Part shown: piece by piece, positions 1-64,000 of the stretch
How the letters are laid out: the number at the start of each line of letters is the position of its first letter
How positions within the stretch are numbered: position 1 is the first letter of the stretch
Assembly: GCF_965363235.1 (NCBI RefSeq)
Contig: NC_134845.1
Location: forward strand, 27,096,524 to 27,160,523
DNA: 64,000 nt
Reading direction: 5' to 3'
Source of the DNA: Mytilus galloprovincialis
Lineage: Eukaryota > Mollusca > Bivalvia > Mytilida > Mytilidae
The notes under the pieces: generated by a model
Told to the model about the DNA's origin: nothing
Databases searched by the model: none
The model's input: the letters and a program-made list of their open reading frames with translations, nothing else
Translations under genes and position numbers: made by a program

Positions 1-18
1 TTTTATTACGTTACTCAC

Positions 19-3000
19 CTTTTCAAGTTTTCCATCCAGTAAAGTTAACATCCTTGTGACAGTTTTAAACTCACAATACTTGGCAATGTCAGATGTAATT
101 AGAAGCTGTACCATACTCCCACCACAGTAAAGTAACTGTAATCAAACACAAACAAAGGAAATATTGTAATCATAGTAAATTCAAAATACATGAGGAGAAA
201 CGGTTGTATTGAAGAGGAGTTAAGATAATTAATATCATAGTGTGGCAGACAGAACAATTCAAGAAGCTGAAGATAATTTCTGTCCACTCCAGACCAGCAA
301 AATAGGTGTTATTCTATTTTATTGATTATTAAATACATGTAGGCTCTTTGGAGGGTTAGTTCTCTCGTTTAAATTGTTTTACATTGTCTTATCAGGGCCT
401 TTTATAGCTGACTATGCAGTATGGGCTTTGCTGATTGTTGAAGGCCATACGGTGACATATAGTTGTTAATGTCTGTCATTTTGGTCTCTTGTGGACAGTT
501 GTCTCATTGGTAATCATACCACATCTTCTTTTTTTATATAAACATTCTTTCACCTTTGGTGTTAAATCTAAATTAAATTTCCTCCATTCTTTCAATAATC
601 TAGATTTTGTCCATATTTCTTCTTTCTTCTTTATGTCATTGTCAACAACAGATTCAGGTAGTTCTTTCTTTTCTCCAATTGTTTTAGAATCTGAGCTATT
701 TAGACCACTGTCCTTGACACCAGTAGTTGAACTGTCCTTGACATCTATAGTGCAATCCTTAACATCAGCTGTTACATTGTCCTTTATATCTGTGTTCACT
801 TTTTGACTAGTGTCCTTAGTATCATTTTTACTTTGTTCAGAGGCAACACTGCTGTTATTAGCAGCTACTGAGTCATTATTTTTAACTTCGTTACTTTCAA
901 TTATATCTGCTTTCTCAGAAATTTCTTCATTTTTCTCTGTACTTTCTTTTCCTTTACATTGAGAGTTTAAAGTACCTTCAGAAGAAGCCTTTTCCTTTAA
1001 ATCACTTTCTACATCTGTCTTGTCATCACTAATGTAGAAAAAAAGTTTACAATAATTTATCCCTACACAATTTGAAAATACTTTTAATTTTAATAATTTC
1101 TCTCAAAGATATATATTCAGAAAGAAGAATCTAAAATCCCCTTCAGAAATAATGATTTCTTGGTGCTACCTAATACAGACAGAAAATTTTGTAAGTTAAA
1201 CAACAACAAAAGAAACTGACATTTTTGTGTTTTTTTTGTCAACACACACAATTATTTTCTGGTCATAAAAAGAAAGAAAGAATTACATTAAACATTATCT
1301 CTTTCAAGCCTGTGACATTACACTCACCCAATATTAAATGTAACATTAGTATGGCTGTAACTTTTATCTATTAGTTCAAGCTCAATTGTACTTTCTTCAT
1401 CACTTATTAGATTTTTAATTGTATCTGCATCAGTGGCTTTCAGAGCATCTTCTCCTTTCGTCTGAAAGACATCAATATCTTTATTAAAATAACAACACTT
1501 AATCAAAATATTTTCCTTGTCTCCTATCAACACACAATTCTTCAATATTTTTATCATGCCTCTGCTCATAATAAGCTTAAATCAAAGCGCGAAAGCGCTG
1601 TAAAGGCAGTTAATTACAGGTTGTGTGTATTTCTAGTCCAGTTATATCATTACCTTCCATAGAACAGAGGTGGTTTGTAGTATTTAAGATTTAGAGTTCT
1701 CTTGTACCTAGTTCACCTATATCTATAGTCTGCTGTTTACAGTATATTTTCTGTACCTCGCCATGAAATGCATTTTTAAGACATAAGAACTTTTCCTTTT
1801 TAATGTAAATAAAACTATTTTTGATTATTGATTATATACACATATTCAATTACTCCTATCCTATGAAAAATAATTCACAAAGATTGACTAGTCTCCGTTC
1901 TGTGTGTATTGCTAGAACATCAAGTAACATAATGGTTAATGTACATAGTAACATGTCAACTCTTTTGAAGACAGAACTTTTTTAAAATTCTCCCTCCAAG
2001 CAAAATTATTTTTCAGTATAAACATGATAAAGTTATCTACCTGTATCTACCTAGAGACTCTCAAGAGCCTGTGTCGCTCACCTTGGACGGTCTATGTGCA
2101 TATTAAACAACGGACACATATAAAATGACAAAATTGTGTTTTTGATGATGGGGATGTGTTTGTAGATCTTTCTTTACTGAACATTCTTGGTGCTACAATT
2201 ATCTCTATCTATAATAAACATGGCCCAGTATTTACAGTTGAAAATATTTTTTTAAAATTAACAAAAAATACAAAAATTTATGAAAATTGTTAAAAATTGA
2301 CTATAAAGGGCAATAACTCTTTAAGGGGTCAACTTAAAATTTTGGTCATTTTGACTTATTTGTAGATCTTACTTTGCAGAACATTATTGCTGTTTACAGT
2401 TTATCTCTATCTATAATAATATTTCAGATAATAACCAAACTCTGCAAAATTTCCTTCAAATTACTAATTTGGGGGCAGCAATCCATCAACGGGTTGTCAG
2501 ATTTGTCTGAAAATTCCTGGGCAGATAGATCTTCACTGAAGAGACAATATCACCCTATGTCAGATTTGCTCTAAATGCTTTGGTTTCAGAGTTATAAACC
2601 AAAATCTACATTTTACCTGTATGTTCTATTTTTGGCCATAGTGGCCATCTCGGTTGGTTGACCGGGTCTAACCACAGATTTTTTAAATTAGATACCACAA
2701 TGATGATTTTGGCTAAGTTTGGTTAAATTTGGCACAGTAGTTTCAGAGAAGATTTTTTGTAAAAGTTTATGGACGACGAAACCAAGTGATGAGTCAGGTC
2801 AGGTGAGCTAAAAAGGAGTTTTTAATCAAGGTAACAATGACATCTGGTGGCCATAAAAGCTGTCTCATTAGCATTTTAACCACTTCCCATATTTGCTTTT
2901 AAGACAATAGAAGAAAATTATTCAATGCAAAAACAAAACTTACTTGTAAATATGAAATTCTCTTTACAGTATGAGTTTTTCTCATTGTTGGAGATTGTAC

Positions 3001-6000
3001 AGTAGTACAGTCCTGTAACTGCTTATACCCATTTCTTATCCCCTTTAGTTTGATAACTCACAGAATATCATATATTTACATTGTGCCACATCTCCTTATT
3101 TTTATATGCATTACAATAACATGAACAATTGTAATTCAAATCTATATATCAAAGCAAAATGAATTTCACTACTTTCATTCATGCATCCTTTGGAAAAATA
3201 TAAGTTCTAAAATGACACAATATATGTTTATTTATATAAAAATAATATTTAGTTTTCGACTCTTAACAGGTATAAACAAGAATGTGTCCCCAGTACACGA
3301 ATGCCCCACTCGCACTATCATTTTCCATGTTCAGTGGACCGTGACATTGGGGTAAAAACTCTAATTTGGCATTAAAATTAAAAAGATCATATCATAGGGA
3401 ACATGTGTACCAAGTTTGAAGTCGATTGGACTTCAACTTCATCAAAAACTACCTTGACCAAAAACTTTAACCTGAAGAGGGACAGACAGACGGACGGAGG
3501 AACGGACGAAAAGACTATCGTAGGTGGGGCATAAAAATGCACAGCTGTGTCATGATTTGTGAAATCTGTGCTGAAAACATAGGCATTTATGGTGTTTGAG
3601 TAATTCCATCTGTGAAGCTCAACATTAGCTCGTCAGTTGGTGGTGGACAGTTATAAATCTTTCCTGCAGGATGAATGTACATCTGTTCAGGAAAACCAAT
3701 TTCACAAATCAAGACTTTCCTCTAGATTTCTCCTACAATATTCATCCAGTTTAGTTCTTTTGGTTTAACGGGACACCGTCCTGATTTTTAAGTTTGTAAA
3801 CCATTCAGTCTCTTGCTTACAAATGGTGCATGAAAATAGGATGGGAATGCATGGCAGTAGACAAGTCTCTATAAAGTGGGTATGTGCCCTGAAAAAAGTT
3901 TTATAACATTAGCTTTTTTGAAACTTGTGAAAGACTTGTGCAACACACATACCTAAATAACTATAACATAGGTGGAGAGAATCATTCCTGTCAATGTTTT
4001 GTTCCTGTTTACATTGTCATTGATATTTTTCAAGAAAGCCCGAGGCATAGCTCATGAATTCTTGTCATAACAACTGAAATTTACATAATTACTGCTAAAA
4101 TAATTATCAGTATAATATATCTCTTGTAGAAAAACCATACAATTGTAGTATTAACCAAAAAATGTCAAACAGATGATATTGAATCGTAATCCCAAAAGTT
4201 ATGACGTCTTGAATTCACCCCCCTTTTTATTCTAAAACGATAATTGCGGTTGCAAACAGACTTTGGTTTACTTGCATGGCGATTATATAAATAACAGTAT
4301 ATATTTCTTAAAGAAAATAAAGTTTTACCATGAATAGTTTCCTGAATGTAGTCGTTTTCAGTAAAATGTGCCTTGCAAACAACAGCTGATTGATATGGGT
4401 TCTACGATTGCATCGCACATGACAATCTACGTTTGAGCCATGGCGTTGATCCAACTTTTCCTTCTTATTAAGTCATTTAGAAATGCAAGTCCTCCTCTTA
4501 AATGACACTCAGGTACACACCAACAAGGACTAGGCATCGTTAATTGTGTGATTGTTTTGCAGTGCAAAAACGGAAGTTAAGGACGGAACTGACTGGTCTC
4601 ACTAATAAGAGACAAGAAGAATTTTAGAGACAAACAGCGACAAGAAGTTTAATTTAGTGACGATGCGACAATAACTAACAAGGGACAAGCGAATCGTAAT
4701 TCTCTCACGAAGCTATTCTAATTTGATGTGATAGGGTGAAGCTACACCTATCAAATATATCCCTATGAAAAAGAAGAATTTCACTGTTAGAAAGGAAATG
4801 ATATTGCATGGTTTTGATTCAATAAATTCTTTAAAAGGAAATACACCTTATCGCTATTTGTCCGCCATTGCTGGAAATCACACAGGTTCCCGTAAAATTT
4901 TGACGTCATAAAACAAAATGTCTGACGCCACAATGGAAAAGTGATTGTTGTTGACGTCAAAAGTTCAAGCGGACGGGTCAGCCGGGAATAGCGATAAGGT
5001 GTATTGAAATTTTTTTGTTTTGATGGCCAATTTTTAGCGTGTGCATAAAATATATTTTTTTTTTTTTATCTAATAAAAACTAATCCCTTTCTTCTTAATA
5101 AAAACATATTTTTATCTATCAATGTACAGTAATATAAAAAATGTTTTATAACCGCCCCTATAATAAAAAATAATGCATGTTTTTTTTTAATATCTATGGG
5201 GAATAAGTTGTTGCAATGACATTTTTTTTTTTATTTATGTATAGTTGCTATATAGCTAGTCTTCTTGACGCTTCTCGCTAAATTAATTATATTGTCGCTT
5301 CTTATCACTTTTTGACGCTTCTTGTCTTTAATTAGTGGAACCCTATTCAGGAACGATAATTTCATATTTTACATAACTGAGACCGAAATAACTATAACGT
5401 CATACGGCTTCACGTACAGAAATACTTTAAATTGTATATTATGCAATATAATTCACGGTCAGTCGACTTTTAATTATAATATCATGTTATATCAACGAGT
5501 GAAATGATTTTAAAATATCGTTAGATCGCAAATAGTACTCGAAATTGAACGGACCTCTTTCCACACGGAATTCGAATAATGATAGTTTGTAATCAGATTG
5601 ACTGCTTATAATGCAAAAGACACATTAATAAACAGATTTTTAAAACGAACAATACACACTGATCGTTTCTTTATTTCCCAATGTAAATGAAAGGAACAAA
5701 AACCAATACATACCACAAAAAGCAGAGGAGAAATTTAAACATTTCCGGATCTATTTCTTGCAAAATGACCCCCAGCAAAGATTTGCGTAAGGAAAGATGA
5801 ACCTCATGACTTGAAAGTCAGGCCTTAAAGCACTGCCTTTAAAAACATTGCTTATTATTATTGGCTTGCAAGTCAATAACTCAACCTCATCTTAATCTGT
5901 ATTTATACCAACTTCAATTTGACCTGTAGCTGGAGCTGGACTACTCATGTGTTAAACATGTTCAGTTATTAAAAAGAAAGAAAGGGTACATTGAAGTGCT

Positions 6001-9000
6001 TAGTCTCATTGATTTTTGTTTTTTCCAATGGCGTTGTCAGGTTATATTTGAGTTGTGAGTTTTGATTGTACCATTGGTATCTCCCCCTTCTTTTTTGACT
6101 GTGAATTTTTTGTTGTTGCTTACACATCATGTACATATGGGTTGAAGATGTGAACATCTGCATTGTTTATGGATCATTTTGATGGTTTATTAGATTGTGT
6201 CTGATTTAAAATATACCTGAAATGCTAGAGTCGTTTTCACAAAAAAACTTACAACTAAAATTGATCTTAATCGTGAGTTTTTTGTGAAACTGACTCCAGT
6301 TACATTATAATAACAAGTCCATGTGTTATAAAATTATTTCTTTTTTACTATTTGTATTTTGGACATATGTTTAAATATGCTATAAATCAAATTTAAAAAT
6401 TTGAGTCAATTCAATGAACATGAATTTGACAACTTATGCCCTCTAAGGTCGAGGATGGATGTCATTAAACAAGTCGGACATTTCTACCTGATTAATCCAT
6501 GAGTCTACAGCTTGTAAATTAAATGAGCACCACCTGCCACTGTAATAACCATTTCTATAAAAAAAAAAATATGAAATAACTATTTATTTTTTAGTCATGA
6601 CAGTACTGTAGCAATGTGAGCTCTTTTTTCAGTGAACTTACACAACATACAAATAAGGGACTAGGGTTTAACTTAGATGACCTTCTACAGAATAAAGAAT
6701 TAATCATGTTAATTGACTGATTGAATAAAAACTTCAAACTTGATACATGTTGAAGTATAACACATTTAAAAAAAAAAGATATAAGTTGTGATTGAATATG
6801 ATGGTTTTGATTGGCTGTTTTCATAAAGTAGCTATTTTTATCACTGGGAATTACCATGTGTAGGTATATTTCATTATTTACAAATTTTTCTAATACCTGA
6901 TGTTTGAAAAGGAAATAAATTCAGTCTTTTTCCAGTACAGATTGGGTCCATATATACATTAGATTATATATTTTAAACATACATACATGTAGATGAATTA
7001 TTGTTTGATATTTGTACCCTACATTATTCGTGGGGTTAGTGTTGCTTATTCTTTAGTTTTCTATGTTGTGTCATGTGTACTATTGTTTGTCTGTTTGTCT
7101 TTTTCATTTTTAGCCATGGTGTTGTCAGTCTATTTTCGATTTATGAGTTTGACTGTCCCTTTGGTATCTTTCGTCCCTCTTTTATGTAAAAAGAAGGGTG
7201 TATGGAAGTATACACCTGAAACACTGAGAAACATTCTACAGTCTGTACACCATTGAACACACCACAAGAGACAAATATCGGGAATAATATTATTGTATCT
7301 TATTATTACCTATCAATATGAAGCACCTTTTGACCAATTCTAGAAAAAGCAGCAGCTAATATGCTCTCTGATAAACCTGAAATACATATGTACATTGTGA
7401 CAAGTCAAAGATAAGCAAATGTCAACTTTTAATTACAAAATGAATGAACAGCATCAGTTTAAACATGCATCTTACCAGAATCTTTTTTTTTTTTTTCAAA
7501 TTTCCCACAAAAAAATCATTCTACTAACATGACTAATAAACTCAAAATCGTTAAGGTTTTTGTTTAGACTTTATTATTTTCCAGCATTTGGGCAGAAATC
7601 TTCCTTTTTCTGATCTCGTTTGTCATGAGACTTTGAGTAAAGAATATATTTATCAGTCTAGTAAAATATAGGAAGGAACACAATACCCAGGGCTCAAGCT
7701 ACCAGGCGACTTGGGCAAAGAAGTCGATTTCCCGGCCGTCACTTCGCTTTCCCCGACCCCCAAAAGCAAAAACAAGTCTCCCTGTTCTTGACTGTACTCG
7801 CTTTCAGAAGCCTCCGTCATCGGACATTTTCAATTTTTACCAAGTTGATGAAACGATTCATTATCTTAAGAAAAGAGGTTGAAGCATTGTCTTTGCAGTG
7901 TGTAGCAGGTTATTTGATAAAAATACAACTTTTTATCACTTCGTGCATTTCCGCAAGTTCCGGTGCTTGTTACTCGAAAACGTACATCAACCTAAATTTC
8001 GTCGGCCAAATAAGTTTGTTACTTCATTTAAACGTGATGAAAGTTGCCTCCAGTAAATGTTTAATCCATTTATTGCATTAAAAACGTCATGTTCCTTCCC
8101 AAATAACTTGTCAAACATCGTTTATTTTTGTAAATTTTCTTGCATTCGTCCGCCATTGACCGATTTCTAAACTACGGATCTGAACCGGACCAGCTATGAC
8201 TGAAATCCGTACTTTTACAATAATTACTACGGACGCATGGATGGAACAGCTGACAGAAGAATATTGATCCCAAAGGGAAAAATTACGTATTCCACACGCA
8301 TTAAGAGACTTTTGGTTACATCTAATTGGTGTATATAATTCCCTATATTTTGTATGGATTGTTTCAAAGTTGCTTAACTCTGAGACTATTAATTATATTA
8401 TGGCCCAGCTTAATAACTTTTATATTTTTTGATGAGAAACACTGAATTTCATACACAAGATAGATTTGAATTAAATTGTAATTGATATATTATAATTTCT
8501 TTACATTTTTTAAAATATATTTTTTTTATTTAGTGCTAGATATTAAATATTTAGTTGGTAGTTTCTCACAAGAACCTTAGTAAAACTTAAACAACTTTTA
8601 ATTTAAAATGTTACTTTAATTGTATACTCAGATATGAATTGAATAATATAAAAAGAATATTATTTACATATGACCCTTTATACTATAGTAAAATCAAAAC
8701 ATTGTAGCGCACCACACGAATGAGCACGTCTCTTTCAAATCTCACCACTTCTCCCTATCAGTTTCAAAAAGAGAAGTCACTTCTCCCTATAATTTTGAAG
8801 TAGTGTGAGCCCTGAATTATACCAATTAATTTTTAATAATTCTTTGATATGAAAAAAATGTTACCTGATAATAGCGTTTCTTTGTTTACATTGAATATGA
8901 CATCATAACTTTAAAAAGACAAAAAATCCCTTACAACAGAACGAAAATTGGAAACGTTACTGTATTTTAGTTTCTTTTGTAACAGATTTTGAAGTTAAAA

Positions 9001-9397
9001 TATGTTGAAATTAAAAAAAAAAAAATCATACAGACTTCGTCCCCTTTCTCATGTTTCTGAGGTAATGCCTGCCTCATATTATCAAAAATTAAAAATATCA
9101 TTAAAGGCAGTAACAATACATCTATGTAAATTTGTATGAGATGAACCTGGTTTATATTTAGAAATTACCAAATATAAGGATAAAAAATTATGACTATGAA
9201 TCATAAATTCTGATCCCACAGTGTGTATTCAATTGATTACCTTCAGGCTACACTATTTATGGGAATTGCGGCAAACTCTCGATCAAAAATAACATAAGGA
9301 AAAATTCTTGAGATTTTGAACTACTATGAAAGGGTGTTGTCTGTTACCTGTGCCTATAACAATAACATCAAACTCTGTTGGAAATTCGTCAGCCATA
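19..9397 (-). CDS. CHM: Rab escort protein (Rab geranylgeranyltransferase component A), 5' half of the gene
   Basis: REP binds newly made Rab GTPases in the cytosol and presents them to Rab geranylgeranyltransferase for C-terminal prenylation. Coding exons, in order of transcription: 9349-9397, 7310-7376, 6488-6554, 1328-1461, 554-1028, 19-135. All junctions are GT-AG and the phases agree (909 nt, 303 codons). The start ATG at 9397 gives MADEFPTEFDVIVIGTG, the dinucleotide-fold N-terminus of the REP/GDI family, followed by GLSESILAAAFSRIGQKVLH and NGYYSGRWCSF. The exon 554-1028 encodes the acidic, low-complexity linker typical of REPs; it leads into KFNLDLTPK, and exon 19-135 gives LLITSDIAKYCEFKTVTRML, matching the REP segment after the linker. 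The linker contains imperfect D(I/V)KD repeats. The C-terminal half (human REP1 is about 650 residues) lies beyond the left edge. The 5-kb intron 1462-6487 and the 2-kb intron 7377-9348 hold mobile-element copies. Family call is firm; exon 1328-1461 is the least certain because its acceptor tract is weak. Confidence 0.93.
345..540 (+). repeat. Dispersed mussel repeat family A, 3' tail copy
   Basis: This copy ends in a block containing TTGTCTCATTGGTAATCATA and CCACATCTTC followed by a T-rich tail. Near-identical tails occur at 16833-16905, 33475-33588, 38868-38985, 39270-39746, 49205-49395 and 50025-50545, so it is an interspersed family. It lies in the REP intron 136-553. No coding capacity was recognised. 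The shared polarity and 3' ends suggest a SINE or a non-autonomous retroelement. Confidence 0.7.
2051..2813 (-). mobile_element. Dispersed element family B, minus-strand copy
   Basis: About 760 bp, the reverse complement of the copies at 15383-16126 and 39747-40534. In element orientation it begins TTTTTAGCTCACCTG and ends in AAGAGCCTCTAG. Shared landmarks are the segment around CTTCTCCTCTGAAACTACTG, the ATCATCATTGGGGTATCTAG-like block and a run of TTATTGCCCTTTATAGTCAA. No open frame of note. Three copies of similar length in 64 kb argue for a non-autonomous mobile element; the superfamily is not evident. It lies in the large REP intron. Confidence 0.75.
3275..3537 (+). repeat. Molluscan dispersed repeat (AAGAATGTGTCCCCAGTACA family)
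   Basis: A GC-richer 260-bp block in the REP intron. It runs from AAGAATGTGTCCCCAGTACA through CCATGTTCAGTGGACCGTGA and GTCGATTGGACTTCAACTTC to a purine-rich GACAGACAGACGGACGGA stretch and GGGGCATAAAAA. I recall this block as a very common interspersed repeat in mussel genomes. Only one copy is in the window, so the family call rests on memory. Confidence 0.6.
4595..5343. mobile_element. Fold-back element interrupted by a small MITE
   Basis: The left arm (CTCACTAATAAGAGACAAGAAG, about 4598-4675) and right arm (about 5255-5343, ending CTTGTCTTTAATTAGTGGAA) are inverted and diverged. Both carry GACAAGAAG and GACAATA/TATTGTC-like motifs. The centre holds a second, smaller inverted-repeat element (4841-5004) and AT-rich DNA. 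No transposase frame. I read it as a fold-back DNA element in the REP intron; exact ends and target duplication are not resolved. Confidence 0.5.
4841..5004. mobile_element. MITE with CACCTTATCGCTATT inverted ends, copy 1
   Basis: 164 bp bounded by perfect inverted repeats TACACCTTATCGCTATT and AATAGCGATAAGGTGTA. The outermost TA could be a duplicated TA target, as in Tc1/mariner MITEs. Internal landmarks are AAAATTTTGACGTCATAA and TGTCTGACGCCACAA. A diverged copy with the same internal blocks lies at 19678-19857. Confidence 0.7.
5990..6110 (+). repeat. Degraded SINE-like repeat (CCATGGCGTTGTCAG family)
   Basis: Carries degenerate CAATGGCGTTGTCAGGTT, TGAGTTTTGATTGTACC and TTGGTATCTCCC blocks, the same order as the better copy at 7010-7187. 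Old and truncated. It lies in the REP intron. Confidence 0.5.
7010..7187 (+). repeat. SINE-like dispersed repeat (CCATGGTGTTGTCAG family)
   Basis: Landmarks in order: CGTGGGGTTAGTGTTGCTTA, TTTTCTATGTTGTGTCATGT, CCATGGTGTTGTCAGTC, GAGTTTGACTGTCCCTTTGG and ATCTTTCGTCCCTCTTTT. Related copies occur at 5990-6110, 56200-56345 (the 5' portion) and 58960-59095. I recall this order as a frequent mussel interspersed repeat. It ends about 120 bp before REP exon 7310-7376. The long reading frame across it has no protein similarity I recognise. Confidence 0.65.
7565..9110 (+). repeat. Diverged repeat split by a hAT-like insertion
   Basis: The segments 7565-7687 and 8815-9110 together match 55725-56100. 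Shared blocks are ACTTTGAGTAAA, ATTTATCAGT, ATAGGAAGGAAC, AATAATTC, GATAGCGTTTCTTTGTTTAC and GGTAATGCCTGCCTCATATT. The two parts are contiguous at 55.8 kb but separated here by the element 7688-8814. It lies in REP intron 1. Confidence 0.65.
7688..8814. mobile_element. Non-autonomous hAT-like DNA transposon
   Basis: 1127 bp with short terminal inverted repeats, CAGGGCTCA at the left and TGAGCCCTG at the right; CAGGG ends are typical of hAT elements. Flanks are acaatacc and aattatacc, compatible with a decayed 8-bp target duplication but not exact. The related sequence at 55.85 kb lacks the insert, so this is a real insertion. ACTTCTCCCTAT repeats near the right end could be transposase-binding sites. 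The frame at 7788-8081 shows no similarity I recognise, and no hAT transposase motifs are visible. Confidence 0.65.
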
Positions 9398-10008
9398 CTT
9401 GATATTTTTGAGAACGTCTAACTTTAAGACATAGTTTCGCAAATTATAATTGTCGTCTAATTTATTTTCTTTACAATAAAATCTTTCTAAAACACATTGA
9501 AAGTTTTTATTTGACTTTTATATTAACAATTTTCAATCTTAAACCTATTTCAATATTTATATACATAAAATTAAGAAATCCGAAACAAGGCATTTTTTAA
9601 ATCCTTTTTCAGTGTGAAGGTCGTTCTACTTTCGATTTGATACTGACAATGAACAAGCCAAATGAGAATTTATTTACCAGCATTCAATTCACATCTAACA
9701 AATATGTGTCAATGGTTAATATTTATTGAAAAAATCACGTTGTTGAGAATTCTCCATAATTACAACGCTTTTGTCAGTGAAGCATGAAATAAATGGTCAT
9801 ATTTTAAAATTACATTGTCACCTCCCCCAAACTTTATTTACTTTGACTATATGTGACAATGGATATCTTCTTGCCAAACATCAACAGCAATTGATATTTC
9901 CAATGGAAAAAAATCAACATTTAATAGCAATTATCAAATATGACGTGCTTGGAGAGATTTAATTTTATATGACTCTTTTTATGAGACTGGAGTTAGTACA
10001 TGTAGTAG

Positions 10009-10123
10009 TAGCTGCGGAACTGTAGCTCTAAGGTCCTTATGTTATTTTTTGACTATTTGCGGACCATAATAGTCAAAAAATAACATAAGGACTTAGGACC
10101 TAAGAGCTATTGTTCCGCAGCTA
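10009..10123. mobile_element. Fold-back MITE with TAGCTGCGGAAC ends
   Basis: A 115-bp near-palindrome. Left arm TAGCTGCGGAACTGTAGCTC continuing to TTATTTTTTGACTATT; right arm AATAGTCAAAAAATAACATA to GAGCTATTGTTCCGCAGCTA; the loop is about 10 bp. A partial copy of one arm lies at 10458-10493. It would form a long hairpin if transcribed. Confidence 0.7.
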
Positions 10124-10457
10124 ATGTAGTAGTTACCCTGCATGAAGCAAGAATACCCAAAATAATAAATTCACTCCCTGTGATCAATTCTACTCTCTAG
10201 GACCTAAGCACTTTGTATTATAACAAAGTGTCACAAGACCAGAATTTTTAATGACGCTCTCAACATGAGATAGCAAATCAGCTTGAATCTTAATGAGTTT
10301 GGATGTTACTTTAAGATATTTTAGTCTCTCTTTTAGTGTTATGTTCTTTATTAAATGTATATATGGACATGATTGATATGATTTTGTAATTGGTATTTTA
10401 TTTCTTATAAATTTGAATTTACTTTGTAATAGAAATGGTTTTAGTCTTAATTCATAT

Positions 10458-10493
10458 TAGCTGCGGAACCGTAGCTCTTAGGTCCTTATGTTA
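10458..10493 (+). repeat. Partial copy of the TAGCTGCGGAAC fold-back arm
   Basis: Matches the left arm of the element at 10009-10123 (TAGCTGCGGAACCGTAGCTC, then TTAGGTCCTTATGTTA) and stops where the arm would continue. A solo arm or an eroded copy. Confidence 0.6.
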
Positions 10494-10850
10494 ACATATG
10501 GTAACCTTTGCACCTCATATGAGGGTTTCATTTGTCACTCCTCATATTAACTGCTTATAATAAAACTATCAACACTACATAGCCTGCTATTGATCCATTT
10601 ACACCCTAGATAGTGCAACTACAATGTGATAAGTATATAAAATGATAAAATAAAATTGTGTTATAAAGATTGGATACAAGGACTAAATGGACTTCAACAT
10701 CAGTTTATTCATTTTTGTCCAGCATATTGTTGCAGGCTTATTTTAAATATGTAACTTTATATTTCATTGACAATAAACATCAAACAGTTTAAGTATATTC
10801 AATAAAGTATTTGCATCACTCATAATTGACTTTTAATTTACATTTTTTAG

Positions 10851-13800
10851 GTGTGATTATCTTATGCTTAGCTCAAGCTCAAAATGACAGAATTAGGGAA
10901 AGCAGATTTTGGTGTTAAAACTTTCTTTGCTAAAAGTCATCCAAATGACAAATGTGGATCTAATGGACTTCCATTGACTCCAAACTCAATAAAAATACTG
11001 GGTCGATTTCAAGGACTGACAACTATACATCATCCAAGGTTGTGTAGATATATAGATATCAGTAAAGGCAGGCATGGTAAGAATTGTCTCAAATTGGAAA
11101 ACATTTATGAATATAAGCATTGATAAGGAGAACTTTGTAATATAATTGTAAGTGTCCACTAAGGACCAGAGATAGTGATAGGTGTATCTACATACATATC
11201 CACTCTTTTCATATCTTGAATATTACCTTCATAACTATCATTGTACCTTTCTCATTGACAAGTGTCTATTATATAGTCCAAACTAAGAAATTAAATATTC
11301 TGCAAAAACAATTGGTATTTATATGTAAAAAAAAGGGAATTTCATAATATACATTTATTATAGCTCTGGATTAAATAGTATTTATGTAATTATAAATGGC
11401 ATTGCAAGTAGTACATGTATTTCTTATTGTTTTTTATTTTATTTGCAAATTTATATTTCAGAAAGATTAATAGTTGTATCAGAATATTATAAAGATAACT
11501 TACTTAAAATTGGCAAAACAGGAAAATATGGAAGGTAAGAAATAAGAGAAAAGAAAATAACAATGTTTGAAATAAGAAGGATTTGTAATCATGTTACAAT
11601 AGTCAGTTGTAATATATATAAAAGCAAATTATCACGAAGCTAAAACTGTCAAATGTACCTATCCCTATAAAATTATCTTTCATTTACACAATTAATCTCT
11701 TAACTGAAATCAAATAGATATGTAGAAGTCTATAAGCCTGCTTTGTTGTGCATAGAATAAGTTTCAACCAATTATTATTTTTCTTTACAAATCCTGCAAG
11801 AAACAATGGGTTATTTACAACTGATTTTCACTGTCAAAGGAGACTTAATATGTTAAACTTTACGTTTTTGTGTATGATATATGTACATGCATATATTTAA
11901 TTGCAGTGTTGAAGAATTGCTGACCTTGGCATATGAAGTGCTAGAGGGTTTGGTGTATCTCAATAGGAAATCCATTACACACAGAAACTTGTCTAAATCT
12001 AATATATTATTTGATACAAAGGTAAATTTATTCATTGTTTGTTTTTGAAAAAATATTGGGATATTATGATTTTGTTCAGTGTTACATGGGATGGTATAAA
12101 TCAAATCAAAGGAGATCTAGAGAAGGTGTATGCAAAAATGAGACAGCAACCTATCATAATGTTTACCAATCAAATATTCAATTTGCTAGTTTATTTTATC
12201 TGTTGTGGAATTTGAAGCAACATTTATAAAAACCTTTATACTTTATAGTCATTTCTACCTAATAACTCACTGTGCTTAAACGGCTGTGGGTAACTTAAGT
12301 TACCCACAGCCCAAGATGGAGCCGCCTTGCGTCGGTTAGGGACTTCTCTTCTCTTCTATAGAATAACAATAACATGGATGCATCAATTAAACCACTGAAT
12401 TAAAAAGTTGTATTAATCGTGTAGGGAAACCTCTAAACTTAACAGGTGATTAAATTCTACAAAATAAACGATCACAGCACGATTTGAAAAAAATGCTTAG
12501 GCTGTCCGTAACTAAAAAACAACTTGTCCGTAACTTTTTTCATTATACCAATAGGAATGTCCGTAACTTTTAAAGAATCGACATACGTGGATGTAATGTT
12601 TTACTTATGATAGAGATTGCATGGAATACATAATCAGAAATGAAGTAGATCCTTAATATGATATAATTCATTTGAATTAGAATGGAAGACAAAATTGGGA
12701 TTAATATGAAAAAAATAACGATAAATCCGTTAAACTCGGGTCTGATTTTTTATAACGTCTGGATACCCAAATCTCCCAGTTCGGAGGGTGGTTTCCTACC
12801 ATTGCAGATAATCTGTTGAAACATCAATTTGATTTTTGTTTTTGAACAAGTAGACTACACAAGTATTTTTTTACACATGCATGTGGCGTGTATGCCCTTA
12901 CTGATTTTCTGCCAGCAATGACAAGAGTAGATCATGCGTAAATCCGGGATTTTTTTTATTTTTTTTGGGGGGGGGGGGGGGCAAAATTGCCCAATCACAT
13001 GACAATTATCAAAGGTTCAGCCAAAAACGATTATATTCAAAAGACATTCATTTCCATTGATTTTTAAAAAAATCACTTAATTCTAAGTCCAATGACATAA
13101 CGATTCAATTAGAATTTATAGTGGCCTGTTGCATTCGATGCTCGAAATTTATAGATTTGCAGTAAATGAGAAAACTTGAAGAAAGGACATTTTGTAAAAA
13201 TGTATAAAACCTAGTTTTACAGCTAGCTGCACATTTCACTTGTATGCAAGTTGCATTAAATTTCTTTAAATTGAACTAAACTAAAAGACACAATAGTTAA
13301 AATTCAGTGACATAAAAGGAATAGAGCAATCAACATAGTGTAACAATTAGAAATAGTATATGAAAATATAAATAACTAAGACAACAGGGTAATTTAATAG
13401 TTTAACAATCCCTGATAACATACAAAGAGAATAAAAAAAACAACAACATGGAAACGTATTCAAAAAAACATAACACTATAACTTACTAGTGGGATGTATA
13501 AATACCTAGCCGCGTCAAAGAGTATTCATCAAAATACACATAAAAAGAAACAGAGGTGAAAATAAACCGCAAACATATAATTAAACTAAAAAAATTAAAG
13601 AGTATGACAAAGCCATGGTGCGAATCGAAAACGTCGATAAGACGCATATCAGTTAATAAAAGTTCAAACCATAACCAGGATCGAGTACCACAAATCCCAC
13701 ATAAAACCTCTGTGGTGTAAGTATGATGCGTTAATAAAATCACATTTGGTGGTGAATGAGTAGTACAAACGGCCGTGAAGGTTACAAATATGATGTTAAT

Positions 13801-16800
13801 TGTCTTCTAATTGTTGAAATTATAATTCTTAAAATTTTAAATCAAAAGTTATCCACATCTGAAAATAAAGTTACGGACAGTCTGCTTAGTTTCAATCAAA
13901 AAGTTACGGACGTCTTATGCATTTTTTTAAGTTGGCCTTGCGCTTTAGTGAACTCTATATTAACAAAATTATGTTAATTGTTAGTTATTTCTTTATTCAA
14001 TAATCCTATAAATATTTACATTCTGCATTAAAAACGTTGCAAAAGGTACATTTTGTATGAATTAAATATCAACGATTTTAGAGTCCGCCATCTTGGGCTG
14101 TGGGTAACTTAAGTTACCCACAGCCGTTTAAGCACAGTGATAACTGATGTGTCTTTGCATTTTGACAGGACTGAATTATAATTGTCAAGGCCAAATTTGA
14201 GAATCAATGGATTTATATTTAGACAATAATGGAATCATTCTTGCAATAAAAGTTAAGATATGGAGCTGTTGTTATAATAATATTGAAGTTGAGTTTTTGT
14301 TTAAACCTTTGAAAATCTATCTCTTTAATCAAATCGCAATAATATGTCCTCTTAAAATTTCTAAAGACAAAACTATTTAAGGTAAACTCTGCCTGATTGG
14401 AACCCTAATTTAGATACTAGAACTAGGTATGTGTTTTCAGAATGACAGAATGTATCATTTCAGTCATACCTATACCAAATTAAATGAATGCATCTTTTCT
14501 CAGGGTAATGTGAAGTTGTCAGAGTATGGATTGTATCATGTCACAGAATATGGTGCAAATGTTTCATTTCCAATAGGGTAAGTAGCTGCATTCATTATGC
14601 ATGTAACTTGTAGGAGAGTTGGTATTTCTATCCATTCTTCCTTTCATTCATGCATCCATACCTCTATTTTGTATATATTGTTTTTTTTCTTAACTTATGT
14701 ATCTGCAACTTATTTTGAATAAAATGACAAAATTTTGTGAAACTTTCACTGGTTCTTTTGCACCTCTTGTTTGATTTTTCATTTGAATAATTTTTTTGAT
14801 TTTATTTTTGGGGAGAGGGGGTGTTACTATTGTATTAATGACATGGATTAGGTTTATCTGAACAATAAAGTACATATTTATATCACTTCTTCAACCAAAC
14901 CCCAAATCTGAATTTATTGAAATTTTCTCAGAATCTTTACCATATAATATCACTGTGCACCTCCTCATTGTGCTTTTGTTCAAATTTATTTTCAAGGGAC
15001 AGTATTTTATTTTATGAGTTTTGTGCACAGTCCCCCTAGCTTCAAATCGAGGTGCTGTAAGCAGTGTTATTTTCAGGGCAGTTTTATTTTCACAAAAAAA
15101 TAATTATTTAAGAAAACCATTTGTCAATGTACTCATCAGAAAAATCATTTTCACTCAATAGATGATTTTAGATTTTTTTCAAATCAAATGATGTAAGACT
15201 GACTGTACTTGTACACTGTGACCTGTTGTGGTCATATTGGATTTATTTGATTTATTCATCATTTTAAATAAAAGCAGAGTTCATTTTCTGTTATACTTTT
15301 TTTCTCTTCTTTTTGGTTGAATGTTCCAAATTTAATCTTAGTATATCATGAAATTTAAAAAGACGTCAAAGCTAGTGTTTACTTTTTAGCTCACCTGGCC
15401 CAAAGGGTCAAGTGAGCTTTTCTCATCACTTTGGGTCCGTCGTCCGTCGTCGTTGTTAACTTTTACAAAAATCTTCTCCTCTGAAACTACTGGGCCAAAT
15501 TTAACCAAACTTGGCCACAATCATCATTGGGGTATCTAGTTTAAAAATGTGTCCGGTGACCCGGCCAAGCAACCAAGATGGCAGCCATGGCTAAAAATAG
15601 AACATAGGGGTAAAATGTAGATTTTGGCTTATAACTCTGAAACCAAAGCATTTAGAGCAAATCTGACACGGGGGTAAAATTGTTTATCAAGTGACGATCT
15701 ATCTGCCCTGAAATTTTCAGATGAATCGAACAACCGGTTGTTTGGTTGCTGCCCCTGAATTGGTAATTTTAAGGAAATTTTGCTGTTTTTGGTTATTATC
15801 TTGAATATTATTATAGATAGAGTTAAACTGTAAACAGCAATAATGTTCAGCAAAGTAAGATCTCTTAAGGAGTAATTGCCCTTTATAGTCAATTTGTAAC
15901 AATTTTCATTAGTTTTTACAAAATATTTCCCCCTGGAACTAAAGGGCGAAGTTCATTATAGATAGAGAAAATTGTAAGTAGCAAGAATGTTCAGTAAAGC
16001 AAGATCTACAAACACATCAACATCACCAAAACACAATTTTGTCATGAATCCATCTGACGACCTGTTTTCTTTGTTTGATATGCACATAGACCAAGGTGAG
16101 CGACACATGCTCTTAAGAGCCTCTAGTTAATGTATATGTTTTAAGAACTTCATTTGTGTATACAGACTTCCAGAGTACATGCCACCTGAAGTATTATGTG
16201 ATTGTCCAATAGAAACAGATGAACATGCTGACACAGAAACTGTAGTTACAGATCCATGTGGCCCTAAAACAGACGTCTGGTCTCTGGGGGTTATCTTATT
16301 AGAAGTTTTCACTGTAAGTTTGTGTTAAGTACACAGTATATAATTAGAAACATTCCATACCTTCCATTTATTGAAATATTGGGTAGATGGTTAAATAATT
16401 TACCTTTAGCAAGAAAGATCAAATTGAAAACTTTGAATTGTCTCCCCTTCTTCACTTAGTTACCATTGCAGATTCTTATGCTTAAACATGAAAAAGTAGA
16501 TCTGATATAAAAAAAAAAAGATATATTATGCTATAAAAAAAATCATAATTTTGATACATGTACCTCTTTTTGCATTTGTTATTATCTATTGTGGTTATTG
16601 TTTCATCACAGCATATTTTTTCAAAATTTAAAAAAGTTAACTCTTTCTTCTATATTATGGTAGGGATTTTTAAGTACACACCAAAAGAATAGTATTGTCT
16701 CCACTCCCTAGAACTCTGACAGATAGTCATCTTCAATGAAATTGACCAACTTCAAGTATGAAAACTTTTTAAACCTCACTAATCAAAATTTGAGATTTCA

Positions 16801-19800
16801 TAAACTGAAGAAGATAGTTGTTTTAAATGTCTGTGTCATTTTGGTCTCTTGTGGACAGTTGTCTCATTGGCAATCATACCACATCTTCTTTTTTTATATT
16901 TGTAATATAGTTTAAAAAAACAATTGAATAATATTTGAAAGTAAAAAAAGTAATAATCCAAATAAATGTCATGATAATGTAAGATTTTTAATTATCTAAT
17001 AGGATATAATAATGCCAGATTTATTTTTTTTTAATTTCAGAATGTTGATTTATGGGAAGGTCTGTCTAATCCACAGAAAATATATAGGACAGTAGAGTTC
17101 TTAAATGAAGGTAAAGTATCAATTATCATGTACAAAAATATATTTATAGTCGCTACATTACATTGTAGCTGCAGAAAGTATGTCATCCTTAAAACGTAAG
17201 GTTATTTTTGTTGTCATGAGAATTTTTTCTTCAATCAAACCCGACATAGAGTCGAAAGAAAAAATATAGCAAAATCAACACACCGTTTAGCTTATAGAAG
17301 CCAAAAACTGTCTTACTTAAATTCCAAGTTTCATATTTTCTTGAAACTGGTCAGTTCAGGTTAAGATGTATCTGAAAATAATTGACATTTGTTAAGATAT
17401 AAACTACTCTATTTAGTTGTACTGTATATCTCACATCTAATTTTATTCATATTTAGGTCAACTTTATTTCTGCCTTTGTGATTTAGTTAATTAATAAGTT
17501 ATTTACATGTATAATAGCTCTTTATAGAGATTGAGTGAATTGACCAGTGAAAAAAAATTGGCGCAAGTCTGACTTACAAAAATCAATGTATTTTTTGCTA
17601 ACAAATGATAATATATATAGTTACTCTAAAAGTGCAACAAATAAAAGTTGTTCATGTGTCTATTTAAGATGTTGAGTTAGAATTTTTAAGGAGAGGTACC
17701 ATACACTAATAAACCTGGTGAACATATAAAAAAGAAGATGTGGTATGATAGCCAAAGAAGTAACTCTTCACAAGAGTCCCCCAAAATATTTGGCACATGT
17801 ATGTTACTGTCGATTTTATAAAAAATAAATATATAACGGATAACACATCCTTTATTCACTTTTCTTTGTGGGATTATTATGTTTCAAATGAAAATTTGCC
17901 TTCTTTATGGAGGTTATTAACATGATATTATGGATTTTAGGAAAACATCCTTTTGACTTTTATACAGAAGAATACAGCTTACAGGATAAAATTAAGGTAC
18001 AGTTGTTTCTTTAATGCAATGTCATAAGCTGCTTTGAAAAAATGTGGCTTTAGAATTTGACTTAACTAACCTGTGTAAATATGATGAAATACCATTAACG
18101 CCTTCAGATAAATGATATTGTTTTGCTAATAATTACAAAATTACAAATACATATAATTAACAATCGACTGTTTCATTGGAGTTGATATAAATGGTACTTG
18201 TACTTGCAATAAAACTACCAAATCATTTTAATGATATTGAAAGTAAGGTGGAAAGTGTTTCTTTTTTATCCCATACTTTTATGTATTTGCAGGTTTTGCC
18301 AGAAGGAGTTCTAGATTTCCTAAGAAACTGTTTAACTGTAAATTCTAAAGAAAGGTTAGAATTTATATTTATAAGTAAAAAAATGTCCAACAATTATAAC
18401 AAGCTATTGTTTGCTTTATGTAGATTATGAATGGAACTTATATTAGATTTTGTTATGTTGTTCTGTTAGGTTGAATACATATCTGCTATGTCTAAAACAT
18501 ACCATCAATTAATAATCTGTATGTTTAAAGTTAGGATTTTGAATGTCAATATGTTTCATAAACATTTGCATTTTTAGTACCTGCTAACTTGAATGATCTT
18601 TACATATTTGCAATATTTTATCTGTACATATCAATTAAAGTCAGAAAATTTGTAAAATAAAAGTATGCACAATATGGAGAAGTCTGTAATATCGTAAAAA
18701 GGTTTAAGAATATAAACATCAGTTTCTGCATATGAATGACCTAAATTTTAAACAAGAATGATATGAGTGACTAAATTATTGTATCAAGGTTTATTTCAGG
18801 AATAACTAATGATATAACATTATTTAGCATTTCATATCAAAGAGTGTTTTTTTCTACAGACCATCTCCAGAAAGTTTATTACAGCATAAGATCTTCAGTG
18901 AACATAATGCTAATAAAGTAAGATTTGTTCTACCAATAATTGTATAAGCTAACACTTAAACTTTTCCCACTATAAATCTGTGTCTTGACTAAAACCTATT
19001 TTGGCCAGACTCTGAACTGGAAGATGAATACATGGTAAAGGGCAAAATATGTAGATATCAATCCATTGTCACATAAAAGCTAAAATAGACATTCAGAGGT
19101 CATCAAGAGAGAAACATGTATACTAAAACCCAGCTTTAAGATACTCTCTGTCTGTGACACATGAATAAATTAACAGTTCTGCTATCAACATCATATTTTT
19201 TCATTGACAAAATGAAGCTCTACAAAATTTGTTTAAACCAAATGGTATTTGAACTGGAAACCTGTCTGACATAACTCTATGCAAACGAGAAACTAGTTTC
19301 AACTCTGAACTGGAAAAATCCAGACTTAGAATTGCTAGATGTCAGATTAGTTTTTGAATTCAACTTTTTCTTTTTCTGTTATGTCCAAAGTTGGAACTTA
19401 AATGCATTCAAAGTATTACATTTTAGACTTTTTAGTTATCAAAGAGAAAATATTACTTCCTTGCAGGGGTATATAATAACAGTTGTAAGAGATCTTATTT
19501 TATTTTTTAGAAGCCATATAAGAATGGATTTAGAATGTTTACAGTTCAGTTAAGGAGCAAAGATCTTGAGTTGTCTCCTTATGATGAAAATGGATACACT
19601 GAAGGTACTTGACTATCCTTATGTTAAACTACATAAAGAATACCAAATATTATTTCCAAAGTTTAAAACTAGCTGGATACACCTTATCCTATTTGTCTGC
19701 CCTTACTTGACATCACAATGATTCCTGTAAAATTTTGATGTCATAATACAAAATATCTGACGCCACAAGGGAAAATTGATGGTTGTATGACTTCAATAGT

Positions 19801-22800
19801 TCAAGTGGATCAGACTCGGTTCAACAGGGACAGATTTCTAAATAGAAATAAGGTGTGTTGGCACATGGTATTATACTAGCCTCAAGTGAAGGAAATTGTG
19901 GAAACCAAAGACTTTAAATTTTATATTAGCTGCTTCTCAGCCAAATGTCTGATGTCCAAGCATTTTTGTCATTGAGCAACTGCAACCTAAGCAGCATTAC
20001 ATGGAAGAATGGTATCTGTACAGGAAAAAGTGATTTGTACTTGCATTTTCCTCAAAAACTACTATAAATTTTTAATGTCAGATGGTAAAATTAAACTCTA
20101 AATGAGAATTGAAATGTTTAGATGGGTCTTTAAAAGAAAATACACAGTAGATATTAGATATGTAAAATATGCCATTTGAATAGGTCAGAAATAAAAAAAC
20201 TGACAACATGTGATGATTTTTAACTTATCAATATTTTTTGTAGATCATTTATCAGAAAGAAGTATGGATGAGGTGTACTACCTCTGGAGGTTGGCTGGCG
20301 GAGATTTAGAGGGAGTTCTCAAGTCACAGGGTCTAGTCAAAACAAAACCACCTGTAACATTAATACCAAAGTAAGTCAGAGTAATATTTTTTGTCAAAAC
20401 ATGTGAAACAAACTTTGTACTTAAATGCTGTCTAAAATGTTTAGCAGAATTTTGATTTATGTAAATTTCATAGGTTTTTAAACAAATACAATTAAGTTAA
20501 GAATTTTGTAACTTTTCTTGTGTTTTGAACAACTTCAAAATGTGCCACGCCAATACTGTGATGCTATAAAGTTGTCATATATATAAAAAAAAAAAAAAAA
20601 CAAACAACTGTGACAAAAAAATATAAAATACTTTTTACACAATTTATTTCAAATTTTACAGTTTTTGCACTGGTGATGGTGATGTATTTGGACAGAAAAG
20701 AGATAGAGCCGAGTTACTGGACAACACTATTGTAGTACTATCTCAGGAACAACTTAGAAATGTAAGAGAAAATTATATATTTAACCAACAATTTATGAAT
20801 GCAATTTGTAATGTTTTCAAAATACACTTCAAAATATTATAATATAAAGTAGGAAAAGAGGAATAGCAAATGTCCTAGATGTATGGTGATAAATACTTGC
20901 TACTGTAAAGAATGAATATTCATTACTACTGTAAACAATGAATATTCATTACTTCTGTAAAGAATGAATATTCATTACTTCTGTAAAGAATGAATATTCA
21001 TTACTTCTGTAAAGAATGAATATTCATTCAGTTGACTTTGGTAGGCAAATATTTTCATATCTTAATAGACACTATATCTTTTGTTTGTATAATTTTGAAT
21101 TCAGCCATAGCTTATTATATTTTGAAATGTTTGGGAAATTCTGCCAGTATTTTCTAATGAATTGTTGACCATCAGTAATTTTGGAATTAAAATATAATTA
21201 TATTATTTGTAGAGACTATCAGAGGTTGACGAGAAAGCATATTACCCACTAATTCACACAGATGATGAGTAAGTCACTTATAATAATTGTTCCATTATAA
21301 TAATGTCCACCATGCAAGATGCATTCTCTGATTTTGAAATATTTTCTTATTTCGTACCATATTCCTTATACATTTTCACAGTTTAAAACAAATATGTTTG
21401 ATTCTTTGAAAATAAGCATAATTTTACATGTTGTACTTTTTAATATTTATTTGGTTACATTTACTTTGGTCTCGTTTGCTATCATATCACATCTCCTTAT
21501 GTTTATATGTATTATGTTCTACAAACAGTATGACAGAATTTAAGAGAATGCCTAAATCCTCAAGTGCTGCTGACTTGTTAGAAACAGCCAGTCTGCCATT
21601 AATTATCAGGGAAAAGGATGTAGAATACCAGGTAGGTACATTATAATATTGTATGTAAATATTTATTGTTGTTAAATACTAGAGCTATATGGTCATAGTA
21701 ACAAATAAAAAAAATCCCTAACAGCTGCTTATTTCGACCAATTAGTTGAACAGACACCATTCTGTCTGACATGATTTTTTTGTGGAGCCTGCAACTTTTG
21801 TTGCAGAAAGCTTGACATAGGGATAGTGATCCGCGGCGGAGGCAGCATTAGCTTACTTCTCAAAAGCTTATATTTTAGAAAGTATAAGACCTGGATGCTT
21901 CATACTTTGTATATAGATGCCTCATGTAACGAAGTTTCCGTCAGTCACATGTCCAATGTCCTTGACCTCATTTTCATGGTTCAGTGACTACTTGAAAAAA
22001 AAAGTTAAGATTTTTTGTCATGTTAAGATCTCTTATTATAAGTAATAGCTATAACTAGGATAACTATATTTGGTATGTGCCTACCTTGCAAGGTCCTCAT
22101 GCCCGTCAGACAGTTTTCAGTTGACCTCGACCTTAGTTCATGGATCAGTGAACAAGGTTAAGTTTTGGTGGTCAAGTCCATATCTCAGATACTATAAGCA
22201 ATAGGTCTAGTATATTTGGTGTATAGAAGGACTGTAAGGTGTAATTGTCCAACTGGCAGGTGTCATCTGACCTTGACCTCATTTTCATGGTTCAGTGGTT
22301 ATAGTTAAATTTAATGTATTTGTCTGTTTTTCATATACTGTATGCAATAGGTCTACTATATTTGGTGTATGGAATGATTGTAAGGTGTACATGTCTAGCT
22401 GGTAGGTGTCATCTGACCTTGACCTCATTTTCATGGTTCAGTGGTTAAAGTTAAGTTTTTTGAGTTTGGTCTTATTATCTAACACTATATGCAATAAGAC
22501 AACTATATTTGGTGTATGGAAATATTTTATGATCTATATGTTAGTCGCTCAGATTTAATTTGACCTTGACCTCATTTTACGTTTCATTGCTCAGTGTTAA
22601 GTTTTTATGTTTTGGTCTGTTTTTCTTAAACTATAAGCAATAGGTCAACTATACTTGTTGTATGGAAGAATTGTTAGCTGTACATGTCTGCCTGACATGG
22701 TTCACCTGACCTTGACCTCATTTTCATGGTTCATTGGTAAATTTTTAGTTTTCTGGGTTAATGTCAAGTTTATGTGATAGTTGTAATAAAGCTTTATATT

Positions 22801-25800
22801 TAGGACTATCAACATAATATCAATGATTAGTGAAGAAGGCAAAACATTTCAGTGTGTGCACTCTTGTCTCAAATACATGTATAACAATAATATCACCAAA
22901 TGTTGAATTTTAAAAGAGGAGTAATGTTTAAGCTATAATGAAAAGCATGATATAGTAAGAGCTATATCATAAGTTACAAATCTTTTTAAATATGAATTGA
23001 AAAATTCACAGGACCTCTTTAATCAATTGCTTGTTCCACATAGTGTAAACTCATTGTATATTCCTGCTGCTAGTGAACTTATCCCCAGAATGCTTGTTCA
23101 TAGAGGATTTTTTTGTGAAATGGTAGAGAAGTAATCAGTGTTTATTACTTTTAACTCTTTATTGGATGATTTTCTTTTTGAGATACTTTAAGGTGCATAT
23201 ACATTTATACTTGATAAAATGTTTCATCAAAAGCAAATAGAGATTTTATTGCTATGAAATTTGAAATACATGTACCCATATCATAATTATTCATTTTGTT
23301 TTTAGTAATGTCTATTGTATTTTATTAAATATTAGACATATAACATCTTCATGACTCTTTCAATTTAGTTTCACAGAGTGATATTATATGAGAGGTTGTT
23401 GAAAGCCTACCCCTATACAAGAGCAAGGGTATGGAAGGAAGCAAGAACAGACATACCTCCCCATGTCAGAGCACATGTTTGGGCTGCTATACTAGAAGTT
23501 GAGGTTTGTTTATATACTTCATTAAAAGAGATAAATGAAAAAGAAAAATCCTTTGAATTTTGAGAAAGGTATCCTAATCTTTTACTCAATGCATTTACAA
23601 AATTTACAGTATTTTTAAACCATTAACTTTTAACAGTGACTAACATTAGAAAAGAGACAGAAGTGAAGAAAAACATAGTTTATGATGGTAAAAATTCTGA
23701 ATAAGGCCTTTGGCCAAAACATTGAGCCTATTACAATAACTTTTGAAAAAAGTATAAAATATTTCCACTCATAAATGTATTATTTTTGTTGTAGGGGGAT
23801 ATTCATAGTTTGTACAGTTCTATTGACAAAGAAACTGCCACTCCTACTGATAGACAGGTACTATTCAATAATGAATGTTATTATAATATATCAGGAACAT
23901 TAAACTGCTTGCATCTTTATCAAAATGACATGTTATTCATAGATATTTTAGACAGACTTTTTCTATGATGACCAATAATACTAGTATGAAGAAAATGGTT
24001 TTACTTCCTGAAATAACTGACAAACACTTAATTAATGTAAATGTACAGGTGTTTGATACCAGGTACCTGGACCACTCAGATACCAATATGTCATTGTGCA
24101 TCTTTAACTGTATGTGTATCTTTAGTATGAATATCAATATTACTTATTGTTATAGTTTTGTCTATATGCCTGCGTGTCTGCTGAGTCCTGGCTGATGCCC
24201 TTGAGTGCTAAAAAAGATGATAAAGTATTGTTGTTTGCATTTGTATTGCTAAAGTTTTTTTTACTGTAATAATAATGTGAGCTAATATTTAGATTTATGA
24301 ATTTTGTGATAATTGACAGATTGAGGTAGATATTCCAAGATGTCATCAGTACCACCAGCTTCTATCATCACCTACAGCACATGCTAAGTTTAAACGAGTT
24401 TTAAAGGCATGGGTTTACTATAATCCACAATATGTGTATTGGCAAGGATTAGACTCACTATGTGCTCCTTTCTTAGCTCTCAACTTTAATGATGAAGGTA
24501 TATATATTAATCATATTTTTTTGGGTGTATATGCTCTGAATTCTTTGTGGTGACAGAGATAAGAGATGGATGTACTTAATTCATACAAAAAAAAATCTGT
24601 TGCAACATTTCAATCACAATTTCACATTGTTTATAATCTTCCATTACAATTTTGACTCGAGTCATTATCAAGCAACTATTTCTATTTGTTTTTTCTTTGC
24701 TTGACATGGAATTCTGTATTCAATCATTTTTTGAAAAAATATTTTATTAATAATTGGTTATGTGCATTAATTATTTTTTACAATAACTTGACAATGGGAA
24801 AAGTGTTTAATTTGATTTGACTTGATCTGAATCTGTATTCAAAAAAAAGAAAAGGACAAGGACAATGATCAGATTAAGGTCAAACATTAATTTGAGTACT
24901 CAAAGAGATATAAGTTTTCACGAGTTAAAAGGAGATCTGTGTAAAACATAAACAAGAAGTTTTGTCAAGTCAGCATCTTTTTGATTTCCCTAAAAAAATG
25001 TTATTGAATAAAAAGTGCTTTTTAATTTTAAAATTTAGAACTTTGCGCATTACTAGCATTGGAATAAAGTAATGGTTTTGTCCATTCATATACAACAATA
25101 TCTGCAAAATGGAGAGGCCATCTTATATCTATATACATCTTCATATTTCTTTTTGTCTAGAAAAAAATAAGGTTGAGAAGCTATGTCTAATACATTGTAC
25201 TTTTATTGTTATAATTTTGAAAAGAAATTTAGATTTAGCCAGTGGAACATAGTAAAAAATATATATAATTGATATTTGTAGCATTAGCTTTTTCCTGTCT
25301 CCAAGCCTTTATTCCAAAGTATTTACATAATTTCTTCATGAAGGATAACTCTGCTGTTATACAAGGTAATTTATGTGTACAATTTTCATATTTGATTGCT
25401 TAAATTTAAATAAAGCTTTCAACAATGAGCAAATCTTAAACTGTAAGCTATAAAATGTAAAACTATTCATAGATCATTTTTTTGAAGATTTTGTAAAAAA
25501 AAGTAAGAAAGTAACCATGTTTTGTCATTCTTTTTAAATTCAATGAGGATATGATATATTACTGACAATATACTGGTAATTGTTGCAATGTGTTTACTTT
25601 AATACAATTATTTTTTAGCATCTGTATATGAGATATGAAGTACTGTGCATTCATTATTATTCGTTGGATACACATTTTCGTGGATTTTGTGGTCACCACA
25701 AAACCATGAATTCAAATGTCCAACGGATTACAAATTGTGTATAGGAGTTTATATGCAGACTATTTAAAACCACAAAATCACAAATATCCACGTAAATTTG

Positions 25801-28800
25801 TACCCACGAAAACAAATTAATCCACAGTATGCAGTTTGAAAATATTATGGCATGTTTGCTCTTTTCTGCAGTTATATATTTATCTTTCTTTAACATTCAG
25901 AAAAAAATGCAGCAATCTGTATAGTGATAAAAATTATGATGTAAAGTGCTACAGATTAGTCAAAAAATTAATATTTTTCTTTCAGAATACCTGTGTGTAT
26001 TTTCTCATCTGATTGCCTTCCATGATCCAGAACTTAGTAATCATTTAGAGGGAATTGGTTTTATTCCTGATGTAAGTGTAAAATTGATAGATTAAAACTT
26101 TTGAAAATATTAAGAACTATTGAAGGCATAAATAACCTTTTATTTTTACAAAACTCAATTAAAGTAAGACAAAGTAATTTTTTTAATTTTGTAACACCCT
26201 CTTAAAAATGTAACTTTTGCAGTTGATCAGTGTCTTTAATAAGCATTATCTAGTTTTCTGATAGTGTCATTGTGGTATGAAATTCATCATTTATTAAAAC
26301 GATCCTCAGTTGTTTAATTTTGAAATAAACTAATAACACTACATTTGAAGACTAAGGAAAAATGTCTAGTTACCTTTTTATGACAAAATGTGTATGACTT
26401 TTTGTTATGTGTATAATGCAAAACCTATTTGGTCACAATTTTTGCAATGATAAAACATCACAAAATATCCTGAATTGACTGTAACTTAATTTGGTGGGTA
26501 ATTAATTGTTTAATAAACTTTTTGATACATTTTATGAAAGGCATTTTCTCTAATTCTTCGTCAATTTATCCTTTTCTGCACCCAATGTATAAAAAAATTT
26601 AATCAACGTGTGGTTCCTTTGATCTCAGTTCTTCATTTGTTAAAATCCAATTATGACATTGAATTTTCTTGTATTCCTCTGAATTTCCTATTGTGACGGC
26701 ATGAAAAAAAGACGACCATGCCTGATGACGTCACATAGAAAGAACACATCTTTTTGCAGATCAGTCGCAAAAAAGGAATAAGTTTGCCTTCGTTATGTTT
26801 GAAAATCATTAGAGAAACAGATTCAACCACCAAATCTTGTGTAATACGATATTTATTCACTCACGATAGTTAAATTTTAAATATTTAAAACGCTCAACGA
26901 GCCTCACATTTAAATTTGAAAATTTAACTGTCTCGAGTGGATAAATATCATATCACACTCAATGCAGTGGTAGAATCTATATATATCTGTAATGTTCATT
27001 GGGAGTGAAGAATTTAATATCCTAACTATAATAATGTTTTATTTTTAGCTGTATGCTATTCCATGGTTTCTAACAATGTATGCTCGTAAGTATTGTCTAG
27101 GATTTAGCTGCTCACATTCTATATATTTTGTCACCCAGCACATTAAAAAAAATGATCCAAAAGCTCTATATTTGTCAAAGTATAATGTGCTGGCTTACCA
27201 TCATGTGAATATTCATTGAATCTTAATTTCTATTTTACAAATGTGGTGTAAAAGAATGCAATGATGACTGCTGCTTTCACTTAGCAATTTTAAGAGGCTC
27301 TTTTTATAGAGTCAATTCAGAAATAAACACAGTGTCTGCATTGTGTGCCTTTTTATTCACCATAAACTGAATGAATTAGCTTGAAACAAAGCATATATAA
27401 GAATAGAGAAATTTTGTAGTTAACTGTATTTCAAATGAGACAATTGTCCACCACAAACCAAAGAATGTGGATAATAATTATATACATTTATGGGTTTAAT
27501 TGGACCTTCAACAATAAGTAAAAATCATATTCAAATGCAATCATTTTGTATAAATGGTTCACAATGGATGATAGGAAGTGTAAAATTCTCCTGACTGTAG
27601 CTAATCTAATCTGACATTTTGAATACTTAAATGTATAGACAATTTATTTCATCAATAATTAAATGTAATAAAAAAAGAGCACATTTTTCAACTAAAAATG
27701 TTCTTTTTATCTAATTTTATTACATTCTGAGGTGTAAAATAAGCATGAAAATGCCCTGTGACATCACTTTGATCAGAGGGAAACATCATTTGCCGGAATT
27801 TTCATTTTATAAAATTGAACACTGGAATACTGACTAAGATGGACTGATTTGTTTATTTTGCATTAGAATAAAGATAGGCATATGGTATTTACAGATTAGT
27901 CAATACATGATAGCCCACTTTTTACATAGGCCAAACCTTCAAATACAATACAGTTATTTCTTGAATGAACAGTTAGCTTAAACAGGCAAATCTCAAAAGA
28001 AAGCTCAACACTCCATTGAAATTAGACATGTCAGTTATTGGGAACGTTCTCGTGCTTCAGTTGATTATAAGATAAAGTGGGAGAGTTGATAAAAATATTT
28101 TGACAAAATATAGTTTATTTCCTGTTTTTCATAAATATGATGTAACAATACAAACACCAATCAAAAATCTTGTTATGCAAATGTGATTTGTGCATAAAAA
28201 TATTGAATTAGTATTCCCAAATGTTTATTGTTCATTTTCCCCAATATGAATAAGAGGGCGTATGGCATTTGCGCCGATTTTGAAAATTTTCATTCTTTCA
28301 TTTGCGCCGATTTTATTTTTTCATTTGCGCCGATTTTATATTTTTTCCTAATTAGATTTACAGGTAAGTTACAGGTAAATTCATACTTTTACATTGACTA
28401 ATCACAGAGTATAAAGACAAATCAAGTGACATTGCAATTAGTAAATGGCTATCCCAATGTTTCGGGTTACCATTCCTTTCCCTAAATGAAATCGATAACT
28501 GCTTCACTTTTGACATTGTCTGACGCTCCTTCTGATGACAAATGTCATATATTCTTAGACAACGTTCAAGTACACATTCCATAACGGTCAACCAATTCGT
28601 GATGGCGTCCATAAAATTAACGAAGCGATGATTTCAACTTCACCATTTGGAACTCTTGGTTTAATAGCTTCCTTGCGAGAAAATGCGAACTCTAGAAATG
28701 CCCCCACCAGTACGTATGCCAGACAAAGAAAAGATGTCCTTCGTTATCGATAATTACGCCAAATATAGAAGAGACGAAATCATAAGAAAGGAATTTATTA

Positions 28801-31800
28801 GATGTGTTGCCTATACATACTCGGCAAGAACAGATTTATGATTTGAATGTATTCCGTTTTTATGGATTTGAATGCGGTACAAAGTTCTTTTATCTTAGGT
28901 TTTTATTTCTTGATTTTAAGCAGACAAGTTATATACATGTTATGATTGACAATTCATAACATATGCACAACTGGCTAACGGAAGAGTTCTTTAATGATAA
29001 ATGACAATAACATTACTTGGATGGAGAGTTGTCTCATTGGCACTCATACCACATCTTCTTATATCATTTCACCTGTAATTTACCTGTTATTTACCTGTAA
29101 AAAAAATCGGCGCAAATGAAAAAAAAAATCGGCGCAAATGAAAGAAAAAATCGGCGCAAATGAAATGCAGATCGGCGCAAATGCAAAACGCCAGAATAAG
29201 AATGCAAATAATTTATGTTAGTACCAGTTTATTTTTTGTTATTGATTTTGCCAAGAGTATACCTTATTTTAACAAAAACGACATCAATTTTTAATCTTTT
29301 TATTGATGTAGATGACAAAAAAAAATTAATGTTTTAAAAAGTAAGGATTTGCATAATACACAAATACTTGTAAAAAGGTTGATTAGATTTTGGTAGTAAT
29401 ACATTATTCTTTTTCTGTTTAGACAAATAAAATATAAGTTTAATACTGAGTATTTTCACTCAATTATCTCTACCTTTTTCTCAAAATTTACAGTTTGCCG
29501 AATCAGGTGAAACAAACATCTTTGATCTCATATATAATTAATTACTCAGCAGGTAAAAATACACAGTTTATTAAAAAGTACTCTCAATTAACTGGCTTCT
29601 TTGTTAATTAGTGGTTGTTTCTAACAGGTAAAATTATGAAAAAAATAAATACACTATATTTTCATAATTGTCCAATCAAGTAATTATCCCCTGCTGAGGA
29701 ATTGTACCTTTGTAACCCTTTGATCTTTTAATTAACAATCCCTCAAAACACTAAAATGAAAAGGGTTTTCTTTGATCTCAAGATTACTTGATTGAATAAA
29801 CAAAGAACCCAAGCTTACTCAAAATATGGATATAAAAAGAAGAATTTACAAAATTTTATATCATAATTCAAAATATTCAATTGTCCAAAACACACAAAAA
29901 ACTACTCCACTATGGCTAATGTATCTGAAGAGATAGTAATGAATAAGACTGTTGAGTTGAAGAAGTTACTGATGATCCATGATAAAGCTGTACAACAAAT
30001 GCACCAATTAGGTAAGTCCAATTATTTTTTATTCTTCAAGAATTTATTGTCTCTCTTGAAATATAGAATTATAGTGAATTAGGACTACACATTGGATTTT
30101 TTTATTAACATTTAGTATATCCAGAAAATGTCTTCAAACATGATAAACTTCAGTATATAAAGCTAAGATTAATGCACCATACATTCTTATTCCCAATTAG
30201 CTTCTGATTTAAGAATGTAGTTTCACAGAATTTTGGATGGATTGGTTTTTTTTTAATAAACATTTCATTTTTCTTTGAAAATATTGTCGTAATTTCAAGA
30301 TGAAAATTACAATTTCTTAATATCTGTTATTGTTCTTTTTCAGATGCCTATATAGACGCCACAAAAATAAGAGCAGTTAACTTTGTACTTCAAGGAAACA
30401 AAGGGGAAGCACTCCATCTACTTAATAGAAAATCAGTTGCAGAGAGCCTTAAACATTTGTACCGTCAGTATCGACTTAAGAAGTGGTGCCAAGTTCAAGA
30501 TCTTGTTTCAAACATTTTACAGACACTGAGACCTGGTCAGGTGACACCTGCACCAATGCAGACGGACAATGATCCCGGCTATGAGGGAGAACAGATGCAA
30601 AATTATGTCCAAGCTATGATGGTGTCACAGTGTAATTTTCGACGAGAAAGCTAAATAATGAACAACATGTGAAAGATTTATTGGATAATTATTGGGAAAT
30701 TTTATTTCCCTTTAAGAAAATTGTAAACATAGAATATTATTTGTTTTAATGACTGATTTGTAAATGAAAGTGCTAATTGTTAATGTTGTATTCCTGTGTG
30801 TGCTTAAAAATACTAATAAAGTGCTGTATATAATGATACTTTGTTATTCTTTATTTATTTATGGGTTTAGAATTATGATAATTTTACATTTCATGTTCCT
30901 TCATCTATCCACGAGAAGGAATAAGGACATAAAATAACCTGTATATTTTCCAATTAAGACATATGCCTGAGGAAAGTATGCAGTCGATTGCAAACTTCTC
31001 CAAAACAGTTTCTTAGTCTTTAGATATAAAAAGATGTGTTATGAGTGTCGATGAGACAACTCTCCATACAAGTGACAATTTATAAAAGTAAACCATTATA
31101 GGTCAAGGTACAGCCTTCAACACGGAGCCTTGGCTCACACGAACAGCAAGCTATAAAAGGTCCCACAAATTACTATTTTAAAACCTTTCAAACAGGAAAA
31201 CCAATGGTTTAATCTACATGTATGTAAAAACGAGACACATATGAACCACATAAACAGACAACAACCACTGAACATCAGATTCCTGACTTAGGACAGGTGT
31301 CTGAAAATATGACATATAGCATTATTAAATGTCCTTGTTGAAACATTAAAATCTTAAACAATATAAATGTTGTGTCCTGTTTAAAACACAATTTGTCAAA
31401 GGTTTGGGTATTAAAACATATTATACTCAAGTATAAACAGATTATTAATTTATGTTTTATCCAGTATCCTCACCATTTAGGTTAAACATTATTTTTTGAA
31501 ATATTTTTGTCTTTAACATGCTTTTGTGATACTTAAAGAATTTAAAGCTGGCAGATAAAGATTAGAGAATATCAAAAACGTATTGAAAAACCCTCATTAA
31601 AGCTGATGTGTTAACAACTTCAATTTTGAAATTGTTATCTGAATACACAATAACATCTTGTCATTACATATCGTATGATTATATACATACACATGTGGTA
31701 TGAGTGCCAATGAAGCAACTCTCCGTCCAAGTCACAATTTGTATAAGTAAACCGTGATAGGTCAAAGTACAGTCGTTGACACTGAGACATGGCTCACCCT

Positions 31801-34800
31801 GAACAGCAAGCTATAAAGGGCCCAAAAAATGACAAGTGTAAAACCATTCAAATGGGAAAACCAAATGTCTAATCTATGTAAAAAAAAAGAGAAGTGTGAA
31901 ACACTTATGAACCATATGAACAACAACAACCACTGAACATCAGATCCCTGACTTAGGACAGGTGCAAACAAAAGCAGCAAGTTTAAATATTTTAATGGGT
32001 ACCAACCTTCACCCGTAAGTTCCTGACCTGAAATAATAGTGCAACATCACAACATAGAAAGACACACTATACCACATCTTCTTATATCTATATATAGTTT
32101 GTTCCTCACTGTCTTACTGTTTATTGTATAATGTTGCATTCATTCCTGTTGAGACTACCATTGGATGACTTAGTGTTTATCAAAATGATAAATCTTGAAA
32201 TGTTGTATTCATGCTTAATATTTATAGTTCATAGAATATAAAATAACTTGGCTGTTATATTCCAAGAAAAGCAGGGGTAGTGTAATTTTTCAATGAAAGT
32301 ACTTTTAAGTTTAATGTTTGGAGTCTGACGAGAAACAATTACTGCTGGTAAATGAATAATTTCCTATGCATACTTTTGTTATACAAATGAACAAATGAAC
32401 TAGAATAGATGAAATGGTAATTATAAAATATATTAAACATGTATATACAAATGTATCTATATTTCAGATGTGTTTCCATTGCATAAGTTAGTCCATCTAT
32501 GGGACACATTACTGCTAGGCAACTCTTCATTTCCACTGTGTATTGGTGTGGCTATTCTTACTCAGCTCAAAAGTCAACTGATATCTTTTGGATTCAATGA
32601 ATGTATTTTACTGTTTTCTGACATGCCAGGTTAATATTTATGATTTTTTTTTTGGGGGGGGGAGGGGAGGGGGGTAATTAATGAATTGTATTATAATAAT
32701 GAATCGGGGAGCATAGATTTTCACGTTATCTACACATTGATATTTTATGATATCTATATGTAGAAAATCCAATAATCTGTTTCTGTTACCATTCAATTAA
32801 TGGTCTTTGGCAATCCCTTAGAAGGTTTTACTTTTAACAAAAATAATCTTCATAATGTCTCTTCATACATTGCAACTTCACTGATAACTCAATTCATGGT
32901 TGTTAATTATTCTGTTATCTTTGAAAATTCAGATAAACGCTAAAAAAGAATCCTATCATTAAATATTTCATGAAAAGTTTACCATGTTGTTAATTTTAGT
33001 AACCATATTTTGATTTTAAACTATGGGATAATTAATACATATATTACACACATCAACTTTAACAGTTGAATAATTCATAACTCATTGCCAAACATAAATC
33101 AAGGAGAATATGATAACAAATCACTAAAGAAGGGTCTTCAACAAAGAACTGAGTATATATGATAAACCTGCTGTTATTGAAACATAAATATATATAGGCA
33201 CTTTTCATGTGTATAACTATACAAAAAAAAGTGGGATTACAGAAGTTGTTTGATTTTCATGTTGTTATTTTTTATTTTTCTGAATAGAGATAAATATAGA
33301 GCTGTGTGTACAGGATTCGATTAGGATATTTTGTAACACACCTAAAAGTGCCATCTATAGACAACATGCCAGACCAGCTAAGAAGACCATCAAAGCTGAC
33401 AGCCGTCCTAATTTGTCATATTATTCTAGAGATTATAATGACCAACCTACAAATGATTTGGTGTGTATAACAATTTGGGCTTTGCTCATTGTTGAAGGCC
33501 ATACCATGACCTATAGTTTATTAATTCATGTGTTATTTGGTCTCCTGTAAAGAGTTTTCTCATTGGCAATCATACCACATCTTATTTTTATTGTAATATC
33601 ACCATAAGATCATGATGATCTGATAAACATTCATACTATGTGTTAAGGTCTTACTAAAGTTCTTAGAATCTAGACAAATTGTAAATGAATTTAACAGAAA
33701 AGACCCAATTTTTATGATTGATTGGGAAAAATTTGGTTACTTTGATACCTTCTTCCTGGGAACAGTATATCTAACAAATTTGGTGATAAAAATCTCGAAC
33801 TTTACGCAGCTTCTTGAGATTTATGGATATTGGTAGAGTCAGACTCAAAAACTTTTGGAACTGCCGAAAAAATTTACCACATTGTTCCCAACATTCAACA
33901 AACACAAGTTTTATCGTAAGTTGATATATTTTGTCATACATAATGACCAATGAGTGTGATTTATTTAATGTGAAGTGTTTTAAAATGGTATGTGAAATTT
34001 GGAATGTCATCGGTGCCTTTTTTAAATAACCCCATTTGCACTCTGTACCTTTCTGTGATGAATGTAAATTTGATAAATTTAAAGTGACAGATTACAAGTT
34101 TGATACACTGTTATCACTTATTACTTAATTTATAACACATTTTATTGATATTACCTGAAATTATTAAGATTAAAGTGAGTACATATTTTACACATGTCCG
34201 TTTCTGTATTGTTTCTTTTATTAACTATGACCTGATGACAAAATCAGCTATAATAAGTTGTGTCAAGTCCTGTCAATATATATGTTCCTGCTTTCTCTTG
34301 GTTCTATGATTTATATATGTTATTATATATTAGGAGGTAATGGAAATATTTTTTCATTGTGTATTCGACCTGAAAAATCTGTGAAATGGTCACAAAATAA
34401 GTTCTAATATGTCCATAGTATGTAATTACAGAAGTTTTGTATCATGTTACAGAACATAGTTTTTATCCTGTGTATTATCTTTTTCTTTTTCTATTTTTTT
34501 TGTGTCATGTTTCATCTTTTTATTTAAGACATGTATTTTTCTTCAAACTGGTGATAACATTACAAAAAGTTTACAAAAATGTACTATCTTTTTCAGTCCA
34601 TGGAACCAAAAACCATTGAAGAATTAAGAGCAGTTAAATGTCCACACATATCTGCTGAGGACATGATAGAGCTTGGAGAATTTAGTGGTCCAGTCCAGTC
34701 TAAAAGTCCAACCAAACGAAAACACAATAGTAAACCAATGCTGTTGGTCATTGATGTCCGAGTACAAGAAGAGTATCCTTTGTTTCTCAAAACAAAATTA

Positions 34801-37269
34801 ACTGAACAGACATGCCCAGCTGTTGAAAGAACTAAATTGAAGTTATTGGCTTTTTTCTCTCATAAATAACTCAAAATTACTATAAAAGTGAAATTAAAAT
34901 ATCTATTATACAAACTTTTAACAAATTATTTTTGAAACTAATTTCTTTCGAAATGTTACCTAATCTTCATTCTGTATCGTAGGCTATAGTTAACCTCAAA
35001 TTCTCTTTCATGCACATGATTATGTAGCAGGCAAAGTCACTTCTTAAACCAAGTCTTTTATAGTTGATATGAATTCCTTAGTTAGAGATATTGTTATTGA
35101 ATCTTTTATTTCAAATGGTGACAGGGAACAAATAGATAAATATTATATTTATTATGGGTCGTTTATTTCGCTTTTATATTTTAAAAACTTATGAAAATGT
35201 ATAGAGATTATCTCTCCTTAACTTATTATTAGATTTAATAAAGGGACCATCCCAAGCAGTATTAACATTCCATTCCAATCAGCATTTTGTCCTGAAGGTA
35301 ACCTTAATCCATGTCCTGCTGTAACGACCTTGAATGCTCATCCACTACAGGTCAAAGTTGTTGTAGGTGGCAGAAATAAAAATGCACTGAATGTAAGTTA
35401 TGGTTTAGGTTGCTTAGAAACAAAACCAAAGGTTAATTCTCCATGCTGCAAATTTTTAACAGATTTGCAAATACAGGTAGATTAAAGTATAGTGTCGAAA
35501 TATTCATCGAGAAATTAGCAGTATATATCTTTATACATGTATATATATTTATTCTCAATAAACTATACATAGGTATAGAGAACAACTATACTATCAAATA
35601 CCTCATCAAGTGAATTTGGTAACATAAACATTCAGTATGTAAACTGAATAACCAGAATACTTTGTTATAAAAAAAGGGCAGGCATCTTAAACACAAAGAA
35701 TAAATTTATCAATGCTTTAGATATGAGTAAAAGGTAATATGTGGTAAACATCAACAAGAAGGTAACCTATCAACACAGAAACCAAAGGATATGTACAGGT
35801 CAATACAGGGTCTTTGAAAATATGCAGGGGATTATACAGTACCTGTATGTCAAGCTCTAAAAAATTCCAAGTGAAAAAAAGAGTTAAGAAAATGCTATAA
35901 AATTTCTACCAGAAGCACTTAAGGGCATACAATACAGTTACAGGGGAGGTAAACTGTGACATATATTGGAAAAAGATGCATTTTTCGACTGAATTTTATC
36001 ATTCAAACTGATTTAATTTGCAAACGAGTTCATGGACCCCTATTTTTTAAAACAACATTTTGTTTAATTTTGCAGGGAGATTATGTGGACCAAATTTTAT
36101 AAAACTGTAAATAGTGCAATTTTTTTAATTTTGATAAATATACAGCAAAAAATGAAGTTTTTTCTCTCAATTTATGACCATTTGATAAATATGAGTTATT
36201 TCTGAATAAAAAATGTACAAATTTTTATGAAACTTATAAAATACAGAAATTGCAAATTTGTGTTTATCTTTTAAAACAAAAAAGTTATGTCTTTCTTTCG
36301 AAAGGGAAAATACGGCCACAAATCCGAATTTTGAGCAAAAAGTAGCACATGAAGGTACATTTTTTATTACATATTTGATTTAATCTGGCAAAAAATAGCC
36401 TATCAGGAAATTTTCATCAAACTTTAAATACAGGATCAAAACTGTATTGTATGCCCTTAAATCACAAATGACAAAAACAAGATACCTAATATCAAAGGGA
36501 CGTTCTGACTGGCACATGCAGACTGCAATTACTTTCAGATATTTGTCACTGTACTGCCTTTAAAAGTGTGTTTCAGAGTTCATGACATCCTAAACAAAAT
36601 AGGTTCACAGAATTTTTAAGTCATCTGCATTAAGGAGGTAGACCTAGGTTAAGGGAAATAACTCTTAAAATCATCAGTACGTTTGTGTCAACCATTTTCA
36701 AAAACATATTCTAAGCTTCTAGGTTACATAGATTATTTTTAATCTGTTTCAGGTAAATGCTTAAAAAACATTGATGAACTTGACTTTTACAAACGCTTAA
36801 CTGATTTAAAGAGTTATCTCCCTGAACCAAGGTCTACCCCTTAAATAAACATTTGTGGAGATTTACCCAAAATAATGCATTTAGAACTATGTTACAGTTA
36901 CAGTATAAAGACAACAACCATACATTGTCTCAAAATATCAATTTTATTTGACTTTGTACTAAGTTCAAATTAGGATATTGAAAACCTGGGCAATGGCTCA
37001 CATTCTAAGCAGGTTACCAACATCCTTCTGGTTTCTAAGTCTTGCACAAATAAATATTATATTTTGAGACATTGTTTAAATATTTTATATACCGTATTCT
37101 CATTCAGACTCTTATCTTTTTTTTTATAAAAAGTTTTTGTCTTTTGTTTATATTTCAGTTTGCCAATGAGTTAGTGAGATTAGGCTACAAGAAAGTATGT
37201 GTACTGCATAAAGGGATTGATGTTTTGAGGAACACCTCCATACTGACTATACCACCTGCAGATATATAA
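10851..37269 (+). CDS. TBCK: TBCK: TBC domain-containing protein kinase-like protein, complete coding region
   Basis: 897 residues, close to human TBCK. ATG at 10884, stop at 37267-37269. Exons: 10851-11076, 11462-11534, 11907-12021, 14504-14577, 16166-16313, 17041-17110, 17941-17996, 18293-18354, 18860-18917, 19511-19604, 20244-20370, 20662-20761, 21213-21268, 21529-21631, 23369-23503, 23795-23857, 24320-24497, 25282-25365, 25986-26071, 27049-27085, 32468-32629, 33288-33460, 34597-34772, 35233-35392, 37159-37269; all GT-AG, 2694 coding nt in one frame. The N-terminus has [20 protein letters not shown]. The kinase-like domain has HRN (114-116) for HRD and EYG (134-136) for DFG, so catalysis is unlikely. 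The TBC domain (from about 444) keeps the arginine finger (IEVDIPR, R516) and glutamine finger (YWQ, Q551), so Rab-GAP activity is plausible. The C-terminal rhodanese-like domain lacks the active-site Cys. In animals TBCK is tied to mTOR signalling and endolysosomal trafficking. Introns carry many mobile elements; intron 20 holds a nested gene. Confidence 0.96.
12268..14139. mobile_element. DNA transposon with CACTG ends and palindromic terminal repeats
   Basis: 1872 bp in TBCK intron 3, flanked by a perfect 6-bp duplication ATAACT (12262-12267 and 14140-14145). Inverted ends of about 50 bp begin CACTGTGCTTAAACGGCTGT; inside each lies a perfect 30-bp palindrome whose half is GGCTGTGGGTAACTT. 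Subterminal GTCCGTAACTTTT motifs occur three times at the left (about 12502, 12526, 12559) and twice, inverted, at the right (about 13870, 13900), as expected of transposase-binding sites. The interior has a 15-G run (12967-12981) and a block at 13480-13740 that I suspect is an older repeat. No transposase was recognised, so it is probably non-autonomous. CACTG ends recall the CMC (Chapaev/EnSpm) group, but a 6-bp duplication does not fit neatly. Confidence 0.8.
15383..16126 (+). mobile_element. Dispersed element family B, plus-strand copy
   Basis: Same family as 2051-2813 and 39747-40534, from TTTTTAGCTCACCTGGCCCA to AAGAGCCTCTAG. It ends about 40 bp before TBCK exon 5. The minus-strand frame inside it (15629-15892) recurs in the other copies only as a by-product of the repeat. 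Confidence 0.75.
16833..16905 (+). repeat. Repeat family A tail
   Basis: GTCATTTTGGTCTCTTGTGG, TTGTCTCATTGGCAATCATA and CCACATCTTC with a T-rich end, nearly identical to the tail at 345-540. TBCK intron 5. A short inverted fragment of the family lies at about 17735-17790. Confidence 0.7.
19678..19857. mobile_element. MITE with CACCTTATC ends, copy 2
   Basis: A diverged relative of 4841-5004: TACACCTTATCCTATTTGTC at the left, AAATAAGGTGTG at the right, with TGTAAAATTTTGATGTCATA and ATCTGACGCCACAA inside. TBCK intron 10. Confidence 0.6.
20901..21030 (+). repeat. 26-bp tandem repeat, five units
   Basis: Exactly 130 bp, five copies of a unit like CTGTAAAGAATGAATATTCA with a TTACTT spacer. Each unit has a palindromic GAATGAATATTCATTC core. 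Units 3-5 are almost identical, units 1-2 slightly diverged. TBCK intron 12. Confidence 0.9.
21781..22868 (+). repeat. Bivalve dispersed element with internal ~150-bp degenerate repeats
   Basis: Starts with the palindrome CTGCAACTTTTGTTGCAG and GATAGTGATCCGCGGCGGAG, then about six diverged units, each with TGACCTTGACCTCATTTTCA followed by an (A/T)CTATATTTGGTGTATGGA-like block. It ends near AGTGTGTGCACTCTTGT. No coding frame. I recall this block from bivalve genomes. It fills most of TBCK intron 14. Confidence 0.65.
25655..25835. repeat. Fold-back repeat (TTCGTTGGATA family)
   Basis: The left arm has TATTCGTTGGATACA and TTTTCGTGGATTTTGTGG; the right arm has CCACAAAATCACAAATATCC and ACCCACGAAAACAAATTAAT. 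The arms are diverged inverted copies. TBCK intron 18. It resembles palindromic repeats common in bivalves. Confidence 0.55.
28256..29193. mobile_element. DNA transposon with inverted clusters of GCGCCGATTTT repeats
   Basis: 938 bp in TBCK intron 20, flanked by a perfect 8-bp duplication GAATAAGA (28248-28255 and 29194-29201). Both ends carry tandem copies of CATTTGCGCCGATTTT (three at the left, four inverted at the right) and then ACAGGTAA(A/G)TTACAGGTAA-like blocks, also inverted, so each terminal repeat is over 100 bp. The middle (about 28480-28860) is distinctly less AT-rich and could be captured gene sequence: minus-strand frame 28358-28612 (84 codons) and a short plus-strand frame near 28690-28840. 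A family A tail (about 29005-29065) is nested near the right end. An 8-bp duplication fits hAT or Mutator-like elements. No transposase seen. Confidence 0.8.
29912..30654 (+). CDS. Nested two-exon gene, 136-residue protein of unknown function
   Basis: Exon 1 29912-30011 ends with a strong donor (G|GTAAGT); exon 2 30344-30654 starts after TTCTTTTTCAG and runs to TAA. The phases join (100 + 311 nt). The protein begins [20 protein letters not shown] and continues through [20 protein letters not shown] and [20 protein letters not shown] to a polar C-terminus ending FRRES. It looks soluble and mostly helical, with no signal peptide or membrane segment. I do not recognise the family. A polyadenylation signal lies at 30815-30820. 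The gene sits on the same strand as TBCK inside its 5.4-kb intron 20, so it needs its own promoter, probably in 29400-29911, which has repeated TTTGATCTCA and inverted CTCAGCAGG/CCTGCTGAG motifs. It is not a TBCK exon: TBCK exon 20 joins exon 21 in phase without it. Confidence 0.72.
30815..30820 (+). terminator. Polyadenylation signal AATAAA of the nested gene
   Basis: Canonical AATAAA about 160 nt after the stop at 30654, followed within 30 nt by a GT- and T-rich stretch, as expected of a cleavage site. Confidence 0.6.
31030..31330 (-). repeat. Repeat family C (inverted family A-like), copy 1
   Basis: Reading backwards it carries GAGTTGTCTCATCGACACTC, a TTATAGCTTGCTGTTCGTGT block, and AGTGGTTGTTGTCTG next to CCTGTCCTAAGTCAGGAATC. 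The same order recurs at 31685-31980 and, degraded, at 40560-40830. It shares the CCTGTCC(A/C)AAGTCAGGAGC module with family A. TBCK intron 20, after the nested gene. Confidence 0.65.
31685..31980 (-). repeat. Repeat family C, copy 2
   Basis: A second minus-strand copy 350 bp after the first, with GAACAGCAAGCTATAAAGGG, AAAACCATTCAAATGGGAAA and ACAACCACTGAACATCAGAT. The minus frame 31762-31980 is repeat-derived and not a host gene. Confidence 0.65.
33475..33588 (+). repeat. Repeat family A tail next to a TBCK donor
   Basis: GGGCTTTGCTCATTGTTGAA, GGCCATACCATGACCTATAG and TCATTGGCAATCATACCACA blocks. It begins about 15 nt after the donor of TBCK exon 22 (33460), so the insertion is close to the splice site. 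Confidence 0.65.
35919..36460. mobile_element. TTAA-flanked inverted-repeat element, copy 1 (piggyBac-like MITE)
   Basis: Bounded by TTAA on both sides, with inverted ends GGGCATACAATACAGTT and AACTGTATTGTATGCCC. It shares most of its 540 bp with 45175-45802. No transposase. TTAA duplication is the hallmark of piggyBac-type insertion; the superfamily is inferred from that alone. TBCK intron 24. Confidence 0.75.
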
Positions 37270-38585
37270 AATTTATAGCATTTATTTAATATTGTAATCA
37301 ATTTTAACACTGTTATGTTGAGTGGTTCTAGTACAAGTGGAATTACTTTATATTTGACATTTCTTATTACAAACATTAAGTAGTGCATTTTTTATATTAC
37401 TTTTACATACTGAACTTAATTTTTGTATTTAATTCAAATATCAGTACTTAAAAATATTCAATTAACATATTGGTCAAATTTCAGATAAAATTCTTGAATA
37501 TGATTTGTCAAATGGTCTACTAGAGTATAAATTATTGTTTTATCAAAAATATATTCAAAGGGCCAAATATTGTAAATATATTATACAATTCACAATTCAA
37601 ACGAAAAATGGCATATCTAATCTAATTGGTTTTTTTTTTAATTTTAATTTTGCAATTCATGTAATTTGTGATACAATACAATACAATATTTTTTTATTTT
37701 CCAAATTAAAGGGCCCATTAAGAGCATAACATTAATTACAACATGACATAAACATTACAGAGTGATTAAAGAAACATAAAATAATAATTCAAATGCATGA
37801 AGAAAGGATCATTGGTCAAGGGGAGATAATTTTGATATATTTTAGAGTATTTGTTACATACATATAATTGTCAATAGTTTGTTCAGTTATTCCCCATATG
37901 GCAAAGTGAATTCATTCACCTATTACTAAATGCCTCGGAAGTTACTATTTTTTAATCAGTTTGTTACTAGAAATGTAACCTACACTTAATTGATAAATAT
38001 TTACATGCATTGTTATTGCAATTGTTTATCTATGGATAAATTTGGAAGAGACATTGCAAAAATTTAGAAAATTACAGTACTACATAAATGATTGTTTGGT
38101 GCATTTTATTCATTATTGATCATTCAAAAATATTGTGCAATATTTGTTATTGAAAGAATTGTTAATAAAATTATAATGATATTGAAAATATGTATTTCTT
38201 CTTCTTTTATAATCGATACTAGTTTTATAAAGAAAAATTATATCATTCGATTAATTGATCTATTTTTAGTCTTCTTGTATCATTGCTGTCTTAATGATGT
38301 TTACTCCATAGCTTTCCTTTTTGTTGGTCTTGTAATAACCTAACTGTTTTTCTTATACTCATATTCACTTTTATTATTTTATAATATTACTCACTCTCTA
38401 CATCTAACCAATGTCTACATGTCAAATGTTCAATTTCCAGTCCTCAAACAAATGATATCTGTCACACTTCAAAAGAACTACGTAACATAATGTTTTTATA
38501 TTTGAACAGGAATTTAATAGCTCTTGGTTGTAATGTGAAAATTTTATGGGATTTATCATAAAATTAATTCAAAGTTGCAGATACT

Positions 38586-38861
38586 TTTACAGCCAATTGC
38601 ATTGAGTGTATAAGTAATGGTAATATCTTTGATTAGCTTGCTTGCTAACTGAATTGTGAAGTCATTATTAGGTCAGGTATACTACCCTCCTTTCGAATTA
38701 GCCTAGTTCTACAGAAAGATAGATTGGTTATCTGTCGGACTAGTGTACTCTTAAAGGAGGGTAGTTTACCTAACCTAAAAATGACTTCACAGTTCAGCTA
38801 GCAAGCAAGATAACCATAGATATCACCTTAACCTACACACGCAATGCAATCGACTGTAAAG
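38586..38861. mobile_element. Fold-back element, 276 bp
   Basis: The outer arms TTTACAGCCAATTGCATTG and CAATGCAATCGACTGTAAA are inverted. The inner arms continue with GCTTGCTTGCTAACTGAATT against AGTTCAGCTAGCAAGCAAGA, and ACTACCCTCCTTTCGA against TAAAGGAGGGTAGT. Nearly the whole element pairs with itself. Confidence 0.75.
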
Positions 38862-38867
38862 TGGTAT

Positions 38868-38985
38868 GGGTTGTGCTTATTGTTAAAGGCCTGACAGTAA
38901 ACTATAGTTGCTAACTTTTACGTCATTTGGTCTCTGCTAAATAGGTGTCTCATTGGTAATCATACCATATCTTTTTTTATATTAA
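38868..38985 (+). repeat. Repeat family A tail
   Basis: GGTTGTGCTTATTGTTAAAG, CATTTGGTCTCTGCTAAATA and GTCTCATTGGTAATCATACC; a diverged copy directly after the fold-back element. Confidence 0.65.
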
Positions 38986-39269
38986 ATTTTTTCATAGCAC
39001 ATTCCTCATTTTCACTACAGAAAACACATTGATTCATATCTGGTCAGCAGCTTGACGGTGACAAGTTATAAGACCCTGTTTTCTTAATATTTGAAAGACA
39101 AAGTTGTGGTATGTTTAGCATGGCATATAGAATTTAGATTGAATAAGGGGAATGTGAAAAAGAGATGGCAACCCTAACAAAGAGTAGAAAACTAAATGCA
39201 TTAAATATTGATTGTGTACCATTTGATATTTTGATCTTAGAAATATGATGTTCTTCATAAATTGGTAAT

Positions 39270-39746
39270 GGATTTGACCTAGCTGTCAGTAACAGAGAAC
39301 TCTCAGATCTGTATTTAGTGTCTTTTTGTTTTTATGATGTATTTTTATTTGTATCCATCTGTCAGATGAGTTGAGCCTTTTTTAACTGATTTTTATAATT
39401 TTTACTTATGTTGTACTGTTACAACACTGTCCCAGGTTAGGTGAGAGTTAAGCACTAACAAAGATGTTTATCCCTGCCACATTCTTTATGTGCCTGTCCA
39501 AAGTCAGGAGCCTGTAGTTCAGTGGTTGTTGTTGGTTCATGTTTGTCATATTTGATTTTCATAAACTGTTTTGCTATAAATTAGGCTGTTTGTTTTCTCA
39601 ATTGAATTTTTTCCTATATTTCATGTCATGGACTTTTATAGCCAACTATACTTTATGGATTTTTCTCATTGTTAAAGGCCACACAGTTGCCTATAATTTC
39701 TTACTTACAGTGGATAGTTGTCTGATTGGCAATCGTATCACATCTT
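39270..39746 (+). repeat. Repeat family A, near full-length copy
   Basis: Runs from GACCTAGCTGTCAGTAACAG through TTATGTTGTACTGTTACAAC, GTGCCTGTCCAAAGTCAGGA and CTGTAGTTCAGTGGTTGTTG to the usual tail TTGTCTGATTGGCAATCGTA. It aligns in order with 50025-50545 and shows that the shorter tails elsewhere are 5'-truncated. That supports a retroposed element, possibly the 3' end of a LINE or a SINE. Confidence 0.7.
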
Positions 39747-40534
39747 ATTTTTAGCTCACCTGGCCCAAAGGGCCAAGTGAGATATTCTAATCACTTGGCG
39801 TCCGGTGTCAGCGTCTTTAACTATTTCAAAAATCTTCTCCTCTGAAACTACTGGGCCAATATAACCAAACTTGGCCAAAATCATCATTGGGGTATCTAGT
39901 TTAAAAAATGTGTCCGGTGACCAAGCTAACCAACCAAGATAGCCGCCATGGCTAAAAATAAAACATAGACGTAAAATGTAGATGTTGGCTTATAACTCTG
40001 AAAACAAAGCATGTAGAGCAAATTTGATAAGGGGATAAATTGTTAATCAAGTCAATATCTATCTGCCCTAAAATTTTCAGATGTATTTGACAGCTGGTTG
40101 TTGGGTTTCTGTCCCCAATTGAAATTTTTTAAAGAAATTTTGCCATTTTGGTTATTATCTTGAATACTTTAATAGATAGAAATAAACTGTAAACAGCAAT
40201 AATGTTCAGCAAAGTAAGATCTACAAATAAGTCAACATGACCAAAATGGTCACTTGACCCCTTAAGGAGTTATTGCCCTTTATAGTCAATTTTTAACAAT
40301 TTTCATTAATTTAGTAAATTATTGTAAACTTTTACAAAATATTTTCCTCTGTAGCTATAGGGCCAAATTTATTTAAGATAAAGAAAATTGTAAGTAGCAA
40401 GAATGTTCAGTAAAGTAAGATCTACCAACACATCACCATCATCAAAACACAATTTTGTCATGAATCCATTTGTGTCCTTTGTTTGATATGCACATAGACC
40501 AAGGTTAGCGACACAGGCTCTTAAGAGCCTCTAG
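39747..40534 (+). mobile_element. Dispersed element family B, second plus-strand copy
   Basis: Begins in the T-rich end of the preceding family A copy (TTTTTAGCTCACCTGGCCCA) and ends CTCTTAAGAGCCTCTAG. It is longer than the 15.4-kb copy because it keeps the GGTCACTTGACCCCTTAAGG segment. Confidence 0.75.
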
Positions 40535-40559
40535 TTTTTAATCTAAACACACAAAACAA

Positions 40560-40830
40560 ACAAAGGCTAGACTTCCTGACTTGGGACAGGTGCATTAAAC
40601 ATGTTTTGTGAGATCTTGACCTCCCCATTATCACTTGAGCCAATGTGGAATAAAATCAACCTATGGCCTTTCAAAATTGGCAAAATACATACCCCATACT
40701 CAGCTATAAAGGGTCATGATATGACAGTTGTAAAATAATTAAAACAAGAAAACTACTGGCCTGATTCAAATATTCAAAATAATGATTGAAAAACAAATAT
40801 AATATACAGCAACAAACAACAAGATTGAGT
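40560..40830 (-). repeat. Repeat family C, degraded copy 3
   Basis: CTTCCTGACTTGGGACAGGT, AGCTATAAAGGGTCATGATA and AACAAGAAAACTACTGGCC recall 31030-31330 and 31685-31980 in the same relative orientation but are more diverged. Confidence 0.5.
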
Positions 40831-40984
40831 ATGGATGATAAAGGAGGACCATTTAAATAATTTAGTTTAAGAACTACTTTAAACTGTTAGTGTTTTGTTT
40901 CAGGAGAGGGATGGGTACATTTAAAATCTTATTCAAAATTATTTTTCACAATGTCTGCTTTCAGCAACAATAAAAAAAATTGTG

Positions 40985-41165
40985 TGTTAGTATGGTGTTC
41001 ATTATCACTGAACCAGTATATATTTGTTTAGGGGCCAGCTGAAGGACGCCTCAGGGTGTGAGAATTTCTCGTTGCATTGAAGACCTGTTGGTGACCTTCT
41101 GCTGTTGTCTGCTCTATGGTTGGGTTGTTGTCTCTTTGGCACATTCCCCATTTCCATTCTCAATT
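40985..41165 (+). repeat. Mussel dispersed repeat (GGACGCCTCAGGGTGTGAGA family)
   Basis: GGGGCCAGCTGAAGGACGCC, TGCATTGAAGACCTGTTGGT, GCTCTATGGTTGGGTTGTTG and TCTTTGGCACATTCCCCATT in order. Single copy here. I recall it as interspersed in mussels; recognition is from memory. Confidence 0.5.
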
Positions 41166-41435
41166 TTATTCTCAAAAACTACATTTTAAGAAAACTGAAA
41201 ACAATTGGGTGGGCTGAACCATTCTTTAGATTTTATCCAAAGTGTTGCATAGATAAAAGCCTGAGTTAAATTATATCTTGTCAGCAACCCCCAAAACGGT
41301 ATTTGAATGACCCTTGAGGGCTCCAAATATTTAACTTGGGTTCATTAACTTTTTGTTTTAAATATGTTGAAATAAAACAGTAAACAAAAATTGTATAAAA
41401 GTATATAATATTAATCTCAAGATAATAAACTAGTT

Positions 41436-44400
41436 TTATACAAGACACTCTACACTTTTTATAGTAACAGTTTTTAAAACAGGATTTATCACAGAATAAT
41501 GGAATACTGGAAAACCGTAACAAGCTGCACCTGAAAAATAAAAAAAATAAATTAATGCATATTTATTACTACCAGTTAATTTTATCAATTTGGGAATGAA
41601 AAATAAATGTCTTTGCAAATGAAAGAGGATTCAGAGTTTATGTCAATAATACAGCAACAAAACAATGCTAAAAGACATTTACAGGTTAACTTTTCTTATA
41701 AAAATATATCTAACCAATACAGAAAAATAGTGAATGAATAAAGTTATAAAAGCATATATTGGTTATTCATTAGCAAAAAGAAATGGTAAAGAAATTGTAA
41801 ACTACAACATGTCAGGATTAGTCCCATAGGACTAAGGATAATTATTTTTTTCTTTGAAGGTTGAACATACACTAATTGAAGAAAGCTACCGGTTTATTCA
41901 AAATAGACTTTTTGTAATCTCAATATGTAGATTAAAAAAGTCATCATAAATGCATATGTAAAAGGCAGTTTTATCAATGTTTTTGAATAGTGAAAGCTTA
42001 GAGCCTACTGAATAAACACAGTAAAAGTTGTGATAATGACTTGAACCACAGTCTCTTGAATTTTAGTGATAAATATAGAAAGAAAACAAATCTAAAAATA
42101 GTATGTACCACTTTTTGATTTTTGGGGTTTTTTTATGCATATTTTTATCACTAAAATTGAAGCAAATGTGCTTGATCATTGTGAAAGTTTTGCTGATAAA
42201 ATACAACTACTAGGAACAAAAGTCTAAAGGGTGAGTGCTTTTTCATTAAGGCTTTGCTGAATGATATATTGTGCATTGTGAATCATTACATCAAAGTCAT
42301 GAGAATAGTGCAGGCAGACTACAATTTTTCAGATCAGTTATCAAATTTTAGAGGCATAAAAGTTTTAGCTATGGCTAACCAAATTACCTGACCAATTGAT
42401 TTAAACAAGAGATGTACGCTTTGGAAAAAGTTTTAAAGGTTTGCTTACAGTTTACTTGATATCAATGTTGTGTGTTCTTTGTGTTACAAAAAAAAGAATC
42501 CATGCTATAAAGTTTTAAACCCCAGAACTTTGTCTATATCTTTGACAAACAAACCCTTGTGCTACTGAAAGTTTTGAAAAAGATTATTTCAACTCACCGA
42601 TTTCCTATTATGTCACTGATGAGTCTTTTGTAGACAAAGGGTGTTTGGCTGTTTTTTAAAGGAAAAAATTGCCAATCGAATGTGAGATGGAAAACAGCAT
42701 GATAAATAGGCAAAGGATGTAGTTTATGCATTTGGGCTGACAAAAGGTGGGTCAAAGATATTGACCTACCATACTGTCCTTGGTGTGTAACAGCCACTAC
42801 GGCTCCAACAAAATTCAGATAATAATCAGTAATTCGTGTCATCGCAGACAGTGTAGCAGTTGTAGGATCATTACCCATTAACATACTGTTTACAGCCATA
42901 TATCTATAAATAGACATGATGCAATACAATAACTCACCATACGTTCCTTTATTGTCTACAGCTATTAAAGCTCCAGAAAACTTTGGATAATATTTAGCTA
43001 TATTCTGAATTGTAAGCTTAGTTATTATTCCTGGAGGTACACCAGCTGCCATCTGACTTACTGCTAAGAATCTAAAATTAGACACTGTTAAAATTATTGG
43101 TGCCATTATTTAATTTAATAAAGATTTTTCTGTAGTAAAACGATCTTTGCTGTCTTTGGCTAATCAAATCAAGCATATTCATAAATTAATGATTATGTGT
43201 ATTGTGATAATAGTGATGTCTAATGTTCGATGTTTTTAATTTTGCTATCAAATTTAGGGTTGTATGAAGCATCTATTATTACTCTCTTCGCTATGTATCA
43301 TCTGGAAAAAAACATAAAAATATAATTATGAGCTTACAATGATAGTATCTCAAAGCATACATAAATTGGTTCCTTGCACTTCATTTCTTCTTTGATTGTT
43401 AAAATTCTATCTGGCATACTAATAACTGAACTGATTTGATTATAATTGAATTAAATGAACAATATTAACAAATAATTACTTACAGCAGTTTGAATTTTTG
43501 TAGCATCTCTTATTTACAAAATTTAAAAAAAAAAACCATATATTTATAAAATCACAGTAAAGATGTTATATAAAACAAGGCATAACATTTTAAGGTATAC
43601 AGTTGAATTTTTTACAGTAATCCTAATAAAAATTAAGTTTATAATTGTTACTGTTATTGTCATATTTTTATCCATAAATCTTAAGGTTTAAATTTTAAAT
43701 TCAACTGGTTATTTTCCAGAAATTATTAAGCAATACTTACGAAGGTAAAAATCTCATCATAACATCCCCGTCTCCAGTAGCAACAGCTCCACCTACACCA
43801 TTCATGGCATATGCACCAGCTCCCATTATAGGGGAATCACCAACTCTTCTATAAATAGAAATGTTTGGTTTAGAAATTACACTCCAGAGACTAGAAATGT
43901 GCTGTAATTTACCTTCAGAAGTCATGCAGGTGTTTCTTCAATTGCTTAAGTTTGTGCAAATTATAAAACATGTCAAATTTATAATCATTCAATATCCCTT
44001 CCTTAAATATTATTGTGGTTGTATTCTTAGTCTACAAATAGAACCTTGATGATTGAATTATAAAAAAAATGTATTGTATATTGTCATTTCCCTTTATGTA
44101 CTCTCAGTGTCTGTCATGACAGTGCATCTAATTCTATAACTATCTTAGATCAAGACAAAGGCAGTGAATTGTGTCAAGTCAATATTGTCCTAGATATTCC
44201 CAACCGAGTGTAAGGACAAACTTACCCAGGTATTTTATGATTGAGTCCATTAGTAGTTGTACCAGCAGTGATATTACCAAATTCATCTATCACTATCATA
44301 CCAATTGTATCATGATTTCTTGGACCAATATTTTTGTTCCTTCTGTTCTCAGTTTGCTGTAAACTTTCTAATACTGACTTGGGTTTGTATGGACCACAGT

Positions 44401-47400
44401 TTTTTGTTGAATCTGGTGTAACATTCTACAAAAGAATATCATGTAACTTTTAAATTGAAACTGTAAATGTTTTGTAAAATGTATTATTGCATAGCAATAT
44501 AATATTCCCCACAGAAAGTAACCAAAAGTTAGCGTGCAATAAATTCTAATATTGCACTAGTGCAATAAATCTTCAAATTCATGACGTCATCAACGACAAA
44601 ATCTCAGTTTAAATCAATTTTTACTTTCAAATATTATATTGCTATACAATAAAAGGGTTATTGCATGAATATTGGGGAACGAGCTCGTGCAATATAAAAT
44701 TCTACTCGGGACAATATTCCCCAATATTCATGCAATAACCCTATATTATAGTAGACCATTTGACAAATCATATCCAAGAATTTGATCTGTAATTTGGTCA
44801 ATATCTATTTGTTTCAAACTGGCATCGTTTTCCATCTGAAATGAATGTTTTTTTTATTTGAACACATATAGATTCAATAAGTAATTTCTCAACAGACCAT
44901 AATACAAAAGAAAATTGTGAGCTATATAACTGATATTTATAGATTATCTTTGATCATCTCAACGAGATTGATATTCTCGCTTGAGCCGGGACGTCGAAAG
45001 AGAGAAAGGCAATCGAGTTGAGATGATCAATGATAATCTGTTTATCGCTATTTTACCTATGACGACGATGTCAATTTCGTTAGTAACGCCACGTGCCTGC
45101 TTAGTTTCTAGCGATAATTTTCCATCTTAAGCAAGTAGCATGATATGAAAATTATATTTTAAATTTGATGTTGCTTAAGGGCATACGATACAGTTACAGG
45201 GAAGGTAATGACGTTGCTAACGTAAAATGTTATTTTCGCAACGTCAAACTCTGACATATCGGGAAAAAATGCATTTTTCGACTGATTTTTACCATTCAAA
45301 CTGATTTAATTGGAAAACGAGTGCATGCACCCCTATTTTTTAAAACAGCAATTTGTTTCATTTTGCAAGGAGATTATGTGACCCAAATTTTATAAAACTG
45401 TAAATAGCGCAATTTTTTTAATTTTGATAAACATGCAGCAAAAATTGACGTTTTTTCCTCTATTCATGAACATTTGATAAATATAGAGTTATTTCAGAAT
45501 AAAAATTGCATAATTTTTAATGATACTTTAAAAATACAGAAATTACCGATTATTTAACAAAAACCATTTTGTGTTTATCTTTTAAAACAAAAAAGTTATG
45601 TTTTTCTTTCGAAAAAGAAAATAAGGACACAAATCTGAATTTCGAGCAAATATACAAAATTTCGACCTTATTTTACTCAAAAAGTAGCACATGAAGGTAT
45701 ATTTTTTATTACATATTTGACTTAATCAGGTAAAAAATAGCCTATATGCAAATTTTCATCAACTTGTAAATACAGGTTCAAAACTGTATCGTATGCCCTT
45801 AAGTCAGAACATAAGAGCACTTTACACTAAGAGCAATATTATTATTCCTGTTCTGTTGAAGAAAATTTTACAATTGATATAAAAGTGTAAATCTAATTAT
45901 TAAAACTGTTTGATTTGTTTAATTATTTTGTTTAGAATAATAATATGTCATGAATAGGATTGAACAAGAGAGAAAATTATATGCATGCATGATAGTTTGT
46001 GTACAGAAGGTCTTGCATTCCAACAACAGTTTCTGGTGGTGCAAGTCAAAAAAATGAATTGAAATAAAGTACATAATTTTTCAGATTTGTATTCTGTTCT
46101 CAATGCTTTGTGTAACATGAAAAGTTTATATTTATCAGGGTGTAAAAAAATGTTGCATCTATTTTGGAAATTAAACGAGAAAAATTCATTAAAGACCAGA
46201 TTGCTCTGAGGGATACGATTGCCATTGTTTTCATTGATACAAATATTAGCATTATTTTCAAAAATATTTCAACTGCACTTGTAAAATGCTCGTAAAATGT
46301 AATTTACGTAATCTGAATAGTTATTCAACTTTAAAAATAGCCAATTCTCGATACAAGTGTATGAACAATGTACTTATTGAGTTTTATTTTTGTACTATCA
46401 ATTCCAAGTTTACTTTCCACAGCAGTCACTGAGAGTGAGATAAAGTATTTCACTTCGTACTGTATCACCTATTTTCCTACGTGAATTCTAGGTGGAAACC
46501 CCATTCCTAACTCTTTAAATATTTAATTTCCTCTGGGTCAGTTGGCATGACTCCATTCCGTACACATTCCTCTGTTTAAATTGCGATTGGTTTTAATATA
46601 ATACAACGTCTATTGACAGAACGAGTTAATTTTTCTCAACGTATCGTCGTTTGACGGTTACTTACGGAAGGGAGACAACTCGAAGCGATAATATGGAAGA
46701 CTCCATTTTGGCTGAAGGGGTGTTCTAGTTACACCTTTACGTTGTGGACTACATTTATTTTAATTTAAATGATGCATATGATTTGAAATTATGCAACAAC
46801 AATAGCCGTCAATAGCAGACAGACATAGAAAAGATCTCACGAGTTTCAAATTAATCAATGGAGTGGGAAATCTAGAGCAACCATTCAATCTGATACCCCT
46901 TGAAGTCAAGAAATCTATACGCATGCACATATTTACTTAAAGAAACCCTAGACTTGTGATTTGTAGCAAGGACATATATTAAATGTTAATTAAACAACCT
47001 CCATTTCTTTATGGAAGTACAATATCAAATATCAGTTTCATAACAGTGACATATAAGAAAACTCCATTTCAGTTCTTATATGACAGAAATAGATTTATTG
47101 ATCGGAATTCAGAGAACTCTCGCATGTTATCAAAACTGGGGAATTCCCTCTGACATGTTTCTAAATTTATAAAAACACTAAATATAAATACTGCTTAGGG
47201 AGGCTTGAGGGTATAAACATTTCGGAAAATAATTAAACATTTATTTATCTATTTTTCATTACAAATTTCATTTATTACCTTTATTAGTTGTATTATCATA
47301 TTGTACAAAAATCATTAAAAAAAACAATTTGTGTCGTCCACAGATGACTTTTAAAATGTATGTGTCATTGAAAATAGCCCCAAATTATCTCCCTTTGATG

Positions 47401-50400
47401 AAAAAATGTTATTTTTTGGCATTAAAATTGAAATATCTTTTTTAACTCATCGGTGACCTATATTTTTTTATTATAATTTTCAAATAAGATGTTCTCAAAC
47501 TAAAATACTGTAAAATTTGAGCGATTTCTGTAATTTACTTCTTTTTTTATTTCGATATTACCTCTATTTCTCCTATTAGTTCAACAGAAAAAAAGTACCT
47601 TTACAAAAATGTATACTTCTTTCGAAGGCAGATTGTGAGCGTAAATGAACGATGACACTGTTTAGTATAAGATAAAGTTCATTTATAGAAAAATATAGCA
47701 AAATCCTATATCAAAATAAAATTTCGATTTAGACCCGCGAGCCCCCTTAATTCTGATTTTCTGTGTTGTTAAAAACACCCATACAAGTCAAGGGAAATAT
47801 AGAAACATGAAGATTATGAGAAGAACATTATAGGACAGTTGTTTAAATTCAATCCTTTTGTTTAAATACAATCTAAAGCAAGACAATCTCAAGAATCTGA
47901 GATGTTCCTTGGTGTTTAGAATAAAACTGTTTACGTGAGGGCATGGCCCTGAGTCAATGGAATAAATCTACAGATTGCTTAAAAGCAATCGTATCCCAAA
48001 AAATATAGTAACACTAGAAAATCTTCATTTTCTTCTATGTTTCCTTTCATTATTGAATTAATGAAACATTATAACTAAGAGTCATGAAGAATATTATTTT
48101 TTTTATTTTCTAGGGGTTGTAAAATCATTTTCTTTTTATTGGTAGATCATCATTTAAATTTGGTTATTGATAAGTTAGAGAGAATATTTCTTGATAACAA
48201 TTAGGTTATGCAAATCTCAAACCAATGAATTAAGGGAGTTGGCTTCACAGTTTCAAAATAATGAACTTTTCAAACCACCAGCATATATTGAAAGAAGATT
48301 AATAAAGGAAGAAAAAGAGCAAAAAAAAATATATAGGTCACTGTGCTTGTTTTCGAGATATTAGCCATTGAAATTTTGGCAGGAAAATGTTCTCTCTTGA
48401 CTTTTCATAGCTTTATCATTGACAAGTTTAAGTCCTCAAAAACTATTAAAAAATAATTAAAATTTTATCAGACTTTAACAGACAGCTTATCATTATACAT
48501 GTAAAAGAATTATAAATAGAAAAATGGGGGTCACAGGGCAAAATTTGTTAAGGCATTCAAATAGATAAAACCATAGGATTCCAAAAATCTTACCAAAATT
48601 CCAAAACATGACAAGCAAGCTTCCTTAATGAATTTCTGAGATATCATGAATAAGAGAAGTTTGCCAAAAAAAAAACCCAAAAAATCATCAAAGAAAACAA
48701 CAATCAATAAAAGGATTAGTTAATCCAATGACCATAATGTATGAGGTAAAACCAGAAGATGGACAAGGGTAAACGAGGAAGGAAAAAGCAACAAAATAAA
48801 ACCATACTGGAGAAAAAAGCTTGTACTGAAATAAACAAGATGTAATGGATGAGTCATATATAAATAGTTAATAAATACTGTACAGTTCTGTAGTTGGGTT
48901 GACAATTCCTTGCTTTCCAATCTTTCCACATGGTAATAGAACTATCTGATGACAGATTCATTTCTTTAAAACCCATCTCTACTGCAAACTGTGTTGCTGT
49001 AATTTAAAGGAATGTGTCCATTTGAGCAAATAACGAAACCTCTCTTAAATTTCAAAGTTACTGTCTAAAAGTATGAGTTTTTCAAACTGGTATTTGTAAG
49101 TTGCATTGCTCATATATGAGTTTCTCAATATCTTTAAAGCAGAAAATACTATATATTTTGATGCACATATTTATTTTTTCATTCATTTTTTGGTACATAA
49201 ATTAGGCCAATAGTTTTCTTGTTTGAATTGTATAATATTTGTCATTTCAGGGCCTTAGATGACTATGCAGTATGGGCTTTGCTTGTTGTTGAAGGCCATA
49301 TAGTGACCTATATGTGTTAATTTCTGTGCCATTTGGTCTCTTGTGGAGTGTTGTCTCATTGGCAATCATACCACATCTTCTTTTTTATATTTTATCACTA
49401 TAGCTACTTTTTTTTGACACTAGTAGAAACTGTATGCTCTACAAGATATAAATTTTTAATGATATATTTTGGTTTATAAGGTGGTACATAGCACTACAGG
49501 GAGATAACTCTGTAAAAATCAGCTAAACTTTTTAATCACATTCTATTGTTAAGGAAATATTAAGCTTCTCAATGATCAAAATGTGAACTTGTAAAACTGC
49601 TTTATATCCAATGAAAATTTTCTGATTAAGTGTGTGGTTCAATTTTATTTTATTTTTTTATATTTTTGTTAAACGGTCAAAGCAAATCTTGTGTCAAAAT
49701 TTAATGAAAATTAACCAAGGCAAATTAGTTTTAGTCAAGGTGTTTGGTACCAATTCAACACTTTTATTATATCATTTAATATTGTTTTTATTGGTATTAC
49801 ATGTAATATTGATTTTGTTATCAGTAAATTAAAAGCAAACTAAATATTGTTGTTATATACATATACACATTCATGGATCTAAAATCTGACGATACCTGTA
49901 TCTTGGCATTGCACTAGTTCATGTTTTTCTTGGACTGTTTATGACATTTTTATCCTTAATCCATTGAATGTTGGATGTGGACTGATTGATAATTAAGTCT
50001 TAGATGCAACTTTTTTTTCATTAGTGGCTTTGAACTAGCTGTCAGTAACTGTGAGTACTCTCAGATCTGTACCTAGTGTCTTTTTGTTGTTGGGATATAC
50101 AAGTACCCGGCCACGTCCACTCTGTAGTATGTGTATCCATCTGATGAGTTAAGCCTTTTTCAACTGATTTTTATAGTTTGTTCTTATGTTGTACTGTTAC
50201 ACTTTCCCAGGTTAAAGGGATGGTTGGGATCCCGCTAACATGTTTAACCCCGCAATATTCTGTATGTGCCTGTCCCAAGTCAGGAGCCTGTAATTCAGTG
50301 GTTGTTGTATGTTGATGTGTTACACATTTGTTTTTTATTATTTTTTTGTACTTAAATTAGGCCGTTAGTTATCTCATTTGAATTGTTTTACATTTGTCAT

Positions 50401-53400
50401 TTTGGGGCCTTTTACAGCTGACTATGTGGTATCTGCTTTACTCATTGTTGAAGGCCGTATGATGACCTATAGTTGTTAATTTCTGTGTCATTTGATCTCT
50501 TGTGGAGAGTTGTCTCATTGGCAATCATACCACATCTTCTTTTTATGGCCCTGCATCGAAGTTGTCGGTGCCATATAGTTTTACCCTTGTCCGTAATTGC
50601 GTCTTTCCGTCATTCCGCCACAAACCATTATACAGAGTTTTTTTCTAAACGTCTTCAGATATGGGGCTGATTTTTGGTATGTGAGTAAACTATGATGAGT
50701 TACACATAACAATCTATACATACCTAATTCTCCCACCAGTAATGTCTGTTCTGTATAGTCCATCACAGATCTGGCTACAGCTATTGCTGTTGGTATACGT
50801 CTTAAACAATCTATACTTACCTAATTCTCCCACCAGTAATGTCTGTTCTGTATAGTCCATGACAGCTCTGGCTACAGCTATTGCTGTTGGTATACGTCTT
50901 AAACAACCTATACTTACCTAATTCTCCCACCAGTAATGTCTGTTCTGTATAGTCCATCACAGATCTGGCTACAGCTATTGCTGTTGGTATACGTCTTAAA
51001 CAATCTATACTTACCTAATTCTCCCACCAGTAATGTCTGTTCTGTATAGTCCATGACAGCTCTGGCTACAGCTATTGCTGTTGGTATACGTCTTAAACAA
51101 TCTATACTTACCTAATTCTCCCACCAGTAATGTCTGTTCTGTATAGTCCATCACAGCTCTGGCTACAGCTATTGCTGTTGGTATACGTCTTAAACAATCT
51201 ATACTTACCTAATTCTCCCACCAGTAATGTCTGTTCTGTATAGTCCATCACAGCTCTGGCTACAGCTATTGCTGTTGGTATACGTCTTAAACAATCTATA
51301 CTTACCTAATTCTCCCACCAGTAATGTCTGTTCTGTATAGTCCATGACAGCTCTGGCTACAGCTATTGCTGTTGGTATACGTCTTAAACAATCTATACTT
51401 ACCTAATTCTCCCACCAGTAATGTCTGTTCTGTATAGTCCATCACAGCTCTGGCTACAGCTATTGCTGTTGGTATACGTCTTAAACAATCAATACTTACC
51501 TAATTCTCCCACCAGTAATGTCTGTTCTGTATAGTCCATCACAGCTCTGGCTACTGCTATTGCTGTTGGTATACGTCTTAAACAACCTATACTTACCTAA
51601 TTCTCCCACCAGTAATGTCTGTTCTGTATAGTCCATCACAGCTCTGGCTACAGCTATTGCTGTTGGTATACGTCTTAAACAATCAATACTTACCTAATTC
51701 TCCCACCAGTAATGTCTGTTCTGTATAGTCCATCACAGCTCTGGCTACTGCTATGGCTGTTGGTATACGTCTTAAACAACCTACACTTACCTAATTCTCC
51801 CACCAGTAATGTCTGTTCTGTATAGTCCATCACAGCTCTGGCTACTGCTATGGCTGTTGGTATACGTCTTAAACAACCTACAGCTCCTACATCAAATGTC
51901 TGTCTGAAATATAATGCATCAGAATCCTTCACTGTCAATACACTATAGTGACAATTCAACTCTCCATTCACATTTTGTATGAATCAAATGTATAAAACAT
52001 TATTACACATAAACATTCTTTAAATATTGAGATTGATCAATTTCTTAATATTTCTGTAATGGATCATTTACACAGAGTATGAGGTCAATTTATTGAGGAT
52101 GAGTTCAAACTCATTCTTGAACACTGTATGTCTGGAACATATTAACTTGTGGGGTAAGTTAATAAAACATCCCTATTGTTATAGGCATGGAATGATTAAA
52201 TTGATACAATTTATTTATTGAAAATCATTTGTCTTTTTGGAGAATATATATTTATTTCTTAAATGTGCCATTTAAATTAAGAGATGTCCAGTGTTCTACA
52301 AAATTAATTGCCCTGCTTTCATGATATTCATGTATTCATGAATAAAGTAGAATATTCATGAATATTCATGAATATTCCACTTCCATTCATGGTTACTATT
52401 CCAGTGTCAAAATTATTCATGAATATGAAACATGAATTAAGTGGAATATACATGAATTCTTAATAACTGTTTGGAGACAACAAATAAATGTTCTTAAAAT
52501 GCTAGTCACTTACTATATCATAGTATAATCAAGTTTCCTTCATTCAAAATTGTTTTTTTGTGGTAATAAAACCCTTTTTGTCAATATGAATAAACATGAA
52601 TAAGAATGAATGTTTGGACTTAGAATTTTTTTGCATACATTTCATGAATAAGAATGAATAATGAGGAATAAATTTTGGACTTAGAATATTTTTTCCATTG
52701 TGTGACAAACATGAATAAGCATGAATAAAGCTGCATGATAATGACTCAGAACTATTTGTGGTAAACGGCATAAAAATTGATAATGAAATTTGTTCTAGGA
52801 CTTTTGTATACGTATATTTTTACTTGATTGTTGATGCGGAATAACATACATGTACATGTATGTATTCCACAGTTAAATGAAAAAAATATATGATAATTTT
52901 AATAGATAGCTCATGTAGGTGATATTCATAACATCTTCATACAAAACACTGAGATGTCAAGAAAATAATAAGCAACAAAAGTGACTTTCAGTCATGTGTC
53001 ATAGATGTTTTCCTGTTCATTTTTGGAGAAAACTAGCCGGTTGGGTAAAGTTAATGAAAGGAAGAAAAGCCAATGCAAAGGACGACGTCAAGCCAGCATT
53101 AGATAGGCCTACATAAGAATTATTGACAATAACAATTTTTGAACAATTCCCAGATAAATGAGAAAAAATATCATTGCATAATTACAAAATGTTCAAAAAG
53201 CTATCCGACTAAACAGGTTTGGATTAAATTCTAGATTAAATAGTGGACAATTTTGCTAGCTTTTAATGAAAGTGATTGTAAAATTCATATTTCACAGCTA
53301 TCATGATTAAAAAATATTTTAAACTTAAATGTCTGTATTTGCTTTTGGTTTTCAAAAAACCTCTCAAGGACACTTATTTCAATATTCATGGTTAATCTAG

Positions 53401-54682
53401 AATATTCAACCATTCAATATTCATAGTTATTCTAGAATATTCAACCTTTCAATATTCATGGTTATTCTAGAATATTCAACCTTTCAATATTCATTAAATA
53501 TTCAAGGTTATTCTAGAGTATGTATTTAGCATTCAAAATTGGGATAGATATATATTTTTCATTCATGGTGATTCTAATCATGCATTATTCATAGACATCC
53601 TATTTCATGTTCATGAATATTCTACAGATAATTATTCATGTTTAATCGTGGTTATTCAGTTCATACAATATTCATGTATATTCAAGCTTATTCAGCTCAT
53701 ACAATATTCATGTATATTCAAGCTTATTCAGTTCAAACAATATTCATGTATATTCAAGGTGCCATTTAACATTCATGAATATTCATGAATATTCATGAAC
53801 TGTTACCTTGAATATTCATGAATATTCATGAATATTATTCATGAATATTCATGAATTGTTCATGAATATTCATGAATAATTCAAGGTCAGGAAAGCAGGG
53901 TAACAATCTCTGCCTGCAGGTTTATTACGAATATTACTACTAATTAAATAGCTGATGAGCTATAAATCTTAAGGTTTTAAAGTATATTAATGTATTACAT
54001 GTACTAGCTATCTCATTATAACAGTTATAAATATTATACAAATGTTGTTTTTATATATGCTTACTCAATAAATCAATGAGCTGATATTTTCTATTTTTTT
54101 TGTCTGTAAAACCACCCTTTTCTTGAAGTGAGGTTCAAACTTTTGCTCCCTGTTGAAGTCCTATTAATGACTTTAAGATGAAGGTAATGTTCCTTTGCAA
54201 TGTGTTTTGTCATGCAAATATTTTGTCTCATGTCTTTTGGTATTTAAAGAAAATTCAATCCTTTACATTTCATTTAGTAATTTGAAAATATATATTAAAC
54301 ATACATTGATCTGTTAAGTTTTTCTTTAAAATCAAAGTTCTTTACTAATGGGCCTTCTATAGATGAAAGAGAGATCTTAGTTTTACTCTATTAAAAAGTT
54401 CAACCATATAATCAGTAATAATTTTATTATTTTTTCTCTAATGTTGATATATCAATACTAAATACAAGTAGTAAAAAAAAGACATGTGAAGTCACTGAGA
54501 TCATCAATAGAAGGTTGTGTTTTACCCATTCATGACCATAGCATCAAGAGTAGTTTCCCCATTCTCATCAGGACTTCCTCCTGGACCCACTGATCCATCA
54601 CAACGCTCTATCTCACACACTGAACATCCATCTACCAAAGCATCATAAATAGACCCCTTCTTATTAACAAGTGTGTTCCAAG
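41436..54682 (-). CDS. AGA: Aspartylglucosaminidase, paralog 1 (signal-peptide exon not found)
   Basis: Lysosomal N-terminal-nucleophile hydrolase that cleaves the GlcNAc-Asn bond of degraded N-glycoproteins. Exons in order of transcription: 54526-54682, 51791-51903, 48884-48996, 44226-44425, 43741-43848, then either 42938-43071 or 42770-42903, and 41436-41530 (stop). Sizes 157, 113, 113, 200, 108, 134 and 95 nt, all GT-AG and in phase. Key sequences: [45 protein letters not shown] (Thr is the autoprocessing and catalytic residue), [39 protein letters not shown] and GAACYGF near the C-terminus. The active-site set is intact. The exon with the signal peptide and NTW motif should lie between 54683 and about 59500 but I could not identify it. 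Oddities: duplicated exon 7, and a twelve-unit array made from the end of exon 3 (50709-51887). Paralog 2 is at 59590. Confidence 0.93.
42770..42903 (-). CDS. AGA: AGA1 alternative exon 7b
   Basis: 134 nt, acceptor TATTTATAG, donor GTAGGT. Encodes (S)[20 protein letters not shown] and onward to [14 protein letters not shown]. It is homologous along its whole length to exon 7a and has identical phases. GNDPTTAT is closer to human GEDPTIAC than exon 7a is. The intron to 7a would be only 34 nt. Confidence 0.9.
42938..43071 (-). CDS. AGA: AGA1 alternative exon 7a
   Basis: 134 nt, acceptor CTAATTTTAG, donor GTGAGT. Encodes (S)[20 protein letters not shown] and onward to [14 protein letters not shown]. 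It occupies the same place in the protein as exon 7b. Including both would add 134 extra nt and shift the frame, so only one can be used per functional mRNA. Confidence 0.9.
44480..44755. mobile_element. Fold-back element with TTATTGCATGAATATTGGGG arms
   Basis: The inner arms TTATTGCATGAATATTGGGG and CCCCAATATTCATGCAATAA are inverted. A second, outer-left pair AGCAATATAATATT / AATATTATATTGCT is also inverted. AGA1 intron between exons 4 and 5, about 55 bp from exon 5. Ends approximate. Confidence 0.6.
44941..45039. mobile_element. Small fold-back element
   Basis: AGATTATCTTTGATCATCTC is inverted as GAGATGATCAATGATAATCT, with a GC-richer centre (GAGCCGGGACGTCGAAAG). Typical MITE hairpin of about 99 bp. 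Confidence 0.65.
45175..45802. mobile_element. TTAA-flanked inverted-repeat element, copy 2 (piggyBac-like MITE)
   Basis: TTAA on both sides, ends GGGCATACGATACAGTT and AACTGTATCGTATGCCC. 628 bp, longer than copy 1 because of extra internal segments, for example the one containing TAATGACGTTGCTAACG near the left end. The retained CG in the ends suggests the younger copy. AGA1 intron 4. Confidence 0.75.
46210..47997. mobile_element. Possible inverted-repeat element, 1.8 kb
   Basis: GGGATACGATTGC at 46210 and GCAATCGTATCCC ending at 47997 are perfect 13-bp inverted matches enclosing non-coding DNA. No target duplication is visible, so this may be chance or an old element. Otherwise the AGA1 intron 4 stretch 45803-48883 is AT-rich with no gene that I can see. 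Confidence 0.3.
49205..49395 (+). repeat. Repeat family A tail
   Basis: AGATGACTATGCAGTATGGG, TGTTGAAGGCCATATAGTGA and TTGTCTCATTGGCAATCATA with a T-rich end. AGA1 intron 3. Confidence 0.7.
50025..50545 (+). repeat. Repeat family A, full-length copy
   Basis: GAACTAGCTGTCAGTAACTG, ACCCGGCCACGTCCACTCTG, TTATGTTGTACTGTTACACT, GTGCCTGTCCCAAGTCAGGA and the standard tail CATTGGCAATCATACCACAT. This is the most complete family member in the window. It ends about 165 bp before the exon-derived array. Confidence 0.7.
50709..51887 (-). repeat. 97-bp tandem array of twelve units built from AGA1 exon 3 and its splice donor
   Basis: The block CTAATTCTCCCACCAG recurs at 50724, 50821, 50918, 51015, 51112, 51209, 51306, 51403, 51500, 51597, 51694 and 51791, an exact 97-bp period. 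In AGA1 sense each unit is GTAAGTATAG (10 nt) plus the last 87 nt of exon 3, which codes for [20 protein letters not shown] and onward to LLVGEL. The unit ending at 51887 is the real exon 3 (51791-51903), the only one with a proper acceptor. Units next to it share its CTACTGCTATGGCTG variant while distal units have CTACAGCTATTGCTG, so the array grew stepwise. Reading straight through gives a stop in the second unit. Confidence 0.95.
52311..53900. mobile_element. ATTCATGAAT-rich block bounded by CCCTGCTTTC inverted repeats
   Basis: 1590 bp. The left end CCCTGCTTTC and right end GAAAGCAGGG are perfect 10-bp inverted repeats. The interior is packed with TTCATGAATATTCATGAA palindromic runs, TTCTAGAATATTCAACC repeats (about 53390-53520) and ATATTCAAGCTTATTCA repeats (about 53680-53750). 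No target duplication was recognised (flanks AATTAATTG and TAACAATC). The minus frame 52544-52771 is not gene-like. I read it as a satellite-like expansion inside a non-autonomous DNA element, in AGA1 intron 2. Confidence 0.55.
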
Positions 54683-55283
54683 CTGTGAATAAATAAATTG
54701 CATACAAATTTATTTGCCTAAAGGTGATGGTATATTTGAGAGTTGAAATGTTAATTTTTCACTGTCATATACAATGTACAAAATATTTAGATATTTATGA
54801 CTTCTTTTCTGATATGAACATTTCAGATAACATGCCAATTTACTTAATTTAAAATTATTCACTTAACTGACATTAGATGTGATGCAAATAATCCCCAAAA
54901 AATTAAACAAAATTAAAGATTGAAAATCCTTCTTACATGTTCAACTGCATGTTTTTCCATCAAAAGTACTTTATACACCTCATACTGAATAATGATAATT
55001 CTAAATTGACAATGAGTGTCATTTGACAAAAAAAGTTACAACAAAATAGATGATTTCAGCTTCCCAATTGTGAACTGTCCAATTCTATGTAGAAATATTC
55101 TAGTAGTGTCTGTATATGGAGTATGTATCTCCCATTTGATATGATATTCCACAGCCTTTTTTTCCTATTTAGGAAGCTATTAAACAAAAATTGAAATCAT
55201 CCCCTAATATAGGGACGAAGTCCCCAATAACAGTAGAAAAATCAAGAAAAAAAAAGAAAAAAAATGGGGAAAGTTTTCCCGAA

Positions 55284-55677
55284 ATAGACCACTTTCGAGT
55301 TCATCCGTCACCGGAAAAAACTCGTCAATTATACGCGCCTTTATCACCGTCATTTTTGCGTTTAGGGGCGTCGTCACTTCCTCCCAATGTTGAGCGAGTG
55401 GTTGGAAAACTATAATTCTATATTGTACGAATTATTCGGCAAATTGAATTCTCAAAATTGACAATCAACACTGCTGTCATTAGGGAATTGTCAGTAAGTA
55501 CCTACAGAGCAACCATTATTTCTAGTTTATCCTGCACAAAGACGATCACTAAGACGCTTGATGAACGTAAATAGTGCAGGGATACAGGCGAGCCCCTCTA
55601 TCTGGTAAGTGACGTCATAAAGGCGTGCATAATTGACGAGTTTTTGCCGGTGACGGATGAACTCGAAAGTGGTCTAT
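55284..55677. mobile_element. MITE with ATAGACCACTTTCGAGTTCA inverted ends
   Basis: 394 bp with arms of about 65 bp: ATAGACCACTTTCGAGTTCA, TCCGTCACCGG, AACTCGTCAATTATACGCGC at the left, and GCATAATTGACGAG, CCGGTGACGGATGAACTCGA, AAGTGGTCTAT at the right. The centre is notably GC- and CpG-richer than the surroundings. The plus frame 55191-55415 overlaps it and is not gene-like. No clear target duplication. Confidence 0.75.
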
Positions 55678-55724
55678 TGTTTTTGAAAAATTGAACTCAA
55701 AATCGTTCAATTTTTTTTTGTCTT

Positions 55725-56100
55725 GTTTTGAATTCCCGCATCTGCACAGAAATCTACAATGTACTTCCCTTTTCCGGTCTCGTTTGTATGAAACTTTGAG
55801 TAAAATATATATTTATCAGTTTAGTATAAAATAGGAAGGAACGCAATACCAATTTCATTTTTAATAATTCCTTGAAATGAAAAAATTTTACCTGATGATA
55901 GCGTTTCTTTGTTTACATTACATATGACGTCATAACTTAAATAACGTCACAACTAAAATCCCTAACAACAGAACCAAAATCGGAAACGTTACGGTATTTC
56001 CGTTTCTTTTTTTTAACAAATATTTATTAAGTTACAAAAAAATAATTCATAGACAGTGAGTTCGTCCCCATTTACAGGTAATGCCTGCCTCATATTAAAT
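55725..56100 (+). repeat. Relative of the 7.6-9.1 kb repeat, without the hAT-like insert
   Basis: Contains AACTTTGAGTAAAATATATA, AATAGGAAGGAACGCAATAC, GATAGCGTTTCTTTGTTTAC, TCGGAAACGTTACGG and TAATGCCTGCCTCATATT in the same order as 7565-7687 plus 8815-9110. It serves as the unoccupied reference for the insertion at 7688-8814. Confidence 0.65.
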
Positions 56101-56199
56101 TTTACGGATGCCATCATGTGTTGGTTGACCTTTATAGAATATCTGTTTCACAGATGATAGCGAAATGTTCCTAATTATGTCATAACAGCAATCCTGTCC

Positions 56200-56345
56200 C
56201 CTTTTCATGAGCAACAAGAAGGGTGCCGCATGTGGAGCAGGGTCTGCTTACCCTTCTAGGGCACCTAAGATCACCCCCAGTTTTCGGTGGGGTTAGACTG
56301 TTTGTGTTTCTCAGTCTTTAGTTTTCTCTGGGAACACTGAGTCTT
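56200..56345 (+). repeat. SINE-like fragment (CCGCATGTGGAGCAGGGTCT)
   Basis: GGTGCCGCATGTGGAGCAGG, CTGCTTACCCTTCTAGGGCA, AGATCACCCCCAGTTTTCGG and GGGGTTAGACTGTTTGTG, then TTTTCTCTGGGAACACTGAG and a TTC microsatellite. I recall the first blocks as the upstream part of the family seen at 7010-7187. Confidence 0.55.
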
Positions 56346-56546
56346 CTTCTTCTTCTTTTGTTACAGAAAACCATCAACGTACTGATGTTTACTTTCCGGC
56401 GCATGCCTGGTAAATGTTTTTTAATAAATTTATGTTGATAATTTTTGTCAAAATATAAATTAACAAAATATTTCTTATTCAAAGTTGTTTTTGGTCATAT
56501 ATTTTCGTATTTTCAATTTTTACAATTTTTCTTTGTATATGTTACT

Positions 56547-58865
56547 GGGGGGGGGGGGGGGGGCAAGGGGGGTCCCAATAACAGCAAAACAGCAAATTGA
56601 TTTGGCTCATAACAGATAACAAGGAATTAAAATGGACAAAAACAGATAACAGTAAATGAAATATTAAAATAATTCGGTCTTTGACAAATCAGTATTTCTT
56701 ATTACGGATATAATCCTTTGTAATGCATTCCATTTTCTATGACTATGTTTTAAGTATTAATTTATGTATCTACTGTAGAATGTGTTTAAATTACTGCTCA
56801 ATATATTATAATATGTTTTATACGCTCGTTTACGGAACGTATTATGGTATACTGTTGTCCGTCTGTTATCAACATGTCGGACATTAACTCAAAAACTCTT
56901 TAACCAATTTGCATTAAACTTTGGAAAATTGTTTAAATCTATTGACCTGAGCTCCCTGTTTTTTTTGTTTTATTTTATAAATTTTAGATTTTAAGTTTCT
57001 AGGTAATGGGTTTTTATTCAATAAAATTGGTGTTTGTTTCAGTTTTCTGATAATATCTCAAAAATGCTTTCACAAAGCAAGGAATTTTGGTGAATTGTTT
57101 AGGCCGTAGTTTTTTTATTTTTAGTTTTACGAACCCTCCTACCCTAGTTTTTGCCAAATAGGAAAAAAAATAAAATTAAAAATGTTGATTTTTATTTTTT
57201 TTTTCTCCTCCGACCCAGTGTTTTTCATGCAAAAAAAAAAAAAATTTTAGTTCATAACTGCATGAAAGAATCTAAATTTATGCTCTTGGTGATTTAGTAA
57301 GTTGTTGCACATTGATTTTCAATTCAAACCTTGTCAAGAAAAAAAAAAATAGTTGTTACACTAGTAGAAAATCTCCTGGTGAAATAAAAAAAAATTTTTT
57401 TTGATATAGACGGTTGGTATTAAAAAAAAAAATCAGCAGCAGCAGTTTTTTTTTTTTTGTTTTTTTTCGTCCTCCTACCCATTTGTTTTGTCAAAAAATT
57501 TCGTAAAACTAAAAATATAATAACTATGGCCTTATATCTATTAACATGAGGTCACTTTCAATTTTTATAAATTTTAGATTTTAAGTTTCCAAGTTAACGG
57601 GTTTTATTAATTAAAAAGGGGGGATTTTCCAGTTTTCAGACATTAACACAAAAATGTTTTCAGCAGTTCTCATGAAACTTTGCTGAAATGTTTATATCTA
57701 TTGTTGTAAACTCCATTTGATTTTTATTAAATTTAGATTTTATGTTATTGAGTTAAGGGATTTTATTCATTAGAAAAAGGTGATATTTTCTAGTTTTCAA
57801 AAATAACTCAAAAATGCTTTCATCAGTTCTCATGAAACGTTGGTGTATTGTTTATATATATTGACTGAAGCTCCCTTTGTTGCTAATAAAAAAAATGACC
57901 TAAAAGAGTTTGAATATTCTGACTTTTTCTAAATGACCATTTAATGAGGTGTGTGAATTTTTCTTAATAAGACTATGAGGCAAAGTGGTATATAGGGTAG
58001 CAAAATCAAAAGCACCAATTATAAGCATGCAATTTATCAAGTACTTCGAACGAATTTTGACACTCCAAAAGCAATTTATTCCACTATTTTCAAAGGCCTT
58101 ATTTGAACAATTTTTTATCAGCTGAGGTTTTTGATTGTACATTGTACCAAGTGTACTAGTAAGTAGAATACATAGTTTAGTATGTATACAATGGCTTGAA
58201 ACGAAAGAAATCTTTGTTTGTAATGAGTTATGTGCAGCTTCGGACCCAAGTACATGATTGGAACTTTCATTGTACAATGCATTTGGTTCTGCTTTGAAAA
58301 GAATCACAGAGCTGAGTCTATGTACATTTTGTACCATATTATATAAAAGGTTAACTGGTTGTTAGGACCTAGTCCTTAATTGAGATCCTTGTCAGATATT
58401 CCTGGCCATATGTTTTCCTTTTTGTCATATTAAGAATTGTTTTATTTAATATGTTCGTACGGGAAACAAAGAACATTATTCTCATACAAAAAATTAAGAT
58501 AATTCTAAATACACATTCATAAAAAAATGGAATTTATTACAAAGGATAATCATTAGATATACTTGAATTGGCCTGGACCTCACTTCTGTGATGGGTAAAT
58601 GTTAATCGAATCCTTCTCTGAAACGGGACAAACATATTAGTAGTGGTAGACCCCAATGTCCAATGATCTTCAATTTATACCGAATATTGACTGTCAAAAA
58701 AAGTTGCTAACATTCCAATTTTCAATAACAGTTAACAGCAAATACATTATCACAATAACAGATAACAAAAAAACTAAAAGCCCAATAACAGCTAACAAAA
58801 TAACAGATAACAAAGAATTAAATTGCCCCATAACAGCATAACAGTTAAACCCCTTGCCCCCCCTC
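56547..58865. mobile_element. 2.3-kb element with G-run/C-run ends and GTTACT target duplication
   Basis: Starts with a 17-G run and CAAGGGGGGTCCC, ends CCCCTTGCCCCCCCTC, and is flanked by GTTACT at 56541-56546 and 58866-58871. Clusters of ATAACAGATAACA motifs lie inside both ends in the same orientation. The interior has T- and A-rich tracts, CTCATGAAAC(T/G)TTG-containing repeats, a TACGCTCGTTTACGGAACGT block near 56821 and a reverse-transcriptase-like fragment (57900-58337, minus). It may be composite. No superfamily assigned. Confidence 0.55.
57900..58337 (-). pseudogene. Reverse-transcriptase-like retroelement fragment
   Basis: A 145-codon minus-strand frame with FDFATLYTTLPHSLIKK near its end. 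FDFSTLYTTLPH-type motifs are, in my memory, typical of a reverse-transcriptase family widespread in molluscs and cnidarians (Penelope-like or a related retroelement). The rest of the polymerase domain is absent, so it is a relic. The family is uncertain. It is not part of an AGA gene. Confidence 0.5.
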
Positions 58866-58960
58866 GTTACTGGTTTTCTCTGGGAACACTGAGTGAATCT
58901 TTATATATGTTACTGGTTTTCTCTGGGAACACTGAGTGAATCTTTATATATGTTACTGGT
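58866..58960 (+). repeat. 43-bp tandem repeat, two units and a partial third
   Basis: Unit starts GTTACTGGTTTTCTCTGGGA and continues ACACTGAGTGAATCTTTATA; starts at 58866, 58909 and 58952. TTTTCTCTGGGAACACTGAG also occurs at about 56317, before the 2.3-kb element, so the tandem belongs to the host repeat into which that element inserted. Confidence 0.8.
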
Positions 58961-59095
58961 TTTCTATGTAGTGTTTTCTGTTCTTTTTATTTGTGTGTTG
59001 GCCTTTTTCTTTTTAACCATGGCATTATCAATTTATTTTCGACATATGATTTTAATTGTCTGTCTGTTATCTTTCCCCTCTCCTTTAGAAACATG
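58960..59095 (+). repeat. SINE-like repeat, diverged copy
   Basis: TTTTCTATGTAGTGTTTTCT, CCATGGCATTATCAATTTAT and TTTTCGACATATGATTTTAA follow the order of 7010-7187. Confidence 0.55.
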
Positions 59096-59103
59096 TTGCA
59101 TTT

Positions 59104-59202
59104 ACCACAGGCACTTGTTTCTATCCATACGAAGGTCGATTATCCATATATCTATTTATATGGATAGTCGACCTTCGTATGGATAGAAACAAGTGCCTGT
59201 GG
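59104..59202. repeat. Near-perfect 46-bp-arm hairpin upstream of AGA2
   Basis: The left arm runs from CCACAGGCACTTGTTTCTAT to GAAGGTCGATTATCCATAT; the right arm returns ATATGGATAGTCGACCTTCG to GAAACAAGTGCCTGTGG. One mismatch is seen over about 46 bp, with a loop of about 8-10 nt. The degree of conservation between the arms implies a recent origin. It lies about 390 bp before the AGA2 start codon. Confidence 0.9.
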
Positions 59203-59589
59203 CATTTACGGTAAAAAAAAAGTTATCATGTATAGGCAATAAATTTTACAAACCAGCTGCTGTGGCGTTTGTAAAAGGCCAAGTGTTTATCACTACAGGC
59301 AATAATCCAGTCTGAGTCTGCGATGAACAACTTAACGGATAAAAAACAAAAATTGCAAAAATTAATAATGAAAAGCAGGGCGCGGACATCTTTTTGTCAT
59401 GTGACCAAACATTGGCAGTCACGGTACAAATGTTGTTTACTTGTTACATGAAACTTCAAATGGAGTATTTTCCATTTAAAATTATTAACACAGACAAATT
59501 TTATTCAATATTTTGGAACAATGTAATATTTGTAATTATTTGTTGTGATATCATGTGACAGTCATGTGACCATTTTGTAAATAAACAAA

Positions 59590-62500
59590 ATGATTTCTGT
59601 TATCGTCACCTTTTATTTGATTATCAACGTCAGTTCACAAAATTTACCTATTATTATCAACACCTGGTTTGTTTCCAACGCTACCTATGCAGGTATGTAA
59701 ACTTTCAGTGTTAACTTGTTACTTTTCATAAAGTGTGGACACAAATACATGTCTGTGAAAATTCCACTTCCTCAGATAGAATTCTTATAGATATACCTAT
59801 CGATATACTAGTATATGTTCCTGGTATACCATGCTTTTTCAAAAATATAATTAGAAAATTAGTTATCACCTCGCTCTATTTCAAGTTACAAACGTGCAAA
59901 ATCGCCCAAAGTTGCATAGATTATTCATGACTGAAAAAAACTCTCAGTTTTGTAAATATAAAGAAATCTATCAGATATACCAGTAACATATATGTTAGAT
60001 AAACTGTTCTCAGGATATACAGTATAGAATTTTGAAATAAGATATATTTAATAAAAAGCTTTTATAAAAATCATAATAAAAAAAACGGTGTCACCAAGCT
60101 TGTTTTCCTGCTACAAGAAGAAATTGAAAATTTCTTAAACATATCCGAATAGAAATTTTACTATTTGTGTTAAATGTCCCCTTAAATTGCTTAAAAATTG
60201 CGAATTTTACTCATTTGCAAGGAACTAGATTAACTATGTAGTGCTAATGGCTGATAAATTAAGCCTAATATACAATCTAACATAGCGACAGTTTATTTAC
60301 CTTTAAAAATTATTTTATTGATTGAACGTGACATTGCTCAACGTTCAGAGGCCATTATTTTATACAAATTCAGGACTCGATTTTTTTTCAAAATAAATAC
60401 AATAATAAGTTTTGTAACATCCTGTCGTGCCTGACAGCCAAACGTACGCGGCCCCAATCGAAGACTAGTCCAGTGATTACTGTGTGTCTATACCTTTCTT
60501 TTTTTTTGTCCTGTTTCAACTGTCAACGTTTATTTGTCCGCGTAAACGAAATTCCTCTAGAGACTTCGTTATTAACAATGTTATGATATTTGTTCCTATT
60601 GAGCCATTATTTCGTTAGGAACTTAAACTGTTACTCCCCTCCATTTGGAATAACTGTGTGTGCTGTGTCATCTTCCTTGTTAGTTATTACCACAAGCCTT
60701 TTCCATTTGCAGTCTTTATAATCGTTATATAGTTTGTAGCTATAATCAGCGTCCTTTTAAGCAGAAGCCTCTTGAAAATTGTTATTTTTTTTTACAATTA
60801 AGCATGGGAGGAATTAACTGCCCACGGCGGTTCTGCAGTGGATGCTGTCGTGGCCGGATGCAGTCAGTGTGAAGCCTCCCAATGCAGAGGGACTGTTGGA
60901 TTCGGAGGTGACCCAGATGAGAATGGTGAAACAACCCTTGACGCCATGATAATGGACGGGTATTTTTTTTCATAATTCTTTACTTTTTTATTATTTTTGT
61001 TTTTAATTTCCTAATTTTTTTTCATTACATATGCACCACAGTAGTAGTAAAGCATTTTACATTTACATCACCTAACGATATTCCATTGCTATTTTTGTGA
61101 TAATATTCAGACCTTCTCCGAAATTAAGATAGATGACAAACCACTGCATTGTCCATTTGGGCGGCATAGCTAGAAGATTACTTGCACAGTATCACGAAAA
61201 CATGTTATTATGCAGCCATGCTGAGAAATGACAATGGATAGCATAGTGTGGCATTTTCGTGATATTTTTTTTACTAAGAAGTTTACTGGGTTTTTTTTTA
61301 CGGGGAATGTTGCATTGTACCATACGGACAATGTACGACATTATGAGTTAGTATGGATATTATAACGAAAGTTTAAAGGTGAAGACAAACGAAATCTCTT
61401 ATAGAATAAGACATGAAGCTTCAACAATACATCTTCGTTTTTTGTTTTTAACAACGAGTCTAGCTGTTGATGACATCTCTTTAAGGTTACTCAGCGGATT
61501 TGTGCATTCAGAGTAATTTTGGAGAGAAATTTTCTTTATGATAATAGAAGTTTTTAACGACATCGACTGGTTATATAGTCCTCGTACGGTCGGTAAAATT
61601 GCTTTACCATTCTCAAACATATTTTTATTGAAGAACATGACATCTCATTTATTTTTACTATACGATCTTTTGTGTATTTGCACTTGACTATATAAATGAT
61701 GTATATATATGTGCATGCTTTGTGTGAAATATATATTTTCCCTTTTATAATATTTTCACCATAAGTAAAACCATGGATGTTGGAGCTGTGGCTGCTTTAA
61801 GACTGGTGAAACCAGCAATAGCTGTTGCTCGAGCTGTGATGGATTATACAGAACACACATTGTTAGTAGGAGACCAAGGTAAATAAAAACGTTATAATTA
61901 AGGGTTGGTACCAACCTCTCCTAGGATGCTGATACTTTAATGCGAAAATCTTTTCAATTAAGTTATAGCACAACTTCTTTATATGTATTCAAATGTTTTC
62001 GTGGTTTGGTTCAAGGACTTAATAAATTAAGTGTTTCCAATATTAAAGCACGAAACAGTATATGAAATATGATACATATCCAGTTTGCTTTTAGTTCTGA
62101 ATGTGTTGTGCCTAGTGGAGAAGCTGCAGATACCAATTTTGAAGTATTTCGTCCTCCCGAACTCGAGGCGAGCACGCTACAACGAGATCATCAAGTCGGT
62201 TCATTTTCAACGAAGAAATACAGTTGTATTTAAACTATCTCTTCCATAACTATTATCTATTTACATTTTCTTTAACTGCAGGTGTGTGGGGTATCTGATA
62301 ATCCTAGGAGTTACATATTGTTTCGTTTTATTTGTTTAAGCCTCGTTATTTGCGAAGGACATGGGATTTACTATAGAAACGCTGACAACAAACAAGTCTC
62401 ACATCGAATGGAAGAACTGGATCAACAATAAATGTCAGCCAAATTTTAGAAAAGTTGGTATTACCCCCCTTCTGATTGTTGCGCTTTTTACTTATAAAAA

Positions 62501-64000
62501 TGTTCACTAATCTATAGTTTAAGAATTCACAGTTTTGTGTAAAACAAGAATTGTCTCACAATTTGCTTTACACTGAGTACTTTTTTCGTTTATTTTGATT
62601 ATTTCAAAATGTCCACCTTTTAAATTCCATAAACAATAAGTTGATGAAAATATTAACTGTTTGAAGTGCTAAGACAAATTAAACTTAAAATCCTATACTA
62701 TGCACAATGAGTGTTTGCCGTTTTAATAAGCTATGCATTGGAAAATTAAAATAATTTGTGTCACCTTTTAAATCTTTTGTAGTCCTGCACTCATTCAACA
62801 TGTATTTTTTTCTTTCAAATTCAACGGAAATGTTCCGATAGTTGAATGAAGACTGCATTCAACAAAAAGAAGTTAAAAAAATCTTGATTACACCTTAACT
62901 TCAACCATTTCTGAAATTTAAAAAAAACCAATTGATTATACTTTTGTACATAAAGTTTGATTATAAGTAGTTGTGTAGCAATACATGTCCGTTATATCTT
63001 AGCTGTTAATATCTAGGCAATACAGTTATGAGTATGCCCTTTAAGCGTTGGAAATTCTGTAATTAATCTGCTTTCATTTAACTTAAATACAGGAATCAAC
63101 TTAGTGTAGTCAGAGACATATATACGTGTATGTCTCTGTTGTAGTCAGTTGACATAATTCTATACATTCAAACATTCGTTTCTAAATTTGAATTGAACAT
63201 AAGAACATGTACAGTTTTCATAGATATTTAGTTGCAGCTAAATAACAATTATAAATGTGTCCAAAATGTTGTAAAATTACGAATAAACTTGATTTGTTTT
63301 CTATCGAACGTTGTTTTGTTTTAGAATGTTATTCCAGACCACACAACTAGTTGTGGTCCATATAAACCAAAGAAAAAATTAGAGAAACAGCATCCTAATA
63401 GTCGTTCGAATTTTGGTATTTCACCTTACAACCACGACACTATTGGAATGATAGCTATTGATAAGAATGGCAACATAAGTGCTGGTACATCCACTAACGG
63501 ACTGTCACACAAAGTTCCCGGGTAAGATTAATGATTTTATTTATCAATTTTGAGGTGGAAAAATAACCCACAGTGGTATAAGGAAAGATGGTTTTCAAAT
63601 TTGAAAAATTGTATTTCATTCATTTCACGTAGAAGCTTATCAAGGAGATATTTTTAGATTACAGTTTTTTTTTTAAATTTCAATCTAAGGTAATAATTCA
63701 GAATAGATGACATCAATTTCATGAAAAAGAATTTTTCAGTATCTTCATTATTAATTTATATTGATAATTTCAAAACAACGTATAGCCCTGGTGGTATAAG
63801 TAAAATTCACAGCTGGAAATTGTCCCTGTCGTTTTATGTGGACAAAAATACTTGCAAAATAATATGTTAAATAATTATTATATATTGATTAGACGTGTTG
63901 GTGATTCACCTTTGATGGGAGCAGGGTCATATGCTATGAATGGAGCGGGTGGAGCTGCTTGTACAGGGGATGGGGATATAATGATGAGATTTCTACCATC
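59590..64000 (+). CDS. AGA: Aspartylglucosaminidase, paralog 2 (5' part, runs off the right edge)
   Basis: Exons: 59590-59692, 60803-60959, 61766-61878, 62341-62453, 63325-63521, 63893-64000 (continues beyond the window). All introns are GT-AG and all phases agree. The protein starts [20 protein letters not shown], a signal peptide followed by IIINTW (the conserved N-terminal NTW motif) and the glycosylation-type NAT. Then [80 protein letters not shown] and YNHDTIGM. The nucleophile Thr is residue 201, near human T206. It continues with [28 protein letters not shown] and [12 protein letters not shown]. Exon sizes 157, 113, 113 and 108 are identical to AGA1, while exon 5 is one codon shorter. 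Active-site residues are intact in the visible part. The exon equivalent to AGA1 exon 7 lies off the edge, so its duplication state is unknown. Confidence 0.95.
62095..62215 (-). repeat. Probable tRNA-derived SINE relic
   Basis: On the minus strand TAGCGTGCTCGCCTCGAG resembles the A-box half of a tRNA-derived SINE head. It is followed by TTCGGGAGG, and then by TTGGTATCTGCAGCTTCTCC and ACTAGGCAC, resembling the conserved central domain of molluscan SINEs. The B box is not recognisable, so it is not a functional tRNA gene. AGA2 intron 3. The GC-rich composition stands out from the intron. Confidence 0.45.

Follow-up and report, generated by a model that had tools for sequence, protein, structure and literature searches.

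The window, by which we mean the whole stretch of 64,000 nucleotides of Mytilus galloprovincialis DNA analysed here, carries on its minus strand (59389-41436) an intact eight-exon gene, with exon lengths of 136, 157, 113, 113, 200, 108, 134 and 95 nt and exon phases that are all compatible. Exon 1 (59254..59389) provides the start codon and a signal-like N terminus, shows homology to exon 1 of a paralogue, and ends in the donor CTG|GTTTGT; it is followed by exon 2 (54526..54682), by exon 3 (51791..51903), which ends at the first donor of a 97-bp array, and by exon 4 (48884..48996), whose donor ACT|GTACAG is weak. Exon 5 (44226..44425) carries an HD|TIGM site, exon 6 (43741..43848) carries GRVGDSP and ATGDGD, and exon 8 (41436..41530) supplies the C terminus and the stop codon. 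Between the latter two lie not one but two exons of 134 nt, 7a (42938..43071) and 7b (42770..42903), separated by a spacer of 34 nt (42904..42937, made up of the 7a donor and the 7b acceptor), while the exon 6 donor TTC|GTAAGT and exon 8 are common to both choices; all of these features are on the minus strand. Spliced translation of this gene model yields 351 aa without a stop, either with 7a or with 7b.

The original prediction had assigned this gene to aspartylglucosaminidase (AGA), and this identity is confirmed. The predicted proteins match the Pfam Asparaginase_2 domain with 242.3 bits (7a form) and 243.3 bits (7b form; cut-off 27), and their best PDB match is the human AGA beta chain 1apy_B, with 130.0 and 132.8 bits respectively. 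The human alpha chain 1apy_A is matched with 213.0 bits, using as query the spacer-retained form described below, whose alpha part is identical. HD|TIGM, GRVGDSP and ATGDGD all align with 1apy_B, the threonine of the first falling opposite the human beta chain's first residue; we take this threonine to be the AGA nucleophile at the cleavage site. Across the constitutive part of the protein, 143/221 residues are identical to human AGA. By its domain, both of its chains and its motifs, the gene product is identified as an aspartylglucosaminidase, with activity and self-cleavage predicted.

The same contig carries three further AGA-like genes in plus orientation, P2, P3 and P4, each with one 134-nt exon 7. 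P2 starts at window position 59590, reads as an intact protein of 338 aa and extends beyond the window end; its start codon stands head to head with that of the AGA gene (59389, minus strand), and the roughly 200 bases between the two suggest a shared promoter region. P3 and P4 (G000:C8:27165900-27173753 and 27180214-27184967) look damaged: P3 loses the frame at the join of exons 6 and 7, whereas in P4 two copies resemble exon 3, the frame is broken within exon 6, and none of exons 1, 2 and 4 was matched at E 0.01. Within the AGA gene itself, the array that begins at exon 3 (51880-50708, minus strand) comprises 12.1 copies of a 97-bp unit with 97% matches, repeating the 3' part of exon 3 together with its donor, such that 11 GTAAGT and one GTATGT sites are present. 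The full protein is obtained from the first donor only and an early stop from each of the 11 others, and the array is possibly a natural system of donor competition. Another array was seen in an Asparaginase_2-like gene on another contig (L016 249-3220; G000:C4 ~19.33-19.34 Mb, minus strand), where an 87-bp unit encoding the GDGD-like stretch of the family is present in 34 copies with 86% matches; its consensus contains a donor-like CAG|GTAGGT, and the frame is not open throughout, with three ORFs of 128-144 aa.

Exons 7a and 7b had been proposed to be diverged tandem copies of equal length and phase, and their comparison agrees with this. They share 70/134 nucleotides and 18/46 residues, so that 28/46 residues differ, and their ungapped BLOSUM62 score of 86 was equalled by 0/100,000 shuffles (mean -35.6, sd 13.6); the common ancestry of the two exons is clear from their sequences. 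A profile built from the five copies themselves and the human segment, with stops read through, matched 7a with 77.1 bits, 7b with 81.5, P2 with 83.9, P3 with 92.3 and P4 with 92.2, and over the 64.5-kb cluster it detected no further or decayed copy, the next match having 1.6 bits. Beyond the exon-7 copies, whole-genome protein searches added no more than exon 8 and, elsewhere, a single weak match (E 2.47). Both copies are flanked by AG and GT, with donors ATG|GTGAGT for 7a (8/9 consensus positions) and ATG|GTAGGT for 7b (7/9), a score of at least 7/9 being reached by 45/1,199 GTs in the 24 kb scanned. The 7b acceptor, tttctatttatag, resembles that of exon 6, tgtctatttatag. The usable splice sites and open frames claimed for both copies were thereby recovered, as was the 34-nt distance from the 7a donor to the 7b acceptor, and the four junctions predicted from them (43741|43071, 43741|42903, 42938|41530 and 42770|41530) agree with the gene model.

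We then considered how old the pair is and whether both copies have been kept under constraint. Compared pairwise with one another, with the exons of the neighbouring genes and with the human segment, 7a and 7b share 18 to 21 of 46 residues. The distance between them is thus about as large as that to the neighbours and to human AGA, indicating either an old duplication or fast change in both copies. In the constitutive part, the AGA gene and P2 are identical at 146/222 residues and P2 and P3 at 148/221; for exon 7, the corresponding values are 20/46 between P2 and 7a, 18/46 between P2 and 7b, and 27/46 between P2 and P3. Pooling both copies gives 38/92 against 27/46 (p = 0.07; 7a alone, p = 0.21), which is suggestive of faster change in the exon 7 copies, though not significant. 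Of 13 columns invariant in P2, P3, P4 and human AGA, 12 are kept by 7a and 11 by 7b. Neutral evolution of the copies was simulated, without indels, to the nucleotide identity observed: for the two copies, the frame stayed open in 8.2% and 5.7% of runs, AG and GT were retained in 6.3% and 5.7%, an identity of 18/46 was attained in 1.5% and 1.4%, and all three occurred jointly in 2/20,000 and 1/20,000 runs. Judged by these simulations, neither copy has long been free of constraint, a result with which recent disuse is compatible. Differences between 7a and 7b by codon position (22/45, 18/44 and 24/45) are uninformative. Trees of exon 7 placed 7a and 7b as sisters in 14% of bootstrap replicates for protein (46-residue segment, 6 rows) and in 68% for DNA (134-nt exon, 5 rows), the latter with a long-branch warning; dating of the duplication by these trees was dropped, as the two disagree and are weakly supported. 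Asparaginase_2 loci at C3:57.08, C3:46.74 and C4:19.34 Mb, which match the AGA protein in part, were left out as outgroups. Gene model, homology, long-term constraint and spacer length are thereby shown.

The arrangement of the two exons suggests how one of them would be chosen. The donor of exon 6 would be joined to the acceptor of either 7a or 7b, and the chosen copy to exon 8. Skipping of exon 7 and direct joining of 7a to 7b both break the frame, and the latter leads to early stops in the spliced translation. Going upstream from the 7b acceptor, the first AG is met after 31 nt, within the 7a donor, and the branch point of 7b is therefore expected within the 34-nt spacer. The need for a distance of about 50 nt between 5' splice site and branch point has been described, with assembly abolished at 35 nt on one substrate (PMC6692369), and in the OGDH exon pair a distance of 25-41 nt enforces exclusivity (PMC7969005). 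These limits were measured on vertebrate and viral substrates, and we carry them over to this animal by inference. Here the entire spacer is 34 nt, which leaves less than about 50 nt between the 5' splice site and any branch point between the two exons, and the 7b branch point would have to lie in the spacer or in 7a; the earlier claim that the spacer is too short for a normal intron is upheld by this comparison. With the 7a donor and the 7b branch point within 34 nt, U1/U6 and U2 would be unable to engage together. Use of 7a and 7b with the spacer excised would then be blocked by crowding and, if such a transcript were made, its frame would meet a stop. Since the spacer is below the limit of about 50 nt, mutually exclusive splicing enforced by crowding is our best reading, and the explanation we favour, at odds of roughly three in four, is that the AGA gene is intact and that one of its internal exons, duplicated in tandem, is spliced in this way. 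We infer under this explanation that both exons are used, exclusively of each other and by reason of crowding, and that their products differ in function. A contribution of RNA structure, through competing base-paired elements such as a docking site and selectors, was also sought: a 361-nt stretch around the pair showed no stronger folding than shuffled sequences (z -0.50, 30/100 as good). Over 2,430 nt, 29 inverted-repeat pairs were counted, without a chance control; the longest among the 25 of these 29 that were listed, likewise without such a control, spans 56 nt at 75% in the intron between 7b and exon 8.

Retention of the spacer is the outcome that reading frame does nothing to prevent. 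The length of one copy plus spacer (134+34 = 168) is divisible by three and the spacer has no in-frame stop, so that a transcript with both copies and the spacer encodes an open product of 407 aa. The original prediction, that inclusion of both copies would shift the frame, thus stands for transcripts from which the spacer is removed, which meet early stops, and falls for those that keep it; exclusivity is not enforced by frame against the spacer-retained form. 7a, spacer and 7b could accordingly be a single 302-nt composite exon (43071-42770), encoding a tandem-duplicated stretch of 56 residues, within which 42938 and 42903 would be unused or alternative sites. The three parts do share one open frame (a 171-aa ORF), and the 407-aa product scores 247.3 bits for Asparaginase_2, slightly above each isoform. 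Chance, however, would produce an open spacer in register in about 16% of cases (0.47 of shuffles open x 1/3 for length), and such a spacer therefore speaks weakly for the long form being produced. A composite exon would also have no need to keep a strong internal donor, nor an internal acceptor that resembles that of exon 6 (tttctatttatag and tgtctatttatag). Its match to the human beta chain drops to 117.7 bits, as compared to 130-133, and stops short of the C-terminal part, and the segment occurs once in each of P2, P3, P4 and the PDB relatives found. We consider a composite exon improbable on this balance. The 168-nt duplicated unit and its open spacer further make conceivable a three-way switch, in which one gene would give three products: an enzyme with 7a, an enzyme with 7b and a longer one in which the segment occurs twice. 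We regard this as a long shot, under which a single exon of a lysosomal hydrolase would combine exon duplication, mutually exclusive splicing and alternative splice sites. The long form has the junctions 43741|43071 and 42770|41530, two of the four originally proposed for telling the isoforms apart, and counts of these two alone therefore cannot separate it from a mixture of isoforms. A spacer that keeps the frame means that junction counts alone are no proof of exclusivity.

Equally doubtful, in our estimate, is that one copy goes unused, having lately lost its role or never having been efficiently spliced in, while the other is constitutive. Each copy departs from the family somewhere: 7a in its DPxxA stretch and by its charge of +3 (0 in P2-P4), 7b at the conserved proline of YYP, and the pooled identities above (38/92 against 27/46, p = 0.07) hint, without significance, that both are changing faster. 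Against this, both are open, with AG, GT and full length kept and 11-12 of 13 invariant columns retained despite great divergence, and the simulation excludes long neglect, a recent loss of use being compatible with it. That the gene is a pseudogene or is misspliced, for instance via the 11 extra donor-like copies after exon 3, each of which leads to an early stop, or through weak donors such as that of exon 4 (4/9 consensus positions), is very improbable given eight open exons with matching phases, retained catalytic motifs, 143/221 constitutive residues identical to human AGA and a full product from the first exon 3 donor.

Under mutually exclusive splicing, the segment exchanged would be one of 46 residues near the C terminus of the beta chain. 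Its net charge (K+R minus D+E) is +3 in 7a, -1 in 7b, 0 in P2, P3 and P4, and +1 in human AGA, and it has two cysteines in human AGA and none in 7a, 7b, P2, P3 or P4. Exons 5 and 6 encode HD|TIGM, GRVGDSP and ATGDGD, none of which falls within the segment that is exchanged, and a difference between isoforms in stability, assembly or sorting is for this reason likelier than a new reaction. AGA, which acts in glycoprotein breakdown, is usually regarded as existing in one form, and its loss leads to a lysosomal disease in humans. A maintained exon swap, if true, would mean that part of its beta chain is tunable with the catalytic motifs untouched, and would constitute a natural experiment on which residues of the segment tolerate change. 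The 34-nt spacer would at the same time be an extreme test of the crowding model for exon choice.

Human AGA (1apy) is matched over most of the length of both its chains, and we know of no second copy of exon 7 in the human gene. Among the matches listed in the open-access literature, we found no duplicated-exon switching for AGA, and no paper that combines aspartylglucosaminidase with bivalves. Duplicated exons that are swapped have nevertheless been described elsewhere. Published criteria for predicting mutually exclusive exons are similar length, frame and homology, and on the Drosophila X chromosome they also captured 90/16,180 otherwise-annotated exons (PMC3228551); 7a and 7b are alike in length, frame and sequence, keep AG and GT, and are internal, between exons 6 and 8. 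In human, swaps of tandem-duplicated exons are few, at 236 events, and most of them are ancient (PMC9741552). The pairs of alpha-tropomyosin and OGDH (4a/4b; PMC7969005) resemble the one described here in being homologous exons with less than about 50 nt between donor and branch point. They differ in having normal-sized introns with a distant branch point, whereas the whole spacer of the AGA gene is 34 nt; their exclusivity was measured, whereas that of 7a and 7b is predicted, and the host genes are unrelated. Exon 10 of the oyster CvAOX gene (PMC5589949) likewise encodes a part of the enzyme close to its C-terminal end and is duplicated in tandem, with old divergence and a swap of one segment. 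The CvAOX copies, however, are terminal exons with a stop in each and a longer transcript containing both, and both forms were observed in RNA, whereas the AGA exons are internal. Exons 6a and 6e of coq-2 in helminths, annelids and molluscs (PMC7434440) are, like 7a and 7b, internal homologous exons of an enzyme, and they are mutually exclusive; their swap changes the quinone product, whereas the AGA segment lies outside the catalytic motifs. Switching between duplicated exons is already known, in mollusc AOX and coq-2, and AGA would be a new host for it, well supported at the level of DNA and predicted at the level of RNA. An exon swap in a lysosomal AGA would be unexpected for that enzyme, which this mussel probably builds with either version of the segment.
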